From Nitrospira sp. (GTDB lineage Bacteria; Nitrospirota; Nitrospiria; Nitrospirales; UBA8639): a stretch of DNA of 59,440 bases. The stretch is taken from the NCBI GenBank assembly GCA_011523385.1, contig WTGX01000003.1, positions 1 to 59,440 of the forward strand. The letters run 5' to 3'. The stretch's first letter is position 1. The number at the start of each line of letters is the position of its first letter. A program made the position numbers and the translations under genes. Of the stretch, positions 1 to 59,440 are shown piece by piece. The notes below the pieces were generated by a model. That model saw nothing but the letters and a program-made list of their open reading frames with translations. It ran no database searches and was not told where the DNA came from.

Positions 1-18
1 CGCTTCCGCGCTTCCGCG
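1..18. repeat. 8-bp tandem repeat at the left edge (unit GCGCTTCC)
   Basis: The window opens with about 2.25 copies of an 8-bp unit, followed by TAA and unrelated sequence. The same unit makes up the last 54 bases of the window (59387-59440). Both edges lying in one short tandem repeat suggests either that an assembly stopped at a long array or that the array occurs at more than one place. Simply joining the right end to the left end would break the repeat phase, so a perfect circle is not directly supported. Confidence 0.85.
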
Positions 19-84
19 TAACTTCGTTAACCCAGTAGTCTACCACGGTTCCGGCAGCCGAGTCAGCCTGCGGGCGAAGGGCTC

Positions 85-3000
85 ATGTCTCCCCACCGCG
101 TCTGCAAGCCGCCGCCTGGGCTCATCAACTTCTCCGCTGAGTCCGCTTCTTCCGCCGACAGTTTCGATTCCGTCCCGGCCCGCACGACTTCGGGCGTCCA
201 TCCAGTCGCCCGCCATCTGCGCCGCGGCCTTCTCCCGGCACTGCTCTGCCTGCCGTTGATTGCCGGGCTGGCGACCGAAGCCGCCGCGCAGAGCGCGACA
301 GTTTCGATAGCGCAGGGACTAAATACTACGAATCCAGAGGACCCCACGAGCGATGGTGCCACATTCAAACTTCGAGTATCGCCTACGCACAGTTCAGCGA
401 TACCTTACAAAGTCTGCTTTACCAGCTCGCTGGCCACTCCCAGCTTTATAGCCGATAGAGGCCTCCATTCAATTTCCCTCGACGCTCAGGGGTGTACGAC
501 TGGCGAAATTGCAGCAGGGACCACTGGTCTCGATTTAAAGATCTACGGAACCGACGACACCCTCGACGAGCCCGACGAGGTGGTGACGGCGACGGTCTCG
601 GCGGACCCGAACAACGCGCTCCCCGCCGGGGTGAGCATCTCGTCCACCGCCAACACCGCCACCGTCACCATCCGCGACGACGACCCGACGGTGGTGCGCC
701 TGGCGCGTAGCGGCGGCACCGGCGCCATCAACGAGGGCCAGACGGTGGAGCTCACGGTGACGCTGGGCCGCGCGCTCATTGCGGGCGAGATCATCGACGT
801 GCCGCTGTCGATCAGCGGCCCGGGGGTCACCATCGCCGACTGGATCCTCGCCAGGAAGTCCGGCACGAACCTCAACACCGGCGTCAGCCTGCACGGCACC
901 AGCACCGGCCTCTGGGTGCGCTTCTCCGGCGCGGGCGCGCGGGTGGCGACGCTCAACCTGGAGGCGGCGGGCGACAACGTCGCCGAGGGGGGCGGCTCGG
1001 AGACCGTCACCGTGGCGCTCGGCGCGAACTCGGCCTTCGACCATTCGAGTCGCCGCACCAACGTGGGCGGCGGCGCGGACCCGAGCGGCACGGCCTCGGA
1101 GCGCAGCTTCAGCGTCCAGGTCAACGACGCGACCGTGACCGCCGCGGTGCCGGTCGTCAGGGTCGAGGTTCCGACCGTCACCGAGGGCGAGACCGTCAAC
1201 GCCAGGCTCACCCTGAGCCGGGCGTCGACGGAACCGGTTCGTGTCCTGGTTAACGGCGCCATCTTTTCCACCTGCGATCTCTGCCCGACGGGCACGGCCC
1301 CGGCGAGCGGGTCGGACTTTACGAACACCAGTGTTCTCGTCACGTTCGCCCCCGGCGTTACGACCAAGACCGTGTCGTTCCCGACCAACGACGACGGCGC
1401 GGTCGAGTCGACCGAGGTCTTCGCGGTTATTCTTGCCGATCCGGCCGGCGCATTGGGGCTGGGCACCAAATTCACGGTTGACCCGGCCACGCCGCCCGAT
1501 GGCGTCAACAGGAGCTACCCCTACTGGTTCGCCCGCATCGAGGACAACGACACTCCGACCCTCGCCACCATCTCGAAGGGGTCGCTGCGCATCGTGGAGA
1601 CCGGCAGCGGAACCTACACGGTGGCGCTCGCCACCCAGCCGACGGCCGCTGTGTCGGTGTCCATCGCGAGGGGCGGCACGGACGCCGCTGCGGCCGCGAC
1701 CCAACCGACCTTTCTCGTCTTCAACCCCAGCGGCGCCAACCTCTGGAGCACCGCGCAGACGGTGACGGTCACCGGGGCGGACGAGTCGGGGACACACCGC
1801 AACCGTGCGCTCACCCTCGCCCACAACGCGACCTCGACGGATTCGACCTACAACGGCGTCAACCTCGGCACCGTCTCGGTGGAGGTGGCGGACGCGCCGG
1901 TGGTGGAGACGTACGACCCGTGGGGCTCGTACTTCGTCCGCTCGGGCCGGGAGAACGAGCCGGACCCGCTCATCATGACCTCGCCCAGGCCGATGTCGTA
2001 CAAGTACAAGCTGCGCCGGGACCTGTGGATGGGCGGGCACGGGCTGGGACCGGGCAACAGGCTCGACTACGCCGTCCGGGCGTCGAACGCCCCGGTGGGC
2101 GGGCCGATCACGGTGACCGCCACGGTGCCGACCACGCACAACGACCGCAACGAGGTGGGGCTGGCGCTGACCCCCGACGGTACGCCGCAGGACTCGGTCA
2201 CCTTCACCCTCTCGAACCGCCATCCGCAGAACAACAGCTGCGACGCGGACCGCGCGGACGGCAACACCGACCTCTCGTGGGCGTGCAGCATGGACGTGTT
2301 CGTGGTGCGCAAGTCCGCGGGCAACCAGAGCGCCTGCGCCAACATCCAGCACACGGTCACGGGCGGCGGGGTGCGCGCCTCGGACAACGACTACCTCGTC
2401 CTCCGGGCCCAGCTCCCGGCGACGGGCTACGAGAAGACGGGGGTCTGGTACCCGTGCCAGAAGCTGAACTGGGAGGGCTGGCCGTGGATCACGCCGCAGA
2501 TGGCGGCCTCCCGCGACAGCGGCAAGCCGGTGCACAGCGAGGAGAGCGGCGTCCCGGGCCTCGACCTGCCGCCGGTGACGCTGCCGAACGCGGCGACGCC
2601 GGTGGATGAGGGCACGACCGCCGGCATCGCCATCGACCTCGGGCGGGCGCTGAAGAAGGGCGAGCGGGCGGAGCTGGAGCTGGCCTTCTCCGGCGCGACG
2701 CCGGGGACGGACTACACGCTCGCGCTCGTGGCGGGCAAGAGCACGGGCGTGACGGTCAAGCCTGGCGCGCCGCTCACCGGGGCGACGCCGGTGCTGGCGT
2801 TCGCCGAGGGGGCGCGCACCGCCGAGCTCACGCTGACGGTGCTCGACGACACGGTGTACGAGGCGGAGATGCTGACCGTCGCCTTCGGGGAGCTGCGCCA
2901 CATCGTGGATGGCCTGGAAGACCGGGTGACGACGCCGGAGGGCAGCCTGCGCTACGCGCTGCTCGACAGCACCGGCCCGCCCTTGACCATCACGCGGCTG

Positions 3001-6000
3001 GCCGACGCCACTGTGGCGGAGAACAAGCCCTGGTCGGCCGAGCCGCTGCTGGAGGGGGTGACGGGCCGCGTCGCCTTCAGCCTCACCGGGGCCGATGCCG
3101 CGCGGTTCACCCTCGACGGCAAGACCGGGTCGCTGGCGCTGCCGGCGCAGGACTTCGAGGCGCCGGCGGATGCGAACAAGGACAATGTCTACGAGGCCAC
3201 GCTGACCGCCACCGACCCCGGCGGGACCGATGCGGTCGCTTTCCGGGTGACAGTGACCGACGTGGCCGAGGGGCAGACGACGGAGGCCGATCCGGCGGTG
3301 GTCAAGCTGGTCGAGGCCATGATCGTGCGCCACCGGGACGTGACGGGGAACACGGGCGCGCTCGCCAAGTGGCAGCAGGCGCTCAAGACCCTCAAGGGCG
3401 AGCCGGGCGGGTTCACGATCGCGGAACTGGAAGCGCAAGTCGCCCGCCTCTCAGGCACGCCGAAGCACCGCTGGCGGCGGGTGCTGGACGCGGTCAAGGC
3501 GATACAGGCCGGGGGCGGCAGCGGGACGGGCGCAACGCCCGCCACGCCGACGATCACCGTCGGGTCCGGGGCAGGCTCTGGCGCGGCGGTGACGGAGGGG
3601 ACCGCAGCAAGCTTTACCCTGACCGCGGACCCGGCGCCGAAGGCCGACCTGGCGGTGACGGTGAGCATCGGGCAGACGGGTAAGTATGTCGCCTCCCGCA
3701 ATCGCGGCGCCCGCACAGTGACCATCCCCGCGGGCGAGACCGCCGCCGCCTTCACGGTGGCCACCAAAGGCGACACGAAGGACAAACCGGACGGCGCGGT
3801 GACCGCGACGCTCGAAGCCGGTACGGGCTATACGGTGGGTGAGGCGGCCACGGCCACGGTGCCGGTGCGCGACGACGACGCGACCGGGGTGACGCTCTCG
3901 GCCGAGGCGGGCGATCTCGCGGAAGGCGCGGGGCGCAAGCTCGTGCGGCTGACGCTCGGCCGGAAGCTGGTGGTGCCGGAGGCGCTGACGGTCACGCTGA
4001 CCTTCGGCGGCACGGCGACGGTCGGGACCGACTACACACTCAGCCCCAAAGGGGCCAGCCGGCCGGGGGTGCGGTACGCGAACCTCGCCAGCGCCGACCC
4101 GGCAAAGCCGCCAACCGTCACCTTTACCGGCCCCTCGGCCAAGTCCGCGACGCTGGTACTGGCGGCGACCGCCGACAGCGCCCACGAAGGCGACAGCGAG
4201 ACCGTGACGGTGGGGCTCGGGACGCTCACGCCCACGGATCTCGGCGGCGGGGCCGAAGGCGCCGGCGCCGTGGCCTTCACCATCCTGGAGCCGCCGCCGG
4301 CAATCTCCATTGCAGCCAAGACCGCGTCCATCACGGAAGGCGCGGCGGCCACCTTCACGGTGACCGCCAGCCGGGCGCCGGAGGCCGACCTCCCGGTCAC
4401 CCTCACCGTGGCGGAGGCCGCCGGCAGTGACATGGTGGCCGCGGACAGCGAAGGCACGGCCACGGTGACGATTGCCAAGGGCCAGACCGAGGCCGCGTTG
4501 ACCGTACCCACGGTGAACGACACCCAGGACGAGCCCGACGGCACGGTCACGGCCACGCTCACCGCCGACGGCAAGGACGGAACCGCCTATATGGTGGCGG
4601 CTTCGCCGAAAGACGCCGCCTCGGTCACCGTGGCCGACGATGACGTAGCCAATGCCGTCACGCTCTCCATCGAGGACGAGCAGGTCCGGGAGGGCGACCT
4701 GTTCACGTTCCAGGTGGACCTCTCGGCCCCGGCGCCGCACGAGGTGCGGGTGAGCTGGCACACCGAGGCGGGCACGGCCAAGTTCGGGCACGACTTCGAC
4801 CTCGCCTCGGGCGCGCTCACGTTCCGGCCGGGGGTTGTGCGGCAGACCATTACCATCTTCACCATCGACGACCTCATCGACGAAGACCCGGAGACCTTCG
4901 AAGTGGTGCTGTCGAACGCGCAAGGCGCCACGATCGAGCGCGGGACCGCGACCGGGACCATCGTGAACTCGGACCCGATGCCCACGGCGTGGCTGAGCCG
5001 CTTCGGGCGCACGGTGGCGCAGCAGGCGTTGGACGGCATCGCCGGGCGCCTGACCGCGCCGCGCACCCCCGGGGCTCAAGGCACCATTGCCGGGCAGGCG
5101 TTCACCCATTCGACAAGCTCAGGGCAAGCCCATTCGACAAGCTCAGGGCAAGCCCCTTCGACAGGCTCAGGACAGGCGTTCGCGCCGGGGTCGGGCAACG
5201 CCGGGACCGGCGGCGCGACGAACATCAACACACCGGCCCTGACCCGGCAGGGGGCGCTGGCCCTGGCCCAGATCGCGCAGAGCTTCGGCGGGACCGTCAA
5301 CGGCTTCGAGGCTGACGGCTTTGGCCCGGCCGGGGTCGACGCGGACCGGGACCCGAGCGCCTGGGGCACGGGCGCCGGGACTCAGGCCACCCCCCTGACG
5401 CCGCGGGAGGCGCTGCTGGGCAGTCACTTCACGGCGACAGCCAGACCGGACGGCACCGGCGGCAGTCTCGCCTTTTGGGGCCGGGCGGCGCAGGCGAATT
5501 TCGACGGGCGGGAGGGCACTTTCTCGCTCGACGGCGAGGCCACCACGGGCTTGCTGGGCGCGGACTACGCCCGGGACACGTGGCTGGTGGGCGTGACGCT
5601 CCTGCGGAGCCAGGGCCGGGGCGGCTATCGCGACACGGACGTCACCCCCCGACCCGGGACTCACACCTGCCCCGGCGCGACCGGGCCGGTGTGTCGCCAG
5701 GCCGTGCGCGAAGGCACCGGCACGATCGAAGCGTCGCTGACCGCGGCGGTGCCCTATGCCGCCTGGGAGGCGTCAGAGCGGCTCAAGCTCTGGGGCGCGA
5801 CGGGTTACGGCGCCGGGGAAGTCAAGCTCCGGACCCACACCGGCCAGGCGCTCGCAACCGACATCGACTGGACCATGGCCTCGGCGGGCCTGCGGGGCAA
5901 CTTGCTGCCCCAACCGGCCAAAAGCGCCGCGCCCGCGGCACTGGCGCTGACCTCGGACGCGCTATGGGCGCGGACCACGTCGGACAAGACGACGGAACTG

Positions 6001-6672
6001 GCCGCGGGGGACTCCACCGTCACCCGGCTGCGGCTCGGACTGGAGGGGAGCTACCGTGTCGCGCTCGACGATGGGGGCCAGTTCACCCCTAAGTTGACGC
6101 TTGGGGCGCGCCATGACGGGGGGGATGCCGAGACCGGCTTCGGGGTGGAACTCGGCGGCGGCCTCGCGTGGAGCGTCCCGGCGCTCGGGCTGGCCCTCGA
6201 CCTCGAGGGCCGCACCCTGCTGACCCATGCCGCGGACGACTTCGAGGACCAGGGTTTCGCGGCGTCGCTGGTCTTTGACCCCGCCCCGGCGACGCAGCGG
6301 GGCCCATCGGTCAGCCTGCGCCAGGACTGGGGCGGACAAGCCACGGGCGGCCTGGATGCGCTGTTCGCCTCGAACCCGCTGGCGCAGCGGGCGGGGAGCG
6401 GCAATGCGACGAGCCGTTGGGCCGCGGAGGCGGCCTGGGGCTTCCCGGCCTTTAGCGGCCGGTTCACCGGCAGCCCGCATGCCGGGCTGGGCCTGGCCAC
6501 CGGCACCCGCGACTACCGCCTGGGCTGGCGCCTCACGCCGATGGAGAACGCACCCGCCCTCGCCTGTGACCTTTCCTGCAACCTCTCCTTCGGCCTCACG
6601 GCGACCCGGCGGGAGACCGACGTGGCTCAACCGGAACACACGATCGGGTTCGAGGTCGGGGCACAGTGGTGA
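85..6672 (+). CDS. Giant Calx-beta / cadherin-like autotransporter (outer-membrane beta-barrel protein)
   Basis: The product has 2195 residues. A long basic N-terminal stretch (about 1-45) precedes a hydrophobic segment (about 48-63) and an AAAQ-type cleavage site near residue 70, which looks like an extended signal peptide. The passenger carries about eight Calx-beta-like modules, recognised by EG(x) starts and DDD or DND ends, at roughly 71-200, 203-350, 355-490, 491-610, 828-965, 1156-1267, 1269-1402 and 1406-1632. Also visible are an unrecognised Cys-containing block (612-820), a cadherin-like module (970-1060) and a helical insert (1070-1145). A linker (1633-1785) leads to a C-terminal barrel of about 410 residues ending in an aromatic residue (GAQW), typical of type V secretion. 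ATG 85 is the first start after two in-frame stops (19-21, 28-30) and has a weak AAGG upstream. The base composition is much more GC-rich than the rest of the window, which suggests transfer or strong compositional divergence. The likely role is surface adhesion; the ligand is unknown. Confidence 0.85.
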   Translation: MSPHRVCKPPPGLINFSAESASSADSFDSVPARTTSGVHPVARHLRRGLLPALLCLPLIAGLATEAAAQSATVSIAQGLNTTNPEDPTSDGATFKLRVSPTHSSAIPYKVCFTSSLATPSFIADRGLHSISLDAQGCTTGEIAAGTTGLDLKIYGTDDTLDEPDEVVTATVSADPNNALPAGVSISSTANTATVTIRDDDPTVVRLARSGGTGAINEGQTVELTVTLGRALIAGEIIDVPLSISGPGVTIADWILARKSGTNLNTGVSLHGTSTGLWVRFSGAGARVATLNLEAAGDNVAEGGGSETVTVALGANSAFDHSSRRTNVGGGADPSGTASERSFSVQVNDATVTAAVPVVRVEVPTVTEGETVNARLTLSRASTEPVRVLVNGAIFSTCDLCPTGTAPASGSDFTNTSVLVTFAPGVTTKTVSFPTNDDGAVESTEVFAVILADPAGALGLGTKFTVDPATPPDGVNRSYPYWFARIEDNDTPTLATISKGSLRIVETGSGTYTVALATQPTAAVSVSIARGGTDAAAAATQPTFLVFNPSGANLWSTAQTVTVTGADESGTHRNRALTLAHNATSTDSTYNGVNLGTVSVEVADAPVVETYDPWGSYFVRSGRENEPDPLIMTSPRPMSYKYKLRRDLWMGGHGLGPGNRLDYAVRASNAPVGGPITVTATVPTTHNDRNEVGLALTPDGTPQDSVTFTLSNRHPQNNSCDADRADGNTDLSWACSMDVFVVRKSAGNQSACANIQHTVTGGGVRASDNDYLVLRAQLPATGYEKTGVWYPCQKLNWEGWPWITPQMAASRDSGKPVHSEESGVPGLDLPPVTLPNAATPVDEGTTAGIAIDLGRALKKGERAELELAFSGATPGTDYTLALVAGKSTGVTVKPGAPLTGATPVLAFAEGARTAELTLTVLDDTVYEAEMLTVAFGELRHIVDGLEDRVTTPEGSLRYALLDSTGPPLTITRLADATVAENKPWSAEPLLEGVTGRVAFSLTGADAARFTLDGKTGSLALPAQDFEAPADANKDNVYEATLTATDPGGTDAVAFRVTVTDVAEGQTTEADPAVVKLVEAMIVRHRDVTGNTGALAKWQQALKTLKGEPGGFTIAELEAQVARLSGTPKHRWRRVLDAVKAIQAGGGSGTGATPATPTITVGSGAGSGAAVTEGTAASFTLTADPAPKADLAVTVSIGQTGKYVASRNRGARTVTIPAGETAAAFTVATKGDTKDKPDGAVTATLEAGTGYTVGEAATATVPVRDDDATGVTLSAEAGDLAEGAGRKLVRLTLGRKLVVPEALTVTLTFGGTATVGTDYTLSPKGASRPGVRYANLASADPAKPPTVTFTGPSAKSATLVLAATADSAHEGDSETVTVGLGTLTPTDLGGGAEGAGAVAFTILEPPPAISIAAKTASITEGAAATFTVTASRAPEADLPVTLTVAEAAGSDMVAADSEGTATVTIAKGQTEAALTVPTVNDTQDEPDGTVTATLTADGKDGTAYMVAASPKDAASVTVADDDVANAVTLSIEDEQVREGDLFTFQVDLSAPAPHEVRVSWHTEAGTAKFGHDFDLASGALTFRPGVVRQTITIFTIDDLIDEDPETFEVVLSNAQGATIERGTATGTIVNSDPMPTAWLSRFGRTVAQQALDGIAGRLTAPRTPGAQGTIAGQAFTHSTSSGQAHSTSSGQAPSTGSGQAFAPGSGNAGTGGATNINTPALTRQGALALAQIAQSFGGTVNGFEADGFGPAGVDADRDPSAWGTGAGTQATPLTPREALLGSHFTATARPDGTGGSLAFWGRAAQANFDGREGTFSLDGEATTGLLGADYARDTWLVGVTLLRSQGRGGYRDTDVTPRPGTHTCPGATGPVCRQAVREGTGTIEASLTAAVPYAAWEASERLKLWGATGYGAGEVKLRTHTGQALATDIDWTMASAGLRGNLLPQPAKSAAPAALALTSDALWARTTSDKTTELAAGDSTVTRLRLGLEGSYRVALDDGGQFTPKLTLGARHDGGDAETGFGVELGGGLAWSVPALGLALDLEGRTLLTHAADDFEDQGFAASLVFDPAPATQRGPSVSLRQDWGGQATGGLDALFASNPLAQRAGSGNATSRWAAEAAWGFPAFSGRFTGSPHAGLGLATGTRDYRLGWRLTPMENAPALACDLSCNLSFGLTATRRETDVAQPEHTIGFEVGAQW
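5107..5178 (+). repeat. Three in-frame 24-bp repeats inside the autotransporter linker
   Basis: There are three consecutive 24-bp units at 5107-5130, 5131-5154 and 5155-5178. The first two are identical and the third differs at a few positions. They encode HSTSSGQA, HSTSSGQA and PSTGSGQA (residues 1675-1698), directly before the barrel-proximal part of the protein. The DNA core (TTCGACAAGCTCAGG) is the same as that of non-coding repeats at 6711-6735 and, inverted, at 7005-7035. So this is a dispersed DNA repeat that has entered a coding region in an open frame. Confidence 0.9.
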
Positions 6673-7135
6673 CGGGGCCGCGTGGCTTCCCCACCCCGGA
6701 CGTCCCGCGTCCCCTTCGACCGGCTCAGGACGGGCTCTTCGCCTTCGCGGGCGCTACGCGCAGGACAGGCTTGTGTGCTCCAGTGCCCCGCCGGTGAAAG
6801 AGAACCCCCTCACTCCCCCTTGTCAGGGGGACGGCAGCCCCGCTTTCCCCTGAGCAGAGAGCCGGCCGCATGCCTCGCGGCATAAGATGCCGCCGCTACA
6901 ACTGCGTGAAGATTGCGGCCAATGCTGCTACAACTTGTCCTTCGCGTTGCTCAGGACAAGCTCGGAATGACAATTCGGGTATGATCAGTATCTCGTTCTG
7001 TCAACGCCTGCCCTGAGCTTGTCCTGAGCGAAGCGAACGGGCGAAGTCGAAGGGAATGACTGAACACATACAATCCCCGACCCCGATCAGGGATCCAGGG
7101 GAAGTGAAGTCGAAGGGTTCGCAAGGATGACAGAG
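6673..7135. repeat. Gene-free interval filled with palindromic dispersed repeats
   Basis: No credible gene is visible between the autotransporter stop and the PhoD-like gene. The interval holds several REP-like pieces. One is at 6711-6735 (TTCGACCGGCTCAGGACGGG core). A perfect hairpin TCCCCCT-TGTC-AGGGGGA lies at 6814-6831 and could also end autotransporter transcription, although no T-run follows. An inverted repeat CTTGTCC/GGACAAG lies at 6934-6960. A longer unit at 7005-7060 contains the inverted form of the same CTCAGGACAAGCTCAGGGCAGG core. The interval also marks the change from very GC-rich to moderately GC-rich sequence. Confidence 0.75.
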
Positions 7136-7181
7136 AGGGGGAGCTATGTCGCACCACGCGCGGTCGCAGGAGGGCATCGCC

Positions 7182-8723
7182 ATGGTGAACCGGTATTATC
7201 AGGGGTTGAGTGAGTTCCATTGCTATGCCACGCGGGTGACGACCGGCAGCATGCGCCTTTGGGTGGGGACGCTGGAGCGGGACATGCACAAGCCTGCGAA
7301 AGCGCGGGTGCGCTTGTGCGATGGTTCCGGCCGCCAAGTCAGGGTGCGACCGATCCGGCATGCCGACTGGGAACGTCCGTTTCCCGCTACGTCACAAGAT
7401 CGTTTCTACAAGAGCTTCACCTTCAAGGGGTTGAGGCCGGGCAGGATTTATCGCGCCTGCTTCGAGCGGTGGCGTGCCGACGTGAAGGCTTGGGAAATCC
7501 TCCGCTCCGCGAGTATCCGCACGCTGCCCAAACGGCTGCCTTTGTCCACGTCGCGCGCCAAACCCTTCACCATCGCCTTGGGGAGTTGCTATTGGCCGGA
7601 CCAGGACGGGGGTCGCGTGGGTACGGCATACCGGGGGTTGTATGACCACCCCGCAGATCCGCACGACAGCCCGGATCTGACCTTTCTCACCGGCGACCAG
7701 GTGTATCTGGACGTCGGGTTCGATCTGCGCTCCAGGGTGCCCAAGGAAGTCCGTCGCCGGATCGCCCGGGACTATGCCCGCCACTGGCAAGGTCTCAGCG
7801 ACGTGTTGACCCGCGGGGCCACCTACATGCTGCCCGACGATCACGAGTGGTACAACGGCTTTCCTGATCCCGATCCCGGGAATCCGTACCTGTGGGCCTT
7901 ACGGGACGTGAAGGTACGCAAGGCCTGGGAACAGGCGGCGCGTCAGGGTATCGTGAACGTTCAACAATGTCCGGTCGTGGAGATCATGGCGTTCCCGGGT
8001 GATCTCAGTATCTGCTTCGCCGATCTGCGGTCGTATCGTGAACCGAAGCAAGGCGGCCTGATGAACCCGAAGGACCTGAAGCGCGTGCTGGCTTGGGCCA
8101 ATGGGCTCACGACTCCGGGGGTGCTCGTGAGTCCCCAGCCCTTGATCGTCACCGGGAACCCTCACGAAGCCAACCTGCTCGACTACACGGAAGACTATTG
8201 CCGATTGCTCGCGGCCCTGGGAAGTACGGGGCACGATATTGTCGTCATGAGTGGCGACGTCCACTACGGCCGCGTGGTGAGCGTGAAGCTGGGCGCCCGG
8301 GGCGCTACGTTGTATGAAGTGGTCTCCTCGCCGCTCTCGAACCTGACGTATCTGAATGCCTGGTTCGCCACCAACCGGAACCGTTTGACTCCGAAACAAT
8401 TTCCCGACCCACGCGCGTTCAGCCACCCACGGGGTAAGCAGACCCTATCAGACTGGAAGCCCCGGACAGTCAATCATTATCTCAACAAGACACGGGACGG
8501 TTCGAGGTACGCCATAGGCCACAAGACCAGTTGGCGTCAGTGGGTCTACCCGGGCACTCGCACTCGCGAGCATTTTCTGACCATCGCCTTCTCCCGCTAT
8601 GGCGACGGCTCCGGTATCCGAATGACGGTCAAAGGCTGGCTGGTCCGGGACGTGGACCTCGACGAACGGCGCAAGCGAATCCTGCCCCAACGGGCCTTTC
8701 GGTTTTCGCGGAAACTGACCTGA
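7182..8723 (+). CDS. PhoD-like metallophosphatase (alkaline phosphatase D family)
   Basis: The protein has 513 residues and the metal-site motifs of the PhoD/metallophosphoesterase superfamily: GSCYW near 133, LTGDQVY near 172, DDHEWYNG near 219 and SGDVHYG near 358. A beta-rich N-terminal domain precedes the catalytic core. Family members hydrolyse phosphomono- or diesters using Fe/Ca or similar metals. No signal peptide or twin-arginine motif is visible, unlike classical secreted PhoD, so a cytoplasmic location is possible. The start at 7182 is preferred because AGGAGGG lies at 7168-7174 with 7-nt spacing. An in-frame ATG at 7146 would add 12 residues but has no ribosome binding site. The exact substrate cannot be told. 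Confidence 0.85.
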   Translation: MVNRYYQGLSEFHCYATRVTTGSMRLWVGTLERDMHKPAKARVRLCDGSGRQVRVRPIRHADWERPFPATSQDRFYKSFTFKGLRPGRIYRACFERWRADVKAWEILRSASIRTLPKRLPLSTSRAKPFTIALGSCYWPDQDGGRVGTAYRGLYDHPADPHDSPDLTFLTGDQVYLDVGFDLRSRVPKEVRRRIARDYARHWQGLSDVLTRGATYMLPDDHEWYNGFPDPDPGNPYLWALRDVKVRKAWEQAARQGIVNVQQCPVVEIMAFPGDLSICFADLRSYREPKQGGLMNPKDLKRVLAWANGLTTPGVLVSPQPLIVTGNPHEANLLDYTEDYCRLLAALGSTGHDIVVMSGDVHYGRVVSVKLGARGATLYEVVSSPLSNLTYLNAWFATNRNRLTPKQFPDPRAFSHPRGKQTLSDWKPRTVNHYLNKTRDGSRYAIGHKTSWRQWVYPGTRTREHFLTIAFSRYGDGSGIRMTVKGWLVRDVDLDERRKRILPQRAFRFSRKLT

Positions 8724-8794
8724 GCGCCGGTCGGATTTCATACGCGCCGGCCTGCCGGCGCAGGCGGTGTGCCAATGGCGAGCCCTCCAGTGTC

Positions 8795-8823
8795 TTGACC
8801 CCTTCGAGAGGCTGGGCTATTCT
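8795..8823 (+). promoter_or_regulatory. Sigma-70-type promoter for pup
   Basis: TTGACC (8795-8800), a 17-nt spacer and TATTCT (8818-8823) lie 43 nt upstream of the pup start codon. The short untranslated leader, together with the terminator at the end of pup, suggests a monocistronic transcript. Confidence 0.6.
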
Positions 8824-8866
8824 ATCCATGAGGTGCGTATCTCCTTGAAAACCGGGAGGAAAGGCC

Positions 8867-9064
8867 ATGGAAAAGCAGGAACGGAAATCCGGGGCAGCTG
8901 GAAATTCCTCACAGGCTCAGGAAGTCAAGCCGAATCCTCAGGTCATTGAAAGCGGCAAGAAGCTTCAGGAAGACATCGATCAGTTGGTCGAGGAGATCGA
9001 CGAGGTCCTGGAAGAGAACGCCGCCGAGTTCGTCAAGAATTACGTTCAGAAAGGAGGAGAATAG
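8867..9064 (+). CDS. pup: Prokaryotic ubiquitin-like protein Pup, C-terminal Gly-Gly-Glu
   Basis: The protein has 65 residues. The N-terminal half is polar and disordered-looking. The C-terminal half is strongly helical and acidic and matches the conserved Pup region that binds the proteasomal ATPase: QLVEEIDEVLEEN followed by AAEFVKNYVQKGGE. In the family, the C-terminal Glu side chain is ligated to substrate lysines by PafA. Versions ending in Gln must first be deamidated by Dop. Here the codon is GAA (Glu), so no deamidation step should be needed. GGGAGGA at 8854-8860 gives a strong ribosome binding site. No pafA, dop, mpa/arc or 20S proteasome genes are in the window, so pup is physically separate from its partners. 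The nearest genes are an unrelated phosphatase and recJ. Confidence 0.93.
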   Translation: MEKQERKSGAAGNSSQAQEVKPNPQVIESGKKLQEDIDQLVEEIDEVLEENAAEFVKNYVQKGGE

Positions 9065-9086
9065 CTCCTCTTTCCTTTCTTTTTTC
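9049..9086 (+). terminator. Intrinsic terminator overlapping the pup stop codon
   Basis: GAAAGGAGGAG (9049-9059) pairs with CTCCTCTTTC (9065-9074), with one bulged base and a loop (AATAG) that contains the TAG stop. A pyrimidine/T-rich run (CTTTCTTTTTTCC) follows. The stem therefore includes the codons for the final Gly-Gly-Glu of Pup. Confidence 0.6.
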
Positions 9087-9163
9087 CGCCGCCGTTTTTT
9101 GTTTCACCAGTACAGTGTGGCCGGAGCATCGGCGAGTCCGGGTCGTGTGCGCGGCCTTTTCGT

Positions 9164-9192
9164 TTGACTCTCATTGGGTCGGTTTCTAAGAT
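9164..9192 (+). promoter_or_regulatory. Sigma-70-type promoter for recJ-rel
   Basis: TTGACT (9164-9169), a 17-nt spacer and TAAGAT (9187-9192) end 44 nt upstream of the preferred recJ start. The promoter overlaps the longest possible reading frame (TTG at 9174), which argues against that early start. Confidence 0.65.
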
Positions 9193-9236
9193 CGTTGCTG
9201 TTTTATGGGTCTTCCACTACCGGTGAATCTGCGCGT

Positions 9237-10937
9237 ATGACGATGCAATCCTCGAATTGGCGGGTACGGTCGGTCGATCAGCAACAGGTCTCGGCCCTGG
9301 CCGGAGCCCTGGGTGTTTCGCCGCTGGCGGCGACGGTCTTGTGTGGCCGCGGCGTGGTCGAGCCGGAGCAGGCCAGGGCCTGGCTTTCCTCTTCCGGCGG
9401 CTTGACCCATGATCCGTTCGCGCTGCCGGACGTGGAACGGGCTATCGACCGGCTTCATCTGGCCATTCAACGCGGAGAACGGATCTGCTTTTACGGGGAC
9501 TATGACGTTGACGGGATGGCGGCCACGAGCCTGCACTTCCTGTTCTGGCGAAGCATGGGCGCTCAAGCCGAGGCCTATATCCCTCACCGGCGGGAGGAAG
9601 GATACGGCCTTCATGAAGGGGCTATTCGGAAACTGGCCGGGCGCGGCGTTTCCCTGTTGCTCACTGCAGACTGTGGCACCACCTCGTACAAGGAGATCGA
9701 ACTCGCCCGGTCCTTGGGCATGGACGTCATTGTCACCGATCATCATCAGCTTCAATCCCGTATGCCGGAGCCGGTGGCATTCATCAATCCGTATCGACCG
9801 GATTCCGCCTATCCATTTCGTGGGTTATGTTCCGGCGGCTTGGCCTACAAGGTGGCCGAAGCTTTTGTGCAGAAATACCGGCCCGCGGGCGCGTCGGTGG
9901 AGACCTACCGTGACCTGGTGGCGTTGTCGTCCATCGCCGATTTGGTTCCGCTCACGGATGAGAACCGGACCCTGGTCCGGGACGGGTTGGTCCAGGTGGC
10001 TCAAGGCACGCGCTGCGGGATCCGGGCGTTGACCCGGGATCTTGGCCTGAACGGGACGTGTTCAGCCGGCACGATCGGGTTTCGCGTGGCCCCGCGTCTG
10101 AATGCGGCTGGGCGATTGGCCCATGCCGAGTTGGGTGTCCGGTTGCTCACCACGGAGTCCGAACCCGCGGCACTTCAACTCGCCCAGGAATTGGAGAACC
10201 TGAACCGCCACCGGCGAGAGATTGAAGAGGAGATGGCGCGTGAGGCGATTGCACAAGTGGACGCCGGGGACCCGCAGCCCGCGATTGTGGTCAGTGCGAA
10301 GGGGTGGCATATTGGAGTGATCGGCATCGTCGCGGCGCGGTTGGTGGAACGCTATCACCGGCCTGCGGTCGTGGTGACGTTCGACGCGCTGGGGATCGGC
10401 AAGGGATCGGTCCGGGGCGTGGCCGGCTTCGACGTGTGTCGGGCCTTGCAGCAATGCGAACCGGATCTGGTGACCTTCGGCGGGCATCCCATGGCCGCGG
10501 GTCTCACGGTCAGGGAGGAAGCGTTTGCCGGGTTCAAACGCCGGTTTGGGAGAGCCGTCGAGGGCTTGCTGGAGGGCGAACATCTGGTTGCCGGCGTGGA
10601 CGTGGATGCAGAGGTTGGGCTTGCCGCGGTCCAATTTCCCCTGATTCGGGAATTGGAGCGCCTGCAACCTTTCGGCACGGGTAATCCCGAGCCGACCTTT
10701 GTGAGTCGAGGGATTTCGGTGCTGGAGAAACGCGTGGTCGGGGAGAGTCACCTGAAGTTGCTCCTTCGCCAGCCCGGGTCCGTTCCTCTGGACAGTATCG
10801 GGTTTCGGATGGGAAGCTTGGCAGACACAATCGATGCGGGCAACGGGCGGATCGACGCGGTGTTCACTCCCGAGTTGAATGAATGGAAAGGGTCAAGCCG
10901 CATTCAACTCCGGCTGCGTGACGTCCGGGTAGGGTGA
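9237..10937 (+). CDS. recJ: Single-stranded-DNA-specific exonuclease RecJ
   Basis: The protein has 566 residues from ATG 9237. It belongs to the DHH phosphoesterase family: the YGDYDVDGM motif is near residue 88, TADCGTT near 145 and VTDHH near 168. The DHHA1 domain is recognised by GWHIGVIGIVA and by GGHPMAAG near 415, and a C-terminal OB-like region follows. RecJ degrades 5'-ended single strands in recombination (RecFOR) and mismatch repair. An ATG at 9243 is an equally plausible start; no strong ribosome binding site marks either. The gene is followed after 16 nt by rel, so the two are probably cotranscribed. Confidence 0.95.
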   Translation: MTMQSSNWRVRSVDQQQVSALAGALGVSPLAATVLCGRGVVEPEQARAWLSSSGGLTHDPFALPDVERAIDRLHLAIQRGERICFYGDYDVDGMAATSLHFLFWRSMGAQAEAYIPHRREEGYGLHEGAIRKLAGRGVSLLLTADCGTTSYKEIELARSLGMDVIVTDHHQLQSRMPEPVAFINPYRPDSAYPFRGLCSGGLAYKVAEAFVQKYRPAGASVETYRDLVALSSIADLVPLTDENRTLVRDGLVQVAQGTRCGIRALTRDLGLNGTCSAGTIGFRVAPRLNAAGRLAHAELGVRLLTTESEPAALQLAQELENLNRHRREIEEEMAREAIAQVDAGDPQPAIVVSAKGWHIGVIGIVAARLVERYHRPAVVVTFDALGIGKGSVRGVAGFDVCRALQQCEPDLVTFGGHPMAAGLTVREEAFAGFKRRFGRAVEGLLEGEHLVAGVDVDAEVGLAAVQFPLIRELERLQPFGTGNPEPTFVSRGISVLEKRVVGESHLKLLLRQPGSVPLDSIGFRMGSLADTIDAGNGRIDAVFTPELNEWKGSSRIQLRLRDVRVG

Positions 10938-10953
10938 GGAGAGAAGGCTTCTT

Positions 10954-13143
10954 ATGTCGGTGACCAGCGTGATAGAAATCGATGATTTGGTCCGGGAGGT
11001 GCAGAGTTGTTATCCGGACGCCGATGAGGCCTTGCTCCGGCGCGCTTATGAGTTCTCCGCGAGGGCGCATGAGGGGCAGACTCGCCGGTCCGGCGAGCCG
11101 TATTTGCAACATCCGCTGGCCGTGGCCGGCATTTTGACCTTCCTCAAGCTGGACGTGACTGCCATCGTAGCCGGGCTTCTCCACGATACGTTGGAAGATA
11201 CCGTGGCGACTCAGGAAGAGTTGCAGACGCATTTCGGGGATGAGGTCGCGCACCTCGTGGAAGGGGTGACGAAGATCGGTCAAATCCCGTTCCGGACGTA
11301 TGAAGAGAAACAGGCCGAGAATTTCCGGAAGATGCTGTTGTCGATGGCTGACGACATCCGGGTGGTCTTTATCAAGTTGGCCGACCGTTTGCATAACATG
11401 CGGACGCTGGGCCATTTGCCGGAGAGAAAGCAAAAGCAGATCGCCCAGGAGACCCTGGAAATTTATTCGCCGCTGGCCAACCGGCTGGGCATGAGCGGGA
11501 TGAAACAGGAACTGGAAGATTTGTGCTTTCAGTACCTCAAGCCCGAAGCCTATTCCATGTTGAAGCTTCGGGTGGCGAAACGGGATGAGGAACGGCAGGA
11601 TTACGTCCAGTCGATCATTCAGGAGACGGTGGATGCGTTGGCCAGGGCCGGGCTGCCCGGTCGGGTGGTCGGACGCCCCAAACATCTGTACTCCATTCAT
11701 CAGAAAATGGAGAGCCAGGGCATTACATTCGAGGAAGTGCACGACCTGGTGGCGATTCGCGTGATCACCGACGCCAAGATCAATTGTTATACGATTCTCG
11801 GCGTCGTGCATGAAGCCTGGCCGCCGGTGCCCGAGCGTTTCAAGGATTACATCGCCACGCCGCGCACCAATCTCTATCAGTCGCTGCATACCACGGTGTT
11901 GGGACCGCAGGGCGATCACGTGGAGTTTCAGATTCGCACGGAAGAAATGCATCGTCTTGCCGAATATGGAGTGGCGGCGCATTGGCGGTACAAGGAGCAG
12001 GTGAAGGTCGACGAGCGCGACGAGAAGGTCTTCAGTTGGCTCCGGCAATTCGTGGAATGGCACCGGGACCTGTCCGACAATCGCCAGTTCATGGATTCCG
12101 TCAAACTCGACCTGTTTCACCTGGACGTCTTTCACGACGTGGTCTTCGCGTTCACGCCAAAGGGAGAGGTCAAGGAACTGCCGCTCGGTTCCACGCCGGT
12201 GGATTTTGCCTATGCGATTCATACCCAGGTGGGGGACCGGTGCGTGGGGGCAAAAGTGAGCGGAAAGATCGTGCCCCTGCGGCAGGAGTTGGCCAGCGGT
12301 GATACCGTGGAAATTCTCACGTCGCCGACTCAGGTCCCGCAGAAGGAGTGGTTGAAGTTCGTTCAGACGTCCCGCGCGCGGGCGAAGATCAAGCATTACC
12401 TGAAAGGCGAAGAGCAAAAGCAGGGGTTGGAATTGGGACGTCGATTGCTTGAACGCGAATTTCGCCGGCGGCAACTCCCATCCGCGCAGTGGTCCGAATC
12501 AGACCGGCTGTCCCAGGTTGCGGGCAAGCGTGGCTATGCATCCGTCGAGGAGATGATCCGGATGGTGGGCTACGGGCATCTGTCCGCCGGGCAACTGGTC
12601 AATTGGCTCGTGCCCGGCGGGGACACGGCGCAAACCGGCGATCCCGTTCGGGGGACACCCAAGGCGGCCCCGGCCCAGAGCCCGGTGAAATCGGTGAAGG
12701 TCATGGGCGGGCGTGACGCATTGATGCAGTTGTCAAAATGTTGCGCGCCGGTTCCGGGTGATCCGATCCTGGGCTACCTCACCCGAGGCCGCGGGCTCAC
12801 GATTCATGCCAAGGGCTGTCCCAATCTCGAGACCATGGATTATGAAAATGATCGCCTGGTTGAAGTGGAATGGGACACGATGGTCGATGAACGGCACTTG
12901 GTCAAGGTCTGCGTGTTGACCTTTGATCGTCCCGGCGTGCTGGCCAACGTGTCGTCAGCTATCGCCGCTTTCAAGGCCAACATCAGCCGCGCGGAAATTA
13001 CGACTCGCGAAGATCGAAAGGCGGTTCTGGACTTCATGATCGAAATTTCCGATACCCGCCACCTCGAACTCGCGCTCGAAGGCATCGGGCGGGTGGATGG
13101 CGTCATCTCAGCCAAACGCGTTCGGGAATGGGAACATTCGTGA
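10954..13143 (+). CDS. rel: Bifunctional (p)ppGpp synthetase/hydrolase (RelA/SpoT homologue)
   Basis: The protein has 729 residues with the full long-RSH architecture. An N-terminal HD hydrolase carries an intact HDTLEDT motif near residue 77. The synthetase domain (about 230-360) shows RPKHLYSIHQKM and EFQIRTEEMH. A TGS domain (about 397-460) is followed by a helical region and then a C-terminal ACT domain (about 653-729). The synthetase carries RFKD, the RxKD signature usual in bifunctional enzymes rather than the acidic ExDD of monofunctional RelA, so both activities are expected. The stringent alarmone would act on the rRNA and ribosomal-protein transcription encoded just downstream. GGAGAG lies shortly before the ATG. 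The gene converges on the DUF192 gene with a 5-nt gap. Confidence 0.95.
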   Translation: MSVTSVIEIDDLVREVQSCYPDADEALLRRAYEFSARAHEGQTRRSGEPYLQHPLAVAGILTFLKLDVTAIVAGLLHDTLEDTVATQEELQTHFGDEVAHLVEGVTKIGQIPFRTYEEKQAENFRKMLLSMADDIRVVFIKLADRLHNMRTLGHLPERKQKQIAQETLEIYSPLANRLGMSGMKQELEDLCFQYLKPEAYSMLKLRVAKRDEERQDYVQSIIQETVDALARAGLPGRVVGRPKHLYSIHQKMESQGITFEEVHDLVAIRVITDAKINCYTILGVVHEAWPPVPERFKDYIATPRTNLYQSLHTTVLGPQGDHVEFQIRTEEMHRLAEYGVAAHWRYKEQVKVDERDEKVFSWLRQFVEWHRDLSDNRQFMDSVKLDLFHLDVFHDVVFAFTPKGEVKELPLGSTPVDFAYAIHTQVGDRCVGAKVSGKIVPLRQELASGDTVEILTSPTQVPQKEWLKFVQTSRARAKIKHYLKGEEQKQGLELGRRLLEREFRRRQLPSAQWSESDRLSQVAGKRGYASVEEMIRMVGYGHLSAGQLVNWLVPGGDTAQTGDPVRGTPKAAPAQSPVKSVKVMGGRDALMQLSKCCAPVPGDPILGYLTRGRGLTIHAKGCPNLETMDYENDRLVEVEWDTMVDERHLVKVCVLTFDRPGVLANVSSAIAAFKANISRAEITTREDRKAVLDFMIEISDTRHLELALEGIGRVDGVISAKRVREWEHS

Positions 13144-13148
13144 GCGCG

Positions 13149-13694
13149 CTATTTCGGCAGTTCGATAGTGAGTTGGGTGCCGACACTCAGGTTCAGCGTC
13201 GCGGCTTGCCCCGCACCCAGTTCCAGGACCTGGACCGCAGCGGTTTTCGGCCGGTAGCGGGGACAGAGGTTGTCGGTTCTCGTGCAGATCGGGACATACC
13301 GTTCGATGTGAACGATGGTCCCGTCCTGGTCCAGCCATAGAATATCCAGGGGCATTTTGGTGTTCTTCATCCAGAACGTCCAATAGCCCGGCTCTTGAAA
13401 CTCCGGGAAGGTGAACAGCATGCCTCGATCCGGGGCCATGCGCGTTCGAAACATCAGGCCTTGACTCCGTTTGGCCGGCGTATCGGCGATTTCACAATAA
13501 ATCATGAGTCCATCGGGTGTCGAAACCGTGGCCAGCCCGCCTGAAAAACCGCCTGCCCCGGATGGTGGCGGCGCGGCGAACGCCAGGAGGTTTGTGCCCA
13601 GAATGAGGCAGGCCGTCAGGTGGAGGACCCGCCGGATGAATGCCCGTCCGGTCAGCGTCGAAGAAACCGGTTTCGGTCGTGTCATGGCAGCCAT
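13149..13694 (-). CDS. DUF192-family exported protein
   Basis: The protein has up to 181 residues. A basic N-terminus and a hydrophobic segment (HLTACLILGTNLLAFA) form a signal peptide. The mature part matches the DUF192/COG1430 fold: AKRSQGLMFRT, GMLFTFP, FWMKNTKMPLDILW and an IERYVP segment. The function of the family is unknown; members are small periplasmic or secreted beta proteins. A promoter on this strand (-35 TGTCAA, read as TTGACA, at 13717-13722; -10 at 13693-13698) would overlap the first ATG, so the second in-frame ATG (13685) may be the true start and nearly leaderless. The gene is divergent from the tRNA-tuf unit. Confidence 0.85.
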   Translation of the reverse strand: MAAMTRPKPVSSTLTGRAFIRRVLHLTACLILGTNLLAFAAPPPSGAGGFSGGLATVSTPDGLMIYCEIADTPAKRSQGLMFRTRMAPDRGMLFTFPEFQEPGYWTFWMKNTKMPLDILWLDQDGTIVHIERYVPICTRTDNLCPRYRPKTAAVQVLELGAGQAATLNLSVGTQLTIELPK

Positions 13695-13722
13695 GCTATG
13701 GGTCCCGGAAAAAACCTGTCAA
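13693..13722 (-). promoter_or_regulatory. Promoter for the DUF192 gene (reverse strand)
   Basis: Read on the reverse strand, TTGACA (13722-13717), an 18-nt spacer and TAGCAT (13698-13693) form a good sigma-70 match. A second TTGACA lies a little further upstream on the same strand. Transcription would begin close to the internal ATG at 13685. Confidence 0.45.
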
Positions 13723-13760
13723 CCGGGGACCACGTCTGTCAATTCCTTCCACTTTGTCGC

Positions 13761-13789
13761 TTGACGGACCCATGATCCGTATATATAAT
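13761..13789 (+). promoter_or_regulatory. Strong promoter for the tRNA-tuf-rpmG-secE-nusG unit
   Basis: TTGACG (13761-13766), a 17-nt spacer and a perfect TATAAT (13784-13789). It is the best -10 box near the start of the translation supercluster and is divergent from the DUF192 promoter. It lies about 170 nt upstream of tRNA-Tyr, leaving a long leader that contains a stem-loop. Confidence 0.75.
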
Positions 13790-13843
13790 TCTTCGTTTGG
13801 TGGGGTCGGCCCTTAGCGGTCTTTACAATGAAATTCTCGAAAT

Positions 13844-13878
13844 GCCCATTTTTACCTGTGTCGCAGGAAAAATTGGGC
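13844..13878 (+). terminator. Leader stem-loop, possible attenuator or small-RNA terminator
   Basis: GCCCATTTTTACCTG (13844-13858) pairs with CAGGAAAAATTGGGC (13864-13878), 13 of 15 positions, around a TGTCG loop. TTTGTCTTGTG follows. It sits between the strong promoter and tRNA-Tyr. It could terminate a short leader RNA of roughly 90 nt, attenuate the tRNA operon, or serve as an RNase processing site. Confidence 0.45.
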
Positions 13879-13961
13879 TTTGTCTTGTGTCCCCGCTTCT
13901 TCCCTTAATTTTATTAGATATTGACGTAGGAGGGGACTGCCGAGCGATTGAGTTGTTGAAC

Positions 13962-14046
13962 GGGCAGGTACCCGAGTGGACAAAGGGGGCAGACTGTAAA
14001 TCTGCTGCCGTCGGCTTCCAAGGTTCGAATCCTTGCCTGCCCACCA
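13962..14046 (+). tRNA. tRNA-Tyr (GTA)
   Basis: Acceptor GGGCAGG pairs with CCTGCCC (14036-14042). The anticodon loop contains GTA, the variable arm is long (class II) as expected for bacterial tyrosine tRNA, and the T-arm has GGTTCGAATCC. CCA is encoded (14044-14046). It is the first of three tRNAs ahead of tuf1. Confidence 0.97.
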
Positions 14047-14147
14047 TAATATTGAAACGTGCGTGACGAGATAAACGGGATATTCATTATGGGCCTTTTG
14101 AGTCAAAGGAGTGAGTAAGGCCGACGGCGAATTCGAAAACAACGGTG

Positions 14148-14222
14148 GCGGGCGTAGCTCAGTGGTAGAGTTCCAGCCTTCCAAGCTGGCTGTCGCGGGT
14201 TCAAATCCCGTCGCCCGCTCCA
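14148..14222 (+). tRNA. tRNA-Gly (TCC)
   Basis: Acceptor GCGGGCG pairs with CGCCCGC (14212-14218). The D-arm begins TAGCTCAGTGG, the anticodon loop TTCCAAG gives TCC, and the T-arm has GGTTCAAATCC. CCA is encoded at 14220-14222. Confidence 0.97.
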
Positions 14223-14291
14223 GCGAACGCTTGAAGCGTGACGCGGTTATCGCTGACCAGCGATACGGGAATTCGCGTCTCCATTCACAAC

Positions 14292-14367
14292 GCCCACGTA
14301 GCTCAGTTGGTAGAGCACGTCCTTGGTAAGGACGAGGTCACGCGTTCAATCCGCGTCGTGGGCTCCA
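14292..14367 (+). tRNA. tRNA-Thr (GGT)
   Basis: Acceptor GCCCACG pairs with CGTGGGC (14357-14363). The anticodon stem GTCC/GGAC closes the loop TTGGTAA, giving GGT. CCA is encoded at 14365-14367. It is followed 119 nt later by tuf1, the classic Tyr-Gly-Thr-tuf order. Confidence 0.97.
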
Positions 14368-14486
14368 TTATCCCGCTGAAACGTCACGGAAATATCAATG
14401 AGGTCTATTTACTAGATTCCAGAATCGTTCGTCTCATGTGGGAATGACGTAGTTTCCATCGGGGACGATGTGTTTGGGAGGGGCAG

Positions 14487-15692
14487 ATGGCGAAGGCGAA
14501 ATTTGACCGGAAGAAGCCGCACGTGAACGTGGGGACGATCGGGCACGTGGACCATGGGAAGACGACGCTGACCTCGGCGCTGACGAAGGTGATGGGGCAA
14601 AAGGGGATGGCGCAGTTCGTGAGTTACGACGAAGTGGCGAAAGCGAGTGAGTCGCAAGGGCGGCGGGACCCGACGAAGATCCTCACGATTGCGATTTCGC
14701 ACGTGGAATATGAGACGGAGCAGCGGCACTATGCGCACGTGGACTGTCCGGGGCACGCGGATTACGTGAAGAACATGATTACGGGGGCGGCGCAGATGGA
14801 CGGGGCGATTCTGGTGGTGTCGGCCGCGGATGGGCCGATGCCGCAGACGCGGGAACACATTCTGTTGGCGCGGCAGGTGGGGGTGCCGTACATCGTGGTG
14901 TTTTTGAACAAGGCGGACAAGGTGGAGGACCCGGAGTTGCTGGAACTGGTGGAATTGGAAGTGCGGGAATTGCTGTCGAAATACCAATTTCCGGGGGACG
15001 ACATCCCGATCATCGTGGGGTCGGCGACGAAAGCGCTGGAAGGGGACGAGAGCGACGTGGGGGTGCCGGCGATCATGAAGTTGTTGGCGGGGATCGACGG
15101 GTACATTCCGACGCCGGAGCGAGCGATCGACAAGCCGTTTCTGATGCCGATTGAAGACGTGTTTACGATCAGCGGGCGGGGGACGGTGGTGACGGGCCGC
15201 GTGGAGCGGGGGCAGGTGAAAGTGGGCGACGAGATCGAGATCGTGGGCCTGGGGGAAACGCGGAGCACGGTGGTGACGGGGGTGGAGATGTTCCGGAAAG
15301 TGTTGGACGAAGGGCAGGCGGGGGACAACATCGGGGCGTTGCTGCGGGGCACGAAGAAAGACGAAGTGGAGCGGGGGCAGGTGTTGGCGAAACCGAAGAG
15401 CATCACGCCGCACACGAAGTTCAAGGCGGAAGTGTACGTGTTGACGAAGGAAGAAGGGGGGCGGCATACGCCGTTTTTCAACGGCTACCGGCCGCAGTTC
15501 TATTTTCGGACGACGGACGTGACGGGGGTGGTGCAGTTGGCGGAAGGGGTGGAGATGGTGATGCCGGGGGACAACACGACGTTCACGGGGGAATTGATTG
15601 CGCCGATTGCGATGGAGCAGGGCTTACGGTTTGCGGTGCGGGAAGGGGGCCGCACGGTGGGCGCCGGCGTCGTGACCGACATCCTCGCCTGA
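14487..15692 (+). CDS. tuf: Elongation factor Tu, copy 1
   Basis: The protein has 401 residues. The GTPase motifs are [16 protein letters not shown] and NKAD, and the two beta-barrel domains follow. It delivers aminoacyl-tRNA to the ribosome. GGGAGGGG lies immediately upstream. The DNA from about 14476 to 15688 repeats at 30631-31843 and appears identical, with the same encoded protein. Codon use is extreme: Gly is almost always GGG, Val GTG, Ala GCG, Thr ACG, Pro CCG and Arg CGG, unlike the ribosomal genes around it. The last dozen or so codons switch to C-ending ones. It is cotranscribed with the upstream tRNAs and rpmG. Confidence 0.98.
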
Positions 15693-15733
15693 GGACGGTC
15701 GCTGCCTGGGGCCGGCACGAAGGAGGATATACA

Positions 15734-15883
15734 ATGCGGGTCATCATTTCTTTAGCCTGTGGAGAATGCAAGCGGCGGAATTATTCGACGATGAAGAATA
15801 AGAAAAATGATCCCGATCGCTTGGAAATCAGAAAGTATTGCCGTTTCTGCCGGAAGCACGCTCCCCACAAGGAAGTGAAGTGA
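15734..15883 (+). CDS. rpmG: 50S ribosomal protein L33
   Basis: A 49-residue protein beginning [13 protein letters not shown]. Four cysteines (9, 12, 36, 39) form the zinc-binding C+ version of L33. AAGGAGG at 15720-15726 gives an ideal ribosome binding site. It lies between tuf1 and tRNA-Trp, the usual place in many bacteria. L33 binds near the E site of the large subunit. Confidence 0.95.
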
Positions 15884-15904
15884 CGGCTTGGCCGGAAGTC
15901 ATAA

Positions 15905-15980
15905 AGGGGCATGGTGTCAATGGCTAGCATGTCGGTCTCCAAAACCGAAGGTCCGGGTTCGAGTCCTGGTGCCCCTGCCA
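15905..15980 (+). tRNA. tRNA-Trp (CCA)
   Basis: Acceptor AGGGGCA pairs with TGCCCCT (15970-15976). The anticodon loop CTCCAAA gives CCA, and the T-arm has GGTTCGAGTCC. The 3' CCA is encoded (15978-15980). The rpmG-trnW-secE-nusG order is conserved. Confidence 0.97.
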
Positions 15981-16018
15981 GCATACGGGTCGAGTAAAAC
16001 AGACGGGATGCAGGTGAC

Positions 16019-16210
16019 ATGAAGAAACTCTGGTCAAAAATTACGGAATTTCTCGTTGAGGTGAGAGGAGAACTGAAGAAGGTGTCGTATCCGACGCGCG
16101 ATGAAACCATTGGCTCCTCGTCGGTGGTCATCGTATTTTGTTTCATTATGTCTTTGTTCCTCTCGATGGCCGATTCCATTTTAGTGTGGCTCGTCAGTCA
16201 AATCCTTTGA
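16019..16210 (+). CDS. secE: Preprotein translocase subunit SecE
   Basis: The protein has 63 residues: an amphipathic N-terminal helix containing EVRGELKKVSYPTRDE and one transmembrane segment (about 36-58). It clamps the SecY channel (41158-42471) in the inner membrane. The single membrane span is the short form found in most bacteria. nusG follows after 19 nt. Confidence 0.95.
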   Translation: MKKLWSKITEFLVEVRGELKKVSYPTRDETIGSSSVVIVFCFIMSLFLSMADSILVWLVSQIL

Positions 16211-16229
16211 ATGGTCGAGGTCGGACGCG

Positions 16230-16769
16230 ATGGCCAAAAACTGGTACGTGATTCACACCTATGCGGGCTATGAAGGGCGAGTGCGCATCTCCCTGGTCGA
16301 GCGTGCGAATCAGATGGGTCTTGAAGAACAGTTCGGGCAGGTTCTGGTTCCGACTGAAGACGTGATCGAAATCAAAGACGGCAAGCGCCGGGCGTCCAAG
16401 CGCAAGTTTTTCCCCGGGTACGTGCTGGTCGAGTTGGAAGACCCCCTGAAGGACGAAACAGTGATGATGATCAAGGAGACGCCCAAGGTCACGGGGTTCG
16501 TCGGGGGGGAAGGGGTCAAGCCCATGCCGTTGCCGAAAGAGGAGGCGGATTCGCTCCTGAAGCAAATCGAATCCGGCGCTTCTCTTCCTCGCGAGCGGGT
16601 GTATTTCTCCAAGGGCGATAACGTGCGGATCATCGACGGACCGTTTATGGGTTTTAACGGTTTAATTGACGAAGTGGACGACGAGCATAGTCGAGCCAAG
16701 GTGTTGGTGAGTATTCTGGGCCGTTCGACGCCGGTTGAATTGGTGTTTGCGCAAATCGAACGAGGGTAG
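16230..16769 (+). CDS. nusG: Transcription termination/antitermination factor NusG
   Basis: The protein has 179 residues. The NGN domain (about 1-105) begins NWYVIHTYAGYE, and the KOW domain (about 125-179) contains GDNVRIIDGPFMGF. NusG binds RNA polymerase and links it to Rho or to ribosomal S10. The length is standard and no insert is visible. GAGG at 16217-16220 precedes the ATG. Confidence 0.97.
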   Translation: MAKNWYVIHTYAGYEGRVRISLVERANQMGLEEQFGQVLVPTEDVIEIKDGKRRASKRKFFPGYVLVELEDPLKDETVMMIKETPKVTGFVGGEGVKPMPLPKEEADSLLKQIESGASLPRERVYFSKGDNVRIIDGPFMGFNGLIDEVDDEHSRAKVLVSILGRSTPVELVFAQIERG

Positions 16770-16833
16770 GGCGTTGTGTGCGGGGGTGCGCGGGCGGCCG
16801 CGAACGGCGACGTGAATTGAAAAGGACAGGGCG

Positions 16834-17259
16834 ATGGCAAAAGAAGTGATCACACAAATTAAATTGCAGATTCCCGCGGGGAAAGCCAATCCTGCTCCGC
16901 CGGTCGGTCCTTCATTGGGTCAGCACGGGCTGAACATCATGGACTTTTGCAAGCAATTCAACGCGAAAACGCAAAAGCAGGAAGGGAGCATCATCCCCGT
17001 TGTCATCACCGTCTACCGGGACCGGAGTTTTACCTTTATCACGAAAACCCCTCCGGCGACCGACCTCTTGAAGAAGGCGGTGGGGATTATCAAGGGGTCC
17101 GGGGTGCCGCAGAAGGATAAGGTCGGCGCGATCTCCCGTGCTCAGGTACAGGAAATCGCCAAGCAAAAAATGGAAGATTTGAACGCGGTGACGATTGAAG
17201 GCGCGATGAAGATCATCGAAGGGACCGCCAGGAGCATGGGGATCACGGTGACCGACTGA
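16834..17259 (+). CDS. rplK: 50S ribosomal protein L11
   Basis: The protein has 141 residues. The N-terminal [11 protein letters not shown] motif and the C-terminal rRNA-binding domain are intact. L11 forms the GTPase-associated centre with the L10/L12 stalk. Its TGA stop (17257-17259) lies inside the left terminal repeat of a 129-bp palindromic element, so the end of the gene and the element overlap. The spacing to rplA (182 nt) is unusually long for an L11-L1 pair. Confidence 0.97.
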
Positions 17260-17384
17260 TTTATTGCACTATCGGGCGCATGGCTGCGTTGTGTCCTCGC
17301 TCACCCCTCGACTATCTACTTCGATATGTCTCGGGTTTCGCTGCGGGACGCCTTGCCCTGCATCCCGCTATCACAATAAATCAG
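17256..17384. mobile_element. 129-bp MITE-like palindromic element between rplK and rplA
   Basis: Perfect 11-bp terminal inverted repeats, CTGATTTATTG (17256-17266) and CAATAAATCAG (17374-17384), bound an imperfect long palindrome (for example CGGGCGCATGGC against GCCCTGCATCCCG). No coding potential is convincing. The structure fits a small non-autonomous element or a REP/BIME-like unit. A second hairpin follows (TCAGGG-GTT-CCCTGA, 17391-17405), then a T-rich run at 17414-17422, so this spacer could also tune transcription into rplA. No other copy was noticed in the window. Confidence 0.6.
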
Positions 17385-17441
17385 GTTCAATCAGGGGTTC
17401 CCTGACGCAGTGGTTGTTTTTTACGGGAGGGAGCGTGAGTC

Positions 17442-18134
17442 GTGGGCAAGCAATTACGAAATTCCACAGCAAAAGTCGAAACCAAACTGTACGGGCTCCG
17501 GGAGGCCAGTGAATTGGTCAGGCAGGCTGCGTATGCCAAGTTTAATGAGACCGTGGAATTGGCCATTCGCTTGGGCGTCGATCCCAAACGTGCGGATCAA
17601 ATGGTGCGCGGCACCACGGTGTTGCCTCACGGTACCGGGAAAAAGGTCAGGATCCTGGTGTTTGCCAAAGGGGAAAAAGAGCAAGAGGCGCGGGAAGCAG
17701 GCGCCGATATCGTGGGCGCCGATGACTTGTTGGAAAAAATTCAAGGGGGCTGGTTGGAGTTTGATCAGGCTATCGCCACCCCGGACTTGATGTCTTCGGT
17801 GGGAAAATTGGGAAAAGTGTTGGGGCCGCGTGGTTTGATGCCCAATCCCAAGACGGGCACCGTGACGTTTGAGGTCGGGAAGGCGATCCAGGAAATCCGG
17901 AAGGGTCGCGTCGAGTACAAGGTGGATAAGGCCGGGAACGTCCACGTGCCTATCGGCAAAGTCTCGTTTGACGCCTCGCAAATCACCGAGAACGCCCATG
18001 CGGTCTTTTCGTCGGTGGTGAAGGCCAAGCCTTCTTCGAGCAAGGGCAAATATCTTAAAGGTGCAACCATGTCGAGCACCATGGGGCCGGGCGTTCCTTT
18101 GGAATGCACGACTCTGGGGCGACACGTCGAATAG
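17442..18134 (+). CDS. rplA: 50S ribosomal protein L1
   Basis: The protein has 230 residues from a GTG start, with GGGAGGGAG upstream. Conserved L1 blocks are present, including [14 protein letters not shown] near 125-140 and the C-terminal TMGPGVPL. L1 binds 23S helix 76 at the E site and, in other bacteria, represses its own L11-L1 mRNA. The unusual spacer before it would be the place to look for altered control. Confidence 0.97.
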
Positions 18135-18158
18135 CCGTGGTGTGAAAAGGAGCCGGGC

Positions 18159-19091
18159 ATGAAAAAGGAACAGAAATCGGCGGTGGTTTCCGATTTGCAC
18201 GAGAAATTCGCCAGGGCCCGGTTGGCCGTGGTGACGGAATGCGGAGGCATGCCGGTGAACCAGGTGACCGCGTTGCGCCATCAGCTTCGCGGCGCGCAGG
18301 CGGAACTGAAGGTCGTGAAGAATTCCCTGGCTGTCAGGGCTGCGGAAGGCACGTCGCTCTTGCCCGTCGCGTCGTTGTTTAAGGGGCAGGTCGCGGTGGT
18401 CATCGGCTACGATGATCCGGTGCTGCCCGCCAAGATTCTTCGGGATTTCATCAAGCACGAAAAATGTGACGAGAAGATCCTCTGGCGAGGGGGCGTGATC
18501 GAAGGAAAAACGCTTGACCCCGCCCAACTCATCGCAACGGCTGATTTGCCTTCCAAAGAGGTTCTGCTGTCGATGCTCTTGTCGGCGATGCAAGGGCCTC
18601 TTCGGGGAATGGCGGGAGTCCTTCAGGGAATTTTACGAGGATTTGCGGCTGTGCTGCTGGCGATCCAAGACAAAAAGAAAGGAGAAGGGGAAATGGCTGC
18701 AACGGAGGCGAAGCTTTCAAAGGAAGACATTCTGGGTGCCGTTGAAAGCATGACGGTGTTGGAGTTGTCCGAATTGGTCAAGGGATTCGAGGAAAAGTTC
18801 GGCGTGACGGCGGCGGCGCCGGTGGCCGTGGCTGCGCCGGCCGCGGGGGACGCGGGGGCTCAGGCCGCCGAAGAGAAAGACGCCTTTGACGTGGTGTTGG
18901 CCAGTGCGCCGGCCGATAAGAAAATTCAGGTCATCAAGGTGGTGCGCGAGATCACCGGGCTCGGGTTGAAAGAAGCCAAGGATCTGGTGGAAGGGGCGCC
19001 CAAGCCGGTCAAAGAAGGGGCGGCCAAGGACGAGGCGGAAACGATCAAGAAGAAGCTCACCGACGTGGGCGCCACGGTTGAAGTCAAGTAG
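18159..19091 (+). CDS. rplJ-rplL: 50S ribosomal protein L10 fused in frame to L7/L12
   Basis: This is one 310-residue open frame. Residues 1-178 are a complete L10: the rRNA-binding domain with [13 protein letters not shown] and [10 protein letters not shown], then the C-terminal helices that bind L12. No stop codon occurs before the ATG of L12 (18693). The join reads [11 protein letters not shown] then [10 protein letters not shown], and residues 179-310 are a complete L7/L12. Any ribosome that starts at 18159 should therefore make a fusion. An ideal internal site (AAGGAG at 18679-18684, 8 nt before ATG 18693) should also produce free L12. Normally the two are separate proteins in a 1:4 or 1:6 stalk. 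A sequencing error at a lost stop remains possible, but both halves are intact and in the same frame. Confidence 0.8.
18693..19091 (+). CDS. rplL: 50S ribosomal protein L7/L12 (internal start)
   Basis: 132 residues. The N-terminal dimerisation helices ([22 protein letters not shown]), an Ala-rich hinge (about 40-60) and the C-terminal factor-binding domain ending [14 protein letters not shown] are all complete. The perfect AAGGAG site at 8-nt spacing implies independent initiation and a high yield, as expected for the multicopy stalk protein. It is in the same frame as the upstream L10 with no stop between them. Confidence 0.9.
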
Positions 19092-19167
19092 GAGGCAAGG
19101 GTTGCTGCGGGATCCGGTTGATCGGGAAGGGTTGTTTACACAAGCCTAGATACAGAAGGAGCCGACT

Positions 19168-22100
19168 ATGTCTCAACTTCCATTGCCGGGAATTATCAAG
19201 CGTACTGATTTTTCGAAAATTCAGTCCACGATTGACATTCCGGACCTCGTCGAAGTGCAGAAACGTTCGTACGAGGGGTTTTTGCAAAAAGAGACCGACT
19301 CTGAGCGTCGTGCGGAAAAAGGGCTGCAAGCCGCCCTCAAGAGCGTCTTTCCCATTGCAGACTTCAACAGTTCGGCCATTCTTGAATTTTCCAGTTATTC
19401 GTTGGGTACGCCCAAGTACGATATGCGCGAATGTCTGGAACAGGGCATGACCTTTGCCGCCCCCCTGAAGTTGCGCATTCGTCTGGTGGTCTTTGATCCG
19501 CAGGAAAAAGGGGTGAAGAACAGCAAGGTCCTCGACGTGCGGGAGCAGGAAGTGTACGTAGGCGAACTGCCCCTGATGACGGACCGGGGCACCTTTATCA
19601 TTAACGGCACGGAGCGGGTTGTGGTGAGCCAGTTGCATCGCTCTCCCGGCGCCTCGTTCAGCCATGATAAGGGTCGTACCCATTCCAGCGGAAAGGTATT
19701 GTTTTCCGGGCGCATCATTCCCTACCGCGGGTCCTGGTTGGATTTCGAGTTTGACGCCCGCGATATTTTGTACGTTCGCATCGATCGCCGGCGCAAGATG
19801 CCGGCCACGATCCTTTTGAAGGCGTTCGGGTTGTCAACGGACGACGTGCTTAAGATGTATTACCCCATCGAGGAAATCCGGGTTACGGATGGAAAGCTGA
19901 TGCGCAAGTTGGACCCCGACCTGCATGCCGGCTTGCGTTCGTCAATCGAAGTCCTCGAGAAGGGCGGCAAGGATCCGATCGTTCGGGAAGGCACGCGGCT
20001 CAACAAATCGTTGATGGCGAAAGTGCGAGCCGCCGGGGTGAAAGAGATCCCCGTGAAACCGGAAGAATTGGTTGGACGAGTGGTGTTGACGGAAATCATG
20101 GATTCGGAAAAAGGGGAGGCGTTGGTTGAAAAAAATCAACGGCTGACCTTGCCCATGCTTGAACGGCTGCTCGAGCTGAAGCCGTCGAGTTTCAAGGTGA
20201 TTTATCTGGACAACGTGACGGCCACGCCGATCATTCTGGATACCTTGGAAGCTGAACGGACGACGTCTCAAAAAGAGGCCTGGGTGGAAATCTACAAGCG
20301 CCTGCGGCCCGGAGAAATGCCGTCCGTGGATTCGGCCAAGCTCTTGTTTGAGAATTTGTTCGTCAACCCGAAGCGTTATGATCTGTCTCCGGTCGGCCGG
20401 CTCAAGATGAACAACCGGTTTTCGTTGGATCTTCCCCTCACCCAGCGGGTCCTCACTGCGCAGGACGTGGTGGAAGTGGTCCGCTGCCTCGTTGAATTGA
20501 AAATGGGCAAAGGCGACGTGGACGACATCGATCATTTGGGGAATCGCCGGGTGCGGACGGTCGGCGAGTTGCTTGAGAACCAGATCCGTTTGGGATTGGC
20601 GCGAATGGAGCGCAGCATCAAGGAGCGGATGAACCTGCTCGATATGGAAACGGTGTTGCCGCACGACTTGATTAACGCCAAACCCATCGTGGCCGCCATC
20701 AAGGAATTTTTTGCCGGCAGCCAGTTGTCGCAGTTCATGGATCAAACGAACCCATTAGCCGAAATCACCCATAAACGCCGGTTGTCCGCGTTGGGGCCCG
20801 GCGGGTTGACGCGTGAGCGCGCGGGATTTGAAGTCCGCGACGTCCATCCCTCGCACTATAGCCGCATTTGTCCCATCGAAACGCCTGAAGGGCCGAATAT
20901 CGGGCTTATCACCTCGTTGGCCACCTACGCGCGCATTAACGAATTCGGCTTTATTGAAGCCCCGTTTCGAAAAGTCCAAAAAGGACGTGTCCTGCGTGAC
21001 GTGGAATTTCTTTCGCCGTTGGAAGGCGAGCGGTACATCATTGCGCAAGCCAATTCCCGGGTGGATTCGGCCGGTCGCCTGATATCCGATTCGGTGACGG
21101 CGCGGTCCGAGGGAGAGTTCATTGCCACGACGCAGGATCGCATCGATTACATGGACGTGTCTCCGAAGCAAGTGGTCAGCGTCGCCACCGCGTTGATTCC
21201 CTTTCTCGAACACGACGATGCCAACCGTGCGTTAATGGGCTCGAACATGCAACGTCAGGCCGTCCCGCTCGTGCAGAGTGAGGCGCCGTTGGTCGGAACC
21301 GGCATGGAAGCCGTGGTGGCCCGTGATTCCGGCTACGTCGAACAGGCCAGACGGGACGGGGTCGTGGAAAGCGTGGATGCCCGTCGCATCGTTGTCCGAA
21401 CCGAACCCGGCAAGGCGGACGAAGGCAAAAGGAAAACCGGACGTTTTTGGGATACGTATGACCTGGTGAAGTTCCAACGCACCAACCAGAACACGTGCGT
21501 GACTCAAACTCCCATTGTGAAGGTCGGCCAGCAGGTCAAGAAAGGGCAGGTGTTGGCGGATGGTCCGGCGATTGACCGGGGGGAGTTGGCATTGGGAAAG
21601 AACATCCTGGTCGGGTTCATGCCGTGGGGCGGCTACAACTTCGAGGACGCGATCCTGTTAAGCGAGCGACTGGTGCGCGAAGATACCTTCACGTCCATCC
21701 ACATCGAAGAGTTTGAGGTCGAAGCCCGTGATACCAAATTGGGGAAGGAGGAAATTACCCGCGACATTCCCAATCTGGGCGAAGAGGCCCTGAGAAACCT
21801 GGATGAAAGCGGAATCGTTCGCATCGGGGCCGAAGTCAAGGCCGGGGACATCCTGGTCGGCAAAGTGACGCCCAAGGGTGAAACGCAACTGACTCCGGAA
21901 GAAAAGCTGCTGCGCGCGATCTTCGGCGAAAAAGCCGGAGACGTGAAAGATACGTCCCTCCAGGTTCCTCCGGGAATCGAGGGAATCGTGGTCGACGTCA
22001 AGATTTTTTCCAGAAAAGGCATCGATAAGGATGAACGTTCGAAGAACATCGAATCCCAGGATCGCGTGAAAATCGAACGGAACTATCAGGATGAACTCCA

Positions 22101-23139
22101 CATCATTGAGGATGAACGGAACAAAAAGATTCGGCGGCTGTTGCTCGGACAGGTGGTGGGTCGTGACTTGATGGATCCCGAAAACGGCGAAGTCATTTTG
22201 AAGAAAAAATGGAAAATCACGTCTGACGTCTTGCGGAGACTGCCCGATGACGACGTGCGGCGCGTCATCCTGGGGGATCCTGAAGAACAACGAAAGCTCG
22301 AAGAGATTGAACTGGCGGCGAAGGATCAAATCGAGAACCTGCAAACCTTTTATGACGAGAAGGTCGGACGACTCCGCCGCGGTGACGAGTTGCCGCCGGG
22401 CGTCATCAAGTTGGTGAAGGTCTATCTTGCCATCAAGCGGAAAATTTCCGTCGGGGACAAGATGGCCGGACGTCATGGAAACAAGGGCGTGGTGTCCCGG
22501 ATCCTTCCCGAAGAGGATATGCCGTACCTGCCGGACGGCACCCCGATCGAAATCGTGCTGAATCCGCTTGGGGTTCCGTCACGGATGAACGTCGGGCAGA
22601 TTTTGGAAACGCATCTCGGTTGGACCGCCAAGGCCTTGGGGATGTACGCCGCGAGTCCCGTGTTCGACGGAGCCACGGAGGCGGAGATCAAGGAATTGTT
22701 GAAGAAGGCGGGTTTGCCGGAGGATGGTCGATCGGTCGTCTTTGACGGGCGGACCGGAGACCCGTTCAAGAGTCCGGTGACGGTCGGTTACGTCTATATG
22801 ATGAAGTTGCACCACTTGGTGGATGATAAGATCCACGCCAGGTCCATTGGCCCATATTCTTTGGTGACGCAACAACCCCTGGGCGGCAAGGCCCAATTCG
22901 GGGGACAGCGGTTGGGCGAAATGGAAGTCTGGGCCCTCCAGGCGTATGGTGCGGCTTCCACGCTTCAGGAATTTTTAACCGTGAAGTCCGATGACGTTCC
23001 GGGACGGTCGAGAATGTATGAAGCGATCGTTAAGGGTGAAAATTTCCTGGAGCCGGGCTTGCCGGAGTCGTTTAACGTGTTGGTGAAAGAATTGCAAAGC
23101 CTGGGGTTGGACGTCGAATTGATGAAGTCCGCCGAGTAA
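19168..23139 (+). CDS. rpoB: RNA polymerase beta subunit
   Basis: The protein has 1323 residues. The rifampicin region (about 525-560) keeps the usual sensitive-type residues in [19 protein letters not shown] and [10 protein letters not shown]. The C-terminal catalytic block with [11 protein letters not shown] lies near residue 1100. Together with rpoC it forms the catalytic core. It is preceded by AGAAGGAG at a good distance and follows rplL after 76 nt, the conserved L12-beta order. Confidence 0.98.
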
Positions 23140-23185
23140 TTCCCACTTCGAGAATTTCTCAGTTTCTGAAAAGGAGGGTAGAGCC

Positions 23186-26100
23186 TTGGAAAGCGTCTAT
23201 GCTCTGTTTGAAAGGCCGCGCGATGCCATGTCTTTCGACGGCATGTGCATTCGGATCGCGTCGCCCGAGAAAATTCGTTCGTGGTCGTACGGGGAAGTCA
23301 AAAAACCGGAAACCATCAACTACCGGTCGTTCAAGCCGGAAAAAGATGGCCTGTTTTGTGCGAAGATTTTCGGCCCGACCAAGGATTGGGAGTGTAACTG
23401 CGGAAAATACAAACGCATGAAGCATCGCGGGATCGTCTGTGATAAATGCGGGGTCGAAGTCATTCAGTCGAAGGTGCGGCGTGAGCGCATGGGGCACATC
23501 GAATTGGCCGCACCCGTGGCTCATATCTGGTTCCTGAAAGGGGTGCCGAGTCGCATTGGGATCCTGCTGGACATGAGCCTCAAGCAATTGGAGAAGATTC
23601 TCTATTTTGAGGCGTACGTCGTCCTCGATCCCCAGGACACCCCGCTGAAGGAAAAAGAGTTGCTCACGGAAGAGCGATACCGTGAATGCGTGGATCTGTA
23701 CGGGCCGCAAAGTTTTCGCGTGGGTATCGGGGCAGAAGCCATTCGTGAATTGCTGAGGCAGGTTGACATCGAAACCCTGTGGGCCGAGCGCCACGAAAAG
23801 GTGAAGGCCACGACCTCCGCGGCCCTGCACAAGAAGATCACGAAACGCCTGAAGGTCATTGAGGCCTTTTACAAGTCGGGCAATCGGCCGGAATGGATGA
23901 TTCTGGACGTCATCCCGGTGCTCCCGCCTGAACTGAGACCGTTGGTGCCGTTGGACGGCGGGCGGTTTGCCACGTCTGATCTGAATGACCTGTATCGACG
24001 GGTGATCAATCGCAACAACCGGTTGAAGCGGTTGGTTGAGTTGAAGGCTCCCGGTGTGATTGTTCGCAACGAAAAGAGAATGTTGCAGGAAGCCGTGGAC
24101 GCGTTGTTTGACAACGGACGACGCGGCCGGACGATTCGCGGGGCCAACAAACGGCCGTTGAAATCTCTCAGCGACATGCTCAAGGGCAAGCAGGGCCGGT
24201 TTCGACAGAATCTCCTGGGGAAACGGGTTGACTACTCGGGCCGGTCGGTGATTGTGGTGGGGCCCGAATTGAAATTGAATCAATGCGGGTTGCCCAAGAA
24301 AATGGCGTTGGAATTGTTCAAGCCGTTTATCTTCCACAAGTTGGAAGAGCGCGGTGCGGCCACTACCATTAAGAGCGCGAAACGGCTCGTCGAAAAGGAG
24401 CGCCCGGAAGTATGGGACGTGTTGGATGAGGTGATCCGGGAACACCCCGTGATTTTGAACCGGGCGCCGACGCTCCATCGGCTGGGCATGCAGGCGTTTG
24501 ACCCCGTCCTGGTCGAAGGCAAGGCCATTCGGTTGCATCCGTTGGTCTGCGCAGCCTTCAACGCGGACTTCGACGGCGACCAGATGGCGGTGCACGTTCC
24601 CTTGTCGGTCGAGGCCCAGATCGAAGCCCGCGTCCTGATCATGTCCATCAATAACGTGTTGTCGCCGGCGAACGGTCGCCCGCTTGCCATTCCCTCCCAG
24701 GACATGGTGTTGGGTTGTTATTGGTTGACCCAGGAGCGACCGGGTGCGGTGGGTGAAGGAAAAGTGTTGTATTCTCCCGAAGAAGTGCGCATCGCCTATG
24801 ACGCCGGTGAACTGGACGAACAGGCCAAGGTCAAGGTGCGGGTCGATGGCGCTCTGGTCGAAACGACCGTCGGACGCGTGCTATTCGGGGAAATCCTGCC
24901 TCCTTCCATCGGGTTTACGCACGTCAATCAGGTGATGACCAAGAAAGAAATGACCAGGCTGATCGACGCGGTGTATCGTGAAGTCGGGCTTCACGATACG
25001 GTCAAGATGCTCGATAAACTCAAGAATCTGGGCTTCTATTATGCCACGAAGGCCGGGGTCTCCCTGTGTATTGACAACATGCACATCCCGACCAAGAAGG
25101 AAGTCCTGCTTGGTAAGGCGCAGAAGGACGTTTCCGAGGTCGAGCGGCAGTACAGTGAAGGGCTGATCACAAATGGCGAGCGTTACAACAAGGTCATTGA
25201 TATCTGGGCTCACGTGAGTGAACAGGTTGCGAACGAGATGATGAAAGAAATCAAGGCCGGCGGCGGGCAAGGGCCCGAAGATACCTTGAACCCCATTTAT
25301 ATGATGGCTGATTCCGGCGCGCGCGGGAGTTCACAGCAGATCCGACAGTTGGGCGGTATGCGGGGTTTGATGGCGAAGCCCTCCGGTGAAATTATCGAAA
25401 CGCCCATCACCGCCAATTTCAGGGAAGGCCTCACCGTGCTTCAGTACTTTATCTCGACGCACGGGGCGAGAAAGGGGCTGGCGGACACGGCACTCAAAAC
25501 CGCCAACTCCGGGTACCTGACGAGACGGCTGGTGGATATTTCTCAAGACGTCATCGTGAGCGAAGAGGATTGCAGGACGGCCGATGGAATCGACGTGTCC
25601 GCCCTGGTCGAAGGCGGAGAGGTCATTCAACCTATTGAAGAACGAATTTTGGGTCGTATTGTGGCGGAAGACATTCTTGATCCGTTGACCGGTGACGTGG
25701 TGGTGGCCGGGAATGATGAACTGGATGAAGCGCGCGTCAAGGCCGTGGTCGAAGCCGGTATCGGGCACGTCCGTATCCGGTCGGTACTGACTTGTCAGGC
25801 CCGGTGGGGTGTCTGCGTGAAGTGTTACGGCCGGGATTTGGCCAGGGGGAAGTTGGTCGAATTGGGTGAACCCGTGGGGGTGATCGCCGCGCAGTCCATC
25901 GGCGAGCCCGGTACGCAGTTGACCATGCGGACCTTCCACATCGGGGGAACGGCCAGTAAAGTCGTGGAACAAAGCGTGGTCGAGTCCCGGCACGACGGGG
26001 TCTTGAAATACCTCAGTTTCGATGCCAAGAAAAATGCCGATTTTCACAATCGCCACATGGCGGTGCAGAACAAACAGGGCGAATGGGTGGTCATGAATCG

Positions 26101-27355
26101 CAACGCGAAGATTGCGGTTTATGACGACTCCGGGCGAGAGCGGGAAAAGTACCCGGTTGTCTACGGGGCGAAAATCATCGTGAAAGACGGCGGCCGGGTG
26201 ACGGTTGGGCAGAAACTTGTGGAATGGGATCCCTACTCGTTGACCATTCTGACGGAAGTGGGCGGGAAAATTGCCTATGGCGACATCTCCGAAGGCGTGA
26301 CCATGAAGGAAGAGGTCGATGAAATCACCGGCTTGTCCCGGAAGGTGGTCATCGAGCAGGCCGGCACGAACCTGCGTCCTCGCGTTTCCATCAAAGACGA
26401 CGGGAACAAGACCGCGAAATTACCCGGTTCGGGTGCGCCGGCTCGCTATCTCCTTCCCGTGGGCGCGCATATTTTTGTGGAAAAAGGCGGAATCGTGCAT
26501 CCCGGAGACGTGTTGGCGAAAATCCCTCGAGAAACCACGAAGACCAAAGACATTACGGGAGGCTTGCCCAGGGTGGCGGAGCTGTTTGAGGCGAGGAAGC
26601 CCAAGGAGCAAGCGGTGATCAGTGAAATCGATGGCGAGGTCTCCTTTGGCGGGTTCGTCAAGGGGATGCGAAAGATTGTCGTTGATAACAAGATGGGAGA
26701 CGTGAAGGAGTACTTTATTCCTCGAGGCAAGCACGTCAACGTGCATGAAGGAGATTGGGTGCGTGCCGGTGAACCGCTCATGGATGGGTCGGCGAATCCT
26801 CATGATATTCTGAACGTGTTGGGGCCGCGAGAGTTGCAACGATACCTGGTCAATCAGGTTCAAGAAGTGTATCGCTTGCAAGGGGTCTCGATTAATGACA
26901 AGCACATTGAAATTATTGCCAGGCAAATGTTGAAGAAGATCCGCATCGAAGATCCCGGCGATACGAACTTTTTGCCGGGCACCCAGGTCGGGAAATTTGC
27001 GTTCACCGATGAAAACCAGCGGGTGCTTGCCGAAAAGGGGAAGCCGGCGATTGGAAAACCTGTGTTGCTGGGGATTACCAAGGCATCACTGAATACGGAC
27101 AGCTTCATCTCCGGAGCCTCCTTCCAGGAGACGACCCGGGTTCTCACCGAAGCCGCCATCAATGGCCGGGTTGATGATTTGCGGGGGCTCAAGGAAAACG
27201 TCATCGTGGGTCGCCTGATCCCGGCAGGAACGGGGTTCTCTCACTACAGGGAAACCTTCGTGCCCGCTCCTGAAGAGAAGGTCGTCGAGGGTGACGGGGC
27301 CACTGGCTTGGCGATTCCCGAAGGTGAGGAGTTGCAAATGCAGTCCACCTCATAA
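23186..27355 (+). CDS. rpoC: RNA polymerase beta' subunit
   Basis: The protein has 1389 residues. The N-terminal zinc site is CNC (71, 73) plus CDKC (86, 89). The catalytic [12 protein letters not shown] lies at about 459-470. The second zinc site with [11 protein letters not shown] lies near 869. Translation starts at TTG, chosen because AAGGAGGG (23171-23178) is ideally placed and the protein begins with the expected ESVYALFE. It follows rpoB by 46 nt. A TTG start on such a gene may limit the yield relative to beta, but this is inference. Confidence 0.98.
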
Positions 27356-27370
27356 ATGAAGTGTTTTGTC

Positions 27371-27400
27371 TTGACACATAACGATGTGTCTCATTACAAT
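27371..27400 (+). promoter_or_regulatory. rpsL promoter with an overlapping perfect inverted repeat
   Basis: Consensus TTGACA (27371-27376), an 18-nt spacer and TACAAT (27395-27400). A perfect inverted repeat, GACACAT-AACG-ATGTGTC (27373-27390), begins inside the -35 box and fills most of the spacer. This looks like an operator where a dimeric regulator could block polymerase. The promoter would drive rpsL-rpsG-fusA-tuf2 and possibly the S10 cluster, separately from rpoBC. Confidence 0.7.
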
Positions 27401-27456
27401 CGAAAGGTTGTCCGAGAGAATCACATTTATAACGCCCTTGAAGGAAAAATCGGGAT

Positions 27457-27828
27457 ATGCCAACGGTGAATCAGCTTGTCAGAAAAGGTCGCAAGGCCCC
27501 CAAGGCCAAGAGCAAGAGCCCTGCCCTTAATCGATGCCCGCAACGGCGCGGCGTCTGTTTGCGCGTTTATACCACGACTCCGAAAAAGCCGAATTCCGCG
27601 TTGCGGAAAGTGGCTCGCGTGCGTTTGACCACGGGTGTCGAAGTGACGACCTACATTCCGGGCATGGGACATAATTTGCAGGAGCATTCCATTGTGCTCG
27701 TGCGGGGAGGTCGGGTGAAGGACTTGCCCGGCGTGCGTTATCACTTGGTCCGGGGCGCACTCGATGCGGTCGGGGTTGCTGACCGGAAACAGGGGCGCTC
27801 CAAGTACGGAGCGAAACGACCGAAGTAG
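27457..27828 (+). CDS. rpsL: 30S ribosomal protein S12
   Basis: The protein has 123 residues. It contains [17 protein letters not shown] and [14 protein letters not shown], with the lysines of both streptomycin-linked loops present (sensitive-type). It shapes the decoding centre. It starts the str-type unit and has AAGGA upstream. Confidence 0.98.
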
Positions 27829-27830
27829 TA

Positions 27831-27856
27831 AACGGATTGATCGAACGGATTGATCG
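27831..27856. repeat. 13-bp tandem duplication between rpsL and rpsG
   Basis: AACGGATTGATCG occurs twice in tandem (27831-27843, 27844-27856), just after the rpsL stop. It resembles a small slippage duplication. It lies in the intercistronic region where S7 acts as a translational repressor in enterobacteria, but no matching structure is evident. Confidence 0.8.
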
Positions 27857-27877
27857 TAGAGAAAGTGTATTCGGAAT

Positions 27878-28348
27878 ATGTCTCGTAGTCGAAGTGCCGT
27901 CGTAAGAACTCCCGTGGGTGACGCCAAATACCGGGATGCCCTTGTGGGGAAATTTATTAATATTCTTATGACGAGAGGGAAAAAGAGTACGGCCCAGCGT
28001 GTGTGTTATCGGGCGTTCGACGTCATTCAACAGAAGACGGGGAGTGATCCTTTGAAGGTTTTTCATTCTGCGCTTGGCAACGTCAAGCCGATGGTGGAGG
28101 TGAAATCGAGACGGGTGGGAGGTGCGTCGTATCAGGTTCCCGTCGAGATCAGACCCGTTCGGCAAGTTGCCTTGGCCTTTCGATGGATTAAGCGCAGTGC
28201 CCAGTCTCGAACGGGAAAGAGTATGCAAGACAAGCTTGCCGCCGAGTTGCTTGATGCTGCCAATAATACCGGGGTTGCCGTCAAGAAACGCGATGAAACG
28301 CACAGGATGGCCGAAGCAAATCGTGCGTTTGCCCATTACCGTTGGTAG
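27878..28348 (+). CDS. rpsG: 30S ribosomal protein S7
   Basis: 156 residues. It begins MSRSRSAVVRTP and carries the conserved GGASYQVPVEIRP and the C-terminal AFAHYRW. S7 nucleates assembly of the 30S head. It follows rpsL by 49 nt. Confidence 0.98.
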   Translation: MSRSRSAVVRTPVGDAKYRDALVGKFINILMTRGKKSTAQRVCYRAFDVIQQKTGSDPLKVFHSALGNVKPMVEVKSRRVGGASYQVPVEIRPVRQVALAFRWIKRSAQSRTGKSMQDKLAAELLDAANNTGVAVKKRDETHRMAEANRAFAHYRW

Positions 28349-28388
28349 CTGTTTCTTGTTGCCGTAGTCGAATCACCCTCCACGCATA

Positions 28389-28430
28389 GGTTTTTTTAAA
28401 AACCGCTCCCGGATTGAGAGCATGGGAGCG
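28389..28430 (+). promoter_or_regulatory. Tandem hairpins between rpsG and fusA
   Basis: Two adjoining inverted repeats are present: GGTTTTT-TT-AAAAACC (28389-28404), and CGCTCCC (28404-28410) pairing with GGGAGCG (28424-28430) across 13 nt. They share one base and occupy part of the 113-nt gap before fusA. They may be an mRNA-processing or attenuation element; no T-run suitable for full termination follows the second stem. Confidence 0.4.
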
Positions 28431-28461
28431 TTGTGACAGTCTGATTGTGTTCGGAGAAACG

Positions 28462-30543
28462 ATGTCCAGGGAATATCCATTAGAGCGCACTCGAAATATC
28501 GGTATCATGGCCCATATCGATGCCGGGAAGACTACGACGACCGAGCGCATCCTGTATTATACCGGCGTTTCTCACCGTATGGGTGAGGTGCACGAAGGCG
28601 CGGCTCAAATGGACTGGATGGAGCAGGAGCGGGAGCGAGGCATTACAATTACGTCTGCGGCGACCACCTGTTTCTGGAACGACCATCGTGTCAACATCAT
28701 TGACACCCCGGGACACGTGGACTTTACGGTTGAAGTGGAGCGGTCCCTTCGCGTGTTGGACGGAGCCGTGGCTGTGTTTGATTCGGTACAGGGAGTCGAA
28801 CCGCAGTCTGAAACTGTTTGGCGTCAGGCTGATAAATACCGGGTCCCTCGCATTGCCTTTCTGAATAAAATGGACCGGGTGGGTGCCGATTTTTCGGGCA
28901 GCGTTCAAAGTATCGTCGATCGTTTGGAAGCAAATCCCGTTGCGGTCCAGTTGCCCATCGGAAAAGAAGCGGATTTCCGGGGCGTCATTGATCTTGTCTC
29001 GATGAAGTCCTACCTCTTTAACGATGAAACGCTGGGCGCGGATTACGTCGTCGAAGACGTGTCGCCGGATCTTCTGCCGACGGCGCAGGAATACCGAAAC
29101 AAAATGATCGAAGCCGTGGCCGAATTTGATGAAGCGGTGCTCGAGCAATACCTGAACGGCGATCCGTTGAAACCTGAGGATATCAAGCGTGCCATCCGTG
29201 CCGGGACCAATCAAATGCAGATGACGCCGGTGTTATGCGGGTCGGCCTTCAAAAATAAGGGGGTCCAGCCGTTACTGGATGCCGTCGTTGATTTCCTGCC
29301 TTCGCCCTTGGACGTTCCGGAAGTGGAAGGGGTCGAGCCGTCCAGCGGTGAGAAAATGGGTTGTCCGGCCAGCGATGAGGAGCCGTTTTCGGCATTGGCT
29401 TTCAAGATCATGGCTGATCCTTTTGCCGGGCAACTCACGTATTTCCGCGTCTATTCCGGCAGCCTGGGAACGGGTTCGTACGTGTATAACGTCACGCAGG
29501 GCAAGCGGGAGCGGGTCGGGCGTTTGCTCAAGATGCACGCGAACAAACGGGAAGACATTGACGTCGTGTATGCCGGAGACATTGCCGCTGCGGTGGGCAT
29601 GAAGGGAGCGAGAACGGGCGATACGTTATCCCACGAAAAGCGTCCGATCCTGTTGGAGGTCATTAAATTTCCCGAACCCGTGATTTCCATGGCCGTGGAA
29701 CCGAAGACCAAGCAGGATCTGGAAAAGCTGGGTTTTTCTTTGGAAAAACTGTCGCAGGAAGATCCGTCCTTTCGTGTGCAAACCGATGATGAGACCGGGC
29801 AAACGATTATTTCCGGAATGGGGGAACTGCATTTGGAAATCATCGTCGACCGGCTTGTCAGGGAATTTAAGGTGCAGGCGAACGTCGGGAAACCCGAGGT
29901 GGCTTATCGTGAAACGATACGCGCCACGGGTGAAGCCGAAGGCAAATATATCAAGCAATCCGGCGGCCGGGGGCAATATGGGCACGTGGTGTTGCGCGTC
30001 GAACCGTCCGAGCCAGGCGTGGGACTTGAGTTCGTCAACAAGATTGTCGGTGGTATTATTCCCCGTGAATATATCCCGGCGGTGGAAAAAGGGGTGCGGG
30101 AGCGCATGGAGTCGGGCGTGGTGGCCGGATATGCCATGCGGGACGTTCGGGTGACGTTGTTCGATGGATCCTTTCACGAGGTCGATTCCAGTGAAATGGG
30201 CTTTAAAATCGCGGCGTCGATGGCCTTTGAGGATGGCTGTCGCAAGGCAAACCCGATCCTCCTTGAGCCGGTCATGAAAGTGGAGGTTCTGGTCCCCCAG
30301 GATTTCATGGGCGACGTGATCGGCGACTTGAATTCACGGCGCGGGAAAGTACAGGGCATCAAGGCGCGAGTCGGCTCTCAGGCCGTGGAAGCCATGGTTC
30401 CCCTTGGAGAAATGTTCGGGTATGCCACGAGTCTGCGCTCGAAGACGCAGGGGCGTGCCACCTATTCAATGGAATTTGCGGAATACGACCCCGTTCCGAA
30501 GCAGTTGCAGGACCAGATAGTCGGCAAGCAACGTGGAGAATAG
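28462..30543 (+). CDS. fusA: Elongation factor G
   Basis: The protein has 693 residues with the GTPase motifs [20 protein letters not shown] and NKMD, followed by the remaining EF-G domains. It drives translocation. ATG 28462 is chosen because GGAG precedes it at good spacing and it gives the expected [16 protein letters not shown] start. An upstream in-frame GTG would add 16 unconserved residues. Confidence 0.97.
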
Positions 30544-30641
30544 CGGGGGAGATTGTTTTGAGAGGCAGGAAAGCGGCGTGATGATACTCGTTTCTTTCTC
30601 GTATAGCCTCGGAAGATTCGGAATCGAAGAGGGAGGGGCAG

Positions 30642-31847
30642 ATGGCGAAGGCGAAATTTGACCGGAAGAAGCCGCACGTGAACGTGGGGACGATCGGGCA
30701 CGTGGACCATGGGAAGACGACGCTGACCTCGGCGCTGACGAAGGTGATGGGGCAAAAGGGGATGGCGCAGTTCGTGAGTTACGACGAAGTGGCGAAAGCG
30801 AGTGAGTCGCAAGGGCGGCGGGACCCGACGAAGATCCTCACGATTGCGATTTCGCACGTGGAATATGAGACGGAGCAGCGGCACTATGCGCACGTGGACT
30901 GTCCGGGGCACGCGGATTACGTGAAGAACATGATTACGGGGGCGGCGCAGATGGACGGGGCGATTCTGGTGGTGTCGGCCGCGGATGGGCCGATGCCGCA
31001 GACGCGGGAACACATTCTGTTGGCGCGGCAGGTGGGGGTGCCGTACATCGTGGTGTTTTTGAACAAGGCGGACAAGGTGGAGGACCCGGAGTTGCTGGAA
31101 CTGGTGGAATTGGAAGTGCGGGAATTGCTGTCGAAATACCAATTTCCGGGGGACGACATCCCGATCATCGTGGGGTCGGCGACGAAAGCGCTGGAAGGGG
31201 ACGAGAGCGACGTGGGGGTGCCGGCGATCATGAAGTTGTTGGCGGGGATCGACGGGTACATTCCGACGCCGGAGCGAGCGATCGACAAGCCGTTTCTGAT
31301 GCCGATTGAAGACGTGTTTACGATCAGCGGGCGGGGGACGGTGGTGACGGGCCGCGTGGAGCGGGGGCAGGTGAAAGTGGGCGACGAGATCGAGATCGTG
31401 GGCCTGGGGGAAACGCGGAGCACGGTGGTGACGGGGGTGGAGATGTTCCGGAAAGTGTTGGACGAAGGGCAGGCGGGGGACAACATCGGGGCGTTGCTGC
31501 GGGGCACGAAGAAAGACGAAGTGGAGCGGGGGCAGGTGTTGGCGAAACCGAAGAGCATCACGCCGCACACGAAGTTCAAGGCGGAAGTGTACGTGTTGAC
31601 GAAGGAAGAAGGGGGGCGGCATACGCCGTTTTTCAACGGCTACCGGCCGCAGTTCTATTTTCGGACGACGGACGTGACGGGGGTGGTGCAGTTGGCGGAA
31701 GGGGTGGAGATGGTGATGCCGGGGGACAACACGACGTTCACGGGGGAATTGATTGCGCCGATTGCGATGGAGCAGGGCTTACGGTTTGCGGTGCGGGAAG
31801 GGGGCCGCACGGTGGGCGCCGGCGTCGTGACCGACATCCTCGCGTAA
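30642..31847 (+). CDS. tuf: Elongation factor Tu, copy 2
   Basis: 401 residues, identical in protein sequence to copy 1. The DNA also appears identical from the upstream GGGAGGGGCAG (30631) to two bases into the last sense codon (31843). There copy 1 has GCC-TGA and copy 2 has GCG-TAA. It shares the extreme GGG/GTG/GCG/ACG codon set. The position after fusA and 17 nt before rpsJ is the classic one. The sharp ends of identity point to gene conversion between the two copies. Confidence 0.98.
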
Positions 31848-31864
31848 GTTAAGGAAGGAATCCA

Positions 31865-32182
31865 GTGGTGGTAAGCGTCGATCAACGTATTCGTATCCGG
31901 TTGAAGGGGTTTGACTATCGGATCCTCGATCAATCGGCTCGGGAAATTGTGGATACCGTCAAGCAAACGGGCGCGCGCGTTGCCGGTCCCATTCCGCTTC
32001 CCACCCGGATTGAAAAGTTTACGATTCAGCGATCCACTCATACGGATAAGAAGTCTCGCGAGCAATTTGAGATCCGTACGCATAAACGTTTGTTGGATAT
32101 TCTTGAGCCCACCCCGGAAACCATGGATGCGCTCATGAAATTGAGCCTGGCTGCCGGTGTGGACGTGGAGATCAAGTTGTAG
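31865..32182 (+). CDS. rpsJ: 30S ribosomal protein S10
   Basis: 105 residues, including [17 protein letters not shown] and [12 protein letters not shown]. The start is GTG with AAGGAAGGA upstream. S10 is also the NusG/NusE partner in antitermination. It is the first gene of the S10 block. Confidence 0.97.
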
Positions 32183-32217
32183 CGTGGCGTCGTCGATGGA
32201 GATTCGCAGGGTGTTGC

Positions 32218-32841
32218 ATGGTTAGCGGTTTAATAGGAAAAAAGCTGGGCATGACGCAGATCTACGACGAGCATCGTCGTCTGCATCCTGTCACGGTGAT
32301 TGAGGTGGGGCCTTGTCGTGTGACAGCGGTGAAGACCAGGGATCGTCATGGGTACGATGCGGTGCAGCTTGGATTTTTCGAGGTCCAGGACCGGAAACTC
32401 ACCAAGGCACAAGTGGGGCATCTTCGTGCTTCCGGGCAAGAGAAATTGTTCAGGTATTTGCGGGAGTTTCGTTGCGTTCCGGATTGTCAGGTGGGGGACG
32501 CTGTGACGGCCGACCTTTTTCAAAAAGGGGAAATGGTGCACGTCCGGGGAACCTCAAAGGGAAAAGGATTTCAGGGTGTCATGAAGCGTCACAATTTCGG
32601 AGGCGGTCCGGCCAGTCACGGTTCCATGTTCCATCGTGCGCCGGGGTCCATCGGGTGCAGTTCGTATCCCTCGCGTGTGTTGAAAAACAAGGCGCTGCCC
32701 GGGCAAATGGGCGGCAAGCGGGTCACGGTGAAAGGATTGACTGTGGCCGGCACTCGACCGGAGGAAAATCTCGTCCTCATCAGAGGAGCCGTTCCCGGTC
32801 CCGTGGGAGGGTTGGTCCTTATCCGAAAGGCAGGAGGGTAA
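32218..32841 (+). CDS. rplC: 50S ribosomal protein L3
   Basis: 207 residues. It begins [16 protein letters not shown] and contains the conserved [17 protein letters not shown] loop that reaches toward the peptidyl transferase centre. It follows rpsJ by 35 nt. Confidence 0.98.
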
Positions 32842-32850
32842 CGCGTCGGC

Positions 32851-33474
32851 ATGGCCTCGATAGAAATCGTAGACCAAACGAGAAAGGCCGTCGGTTCCGT
32901 TGAGGTGAACGAGGCCGTATTCGGCTCCCAACCTCATGGGTCACTGGTTCATTCCGCAGTGGTCATGCAGCTTGCGTCGCTTCGGCAAGGCACCGCAAGC
33001 TCGAAGGGCCGCAGCGAGGTCAGTGGAACAGGCAAAAAGCCGTGGAGGCAAAAACATACGGGCCGGGCTCGAGCGGGTTCGAATCGTTCGCCGGTGTGGC
33101 GTCATGGTGGGACGGTATTCGGTCCGCAGCCTCGAAAGTATCGTTCTGCCATGTCGAAGAAAATGTATCGAAAGGCCATGCAAAGCGCGCTGTCTGCAAA
33201 GATGGCGGCCGGGGAGCTTCTGGTTCTTTCCGAACTGGCGCTTCCGGAGCCCAAGACCAAATTGATGGCCAAAACGGTAAAACAATTAGGTGCGACGGGC
33301 CCCGTTCTGTTCGTCGTGGGGAAAGACAGCGATGCCGTGTTTCGCGCGGCAAGAAATTTGGCTCAAGTGAAGGCCGTGTCGCCCGACGAGTTGACGGTGT
33401 ACGACGTACTTCGCTACCGGACGCTCGTGGTGTTGAAGGATGAATTGCCCGGCGTAGAGGAATTATGGGCCTGA
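32851..33474 (+). CDS. rplD: 50S ribosomal protein L4
   Basis: 207 residues. The extended loop with GTGKKPWRQKHTGRARAGS lines the exit tunnel. In other bacteria L4 can repress its own S10 operon. It overlaps rplW by 10 nt. Confidence 0.98.
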   Translation: MASIEIVDQTRKAVGSVEVNEAVFGSQPHGSLVHSAVVMQLASLRQGTASSKGRSEVSGTGKKPWRQKHTGRARAGSNRSPVWRHGGTVFGPQPRKYRSAMSKKMYRKAMQSALSAKMAAGELLVLSELALPEPKTKLMAKTVKQLGATGPVLFVVGKDSDAVFRAARNLAQVKAVSPDELTVYDVLRYRTLVVLKDELPGVEELWA

Positions 33475-33764
33475 AACGCGATCCCTATGACGTGTTGGTG
33501 AAGCCGTTGTTGACCGAAAAAATCACGGGGCTTCAAGAGTCCGCCAACCGTATCGCCTTTGTCGTGCAGAACGACGTGAATCGAATCGAGGTTCGTCAGG
33601 CGGTGGAGTCCGTGCTCAAAGTCAAAGTGAAGTCCGTCAATATCATGAACGTCATGGGCAAGAAGAAACGCCAGGGGCGTTATCTTGGGAAACGGGCGGA
33701 TTGGAAAAAAGCCATTATCACCTTGCATGAAGGCGAAAAAGTGGAGTTGTATGAGAGCGCCTAG
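33465..33764 (+). CDS. rplW: 50S ribosomal protein L23
   Basis: 99 residues. It contains [16 protein letters not shown] and the [19 protein letters not shown] arm. L23 is the docking site for trigger factor and SRP at the tunnel exit. The start overlaps the end of rplD, implying translational coupling. Confidence 0.97.
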
Positions 33765-33811
33765 AAGAATGTTCGCGTGGATTGAGCAGAAAAAAAAGGG
33801 GGTCGCCCATT

Positions 33812-34639
33812 ATGCCGACTAAACCCTATCGTCCAACGTCGCCGGGCCGGCGCGGCATGACGGTTATCAAGGACAAGACGTTGTCGAAAGAGCAGCCTGA
33901 AAAAAGCCTGACCACGTCTCTGCCTCGCTCCGGCGGACGAAACAATTTCGGGCGGATTACGACGAGATTTCGTGGCGGCGGGCATAAGCGGTTGTACCGC
34001 GTCATCGATTTCAAGCGGAACAAAATCGGGGTGCCGGGCAAAGTCGTCAGGGTGGAGTACGATCCCAATCGTTCGTCCCGTATCGCATTGATCGCGTATG
34101 CAGACGGGGATAAGCGATATATCCTGGCTCCCGTCGGCTTGTCGGTCGGAGATCCGATTCAGGCCGGTCCCGGCTCGGACATTCGTCCAGGCAATGCGCT
34201 TCCTTTGTCGTTGATGCCGCTTGGCACGACCATTCATAACATTGAACTCAAGCCGGGGAAGGGCGCCCAGGTCGCGCGGAGTGCCGGCGCGTCGTGTCAG
34301 GTGATGGGCCGGGAAGGTCAATACGTTCAGGTTCGTCTGGTTTCGGGTGAGATGCGTCGGATTCTGGGCACGTGTATGGCGACCGTGGGACAAGTCGGGA
34401 ACCTCGATCACGAGAACGTTTCGGTGGGCAAGGCCGGTCGTTCGAGGTGGATGGGAAAGCGGCCTCACGTCCGGGGCGTCGTGATGAATCCGGTGGATCA
34501 TCCCCATGGTGGCGGCGAAGGGAAGTCCGGACAGGGAAATCCTCATCCCGTTTCTCCTTGGGGGGTTCCGACCAAAGGCTTCAAGACCCGGAAGAAGAAG
34601 CAGTCGTCGAAATTCATTATCTCCAGACGGACGAAATAA
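33812..34639 (+). CDS. rplB: 50S ribosomal protein L2
   Basis: 275 residues from ATG 33812. It contains [19 protein letters not shown] and the C-terminal [13 protein letters not shown] block with the essential histidine region. An in-frame TTG 30 nt upstream gives an unconserved extension and is rejected. Confidence 0.98.
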
Positions 34640-34654
34640 GGAGAGCTGGCGTCG

Positions 34655-34942
34655 ATGCCGCGTTCGATTCATAAGGGACCGTTTGTCGATACCCACCTTT
34701 TGGAAAAGGTGGAAAAAATGAACGAGTCTCGCGATCTGAAAATCATCAAAACCTGGTCGCGCCGTTCCACGATTATTCCTGAAATGATCGGTCATACGTT
34801 CGCGGTGCACAACGGGAAGAAATTTATTCCGGTCTACGTGACGGAAAATATGGTTGGGCACAAACTCGGAGAATTTTCTCCGACCCGGTTCTTTAAGGGG
34901 CATGGAGCCGCCAAATCGGAAAAAGCCGTTCCATTGAAGTAG
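34655..34942 (+). CDS. rpsS: 30S ribosomal protein S19
   Basis: 95 residues. It begins [16 protein letters not shown] and contains [16 protein letters not shown] and [11 protein letters not shown]. It sits in the 30S head beside S13. Confidence 0.98.
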
Positions 34943-34975
34943 CACGGGGTACGAGGGCGGCAGGGAAGGAATCTC

Positions 34976-35323
34976 ATGGCCGAAGCAAAGGCAGTCTTGC
35001 GCTACGTGAGAATGACGCCGCGAAAAGTGCGGATGGTCGTCGACCTGATCCGCGGGCGTGACGTGTCCGAGGCGTTGACGGTACTCAAGTATTTGCCCAG
35101 GGCCGCGGCTCCGGTTGTGGAAAAGGTGTTGCATTCCGCGGTTGCGAATGCCGGACAACGGGAGTTGGGGGATGCCGAATCGTTGAAAGTCTCCAGAGCC
35201 TATGTCGATGGCGGTCCCGTGTTAAAGCGATTTCAAGCCAGGTCCATGGGCAGGGCAAATCCCATTCATAAGCGGACCAGTCACGTGACGATTGCCGTTT
35301 CTCCGACGAAAGAGAATCTCTAG
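34976..35323 (+). CDS. rplV: 50S ribosomal protein L22
   Basis: 115 residues with YVRMTPRKVRMVVDLIRG and the C-terminal tunnel-lining beta hairpin (RSMGRANPIHKRTSH). The length is standard. Confidence 0.98.
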   Translation: MAEAKAVLRYVRMTPRKVRMVVDLIRGRDVSEALTVLKYLPRAAAPVVEKVLHSAVANAGQRELGDAESLKVSRAYVDGGPVLKRFQARSMGRANPIHKRTSHVTIAVSPTKENL

Positions 35324-35374
35324 GGGAAATCATTGCCGGCCATTTCCGTTGGCACAGTGAGGTGAAACCGGAGC

Positions 35375-36040
35375 ATGGGACAAAAAACGCATCCATTTGG
35401 TTTTCGGTTGGGGTACACAAGGACGTGGAATTCCCGGTGGTATGCCAAAAAAGATTTTGTGAAGCTGCTGCATGAGGACGTCGAGATTCGCAATACGGTC
35501 AAATCCCGCTTGTTTCACGCCGGCATTTCACGGGTAGAGATCGAACGTTCCGGGAATCAGGTGAAGGTGATCATTTACACGGCCCGTCCCGGTATTATCA
35601 TTGGGAGAAAGGGTGCGGAAGTCGATAAGTTGAAAGCGATGCTGGAGCAACGGTATGGCCGGGAAGTCTACGTGACGGTGAAGGAAATCAAGAAACCGGA
35701 GTTGGATGCGCAGTTGGTTTCTGAAAACATCGCCTTGCAATTGGAGAAACGCGTTTCCTTTCGTCGCGCCATGAAAAGAAGCGTGGCTTCGGCGCTTCGC
35801 TTGGGTGCTCAAGGCGTTCGGGTGTCGTGCGCCGGACGGTTGGGCGGTAATGAAATCGCCCGGACGGAATGGTACCGGGAAGGTCGGGTTCCGCTTCATA
35901 CGCTCAGGGCGGACGTGGATTATGGGTTTGCAGAAGCCCATACAACCATGGGGATTATCGGGGTGAAGGCGTGGATTTACAAAGGGAATGCCGAGTTGCC
36001 GAACGCGGCGAAAGACGAAGCGTCGTTGAATTTGCTGTAG
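35375..36040 (+). CDS. rpsC: 30S ribosomal protein S3
   Basis: 221 residues. It begins [16 protein letters not shown] domain with [16 protein letters not shown] is followed by a C-terminal domain with [21 protein letters not shown]3 lies at the mRNA entry channel. Confidence 0.98.
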
Positions 36041-36109
36041 GGCGTCGGCGCGTGCCACACGGATGAGAACGGCTGATATGAACAGGCATCATCTTGATGG
36101 GCTCAAAAT

Positions 36110-36529
36110 ATGTTAGCTCCGAAAAAAGTTAAATTTCGAAAAGTGCAGAAAGGCAATATGCGCGGGAAGGCCTACCGTGGCGGTGACGTGTCTTTCGGGC
36201 AGTTTGGGCTCAAGGTGCTGGAACCCGGTCGGATTACTGCCAGGCAAATCGAGGCGGCGAGAATCGCGATGACGCGCCACGTCAAGCGTGGCGGGAGAAT
36301 CTGGACGCGCATCTTCCCCGATAAGCCCATCACCAAAAAGCCCGCGGAAGTTCGAATGGGGAAGGGCAAAGGGAGCCCCGAGTTCTGGGTAGCCGTGGTG
36401 AAGCCCGGTCGCATTCTCTACGAAATGGATGACGTGTCGAGAAGCGTCGCGGAAGAGGCGTTTCGTTTGGCCGGTCACAAGCTGCCGTTGGCGACAAAAT
36501 TTGTCGCCCGGGGCGAATATCCCGTCTGA
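36110..36529 (+). CDS. rplP: 50S ribosomal protein L16
   Basis: 139 residues. It begins [15 protein letters not shown] and contains [13 protein letters not shown] and [10 protein letters not shown]. No clear ribosome binding site precedes the ATG, which is unusual in this cluster; the 69-nt spacer after rpsC may hold a structured leader instead. Confidence 0.97.
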
Positions 36530-36538
36530 GGCGCATTG

Positions 36539-36751
36539 ATGGACGTCAAGGAATTGCAAGGCATGGAAACGGAAGAATTGGTCGGAAAGGTGCATGAGTT
36601 GAAGCAGGAATTGTTTCACCTTCGCTGCCAACATGCCCTTGGACGAATTGAAAATCCGATGAAAATTCGTCAGGTGCGGAAGGACGTGGCCAGGGCCAAG
36701 ACCGTTCTTCGTGAAAAGCGATCGTCGGGGCAATCGAAAGGCGAGGGTTGA
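36539..36751 (+). CDS. rpmC: 50S ribosomal protein L29
   Basis: 70 residues, two long helices with LHRLR-type core (HELKQELFHLRCQHALG). ATG 36539 is preferred over the adjoining TTG 36536, given GAGG 7 nt upstream. L29 sits next to L23 at the tunnel exit. Confidence 0.95.
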   Translation: MDVKELQGMETEELVGKVHELKQELFHLRCQHALGRIENPMKIRQVRKDVARAKTVLREKRSSGQSKGEG

Positions 36752-36757
36752 CGAAAC

Positions 36758-37027
36758 ATGACTGTAAGGCGACAGCGGACATCGTATGGACGTGTCATCA
36801 GCGATAAAATGGAAAAAACGGTCGTCGTGGCGGTCCCGAGATTGGTGTCGCACGCGTTATACGGAAAAGTGGTGCGACGTCTCACCAAACTGAAAGCCCA
36901 TGACGAAAAGAATGAATCCCGGACCGGCGACCGTGTGAAAATCGTGGAGACGCGCCCGCTCAGCAAGGATAAACATTGGCGGGTGGCGGCCATTATTGAG
37001 CGGGGCGAGCAGGGCTCGTCGCCGTAA
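36758..37027 (+). CDS. rpsQ: 30S ribosomal protein S17
   Basis: 89 residues, an OB-fold protein with [16 protein letters not shown] and [20 protein letters not shown]. It follows rpmC by 6 nt. Confidence 0.97.
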
Positions 37028-37057
37028 ACGGCAACCCGGAAATGGCGTGGTGCTCCG

Positions 37058-37426
37058 ATGATTCAAAATTACAGTTACCTTGACGTCGCAGATAATTCCG
37101 GTGCGAAGAGCGTGCGGTGCTTTCACGTGTTGGGTGGGACCCGCCGCCGTTATGGAGGCATCGGCGACATTGTGGTCGTGTCGGTTCGAGAGGCCATACC
37201 CAAAGCGTCCGTCAAGAAAGGCGACGTGGTCAAAGCGGTGATCGTGAGAACGAAAAAAAGCCGGCGTCGTGAGGATGGCTCCTATATTCGCTTCGATCGC
37301 AACGCCTGTGTGCTGGTGAATAATCAGGGAGATCCCGTGGGCACGAGAATCTTCGGGCCCGTTGCCCGGGAATTAAGGAAAAAGAAGTTCATGAAAATCA
37401 TTTCTCTTGCTCCGGAGGTGTTGTAG
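37058..37426 (+). CDS. rplN: 50S ribosomal protein L14
   Basis: 122 residues. It begins [17 protein letters not shown] and contains [18 protein letters not shown]. The C-terminus ends [10 protein letters not shown]. It forms part of an intersubunit bridge. Confidence 0.98.
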
Positions 37427-37431
37427 GACAC

Positions 37432-37794
37432 ATGGGCGGCCGAATTGCGACTGGAAGCCCTTCGGCGACTAAATCGCGTATTCGCAAGGGCGATACGGTG
37501 ATGGTGATTGCCGGACGGGAGAAAGGGAAAATGGGGAAGGTCTTGCACGTGAATCCACGGACAAGCCGGGTGACGGTGGAAAAAATCAACGTGATTAAAC
37601 GGCACACGAAGCCTTCCCAAAAAATGAAACAAGGCGGCATTTTGGAGCGCGAGGCACCCTTGGCGATTTCAAATGTCATGGTGTATTCCCAAGCCTCGGG
37701 GAAACCTTCGCGGGTCGCCATCAAGCGATTGGATGACGGGCGCCGGGTTCGAGTCCTGCAGAAAAGTCCGGACGACGTTCTGGATAAGGTGTGA
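37432..37794 (+). CDS. rplX: 50S ribosomal protein L24
   Basis: 120 residues, a KOW-domain protein with [21 protein letters not shown]. It initiates 50S assembly. Its TGA stop shares one base with the ATG of rplE. Confidence 0.96.
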
Positions 37795-38387
37795 TGGCGA
37801 AAAAAGAAACCAAACCGGCAGCCAAACCAAAGACGGCGCAGGCGGGACCTCCGCCGCGGTTAAGGGACCTCTACCGGAATGAAGTGGTCCCCCGGATGAT
37901 GAAGGAATTCTCGTATGCCAATCCGATGCAAGTGCCTCGCGTGGAACGGGTAGTGCTGAACGTCGGTATGGGAGAAGCCATTCAAGACGTCAAGCTGTTG
38001 GATAGCGCCGTGGCCGAATTGGCCTTGATCACGGGGCAGAAGCCCGTCGTGACCAGGGCGAAAAAAGCCATCGCCGGTTTTAAGGTGCGACAGGGGATGC
38101 CGATCGGAGCTAAGGTCACGCTTCGCGGAAGCCGGATGTATGAATTTCTGGATCGTTTGCTGAACGTCGGCCTGCCCCGGATTCGGGATTTTCGGGGAGT
38201 TTCCCCCAAGGCGTTTGATGGCCGTGGCAACTATACGTTCGGGTTGAAGGAGCAGTTGACCTTTCCTGAAATCAAATATGACAACGTGGCCGCCATCCAC
38301 GGGATGGATATTACCATTGTGACGAGCGCTCAACGAAATGACGAGGCTAAATCCCTGTTGACTCATCTGGGTATGCCGTTCCGGTGA
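37794..38387 (+). CDS. rplE: 50S ribosomal protein L5
   Basis: 197 residues. An 18-20-residue basic Lys/Ala/Pro extension precedes the conserved [15 protein letters not shown] start. [21 protein letters not shown] is present. L5 binds 5S rRNA. The one-base overlap with rplX implies coupling. Confidence 0.97.
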
Positions 38388-38414
38388 ACCTGAGGAATTG
38401 AGACGGAGGCTTGC

Positions 38415-38600
38415 GTGGCAAGAAAAGCATTACGGAATAAGGCGGCTGCTGAGCCGAAATTTCTCGTCCGGCGATATAATCGCTGCCCTCTTTGCGGTCG
38501 CGTGAGAGCCTTTTTGCGCCGCTTCCACATGTGCCGGATTTGTTTCCGGCTGCATAGCCTGCGCGGAAACATTCCAGGGGTCACCAAGTCGAGTTGGTAG
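38415..38600 (+). CDS. rpsN: 30S ribosomal protein S14, zinc-binding type
   Basis: 61 residues from GTG, with GGAGG at 38405-38409. The CPLCGR and CRIC pairs form the zinc knuckle of the short (type Z) S14. The C-terminus is [11 protein letters not shown]. Confidence 0.97.
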
Positions 38601-38637
38601 CCCGGCGTTAGGCTGCGGATGATAAGGGTATGACGTT

Positions 38638-39042
38638 ATGAGTATGACGGATCCAATTGCCGATCTTTTTATTCGCCTCATGAATGCCATTCGACGAGGG
38701 CATGCGACGGTCAACGTTCCTGCCTCCAAGTTGAAGACCAACGTGCTTGCCGTCTTTAAGGCCGAGGGCTTTATCCAGGACTTCTCGCCCACCACACTCG
38801 ATGGGCATCCGGCCCTTCAGGTAGAGTTGCGGTATGTCCCCGGACGGGAAAAGAAGCCCGTAATTGAGCGAATCAAGCGGGTCAGCAAGCCGGGCAAGCG
38901 TGTGTACGTAGGTGTTGTTTCCATTCCGCGAGTGCGGGGTGGGTTGGGGGTGGCGGTGCTTTCGACCTCGAAAGGGGTCATGACCGACCGGCAAGCCAGA
39001 CAACAGGGTATCGGGGGAGAGGTGTTGTGTCACGTGTGGTAG
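38638..39042 (+). CDS. rpsH: 30S ribosomal protein S8
   Basis: 134 residues. It begins MSMTDPIADLFIRLMNA and ends GGEVLCHVW. S8 organises the central domain of 16S rRNA and in other bacteria represses the spc operon. Confidence 0.97.
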   Translation: MSMTDPIADLFIRLMNAIRRGHATVNVPASKLKTNVLAVFKAEGFIQDFSPTTLDGHPALQVELRYVPGREKKPVIERIKRVSKPGKRVYVGVVSIPRVRGGLGVAVLSTSKGVMTDRQARQQGIGGEVLCHVW

Positions 39043-39087
39043 AGCCGGGACGAACCGGTTCATCTCAACGAAGCAGTCAGGTCAACG

Positions 39088-39627
39088 ATGTCTAGAATCG
39101 GGATTAAACCAATCGCGCTGGCCTCCGCCGTCGAGGTGAAGGTGGAAGATGGTTCCGTCTCCGTGAAAGGACCTTTGGGACAATTGGGGTGGGAACTCGC
39201 CGACGGGATTGACGTGACCGTCGACGAGGGAGCTATCCAGGTAGGGCGACGGGGGAATGCGCCTCGTGTCAAAGCCCTCCATGGGCTGACCCGCGTTGAA
39301 TTGGCGAATTTGGTCGAGGGCGTGACCAAGGGGTTCGAACGCACCTTGGAATTGACGGGGGTGGGGTATCGGGCCCAAGTGCAGGGTCAATCGCTGACGC
39401 TAAACGTTGGTTTTGCGCATCCTGTGATCTTGTCAATCCCGGAAGGCGTGCAGGCTTTGGTCGAGAAGCAAACCATGATCTCCGTCAAGGGTATTGACAA
39501 ACGGCTCGTGACTCAGACCGCCGCCAATATTCGACGCGTGCGACCTCCCGATGTCTATAAGCAAAAAGGGATCAGGTATACGGGTGAAGTTTTGATTAAG
39601 AAAGCCGGAAAAGCCGGGAAGAAATAA
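39088..39627 (+). CDS. rplF: 50S ribosomal protein L6
   Basis: 179 residues, two related alpha/beta domains; begins MSRIGIKPI and has the C-terminal RRVRPPDVYKQKGIRYTGE motif. It lies near the sarcin-ricin loop. The gap to rplR is only 3 nt. Confidence 0.98.
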   Translation: MSRIGIKPIALASAVEVKVEDGSVSVKGPLGQLGWELADGIDVTVDEGAIQVGRRGNAPRVKALHGLTRVELANLVEGVTKGFERTLELTGVGYRAQVQGQSLTLNVGFAHPVILSIPEGVQALVEKQTMISVKGIDKRLVTQTAANIRRVRPPDVYKQKGIRYTGEVLIKKAGKAGKK

Positions 39628-39630
39628 CGT

Positions 39631-39996
39631 ATGAATCTAAAGACGCAACGTCACCGGTTGGAGCGGCGCAAAGCACGGGTCAGAAAAAAAGTTCAAGGTA
39701 CGTCTCAACGGCCAAGACTGACCGTGTTTCGGAGCAATGCGCACATTTACGCCCAAGTCGTCGATGACGTCGCGGGTCTCACCTTGGTTGCCGCGTCATC
39801 CATGGACGCGGGGCTGCGTGAAACCGTGAAGTCCGGTTCGTCGAAGGAGGCCGCGCAAGCCGTCGGGAAACTGTTGGCCGAACGGGCCAAGGCTGTGAAT
39901 GTGACCGAGGTCGTATTCGACCGGAATGGGCGACTGTACCATGGACGGGTCAAAGCATTGGCCGACGCGTCCCGTGAAGAAGGTCTGGCCTTTTAA
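39631..39996 (+). CDS. rplR: 50S ribosomal protein L18
   Basis: 121 residues. A basic N-terminus ([19 protein letters not shown]) is followed by [15 protein letters not shown] and the C-terminal [21 protein letters not shown]. It binds 5S rRNA. Confidence 0.97.
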
Positions 39997-40014
39997 CGAA
40001 GAGGATGGCATTCG

Positions 40015-40512
40015 GTGCAACCAGTCAACCCTGAAGAATTGAACCTCAAAGATAAGTTAATCTCGATCAACCGGGTGGCGAAAGTCGTCAAAGGAGGAAA
40101 GCGGTTTTCCTTCAGCGCGCTGGTCGTGGTCGGGGATGGGCAGGGATGGGTTGGCATTGGCAAGGGCAAGGCGACCGAGGTGCCGCCGGCGATTGCCAAA
40201 GCCGTTGGCCGGGCCAAAAAACAACTGCTTCAGGTGCCTTTGAGGAACGGCAGTATTCCCCATGACGTGCACGGGCGTTTCTGCGGAGAACACGTGTACA
40301 TGAAACCGGCGAAAGCGGGGACGGGAATCATCGCGGGCGGGGCGGTTCGAGCCATTTTGGAAGTCCTTGGAGCCCACAATATCATTGCGAAAACCTTGGG
40401 CCGCGGCAACCCCTATAACGTGGTACAGGCCACGTTGGCCGGCTTGTCCCAACTCAAGGGACCGGAAGACGTCAAGCAACTCCGTCAGGTCTCGAATGAG
40501 TCGTCACTCTAG
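40015..40512 (+). CDS. rpsE: 30S ribosomal protein S5
   Basis: 165 residues from GTG. The dsRNA-binding-like N domain has [20 protein letters not shown], and the C domain has [17 protein letters not shown]. It contributes to decoding fidelity. Confidence 0.97.
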
Positions 40513-40533
40513 CGTGGTGTGAGGAGTAGTGCC

Positions 40534-40725
40534 GTGTCTCAATCTTCTGATCAGCTTTCCATTACGTTGAAGCATAGTCCCATCGGGCGACCCTATAAAC
40601 AACGCCTGTATTTACAGGGGCTCGGTTTGCGAAAGCTCCATCAAACGGTGCGGCGCCCCAAGACGCCCCAGGTGTTGGGGTTGATCCGAAAGGTCAAGCA
40701 TCTCGTTGAGGTCAACGATCAATGA
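40534..40725 (+). CDS. rpmD: 50S ribosomal protein L30
   Basis: 63 residues. The core is ITLKHSPIGRPYKQR followed by LGLRKLHQTV. GTG 40534 is chosen because GGAG sits 8 nt upstream; an in-frame GTG at 40519 would include that site in coding sequence. It ends in a 4-nt overlap (ATGA) with rplO. Confidence 0.93.
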   Translation: MSQSSDQLSITLKHSPIGRPYKQRLYLQGLGLRKLHQTVRRPKTPQVLGLIRKVKHLVEVNDQ

Positions 40726-41165
40726 AACTCCATCAATTGCAGCCGGCACCGGGTTCCAGGAAATCGAAAAAACGTTTGGGGCGAGGTCCGGGCTCGGGGT
40801 TGGGCAAGACGGCCGGCAAGGGGCATAAAGGCATGCTCGCCCGTTCCGGGCGGGCGAACGTTGCGGGATTTGAAGGTGGTCAAATGCCGCTCGCACGGAG
40901 GTTGCCCAAACGAGGATTTCACAATCCGTTTCGTACCGAATTCGCCGTGGTCAATCTCAAAACCCTTGCCGCCCTCGACCAGAACGTGACCCCGCAAGTC
41001 CTGTATGAGAAGCGGATTGTCAAGAAGCAGTCAATGCCCATCAAGATTCTTGGTGTGGGAGAGCTGGACAAGCCCATGACTATTGAAGCGCATAAATTCA
41101 GTCAGTCGGCTCTCCGGAAAATTGAACGGGTGGGCGGACAAGCCAAGGTCATCGGCCGTGCTTGA
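40722..41165 (+). CDS. rplO: 50S ribosomal protein L15
   Basis: 147 residues. The glycine-rich N arm ([20 protein letters not shown]) is typical. It overlaps rpmD by 4 nt and secY by 8 nt, so the three are likely coupled. Confidence 0.97.
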
Positions 41166-42471
41166 ACGGCTCATTACGAGCTTCCAGAACATCCTTAAAA
41201 TACCGGAGTTACGTAGCCGTGTCCTGTTTACGTTGGCAATGTTGGCTGTGTACCGGATTGGAGCTCATATTCCGACTCCGGGGATCAACAATGATGAATT
41301 GGCGCAATTCTTATTGGATCAAGGCGGAGCCCTCCTCGGGTTCCTGGATATTTTTTCCGGAGGTTCGCTATCACGGTTAACGATCTTTGCGCTGGGCATC
41401 ATGCCCTACATCAGTGCGTCGATTATCCTGCAACTCCTGACCGTGGTGATCCCGCATTTATCGAAACTGGCCAAGGAGGGTGAACGAGGAAGAAAAACCA
41501 TCATTCAATATACCCGCTATGGGACCATCGGGATTGCCCTGATCCAGGGATTCGGGATTGCCTTGGGGCTCGAAGGCATGAACGGCGGTCAATACGTGTT
41601 GGAGCCGGGCTGGCCGTTTCGGTTCATGACCGTGATTACCCTGACCGCGGGAACCGCGTTCCTCATGTGGTTGGGTGAACAAATCACCGAGCGCGGAGTG
41701 GGGAACGGCATCTCGCTGATCATTTTTGCCGGGATTGTCGCCCGTCTTCCAAGCGCAGTTGCCCAAACCTTTGAAATGTACCGGGTCGGGGAACTGAGCC
41801 TGCTCTTCCTGATCCTGTTGGTGGTGAGCATGTTGGCCGTGATCACGGCTATCGTGTTCCTGGAAAGCGGAAGAAGACGGGTTCCGGTTCAATATGCCAA
41901 ACGGGTTGTCGGTCGCAGGGTGTATGGGGGGCAAAGCACCCATATCCCCTTGAAAATCAATACGGCAGGCGTGATTCCGCCGATTTTTGCGTCTTCGATT
42001 ATTGCCTTTCCGGCCACGATCACCTCATTTATTCAGGTACCGTGGGTGCAGGCCCTGGGGACGCATTTGGCTCCGGGATCGGTCGTGTATACGTTGATGT
42101 ACGTGGGTCTGATTATTTTCTTCTGTTTTTTCTATACGGCGGTCGTGTTGAATCCGGTCGATATGTCGGACAACATGAAAAAGTATGGAGGGTTTATTCC
42201 TGGCATTCGTCCCGGGCAGCGAACGGCCGATTATATTTACCGGGTTCTCACCCGGATTACGTTTGCCGGTTCCATCTACTTGGCGATCGTCTGTGTGATT
42301 CCGGAATTGTTGATCTATAAGTTGAACGTGCCCTTTTATTTCGGAGGAACGTCGTTGTTGATTGTCGTGGGGGTCGGGTTGGATACCGCCCAGCAAATCG
42401 AGTCCCACATGTTGATGCGGAATTATGAAGGGTTCCTGGCCAAGGGCCGGTTGAAAGGCCGGAGCGGTTAG
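41158..42471 (+). CDS. secY: Preprotein translocase channel subunit SecY
   Basis: 437 residues from GTG 41158, with about ten transmembrane helices. Conserved blocks include [27 protein letters not shown] and PYKNFGG-type pore residues. It forms the inner-membrane Sec channel with SecE. An upstream in-frame start (41083) lies entirely inside rplO and is rejected. Confidence 0.96.
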
Positions 42472-42477
42472 CACGTC

Positions 42478-43125
42478 ATGCGACTGGTTTTTCTCGGTGC
42501 GCCAGGAGTGGGCAAGGGCACGCAGGCTGAAATGGTTGCGGCCAAACTGGCGATACCCAAAATTTCCACGGGGGACTTATTGCGAACGGGTGTGGCCCAA
42601 AAGACGCCATTGGGACTTGAAGCGCAGCAGTACATGACGCGAGGGGAACTTGTGCCCGACAACGTGGTGATCGGCCTTGTCGCGGAAAAAATCGCGTCCT
42701 CCGAATGTGAAAAGGGATTTATTCTTGATGGATTTCCGCGAACCATTCTTCAGGCTGACGCCTTGTCGGGCATCCTTCAAAAGCAGGGGGCGACGCTGGA
42801 CCGGGTCATCTATTTCGTAATCCCTCGAGAGGAAGTGGTGAAGCGGTTGAGCGGACGAAGAAGTTGTTCAGCCTGCTCGGCGGTGTATCACGTCGATTAC
42901 GTGCCGCCCAAGCAGGAGGGGCGCTGTGACGAGTGTGGGGCGGCCCTCGTTCAACGTAGCGACGATAAACGGGAGACGGTGGAATCGAGGCTGGTGGTGT
43001 ATGAAGAGCAAACGGCTCCCTTGATTGATTACTATCAAGAGAAAAATGTGCTGGCCGAATTGGACGGCGCGGGGTCCGTTGAAGAGGTCCAAGAGCGGTT
43101 GTCGGCATTGTTGTCCGGGGCGTAG
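42478..43125 (+). CDS. adk: Adenylate kinase
   Basis: 215 residues. It has the P-loop GAPGVGKGT, a DGFPRT motif, and a LID domain with two Cys pairs (CSAC and CDEC), meaning a structural zinc site. It interconverts AMP and ATP with ADP. The secY-adk-map order is conserved. Confidence 0.97.
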   Translation: MRLVFLGAPGVGKGTQAEMVAAKLAIPKISTGDLLRTGVAQKTPLGLEAQQYMTRGELVPDNVVIGLVAEKIASSECEKGFILDGFPRTILQADALSGILQKQGATLDRVIYFVIPREEVVKRLSGRRSCSACSAVYHVDYVPPKQEGRCDECGAALVQRSDDKRETVESRLVVYEEQTAPLIDYYQEKNVLAELDGAGSVEEVQERLSALLSGA

Positions 43126-43131
43126 CGCTTC

Positions 43132-43905
43132 ATGATCATGCTCAAGACCGAAGAAGAAATTGCGCTGATGGCCCAAGCTTCGAAGATTGTGGCTGAAGCG
43201 CATCGGGTCCTGCAACAGGAGGTCAGACCTGGGGTCACCACGTTATATTTGGACGAACTGGCAGAGACGTTTATTCGTGACCACGGGGGCGTTCCGGCTT
43301 TCAAGGGGTACCGTAGTTTCCCGAACACCCTCTGTGCCTCGGTGAATCATGAAGTGGTTCATGGGATTCCCTCCAACCGGGAGCTGAAGGAGGGGGACAT
43401 CGTCGGGCTTGACTTGGGAGCGATTGTTCAGGGATTTTATGGCGATGGGGCCGTGACGGTGCCCGTGGGTCAGGTTTCGGACGACGTCGAAACCCTGCTC
43501 AAGGTGACAGAAGCGGCGATGCATAAAGGGATCGATCAAGCCCGGGTCGGCAACCGGCTGTCCGACATCGGGCATGCGATTCAAAATTACGTGGAAGCAC
43601 ACGGGTTTTCCGTCGTGAGGGATTTTGTGGGGCATGGGATCGGCCGGCGACTTCATGAGGAGCCGCAAGTTCCCAATTATGGACGTCCGGGGCAAGGCTC
43701 GCGTCTTCAGTTCGGAATGGTGTTGGCCATTGAGCCCATGGTGAACGTCGGGGGGGCGCAGGTGCAAGTGTTGGACGACCAATGGACCGCCGTCACGAAA
43801 GACGGGAGCCTGTCGGCGCATTTTGAACATACCGTGGCGGTCCAACCCGAGGGGCCACCCGTGATTCTGACGACGGTCAAGGAGCAGGTAAGCGTCAATT
43901 CATAG
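43132..43905 (+). CDS. map: Methionine aminopeptidase type I
   Basis: 257 residues. The metal ligands lie in GDIVGLDLGAIVQGFYGDGAVT, GHGIGRRLHEEP and AIEPM, with a final glutamate region near SAHFEHTVAV. It removes the initiator methionine from nascent proteins. It begins 6 nt after adk. Confidence 0.97.
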   Translation: MIMLKTEEEIALMAQASKIVAEAHRVLQQEVRPGVTTLYLDELAETFIRDHGGVPAFKGYRSFPNTLCASVNHEVVHGIPSNRELKEGDIVGLDLGAIVQGFYGDGAVTVPVGQVSDDVETLLKVTEAAMHKGIDQARVGNRLSDIGHAIQNYVEAHGFSVVRDFVGHGIGRRLHEEPQVPNYGRPGQGSRLQFGMVLAIEPMVNVGGAQVQVLDDQWTAVTKDGSLSAHFEHTVAVQPEGPPVILTTVKEQVSVNS

Positions 43906-43923
43906 CAACGCGGTTTCAGGCTG

Positions 43924-44142
43924 ATGGCAAAGGAAGACGTCATTGAAGTACAAGGGGTGATCATGGAAACGCTGCCCAATGCCATGTTTCGAGTTCAATT
44001 GGAGAGTGGGCATAAGATTTTGGCACATATTTCAGGGAAGATGCGGATGCATTTTATTCGCATTCTTCCGGGCGATAAAGTGACCGTGGAGTTATCTCCG
44101 TATGACCTCACGAGGGGACGGATCACCTATCGCTTCAAATAG
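43924..44142 (+). CDS. infA: Translation initiation factor IF-1
   Basis: 72 residues, an OB fold: [19 protein letters not shown] and the C-terminal RGRITYRFK. It occupies the A site during initiation. The length is exactly typical. Confidence 0.98.
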
Positions 44143-44160
44143 CGAGGAGAGGCAGCTCTC

Positions 44161-44274
44161 ATGAAAGTCAAATCGTCAGTCAAACCGATGTGTTCAAAAT
44201 GTATTGTCTTCCGACGGCGAGGTATCGTTCGGGTCCGATGCAGTAACCCTCGCCACAAGCAGAGACAAGGGTAA
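44161..44274 (+). CDS. rpmJ: 50S ribosomal protein L36
   Basis: 37 residues: [14 protein letters not shown], then the basic [22 protein letters not shown] tail. Ligands Cys11, Cys14, Cys27 and His32 make the zinc-binding C+ form. It is the last-assembled small protein of the 50S. Confidence 0.95.
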
Positions 44275-44313
44275 AGCCAAAGGAAGGCCCCGTCAGGTGA
44301 AGAAGGAGGAGAC

Positions 44314-44682
44314 ATGGCTCGGATAGCAGGCGTCGATCTGCCCGTGGGCAAACGCATTGAGATAGGCTTGACCTATATTTACGGGATCGGGCCGTGGAGC
44401 GCGAGGCAGATTTTGCGGAAGACCGGCATTGATTCCGCCGTGCGCGTCAAGGATCTTCGAGAGGAAGACATTGTCAAGCTTCGTGAGACGATCGATAAAG
44501 ATTACACCGTCGAAGGGGATCTTCGAAAGGAAATCACTCTCAGCATCAAACGGCTGATCGATACGGGAACCTATCGAGGCCTTCGTCATCGCAGAGGGCT
44601 TCCCGTTCGTGGTCAACGAACCAAAACGAATTCACGGACCCGGAAAGGGAAACGGGCGTCGATCGGCCGGTCCAAAAAATAA
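44314..44682 (+). CDS. rpsM: 30S ribosomal protein S13
   Basis: 122 residues. It begins [17 protein letters not shown] and contains the [19 protein letters not shown] tail that contacts P-site tRNA. GGAGGAG precedes the start. Confidence 0.98.
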
Positions 44683-44702
44683 ACAGCCACCCAGGTGACA
44701 GC

Positions 44703-45086
44703 ATGAGCGTAAAAAAAGGTCGGAAGAAAGAGAAAAAAATCGTGCAAATGGGTATTGCCCATATTCAGGCGTCTTTCAACAATACGCTGGTAACCATTAC
44801 CGACATGAGCGGCAATACGGTTTCGTGGTCGAACGCGGGCGGTCTGGGCTTCAAGGGGGCCAGAAAGAGTACGCCCTTTGCGGCGACGCGCGTGGGGGAA
44901 GCGGCCGGCCGAAAAGCCATGGAGCAGGGTATGCGCCAGATCGACGTGTACGTCAACGGCCCGGGATCGGGACGTGAGTCGGCGGTGCGCGCGCTGCAGT
45001 CCGTGGGGCTACGCGTGAATTTGATTCGTGACGTGACGCCCATTCCCCACAATGGATGTCGGCCCCCGAAACGGCGACGGGTGTAA
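44703..45086 (+). CDS. rpsK: 30S ribosomal protein S11
   Basis: 127 residues. It contains [31 protein letters not shown] and the C-terminal [15 protein letters not shown]. It forms the 30S platform. Confidence 0.98.
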
Positions 45087-45156
45087 GCGGTGATGGACTC
45101 AACCTTCAGGCGTGCCAACGTGGACTCTGAAGTTTCGAAAGTGAGAGGCTAGAGAC

Positions 45157-45783
45157 GTGGCAAATTATCGTGGTCCAGTATGCAGGATTTGTCGAAGGGA
45201 AGGCGTCAAACTGTTCCTCAAGGGAACGCGTTGCATGACCGACAAGTGTGCGATCGAACGTCGAAGTTATCCTCCGGGTCAACATGGACAATCTCGTCCC
45301 CGTGTGACGGATTACAGCATGCAGCTACGTGAAAAACAGAAATTGCGCCGGATGTATGCCGTCCAGGAACGTCAGTTTCGGGGGATTTTTCAGCGAGCCG
45401 AACGTCAGGAGGGTGTGACGGGTGAGAATCTTCTGGCGTTGCTTGAACGACGTTTGGATAACGTCGTCTACCGGATCGGGTTGGCGTTTTCGCGCAAGCA
45501 GGCTCGCCAATTGGTCAATCATGGTCATATTTTGGTGAATGGCCGGAAAACCGACATTCCTTCGTATACGACGGCCGTGGGCGACGTGGTTCAAGTCAGG
45601 CCAAGGAGTGCGGAGTTGGTGGCAATTAAAGCGGCGGCGGATGCCGCCGACAACCTGCAGGGTGTCACCTGGATCGACTGTGACCGTGACGCCTTGAAAG
45701 GGACGATTCGGGCATTGCCGACGAAAGAGGACATCGGGGCCCCGGTCAATGAACAGATCATTGTCGAATTATATTCTCGCTAG
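45157..45783 (+). CDS. rpsD: 30S ribosomal protein S4
   Basis: 208 residues from GTG. The N-terminal CRICRREG and CMTDKC cysteines form the zinc-type domain, and an S4 RNA-binding domain follows ([19 protein letters not shown]). In other bacteria it represses the alpha operon. Confidence 0.98.
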
Positions 45784-45855
45784 CGGGGAACAAATTGGCG
45801 AGCCGGATGTGAGTCGATATCTCGGCCATGACAGATTGAGGTGAAAGGGAGCGCA

Positions 45856-46851
45856 ATGAACAAAGGGATCAAGGATTTTCAGTTGCCGATGCGACTGGAA
45901 TTGGAAAAGGAAACAGCCTCGCCCACCTATGGAAAGTTTACGGCAGAGCCCTTTGAACGCGGGTTTGGGACTACGGTTGGGAATTCCCTGCGACGCGTGT
46001 TGCTGTCCTCGTTAACCGGGGCGGCTGTGACCTCCGTCAAGATCGAAGGGGCGTTTCATGAATTTTCCACCCTTCCCGGCGTTGCGGAAGATGTGACCAT
46101 TATCATCTTGAACGTCAAGAATCTTCGGCTGAAGCTGCATACCGACAAATCAAAGGCGATGCGGTTAAAGAAGAAAGGTCCGGGTGAAGTCAGTGCCGCC
46201 GATATTCAGCATGACGCGGATATCACCATCTTGAATCCGGAACTGCATATCGCGACGTTGGACAAAGACGGGATGCTCGACATAGAGTTGATCGTCAAGC
46301 CGGGTCGCGGGTACGTACCGGCGGAGCGCAATAAAGAAGAAGGGTTGCCCATTGGCGTCATCCCGGTCGACTCGATTTTTTCCCCGATCAAGCGCGTGAA
46401 TTTTCACGTGGAAAATGCCCGGGTCGGTCGCGTGACCGATTATGACAAATTGAATCTTGAGATTTGGACCGACGGAAGTATCACCCCACAAGAAGCCGTT
46501 TCCTCGTCGGCTTCCATTCTTCGTGAACATTTGGCCATTTGCATTCCCAGCGAAGAAATGAAAGAGGTGGAGCATGATTCCGCGTACGAGGAAACACAAG
46601 CCGAATTGAACAAACATCTGGCTCGAAGCGTCAATGAATTGGAACTTTCCGTGCGTGCGGCGAATTGTCTGAAAAATGCGAATATCAAAACGATTGAAGA
46701 CCTCGTGCAGAAGACGGAAATCGAGATGCTGAAAACCAAAAATTTCGGGAAAAAATCTCTCAATGAAATCAAGGAAGTGTTGGCTGAAATGGGGTTGAGC
46801 TTGGGTCTTAGACGAGAAAATCTGGTGCAGACCAACAACCAATCGCATTAG
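45856..46851 (+). CDS. rpoA: RNA polymerase alpha subunit
   Basis: 331 residues from ATG 45856. The N-terminal assembly domain has [17 protein letters not shown]; the C-terminal domain, after a linker, contains [17 protein letters not shown] and the [12 protein letters not shown] helix that reads UP elements. An upstream in-frame GTG (45841) covers the ribosome binding site and is rejected. Confidence 0.98.
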
Positions 46852-46883
46852 GTTCCTTAACATATTATCAAGAGAGCGACGGC

Positions 46884-47291
46884 GTGCGACATCGAAAAAA
46901 AGGCAGACAATTAGGGCGAAATTCCAAACATCGATACGCGATGTTTCGGAACCTCGTCACCTCGTTACTGGAACACGAACGTATCGAGACCACGGAGGCC
47001 AAAGCCAAAGAGCTTCGTGGCCTTACTGAGAAAATGATCACCCTGGGGAAAGATGGTTCTCTGCATGCGCGCAGGCAAGCCTTGAATTTCATCAGAAGAA
47101 AAGACGTTGTCTCGAAATTGTTCAGCGACGTTGCCGGACGATTCAACCGCCGGTCCGGAGGATACGTCAGGATCATTCCAACGAGACGTCGCCCCGGGGA
47201 TGCCGCGGAGCTTGTGGCTGTTGAGTTGATCGAACGTGGGCCGGTGAGTGAGGCCGTCGATGAACCGGTGATCGAAGACAAGGCGTCATAA
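46884..47291 (+). CDS. rplQ: 50S ribosomal protein L17
   Basis: 135 residues from GTG. It begins MRHRKKGRQLGRNSKHR, contains TTEAKAKELRG and RRSGGYVRIIPTRRRPGD. It closes the alpha block; 189 nt of gene-free sequence follow. Confidence 0.97.
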   Translation: MRHRKKGRQLGRNSKHRYAMFRNLVTSLLEHERIETTEAKAKELRGLTEKMITLGKDGSLHARRQALNFIRRKDVVSKLFSDVAGRFNRRSGGYVRIIPTRRRPGDAAELVAVELIERGPVSEAVDEPVIEDKAS

Positions 47292-47411
47292 GCATTTTTG
47301 CAGTCCTTCCTTCTCACGTGTCAGGCCTTGCGGGAATCCCTGACGGTGAGCCTGCTCCTCGCAGATTTTCCGTTTACAGGCAAGCATCAGCGCATCTCAA
47401 CGGCCGTTTAG

Positions 47412-47440
47412 TTTACTTGGTTGGGGGCGTATGGTATTGT
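47412..47440 (+). promoter_or_regulatory. Candidate promoter for lptC-lptA-lptB-rpoN
   Basis: TTTACT (47412-47417), a 17-nt spacer and TATTGT (47435-47440), 40 nt before lptC. It is a moderate match. The rest of the 189-nt gap (47292-47480) holds only a weak GTCAGG/CCTGAC inverted repeat. Confidence 0.4.
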
Positions 47441-47480
47441 GTTTCAGGTTCCTTCCAAACCATCATTGACGTGCTAACCT

Positions 47481-48053
47481 ATGTTTCGCTCATGGATTCG
47501 ATGGATTCTAAGAGGCATGACCCTGTGTTTGGCGGGCTTTCTCGGGTATGTCCTCATGCAGCAAATGCAGTCCAATCGTCCTCTCCCGGTCATGACGGAA
47601 CCGGTTTTTGAAACGATTGATGCCGGCATAGAAGGGTTTACCTACCGTCAGACCGATAAAGGGCGGGTCCAGTGGGAGGTGGAAGCGCAAAGAGCCGAAA
47701 GCCACGAGTCCGAACAGCACGTGCTGCTGAAGCAGGTTCAGGTTCGGTTGTTTGACCGGCAGGGGCAAGAGCAAGAAATGCGGTTGGAGGCTGAAGCGGG
47801 AACAATGAATACGGCCAACGGTGATTTTGATCTTCGCAATCAGGAAGACTTGATTGTGATTGAGTTGGCCAATGGATATACCATCCTGACCCCCCATGTT
47901 CACTGGGTGGACGCGGAACAGACAATCAGCACGGACAGGCCGGTGACCATACATGCTCCCGGCGTGGTCATTACCGGTATTGGTTTGGTTGCGGAATTTA
48001 AAACAGAAACGTTAGGAGTTCTCGATGATGTCCACGTTCAGATTACGTCCTGA
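47481..48053 (+). CDS. lptC: LPS export protein LptC
   Basis: 190 residues. One N-terminal transmembrane helix (about 9-27) is followed by a periplasmic beta-jellyroll (FTYRQTDKGRVQWEVEAQ through ITGIGLVAEF). LptC passes LPS from the LptBFG transporter to LptA. It overlaps lptA by 29 nt, and the neighbourhood supports the call. Confidence 0.88.
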   Translation: MFRSWIRWILRGMTLCLAGFLGYVLMQQMQSNRPLPVMTEPVFETIDAGIEGFTYRQTDKGRVQWEVEAQRAESHESEQHVLLKQVQVRLFDRQGQEQEMRLEAEAGTMNTANGDFDLRNQEDLIVIELANGYTILTPHVHWVDAEQTISTDRPVTIHAPGVVITGIGLVAEFKTETLGVLDDVHVQITS

Positions 48054-48549
48054 ATACGGCATGTCAATGCTTATGGCGATTCTGGTTTGTGGTGTGGTCT
48101 CGACACGGGCCATCCCCGTTGCTTTTGCCGAGGAAAAAGAGCAAACCACGATTACGTCACAGACGATGACCGTCCAAGGAAAGTCGAGGCAGACGACCTT
48201 TGACGGAATGGTGGTCCTCACGAAAAGAGACTTCGTCATGCGAGCCAATCATATGGTTGTAACGTTTAAAAAAGGAGCGCAAGCTGGACGGCAGCCGGAG
48301 GAAGAAGGGACCGCGGGACAAGTTGACCGCATTGAAGCCAGCGGCAACGTGGTCATCGAGAAATCGGATGGGAAGGCGACGTGCGGACGCGCGTTGTATT
48401 ACAAGGGTGAAGAAAAACTCGTGCTGACGGAGTCGCCGGTGGCCTGGCAAGGCGGGACCAGGATCAAGGGAGCCCAAATGACCATGTTTTTAAAAGAAGA
48501 ACGAAGCGTCGTCGAAGGCGGGTCCCGCGTGGTGATCCTCGAAGAGTAG
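48025..48549 (+). CDS. lptA: LPS periplasmic bridge protein LptA
   Basis: 174 residues. An N-terminal signal region (about 1-36, ending PVAFAEE) precedes an OstA-like jellyroll: ITSQTMTVQGKSRQTTFDGMV, FVMRANHMVV, and a GNVVIEKSDGKATCGRALYY strand. It forms the periplasmic LPS bridge. The signal is not strongly typical; an internal Met could also serve as start. Confidence 0.88.
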   Translation: MMSTFRLRPEYGMSMLMAILVCGVVSTRAIPVAFAEEKEQTTITSQTMTVQGKSRQTTFDGMVVLTKRDFVMRANHMVVTFKKGAQAGRQPEEEGTAGQVDRIEASGNVVIEKSDGKATCGRALYYKGEEKLVLTESPVAWQGGTRIKGAQMTMFLKEERSVVEGGSRVVILEE

Positions 48550-48593
48550 GGGCCGCCGGGCCGTGGACCATCGTTGACCTGTTGCAGTCCGTC

Positions 48594-49403
48594 ATGGAGC
48601 ACTTCAGGATTTCCATCAATGAACAAGAGCGTTTTGTCCAGATGCCGTTGTTCGAGACTCCCATTAGTCACATCGGGAAGTCTGCTCGCCTTTCCGTTCA
48701 GGAATTGCGCAAAAGTTTCAAAGGACGGGATGCGGTGCGAGGTGTCTCGTTAGAAGTTGAATCAGGAGAAATTGTTGGGTTATTGGGGCCGAATGGAGCA
48801 GGAAAAACAACGATTTTCGACATGGTGGTTGGCCTTTGTCAGCCGGACCATGGCCAGATTTTCTTAAATCACGATCCGGTCACCGACCTGCCGATGTACC
48901 AGAGGGCCCGCCTGGGTATTGGCTACCTCCCCCAAGAAGCCTCCGTATTTCGCCGGTTATCCGTTCAAGATAATATTCATGCCGTTTTGGAGACCTTGGA
49001 CGTTTCCCGGGATGAGCGTCGAGAGCGCTTGGAGAGTTTATTGAACGAACTTGGGTTAGCCCATATTCGAAACAGCAAAGCCTTCACGCTTTCCGGCGGT
49101 GAGCGCCGCCGGTTGGAAATCACGAGGGCCTTGGCCACGACGCCTCGATTCTTGTTGTTGGATGAACCGTTTGCCGGAATTGATCCCATTGCGGTCGCCG
49201 ACCTCCAAAAAATCATTCAGTCCCTGAAAAGGAAAAACATCGGTATCCTGACGACGGATCACAACGTGCAGGAAACGCTTTCCATAACCGATCGGGCGTA
49301 TATCATTAATGAAGGAACGATCCTCGAGGCAGGCACGTCAGAAGCCATTGTCAGAAGCCCCAAGGTCAGAGAAATCTACTTGGGCGAACGTTTTCGGCTC
49401 TGA
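48594..49403 (+). CDS. lptB: LPS export ABC transporter ATP-binding protein LptB
   Basis: 269 residues. The Walker A is GPNGAGKTT, the ABC signature LSGGERRR, and Walker B FLLLDEPFAGIDP, with the D-loop and switch His (TTDHNVQ). It powers LPS extraction with LptF and LptG, which are not in this window. An N-terminal extension of about 30 residues precedes the usual domain start; ATG 48642 is an alternative that would shorten it, and no ribosome binding site decides the matter. Confidence 0.92.
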   Translation: MEHFRISINEQERFVQMPLFETPISHIGKSARLSVQELRKSFKGRDAVRGVSLEVESGEIVGLLGPNGAGKTTIFDMVVGLCQPDHGQIFLNHDPVTDLPMYQRARLGIGYLPQEASVFRRLSVQDNIHAVLETLDVSRDERRERLESLLNELGLAHIRNSKAFTLSGGERRRLEITRALATTPRFLLLDEPFAGIDPIAVADLQKIIQSLKRKNIGILTTDHNVQETLSITDRAYIINEGTILEAGTSEAIVRSPKVREIYLGERFRL

Positions 49404-49431
49404 ACGTTTCAAGCCGGCCCGCAGAGCGGCA

Positions 49432-50958
49432 ATGGAACTCAAACTCGATCTTCGGCTCAGTCAGAAGTTGGTGATGACGCCCCAACTTCAACAAGCCATC
49501 AAGCTCTTACAGTTATCCAGACTGGAATTACAGCAGGTCCTCTCTCAACATATCCTGGAGAATCCGATTCTTGAGGAGGTGAGTGCTGATGCGGACGAAG
49601 GAGATGCGCCAACGCCGGAAGAGGTGGTCGCGGGAGGAACAGAACAAGCCAGCGGGAGCGCTGCGACCGTTGATCGTGACACGGGTGGCGAGATCGAATC
49701 AGGCGACGTGAATGAATTTTCCGAACCGCTCTCGCCTGGGGGGTGGGAAGACTATTTTGAAAGTGATTGGCGCCCAAGGAGTGAAGGGTCCGGAACGTTC
49801 CCGGAAGGAGATTTTCCTTCTTATGACCAAACGCTGACCAAACCGGCTACGTTGGAAGAGCACCTGCTGTGGCAGTTGCGGCTTTCTTCCGAAGATGAAG
49901 AAGAAAAAGCTATCGGTCATATGCTCATCGGCAATCTCGATGAAGACGGGTACCTTCGAACGTCGATAGAGGAAATTGCCGAAGAAGCGCGGGTCTCCGT
50001 CGCCAGGGTGGATTCCGTGTTGTCCTTGATTCAAACGTTCGATCCGCTCGGGGTCGCGGCCCGGGACCTTCAGGAATGTTTATTGATTCAACTTCGCCAC
50101 CTGCATAAACCCGTCGGCAACGGATTCGTGCATGACGGTACTCGCCAGGAATCACTGCTTGAACTGATTATCAAGGGCCATCTGCACGATCTCCAGAAAA
50201 AGCGATACGCCTCCGTTGCCAAAACCGTCGGGAGGTCCGTCGAAGAAATTGTGGAGGCCGTGCATATTATTGAAGGGCTGGAACCGAAACCGGGTCGTCC
50301 CTATGGTTCCGACAATAACCAGGTCATCGTGCCCGACGTCTTTGTCTTCAAGGATGAAGACGAATGGCGGGTGGTCCTCAATGACGATGGGATGCCCCGT
50401 GTGCGTCTTAATCCGTATTATACTGAGATGTTAGGAACGAACCGGGGAGCCGGAGACACCACGAAGGCGTACTTGGAGGACAAACTGCGTGGGGCGCAGT
50501 GGATTATCCGCAGTCTTGAGCAGAGGAACAAAACGATTCTGAAAGTGGTTGAAAGTTTAATCAAATTCCAGAAGGCCTTTTTGGAAAAAGGCATCCAGTA
50601 CTTGAAACCGCTTGTCCTGAAGCAGGTGGCCGAAGACGTGGCCATGCATGAGTCGACTATCAGCCGGGTAACGACGAATAAATACATGTATTGTCCCCAG
50701 GGCATGTTGGAACTGAAATTTTTCTTTAACGCCGGCATTCAGCGTGCGGAACCGGGTGCTGAAGATTTATCTTCGATCACCGTTCGTGAGTTAATCCGCG
50801 AAATGGTTGGGCAGGAAAATCCCGGGAAGCCTTTAAAAGATCAGGAAATTGTCTCGATGTTACGAGCCAGGGGAATTGTCATTGCCAGGCGGACGGTTGC
50901 CAAATATCGGGCTGAACTCAACATTGCCCCGGCCAGCCAGCGGAAGCGGATGTATTGA
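49432..50958 (+). CDS. rpoN: RNA polymerase sigma-54 factor
   Basis: 508 residues. The activator-interacting region I begins MELKLDLRLSQKLVMTPQ and is Gln/Leu rich. An acidic region II (about 50-130), the core-binding domain, the HTH (TISRVTTNKYM) and the RpoN box ARRTVAKYR near 485 follow. It directs enhancer-dependent transcription. ATG 49432 lies 28 nt after the lptB stop. The hpf and ptsN genes that often follow rpoN are absent. Confidence 0.96.
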   Translation: MELKLDLRLSQKLVMTPQLQQAIKLLQLSRLELQQVLSQHILENPILEEVSADADEGDAPTPEEVVAGGTEQASGSAATVDRDTGGEIESGDVNEFSEPLSPGGWEDYFESDWRPRSEGSGTFPEGDFPSYDQTLTKPATLEEHLLWQLRLSSEDEEEKAIGHMLIGNLDEDGYLRTSIEEIAEEARVSVARVDSVLSLIQTFDPLGVAARDLQECLLIQLRHLHKPVGNGFVHDGTRQESLLELIIKGHLHDLQKKRYASVAKTVGRSVEEIVEAVHIIEGLEPKPGRPYGSDNNQVIVPDVFVFKDEDEWRVVLNDDGMPRVRLNPYYTEMLGTNRGAGDTTKAYLEDKLRGAQWIIRSLEQRNKTILKVVESLIKFQKAFLEKGIQYLKPLVLKQVAEDVAMHESTISRVTTNKYMYCPQGMLELKFFFNAGIQRAEPGAEDLSSITVRELIREMVGQENPGKPLKDQEIVSMLRARGIVIARRTVAKYRAELNIAPASQRKRMY

Positions 50959-51035
50959 GTCTGCCCCACTGTGCCGTCTTCTCATCCCGCCCGCTTGCCG
51001 GTTATCCCTTCGACAAAGACGCCGCTTAGGTCGCC

Positions 51036-51893
51036 GTGACTGATACTGCACCGGAACGTGCGCTTCATCTCGTGATCGTCAGTGGTTTGTCCGGTTCCGG
51101 GAAAACCCAAGCCCTGAAATGTCTCGAGGATATAGGGTTCTTCTGCGTCGACAACCTCCCCCCGGCGCTGTTCCTGTCATTTGCGGAATTCTGCAGTCAG
51201 CGCAGTCACACGGTTCGAAAGATAGCCTTGTGTGTTGATATTCGCGAACGCGAATTCTTTTCGGATTTTTCCGAAAATCTTGAGCGGCTTCAAGCGAACG
51301 TCTCTGTCGTGGAACTGTTGTATCTGGAAGCAAATGACGTGGTCTTGATTCGTCGATTTTCCGAATCCCGTCGACCCCGTCCGCTCCTCCCCCGGCAGTA
51401 CCTTGGTGAATTACGTGCTCGTGCCGACCGGGTTCTGGATACGTCGGAGTTGACCGTGCATGAACTTCGCGATTGGATGGTCCAGCAGTACGGCGACCAT
51501 GAGCACCGGCATTCGATGAAGATATTCGTGCTCACGTTCGGCTACAAGTTTGGCGTGCCCTACGAAGCCGACCTCGTGTTTGACGTCAGATTTTTACAAA
51601 ATCCACATTTTGTTCCCGAATTGAAGCCGTTGACGGGAAATGAAAAAAACATCCAGCAGTACGTGCTCGGTAACAAAGAGGCACAAGATTTTCTCGAACA
51701 TATGAGGAATTTTCTCGCCTTTCTCCTTCCGCTGTTTGAGCGAGAACGACGGAGTTATTTGACCATCGCCATTGGTTGTACGGGCGGAAGGCATCGTTCC
51801 GTCGCAATTGCCAACAAGGTGAAGGAACTGTTCGGGTTGTTAGGCTATCACGTCACCCTCAGTCACCGGGACTTGGATCGTTCTGAATATTGA
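51036..51893 (+). CDS. rapZ: RapZ/YvcJ-family nucleotide-binding protein
   Basis: 285 residues from GTG. The P-loop is GLSGSGKT near residue 16, a second nucleotide-binding segment VDIRERE follows, and the conserved C-terminal CTGGRHRSVAIA motif is near 248. In enterobacteria RapZ controls GlmS through small RNAs; elsewhere the role is less clear. It follows rpoN, as is common, but without the usual genes between. Confidence 0.93.
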   Translation: MTDTAPERALHLVIVSGLSGSGKTQALKCLEDIGFFCVDNLPPALFLSFAEFCSQRSHTVRKIALCVDIREREFFSDFSENLERLQANVSVVELLYLEANDVVLIRRFSESRRPRPLLPRQYLGELRARADRVLDTSELTVHELRDWMVQQYGDHEHRHSMKIFVLTFGYKFGVPYEADLVFDVRFLQNPHFVPELKPLTGNEKNIQQYVLGNKEAQDFLEHMRNFLAFLLPLFERERRSYLTIAIGCTGGRHRSVAIANKVKELFGLLGYHVTLSHRDLDRSEY

Positions 51894-52029
51894 CGTATCG
51901 TTCTTCGGGGCAGGACTTTTCCTCACGACGGGTTCTTCCTTTCCCGGATGCCGCAAGGACAAATTGCGATAACCGTCACGAGTCCCCTAATAAGAAATCG
52001 CATCTGCGGGTGAGCCGAATCGCCATTGT

Positions 52030-52058
52030 TTGACGCTCAATCGATAACAGTGTAGGGT
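52030..52058 (+). promoter_or_regulatory. Candidate promoter for pilMNOP
   Basis: TTGACG (52030-52035), a 17-nt spacer and TAGGGT (52053-52058), about 70 nt before pilM, in a 234-nt gap (51894-52127) where nothing else is evident. The -10 is imperfect. Confidence 0.4.
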
Positions 52059-52127
52059 TTAATCCTTCGCGCGGAATCTCAGGGATTGTGCCTCCGGCGG
52101 CAGGCGAACCGTCGCCATTGACAGCCG

Positions 52128-53183
52128 ATGACGAAACGACTCCGGAAATGGGCCGAGGTGTTTTCACGACCGCAGACCCGTGTCGGATTGGACATCGGGT
52201 CTTCCACGATCAAGCTGGTTCAGCTTGAGCAACGTGCGGGCCGGTATCGTCTCAAACGATTTAGCGTGCGTCGTCTTGGATCAACGGTTGTGGAAAAGGG
52301 GTCGAGCCGCCAATCCTCCGAACTCAAAGCCGCACTCGGCAATCTGCTTCAAGAATGTGGTCTCCTCGGCAGTCCCGTGGCCGTCTCCATATCCGGACCC
52401 TCGGTGATGGTCAAGCGGATACGTGTGTCCGGTGTCAAGGCAGATGCCCTTGATGAATATTTGACGTGGGAAGGTCATCAATACATTCCTTATGCCATGC
52501 ATGACATTTATTTTGATTATTGGATTCTGCCTCAAACTCGACCCGCCCCGAAGGAGTTGGAATTGTTACTGGTGGCCGCCAAACAACAGGTGGTTGAAAG
52601 CCGAAAAACGTTGTTGGAAGAAATCGGGATGCATCCGATCGTGTGTGACGTCGATGGCCTCGCGTTGATGAAGACGATTATGCGGACGCGCCGGGCCTCC
52701 AGGGGAAAGTCGTTTGCCGTTGCCAACGTGGGAGCCGGTGGAATGAACCTCATCTTTGTTGCCGATGAGCAGCCTCTCGTGATCCGGGACGTAATGTTTG
52801 AAGAAACGTCATCAAACCTGACTTCCGGTGACGCGGTAGCCGTCGAAGGCTCGGCCCGGCATGGTTCATCCCTGGCTAGGACCGATTCCCCTGAGAATCC
52901 ATCGGCAATGGCGGGGGTCGTCAGGGAAATCAAATGCTGTTTCGAGTCGGTCCTGGAGCGCGACCCTGAACTCGACGTGGAAAAGCTGTTTCTGTGCGGA
53001 GGGCAATCGAATGATCCACGATTGCGAACTGAGTTGCACGACGCGTTGGGAATTCCGACTCTCCCGTTCAATCCTTTTGAGGAAATCGAATGTTCGGCTG
53101 ATCGCCAGGACCGGCTGTGGGCGTCGGCCCATCTCGGAGGGGTGGCCGTCGGGTTGGCCCTTCATCAGGACAACCATGGTTAG
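52128..53183 (+). CDS. pilM: Type IV pilus assembly ATPase-like protein PilM
   Basis: 351 residues. It has an actin/FtsA-like fold with a phosphate-1 motif (VGLDIGSSTIKLVQLE near 19-34) and the later VANVGAGGMNLIF segment. PilM sits on the cytoplasmic face and binds the N-terminus of PilN. It overlaps pilN by 8 nt, and the whole pilMNOP run is likely one operon. Confidence 0.92.
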   Translation: MTKRLRKWAEVFSRPQTRVGLDIGSSTIKLVQLEQRAGRYRLKRFSVRRLGSTVVEKGSSRQSSELKAALGNLLQECGLLGSPVAVSISGPSVMVKRIRVSGVKADALDEYLTWEGHQYIPYAMHDIYFDYWILPQTRPAPKELELLLVAAKQQVVESRKTLLEEIGMHPIVCDVDGLALMKTIMRTRRASRGKSFAVANVGAGGMNLIFVADEQPLVIRDVMFEETSSNLTSGDAVAVEGSARHGSSLARTDSPENPSAMAGVVREIKCCFESVLERDPELDVEKLFLCGGQSNDPRLRTELHDALGIPTLPFNPFEEIECSADRQDRLWASAHLGGVAVGLALHQDNHG

Positions 53184-53742
53184 CATTAATTTATTGAAAG
53201 GCCAACGATACGATGAGCATCTGGCGCGTAAGCGCGCCAAGCTGGAGTTGTTTGCGGGGGCCTGCGTCATGGCGAGCGTCTGTGCGTTTTGGGGATGGGT
53301 CGCCATCGATGTCACTCAGGCAACGCAACGGCTTGAACGGGAAATACAAGCCAAACAGGCCCGTGTCGCGTTGCTGCAAACAACCCGACAGGAGGTTTTG
53401 GCGCTGGAAGAACAACGACAAACCATGGCAGCCCGGCAGGAAAGAGTCAATGCCTTGACGAGTGCGTTGGATAGCCCCATTCGCCTGCTGTCGATCGTCA
53501 GCAGGGTGGTTGATCCGCTGGACGTGTGGTTGCTGCACCTTCAGGCAAAAGATGAAAAGGTCACGTTGTCAGGCGTTGCCCGGTCCCTCCAGGACGTGTT
53601 GCAACTCGCAAAAGATTTCGAAAAGGGGCTTGGGCCGGTCGACGTCGTTGGCGCCGGGCCTCACGCGCAACTGCCGGATCTCTTTCAATTTTCCATGAAC
53701 GTATGGATGGACTCGCCGAATCATGGTGGAACGAATTCTTGA
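53176..53742 (+). CDS. pilN: Type IV pilus inner-membrane protein PilN
   Basis: 188 residues. The N-terminal MVSINLLKGQRYDE is the PilM-binding motif (INLL). A transmembrane helix (about 28-48), a coiled coil (about 50-90) and a small periplasmic domain follow. It is translationally coupled to pilM and overlaps pilO by 20 nt. Confidence 0.88.
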   Translation: MVSINLLKGQRYDEHLARKRAKLELFAGACVMASVCAFWGWVAIDVTQATQRLEREIQAKQARVALLQTTRQEVLALEEQRQTMAARQERVNALTSALDSPIRLLSIVSRVVDPLDVWLLHLQAKDEKVTLSGVARSLQDVLQLAKDFEKGLGPVDVVGAGPHAQLPDLFQFSMNVWMDSPNHGGTNS

Positions 53743-54337
53743 TTGGGTGGAAGACACGCCCAAGAGCCGTAAGACCATGCTCTTGTTGCTCTGCGCGGGG
53801 TTGACGTCGATCATCCTGTTTCAATTCGTCGTGGAACCTCAACGGGAACGCGGCCTGGCGTTTCAACAAACCCTTCGATCCCTCGACCACCAACTCGCAA
53901 CGTCAAAACCGGATCGAAAATTAGCAACGCTCAAAAAGGAAATTGGCAGCCTGACAAGCCGGCTCGCAATTGAGAAGAAACTATTGGCGACCTCCATGGA
54001 TCATATGCTCTCGGGTATTGTGGACAAAGCGCAATCGGTTGACGTGGCGCTCAGGTCCTGGGAGTTCGAAGAGCCCGTCCCACTACCGGAAACGAACCTG
54101 CATCGCGTCACGATTCGGCTCCGGGCCGAGGGAAGGTATCATGCGCTTGCCCATTTTCTCGAAGAGCTTCAAACGCTGCCGAACACGTTGCCGTTGAAGT
54201 CGCTGGACTTTCACGCACAGGAACGGAGTGAGGCAAACCCCGAGCATCCCGTTCAAGCCTCCATTGAATTGACGGGTTTTCAGGCGGCGGAGGTCGAACC
54301 AGGGGAGAAGTCTGTTGCCGGAACAATCACAGGGTAG
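53723..54337 (+). CDS. pilO: Type IV pilus inner-membrane protein PilO
   Basis: 204 residues. A short cytoplasmic N-terminus, one transmembrane helix (about 18-37), a coiled coil (about 45-85) and a ferredoxin-like periplasmic domain (HRVTIRLRAEGRYHALAHFL). It pairs with PilN in the alignment complex. Confidence 0.85.
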   Translation: MVERILDWVEDTPKSRKTMLLLLCAGLTSIILFQFVVEPQRERGLAFQQTLRSLDHQLATSKPDRKLATLKKEIGSLTSRLAIEKKLLATSMDHMLSGIVDKAQSVDVALRSWEFEEPVPLPETNLHRVTIRLRAEGRYHALAHFLEELQTLPNTLPLKSLDFHAQERSEANPEHPVQASIELTGFQAAEVEPGEKSVAGTITG

Positions 54338-54349
54338 AGGCGCAGCCTC

Positions 54350-54811
54350 ATGATGCGCGTGGTTTTAGTGCTCATGGGCTTCTTGTGCGGGAGCGTTGCC
54401 GGAGTTCAGGCCGGACCTGGTGATCAGGTGGTGGCGAATCCACAAAAGCCTTTAGCCTCGTTGCGTTATCGCTCGGACCGCTATCGCGATCCTTTCGTTC
54501 CGACGGCAGTGACCCGAACGCCGGAGGGATCTGCCGGGCAGGCAGTGGACGTAAACCCTCAAACCGTGATGGTCGTGGGAATTATTTCATCCGCTCAAGG
54601 TCATTGGGCCGTGCTGGAATTCGATGGCGGGGAGCGACTGATCGTCGTGCCGGGACAAATCATTTCCGCGTATTCCCAAATCGTGAAACGCATCACGGAG
54701 CAGGGGGTGACTCTTTCGGCGATAGGGGCGACGAAGGCTCAAGGGGAGAAAACGTATTGGTTGGACCAGGAACTGGACGTTGGAGAACCGCGTTCCGGTG
54801 AGAATTCCTGA
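54350..54811 (+). CDS. pilP: Type IV pilus assembly protein PilP-like
   Basis: 153 residues. A signal peptide (about 1-21, cleavage near GVQA) precedes a disordered linker with the YRDPFVP motif and a small beta domain (VGIISSAQGHWAVLEF). Classical PilP is a lipoprotein; here no lipobox is seen, only FLCG within the signal. PilP normally docks the secretin PilQ, but no pilQ follows: aroC begins 24 nt later. Confidence 0.8.
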   Translation: MMRVVLVLMGFLCGSVAGVQAGPGDQVVANPQKPLASLRYRSDRYRDPFVPTAVTRTPEGSAGQAVDVNPQTVMVVGIISSAQGHWAVLEFDGGERLIVVPGQIISAYSQIVKRITEQGVTLSAIGATKAQGEKTYWLDQELDVGEPRSGENS

Positions 54812-54835
54812 ACGCTCAGATGGATAAGGTGCAAC

Positions 54836-55996
54836 GTGTTGCGTTACTTGAATGCCGGTGAATCCCATGGCAAGGGATTGATGGCCGTGTTGGAAGGGGT
54901 CCCGGCCGGGCTTCCGCTCACCGCGGAAGTGATCAATCATGATCTGGCAAGGAGGCAGGGCGGGTATGGTCGCGGAGGCCGGATGCGAATTGAGAAAGAT
55001 CAGGTAGAATTCTATTGCGGCGTCCGAAAAGGGAAAACGTTGGGCAATCCGTTGGGTCTCCTGGTTCGCAACCGGGATTGGGAAAATTGGCAGGAGATCA
55101 TGGCGGCCGAACCGGGTCCCCCGTCGGAAGAACGCGTCGTCACCCGCCCGCGACCCGGGCATGCCGATTTGGTGGGGGCTATCAAATACGGCCACCGGGA
55201 CATTCGCAACGTGCTCGAAAAGGCCAGTGCGAGAGAAACGGCCATCCGGGTGGCTCTCGGCGGCGTGGCCAAGGCCCTCCTGTCGCAATTTGATATGCGG
55301 GTGGTCAGTTATACGACCCGCATCGGCTCCGTGACGATTCCGCCGGTGGACGACCCTCTGGTAGCGTATGAATTGGCTGAGCAGTCTCAGGTGCGATGTC
55401 CTGATCCGGAAGCGAATATAAAGATGATCGAGCAAATTCAATCGGCGAAACGGAACGGTGACTCATTGGGCGGGGTTTTCGAGGTGGTTGTTACCAATCC
55501 CCCAATCGGGTTGGGCAGTTACGCGCAGTGGGACCGGCGTCTAAGCGCGCGGTTGGCCATGGCGGCCATGAGTATCCAGGCCATGAAAGGCGTGGAAATC
55601 GGCATGGGGTTCGAGACCGCATGTCGCTTGGGCTCTGAAGTGCACGACGACATTTATCCCAGTGAAATCAAGCCCGGCTTTGCTCGAAAGACCAATCATG
55701 CCGGTGGATTGGAAGGCGGCATGACGAACGGACAGCCCATTGTCGTGCGGGTTGCCATGAAACCGATTGCCACCCTGTATCAACCGAAGAACAGTGTGGA
55801 TATCCAGACGAAGAAACCCTTCGAAGCCACGGTGGAACGTTCTGACATCTGTACGGTACCCGCGGCCGGCGTGGTGGGGGAAGCCGTCATTGCCTATGAG
55901 ATGGCGAATGCCATGCTGGAAAAGTTCAGCGGCGACAGCATCAATGAGATGAAACGGAATTTCGACGCCTACCAGGAATACGTGAAGAATTTTTAG
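54836..55996 (+). CDS. aroC: Chorismate synthase
   Basis: 386 residues from GTG. Conserved motifs are GESHGKGL near the N-terminus, RPRPGHADL near 103, and RKTNHAGGLEGGMTNG near 285. It makes chorismate from EPSP with reduced FMN, the last common step of aromatic amino-acid synthesis. AAGGTG precedes the start. It is followed by aroB. Confidence 0.97.
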   Translation: MLRYLNAGESHGKGLMAVLEGVPAGLPLTAEVINHDLARRQGGYGRGGRMRIEKDQVEFYCGVRKGKTLGNPLGLLVRNRDWENWQEIMAAEPGPPSEERVVTRPRPGHADLVGAIKYGHRDIRNVLEKASARETAIRVALGGVAKALLSQFDMRVVSYTTRIGSVTIPPVDDPLVAYELAEQSQVRCPDPEANIKMIEQIQSAKRNGDSLGGVFEVVVTNPPIGLGSYAQWDRRLSARLAMAAMSIQAMKGVEIGMGFETACRLGSEVHDDIYPSEIKPGFARKTNHAGGLEGGMTNGQPIVVRVAMKPIATLYQPKNSVDIQTKKPFEATVERSDICTVPAAGVVGEAVIAYEMANAMLEKFSGDSINEMKRNFDAYQEYVKNF

Positions 55997-56059
55997 CTTC
56001 TTGCCCCAACTTCAACCGATGGTATCGTTCAACCGGAAAAGCCGAGTGCAGGGCTGCTC

Positions 56060-57163
56060 ATGACTCGCTCTAATGAAATCGTCAAAGTCGGTCTCGGCAA
56101 GCGAAGCTACGACATCGTGATCGCTCCCGGCAGCCTTCACCGGACGGGGAAGTATTTGCAGTCATTGGGACTGTCCGGAACAGTCGGCGTCGTGACCAAC
56201 CCGACGTTGGCGCGTCTCTATGGGGCGTCGCTCAAACAGGCGCTTGTCAAAGCGGGCTTCACCTGTCACGTGATCAGTATTCCGGAAGGTGAGCGAACCA
56301 AGACGCTTCGGTGGGCCTCGTACATCGTCGATGAACTGGTCAAGCATCGGTTCGAACGCCGGTCGGCGCTCGTGGCGTTGGGTGGGGGGGTGATTGGAGA
56401 CATCACCGGCTTTGCCGCGTCGATGTATCTGCGAGGCATCCCTTTCATTCAAGTGGCGACCACGCTGGTGGCCCAGGTGGACTCCAGCGTGGGCGGGAAA
56501 ACCGGTGTCAACCATCCATCGGGGAAAAATCTGATCGGCGCGTTTTACCAGCCGGCGCTCGTGGTGTCCGATACGAATACGTTGCGAACCCTGCCCAGGC
56601 GTGAGTGGTTGGCCGGATTGGCCGAAGTGATTAAATACGGGGTCATTTCCGATAGAAATTTTTTCGCGTTTTTGGAAGACCGAATGGAACACATTCTCGA
56701 TATGCGGGAAACAGATGTCCAAACGGTCGTGAAGCGTTGTTGTGAGATCAAAGCGAAGGTGGTAGGCAAGGATGAACGGGAATCGGGTCTGCGCCGCATT
56801 TTGAATTATGGACACACGATCGGTCACGCGTTGGAATCCCTGAGCCGGTACCGAAAATATATCCATGGCGAAGCCGTGGGAATCGGTATGGTGCATGAAG
56901 CCCTCCTGGCCCATTATCTGGAGTTGTGCTCGAAAGACGTCGTGGACAGGCAACGTGCCTTGATACAACGAACGGGTCTGCCCGTGCGGATGCCGGTCCA
57001 TAGTTTTTCGAAGTTTTGGGGGGCCATGCGTCACGACAAGAAGGTGGCAAGCGGAACGGTCCATTGCGTGCTTCCCCGGTCGCTTGGAAAAGTCCAGGTC
57101 TTGCCGCTGGAACCGCGCACGGTGAGACGGTGGTATGCGTACTGTCATGAGCCGTCTCCGTAA
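56060..57163 (+). CDS. aroB: 3-dehydroquinate synthase
   Basis: 367 residues. NAD-binding GGGVIGDITGFAAS and the active-site VDSSVGGKTGVNHPSGKNLIG are intact, with metal-ligand regions GLAEVIKYG and NYGHTIGHALE. It catalyses the second step of the shikimate pathway. The aroC-aroB pair is 63 nt apart. Confidence 0.97.
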   Translation: MTRSNEIVKVGLGKRSYDIVIAPGSLHRTGKYLQSLGLSGTVGVVTNPTLARLYGASLKQALVKAGFTCHVISIPEGERTKTLRWASYIVDELVKHRFERRSALVALGGGVIGDITGFAASMYLRGIPFIQVATTLVAQVDSSVGGKTGVNHPSGKNLIGAFYQPALVVSDTNTLRTLPRREWLAGLAEVIKYGVISDRNFFAFLEDRMEHILDMRETDVQTVVKRCCEIKAKVVGKDERESGLRRILNYGHTIGHALESLSRYRKYIHGEAVGIGMVHEALLAHYLELCSKDVVDRQRALIQRTGLPVRMPVHSFSKFWGAMRHDKKVASGTVHCVLPRSLGKVQVLPLEPRTVRRWYAYCHEPSP

Positions 57164-57201
57164 GGCGTGCCGAGTAGGGTAGTCATACCAGGATTATTGG
57201 G

Positions 57202-58476
57202 ATGCCTCCAACAAAGAAAACTTCGACAAAGAAAACGCCGAAGCGGTCCCAGCCGGACGTCAAGGCGATCCTTCGAGAAAGAACGCGGGAAGTCGAAGTC
57301 CTGTATCGTATCAGCGAATCGATCAGCAGCACGCTCGATTTGGAAGCGGTGCTCAAGCACATCGTCGAAGTGGTGGTCGAGATGACGAAAGCCGATTCCT
57401 GTTTACTGTATCTCGTCTCCGGGAACCGGGATGAACTTGTCTTGCGATCATCCAAGAATCCCCATCCCAAGCTGATCGGCCGGATTTCCGTGGGGCTGGG
57501 AGAAGGGATTACGGGCTGGGTGGCCCAAGAAAGGGTGCCGGTGGTCATCCCGCGTCACGCGAGTGACGACCCGCGGTTTAAACTCTTTCACAACCTGCCG
57601 GAAGACCGGTACCAGGCGTTCGTGTCGCTTCCGGTCGTCACCAAAAGCAACGTCATTGGGGTCATTAACGTGCAACACAAACGGGCGAGGCGGTATCAGG
57701 ACGCCGAACTGGCGCTGTTATCGACGATCGCGAACCAGGTCGGGGGCGCCATTGAGAACGCCCGCTTGTACGACGAAATGAAGCGGCAAACGCTACAACT
57801 GGATACCCTGTCCCGGGTATCGGAAACCGTGGCCTCCAATCGCGTGATCGAGGAAGTGCTGCAATTGATCGTGACGACGACCGCCCAGATGATGGATTCG
57901 ACGATCTGTTCGCTCATGTTGGTTGACGAAGAGAGCCAGCGGTTGCACATTGCGGCGACTCAGAGCCTGAGCGAGGCTTATCGCCGCAAACCTCCGCTCA
58001 AGATCGGCCAGAGCATCAGCGGGCGGGTGGTCAAGGAACAACGGCCGATCTACGTGTCCGACGTGAAGAAGGAACAGGAGTTTTTCTACCAGGATCTGGC
58101 CAAACGGGAGTCGTTGTGCTCGCTCTTGTCGGTGCCCATGATGAGCAAGGAAAAAGTCATCGGCGTGCTCAATACCTACACCTCCACGCTACATGCGTTT
58201 GACGACAAGGAAATCAAAATCATGCAGGCCATAGCCAACCAGGCGGCGGTGGCTATTGAGCATACGCGTCTCATGGAAAAATCATTTGAAATGCAGGAAG
58301 CCCTGACCGTCAGGAAACTCGTCGAGCGAGCCAAGGGTTACCTCATGCATTCCCGCAAACTATCGGAAGCCGACGCATTCAGGTTGCTTCAGCGTCAAAG
58401 CATGAACATGCGAAAATCCATGCGTGAAATTGCCGAAGCCATCATTCTGGCCGGAGAATTGGACGGCAGGGAGTAG
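57202..58476 (+). CDS. GAF-GAF-ANTAR regulator, probable RNA-binding antiterminator
   Basis: 424 residues. A basic Lys/Thr-rich N-terminus (about 1-20) precedes two GAF sensor domains (about 35-190 and 205-365). The first has LPVVTKSNVIGVINVQHK, the second LLSVPMMSKEKVIGVLNTYT. The C-terminal 55 residues match ANTAR: LVERAKGYLMHSRKLSEADAF and MREIAEAIILA. ANTAR domains bind dual hexaloop hairpins in nascent RNA to prevent termination, usually under signal control through the sensor domains. No histidine kinase or response-receiver domain is present, so a small ligand or redox signal is inferred. Its targets are not visible here. Confidence 0.85.
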   Translation: MPPTKKTSTKKTPKRSQPDVKAILRERTREVEVLYRISESISSTLDLEAVLKHIVEVVVEMTKADSCLLYLVSGNRDELVLRSSKNPHPKLIGRISVGLGEGITGWVAQERVPVVIPRHASDDPRFKLFHNLPEDRYQAFVSLPVVTKSNVIGVINVQHKRARRYQDAELALLSTIANQVGGAIENARLYDEMKRQTLQLDTLSRVSETVASNRVIEEVLQLIVTTTAQMMDSTICSLMLVDEESQRLHIAATQSLSEAYRRKPPLKIGQSISGRVVKEQRPIYVSDVKKEQEFFYQDLAKRESLCSLLSVPMMSKEKVIGVLNTYTSTLHAFDDKEIKIMQAIANQAAVAIEHTRLMEKSFEMQEALTVRKLVERAKGYLMHSRKLSEADAFRLLQRQSMNMRKSMREIAEAIILAGELDGRE

Positions 58477-58522
58477 GGAACAACGATCGTTGTTCCCACC
58501 TTTCTTTCTCTACCCCACCTGT

Positions 58523-58543
58523 CCTCCCCTTACAAAGGGGAGG
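58523..58543. repeat. Perfect 9-bp hairpin downstream of the GAF-ANTAR gene
   Basis: CCTCCCCTT-ACA-AAGGGGAGG is a perfect inverted repeat. It may end transcription of the regulator gene although no T-run follows, or be a dispersed palindrome like the one at 6814-6831, which has a similar C-run/G-run design. Confidence 0.6.
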
Positions 58544-58565
58544 GAAAGAACCCGGTCGCCCCCAG

Positions 58566-58592
58566 GCCGGATCAGCGTAGCGTAACCCGACA
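58566..58592. repeat. Dispersed repeat fragment left of the toxin-antitoxin pair
   Basis: The segment contains GATCAGCGTAGCGTAACCCGACA. A related segment, GATGAGCCGAAGGGCGTCACCCGACA, lies at 59193-59218. Both share the AGC...ACCCGACA pattern of a common dispersed bacterial repeat, and together they bracket the 58694-59178 gene pair. Confidence 0.5.
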
Positions 58593-58658
58593 ATAAACTC
58601 TACGGTCCCTGATTCGTTGGCACGAAAAATAGGCATCAAGAAAACCAGTGACAGGACA

Positions 58659-58687
58659 TTGCCCCACGTCCGTCGATTGAGTAGAAT
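58659..58687 (+). promoter_or_regulatory. Candidate promoter for the toxin-antitoxin pair
   Basis: TTGCCC (58659-58664), a 17-nt spacer and TAGAAT (58682-58687). The -10 box ends 6 nt before the first ATG, so transcription would start at or next to the start codon and give a leaderless message. Confidence 0.4.
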
Positions 58688-58693
58688 CCGGTC

Positions 58694-58912
58694 ATGAGTA
58701 AACTGTTTGACAAAGCCATAGCCCGTGCGCGGCAATTGCCCGCAGACCGGCAGAATGCCATTGCGTCCCTGATTCTGGACACGATAGAAGATGACGCACA
58801 CTGGGACGCGGCGTTCGCTGACTCTCACGAGGCACTGGAACACCTTGCCGCCCAAGCCGACGAAGAAGACCGCAAAGGATTGACGGAAGGGCTTGACCCG
58901 GACGCGCTGTGA
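58694..58912 (+). CDS. Small antitoxin-like protein
   Basis: 72 residues, acidic and mostly helical; MSKLFDKAIARARQLPADRQ is followed by IASLILDTIEDD and an Ala/Glu-rich tail. The family is not recognised with certainty. The assignment as antitoxin rests on size, charge, and its 4-nt overlap (GTGA) with the RelE-like gene downstream. Confidence 0.65.
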   Translation: MSKLFDKAIARARQLPADRQNAIASLILDTIEDDAHWDAAFADSHEALEHLAAQADEEDRKGLTEGLDPDAL

Positions 58913-59178
58913 GGTCACGGACCACGCGTGATTTTCGCAACAGACTGGACGCGCTGCCTGCATCAGTCCGGCGCGCCGCCCGCGAAGTCTATCGTCAGTT
59001 TCAGGTTGATCCCCGGCACAACAGTTTGCAGTTCAAACAAGTTCACCCCCGGCTACCCATCTATTCCGTGCGGATCACAAAAAAGTATCGAGCCGTCGGC
59101 AAGCGTGACGACAAAGGCATGTTGTGGTTCTGGATCGGCTCACACGCAGATTATGAGCAGACGCTCAAGAACGTATAA
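58909..59178 (+). CDS. RelE/ParE-superfamily toxin-like protein
   Basis: 89 residues from GTG, basic. The fold is recognised by HPRLPIYSVRITKKYRAVG followed by MLWFWIGSHADYEQTL, typical of RelE/ParE-like proteins (mRNA interferases or gyrase poisons). It cannot be decided from sequence which activity applies. Coupled translation with the upstream gene supports a type II toxin-antitoxin module. Confidence 0.75.
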   Translation: MRSRTTRDFRNRLDALPASVRRAAREVYRQFQVDPRHNSLQFKQVHPRLPIYSVRITKKYRAVGKRDDKGMLWFWIGSHADYEQTLKNV

Positions 59179-59182
59179 TGTG

Positions 59183-59218
59183 AGCGTAGGTCAGATGAGC
59201 CGAAGGGCGTCACCCGAC
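59183..59218. repeat. Dispersed repeat fragment right of the toxin-antitoxin pair
   Basis: The segment beginning GTAGGTCAGATGAGCC and ending CACCCGACA is related to the fragment at 58566-58592. It starts only a few bases after the toxin stop codon. Confidence 0.5.
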
Positions 59219-59250
59219 ACCCACCTAAAACAACCGGCCCAAACAATAAC

Positions 59251-59279
59251 TTGCTTCACAACCCCTCGTTGCATATAAT
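59251..59279 (+). promoter_or_regulatory. Candidate promoter before the right-edge repeat
   Basis: TTGCTT (59251-59256), a 17-nt spacer and a perfect TATAAT (59274-59279). It would transcribe the short frame beginning at 59328 and the 8-bp tandem repeat. Confidence 0.5.
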
Positions 59280-59327
59280 CCTTGACTCTTGCCCCATTCC
59301 GGCAGGAAGCAAACAAGGCTGCAAACC

Positions 59328-59440
59328 ATGTCCCTCAGCATGAACGTCAAACGCTCCCGAAGAACCTCACCCGCCAGGACGAAGATGCGCTTCCGCGCTT
59401 CCGCGCTTCCGCGCTTCCGCGCTTCCGCGCTTCCGCGCTT
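59328..59440 (+). other. Partial open frame running through the 8-bp repeat to the window end
   Basis: ATG 59328 opens a frame whose first 20 residues are MSLSMNVKRSRRTSPARTKM. The repeat array then encodes the period RFRASALP, and the frame runs off the window. Because 8 is not a multiple of 3, adding or losing units would change the reading frame beyond the array. A promoter lies upstream, but there is no homology or codon evidence that the product is real. Confidence 0.25.
59387..59440. repeat. 8-bp tandem repeat at the right edge (unit GCGCTTCC)
   Basis: About 6.75 perfect copies of an 8-bp unit reach the end of the window. The same unit starts the window (1-18). The true length of the array cannot be known from this sequence. 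Confidence 0.95.

Follow-up and report, generated by a model that had tools for sequence, protein, structure and literature searches.

A pup gene in the window, the 59,440-nucleotide stretch of Nitrospira sp. DNA analysed here, is very probably the functional and only pup of a complete Pup-proteasome system, relocated next to recJ and relA in the ancestor of the order Nitrospirales and transcribed there from its own promoter. Pup is a small protein with which bacteria tag other proteins for the proteasome, and the Nitrospirales include nitrite-oxidising and comammox bacteria. Our reading draws on the gene and its partners, order-wide synteny, the donor and acceptor sites, trees with a single origin, promoter conservation and selection. 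The features of the locus are listed in Table 1.

Table 1. Features of the pup locus in the window
Feature	Position	Strand	Evidence and remarks
PhoD-like phosphatase gene, upstream neighbour of pup	7146..8723	+	PF09423 E 4e-4, below cut-off; synteny
Predicted sigma-70-type promoter of pup, TTGACC-17-TATTCT	8795..8823	+	Conserved in genus and order
pup	8867..9064	+	65 aa, ends GGE; PF05639 E 1.7e-19, TIGR03687
Intrinsic-terminator-like hairpin	9051..9073	+	5' arm formed by last pup codons, then T run
Further promoter-like site in the pup-recJ gap, TTGACT-17-TAAGAT	9164..9192	+	Weak, consensus match only
recJ (single-strand DNA exonuclease)	9237..10937	+	TIGR00644 E 1.7e-149
relA/spoT-type (p)ppGpp synthetase/hydrolase gene	10954..13143	+	TIGR00691 E 4e-233
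DUF192 gene, end of conserved pup-recJ-relA block	13149..13694	-	PF02643 E 9.5e-31; synteny

The product of the window gene ends in FVKNYVQKGGE (EFVKNYVQKGGE), and the C-terminal Gly-Gly-Glu/Gln that marks a Pup is present as GGE directly before the stop codon. Profile searches revealed matches to the Pfam Pup family PF05639 (70.9 bits, cut-off 27) and to NCBIfam TIGR03687 (54.5 bits, cut-off 41.45), and the protein could be aligned with crystallised Pup chains up to the final residue. These results agree with a first-pass annotation of the window, made from the letters alone, which had called a Pup gene ending in Gly-Gly-Glu. Comparison with congeners gave dN/dS values of 0.05-0.17, indicative of strong purifying selection, and at the amino-acid level the C-terminal 36 residues are almost unchanged (dN near 0). 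No known structured RNA was found around pup by Rfam. A plasmid-borne origin was considered and rejected, the sole match being distant and located on an 11.9 Mb Nonomuraea replicon. One divergent congeneric Pup (genome G022, loci L044 and L089) carries a short insertion right before the conserved tail (ALGENAVKENAAEFVKNNVQKGGE).

The first-pass annotation had reported no pafA, dop, proteasome or ATPase genes nearby and had proposed a search of the remaining genome, with Pup to be regarded as a relic if PafA and the proteasome were missing. Within the window we likewise found no pafA, dop, mpa or prc genes, and pup adjoins none of dop, pafA and prcB, an adjacency that describes arrangement and is not part of the biochemical definition. 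The search of the assembly (2.5 Mb, 38 contigs, rated 100% complete) identified every partner on other contigs. PafA (567.5 bits) and Dop (542.6 bits) exceeded their NCBIfam equivalog cut-offs of 551.3 and 492.3, respectively, and the Mpa/ARC ATPase (pup_AAA, 736 bits), PrcB (279.5 bits) and PrcA (302 bits) were over the cut-offs of NCBIfam models TIGR03689, 03690 and 03691. The genome thus encodes PafA and Dop together with Mpa/ARC and PrcA/PrcB, the components of a Pup-proteasome system. The best PDB matches of Dop and PafA were solved Dop chains and solved PafA, respectively, and the motif around an Asp that we take to be catalytic is intact in both (RLYVDGAHPEY, RFYQDTGCHPEY). The genes are distributed over three contigs, with pup on C9, dop-prcBA on C6 and pafA on C26. 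Contig C6 has the order mpa-dop-prcB-prcA with a dop-prcB gap of 48 bp; this gap and the single PF05639 match in the whole genome led us to reject a hidden second pup in the operon. A ParE-type toxin gene follows prcA on C6 (L009, 692-979). pafA and prcA lie on different contigs here (pafA at L010, 8561-9934), and in G007 and other genomes the full operon is contiguous, with pafA directly after prcA.

These data also bear on whether pup is a functionless leftover stranded away from its operon. The window holds no partner genes, and in one relative, G012, the pup at this position has decayed. Against this, all partners are present in the genome, pup is under purifying selection and both its C-terminus and its promoter are conserved. 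Moreover, the decay in G012 coincides with a ligase search that yielded only a weak match (E 8.7e-5); its pup ends in GRG and still lies beside recJ-relA. A further genome, G144, has no pup, and its two ligase homologs both lie in one UBact-type cluster. G012 and G144 can be regarded as natural controls that agree with retention of pup function. With the partners encoded and purifying selection evident, we reject the leftover reading as extremely improbable.

The detached position of pup, noted by the first-pass annotation as a lone gene, proved to be far wider in scope than that annotation had recognised, being order-wide, ancestral and syntenic with recJ-relA. We examined 147 Nitrospirales genomes, of which 140 had a Pup match and all 147 at least one Pup-ligase homolog, and read the surroundings of pup in 29 genera of four families. 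In all 29 genera pup lies immediately upstream of recJ-relA-DUF192 or, where there is no recJ, of relA; the exceptions are a few loci that end before the neighbour and L108, in which the neighbour is further off. Absence of recJ between pup and relA was observed in several genera (L053, L057, L087, L094-L097, L223, L225 and others), with the adjacency kept. The proteasome operon of the order has the form mpa-dop-prcB-prcA(-pafA), the usual dop-pup-prcB slot being without pup, and pup was likewise missing from 13 further operons of relatives. In complete genomes the distance between pup and the operon ranged from 47 kb to more than 1 Mb.

Outside the order the canonical arrangement prevailed. 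Among loci that cover the slot, sister orders of the same class have dop-pup-prcB in full at L152-159, with pup-prcB seen at L160, and other Nitrospirota classes share this arrangement (L161-167, L169-171, L190 and L191). So do Myxococcota with related MAGs (L110-115) and Actinobacteria (L116-151); in the outgroup locus L168 pup directly precedes a pafA-like gene. Nine outgroup genomes have recJ and relA adjacent without pup. Because outgroups show both the canonical slot and a pup-free recJ-relA pair, the donor site and the acceptor site are each seen in their earlier state.

Phylogenetic analysis placed the Nitrospirales operon as a monophyletic group in the Dop+PafA tree, within Nitrospiria whose pup is in the canonical slot; before rooting, the split between Nitrospirales and the rest is supported with UFBoot 100, and support labels shift after rerooting. 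The Pup tree also recovered the Nitrospirales as monophyletic (UFBoot 97). These trees allow the relocation to be weighed against a horizontal replacement, in which the operon lost its native pup and recJ gained an unrelated one as its neighbour. In favour of such a replacement, Pup is short, so its trees are weakly resolved, and the branching outside the order is not entirely clean. However, the Nitrospirales Pups form one group that matches the Dop+PafA tree, and on average they are most like those of sister-order Nitrospiria (55.8%, compared with 46.0% to Myxococcota and 36.0% to Actinobacteria). We consider replacement very unlikely, and the simplest reading of the sequences is that the native pup moved once, in the Nitrospirales stem, and would have descended vertically thereafter.

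The first-pass annotation had also assigned pup its own promoter and a terminator whose stem includes the last codons. Both are present in the window, and both recur in relatives. Scanning of positions 8600-9300 detected two promoter-like sites compared with 0.1 expected, and the motif TTGACC-17-TATYCT was retained in most of eleven aligned genus members while the flanking bases diverged. The relocated pups provided 60 distinct upstream regions, of which 28 contained a strict sigma-70-type site compared with 2.7 expected from first-order Markov shuffles, and 27 of these 28 read TTGAC[C/G]. The remaining 32 regions missed the strict criterion, and TTGAC[C/G] still occurred upstream in most of those sampled. 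The same scan of canonical outgroup pups gave 1/64, with 1.0 expected. The mpa operon has a separate promoter that differs from that of pup, usually TTGACC-17/18-TAGAAT. The pup promoters are predicted starts, based on consensus and conservation.

The hairpin at the end of pup is unexceptional when taken alone (fold z -1.24), and the same hairpin (AAAGGRGGAG...CTCCTCTTT) is found at the pup stop codon in seven of the eleven aligned genus members; in the remaining four, another inverted repeat occupies this position. Beyond the genus the hairpin is not conserved (20/77 compared with 8.6 expected), so readthrough into recJ-relA may occur in other genera. In the window's genus the conserved promoter and hairpin make pup look like a separate transcription unit, which favours the independent regulation of pup suggested at first pass.

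The company that pup keeps raises another explanation, namely that it is co-regulated with relA in the stringent response or with recJ in DNA repair, the tag following starvation or DNA damage. Synteny across 29 genera and the persistence of pup-relA adjacency where recJ is absent would fit such a link, as would the association of Actinobacterial pupylation with nitrogen starvation and the DNA-damage response (PMC8223512). Set against it are the promoter and, in the window's genus, the hairpin that belong to pup itself, as well as the greater age of the recJ-relA pair relative to the arrival of pup; the synteny may also persist by inertia. We judge co-regulation with these neighbours to be unlikely. 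On its upstream side, pup is preceded in 15 loci, which span the four families, by a membrane pyrophosphatase-like gene, identified by sequence motif. The window differs in having a PhoD-like gene in this position, and in the close relatives L042 and L045 the PhoD-like gene lies between an hppA-like gene and pup. For recJ the likely start is the ATG given in Table 1, which is common to most relatives; a longer frame opens with TTG at 9174.

To return to the relocation, we propose that pup moved in the Nitrospirales ancestor from the dop-prcB gap to just upstream of a pre-existing recJ-relA pair, where it would be transcribed from a housekeeping-type promoter of its own and, in the window's genus, closed by its own hairpin. 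Judging by family membership and conserved residues, PafA could ligate Pup directly to substrate lysines because the product ends in Glu, Dop would remove Pup and would also deamidate it in relatives with a Gln end, and Mpa would feed Pup-tagged proteins to PrcAB. The simplest idea of a purpose or effect is that supply of the tag may be set independently of the enzymes that tag and degrade.

Direct ligation of a Pup ending in Glu (PupE) requires no new route and is established knowledge. The first-pass annotation had inferred from the Glu terminus that Dop might serve only for depupylation. This may hold for the species studied here; however, it follows trivially from PupE and implies nothing special. 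At 90 Nitrospirales loci, which are partly redundant, 77 Pups end in GGE and 13 in GGQ, with Glu/Gln switches in several separate lineages of the order and a difference even between the related species at L091/L092 and L093. Given this repeated interchange, the Glu end is a routine state and does not denote a special Dop-free route, and we rejected a special meaning of this terminus. The deamidase role of Dop is presumably kept in the Nitrospirales. Corynebacterium glutamicum, like the window's genome, combines a PupE with a retained dop; in contrast, it has no proteasome and its pup precedes pafA (PMC3511204), whereas the genome studied here encodes the proteasome and has a detached pup.

What the first-pass account of pup had missed is a second tag-proteasome system in most relatives. 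This system, UBact (Lehmann et al. 2017, as cited in PMC12751074), was identified with NCBIfam model NF033388, which matched 106 of the 147 Nitrospirales genomes, 105 of them over the family cut-off. Neither the window's genome nor any of the 13 other genomes of its genus matched the model, and a UBact identity for the window gene was rejected. UBact genomes that we examined carry a second operon, mpa-dop-UBact-prcB-prcA-pafA (L175, L177, L178, L187, L189 and L221). The presence of UBact tracked ligase number, with 97 of 98 genomes that have four or more ligase homologs being positive and 36 of 40 that have two or fewer being negative. The two tags share an operon layout and differ in that UBact remains in its operon slot and ends in RTGE or RTGQ, whereas the relocated Pup ends in GGE or GGQ.

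Apart from the position of pup, the six components and their order are those of the Actinobacterial locus mpa-dop-pup-prcB-prcA-pafA, and the Actinobacterial system likewise has a conserved Pup C-terminus and catalytic Asp regions in Dop and PafA. The difference is that Actinobacterial pup lies between dop and prcB, while Nitrospirales pup lies beside recJ-relA with its own promoter. According to earlier surveys, pup invariably adjoins a pafA-family gene (Iyer 2008, PMC2588565) or lies upstream of prcBA or pafA (Barandun 2012, PMC3511204), and the Nitrospirales arrangement corrects the generalisation that pup is always beside a pafA-family gene. In the literature covered, mostly open-access papers, we found nothing on pupylation with recJ and no account of a Nitrospira pup away from its operon. 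The pup family is already known; the relocated arrangement is new in that we found no prior description of it.

Many Nitrospirales carry two complete bacterial ubiquitin-analogue/proteasome systems, and in all sampled genera one tag, Pup, lies far from its operon at a conserved position, where its own promoter can mostly be recognised. This offers a clean natural case for asking why a modifier and its enzymes are expressed together or apart, and it predicts that Pup is controlled separately from PafA and Dop. It is possible, if doubtful, that decoupling beside a (p)ppGpp synthetase gene, with a second UBact system present or past, placed tag supply under an independent growth- or stress-linked input.

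Three other features were observed. The outer membrane inferred at first pass is reasonable, as an lptB-like ABC gene (48582-49403) precedes rpoN in the window. In a single open frame at 18159-19091 (+), rplJ (L10) and rplL (L7/L12) are joined with no stop between them, and the frame contains an internal ribosome-binding site and an ATG at 18694; either L10 and L12 are fused, with L12 also starting internally, or a stop has been lost. Finally, two very large and related repeat-rich open reading frames of secreted or surface type were identified, one near pup (window 85-6672) and one near pafA (L010, 10187-14668).
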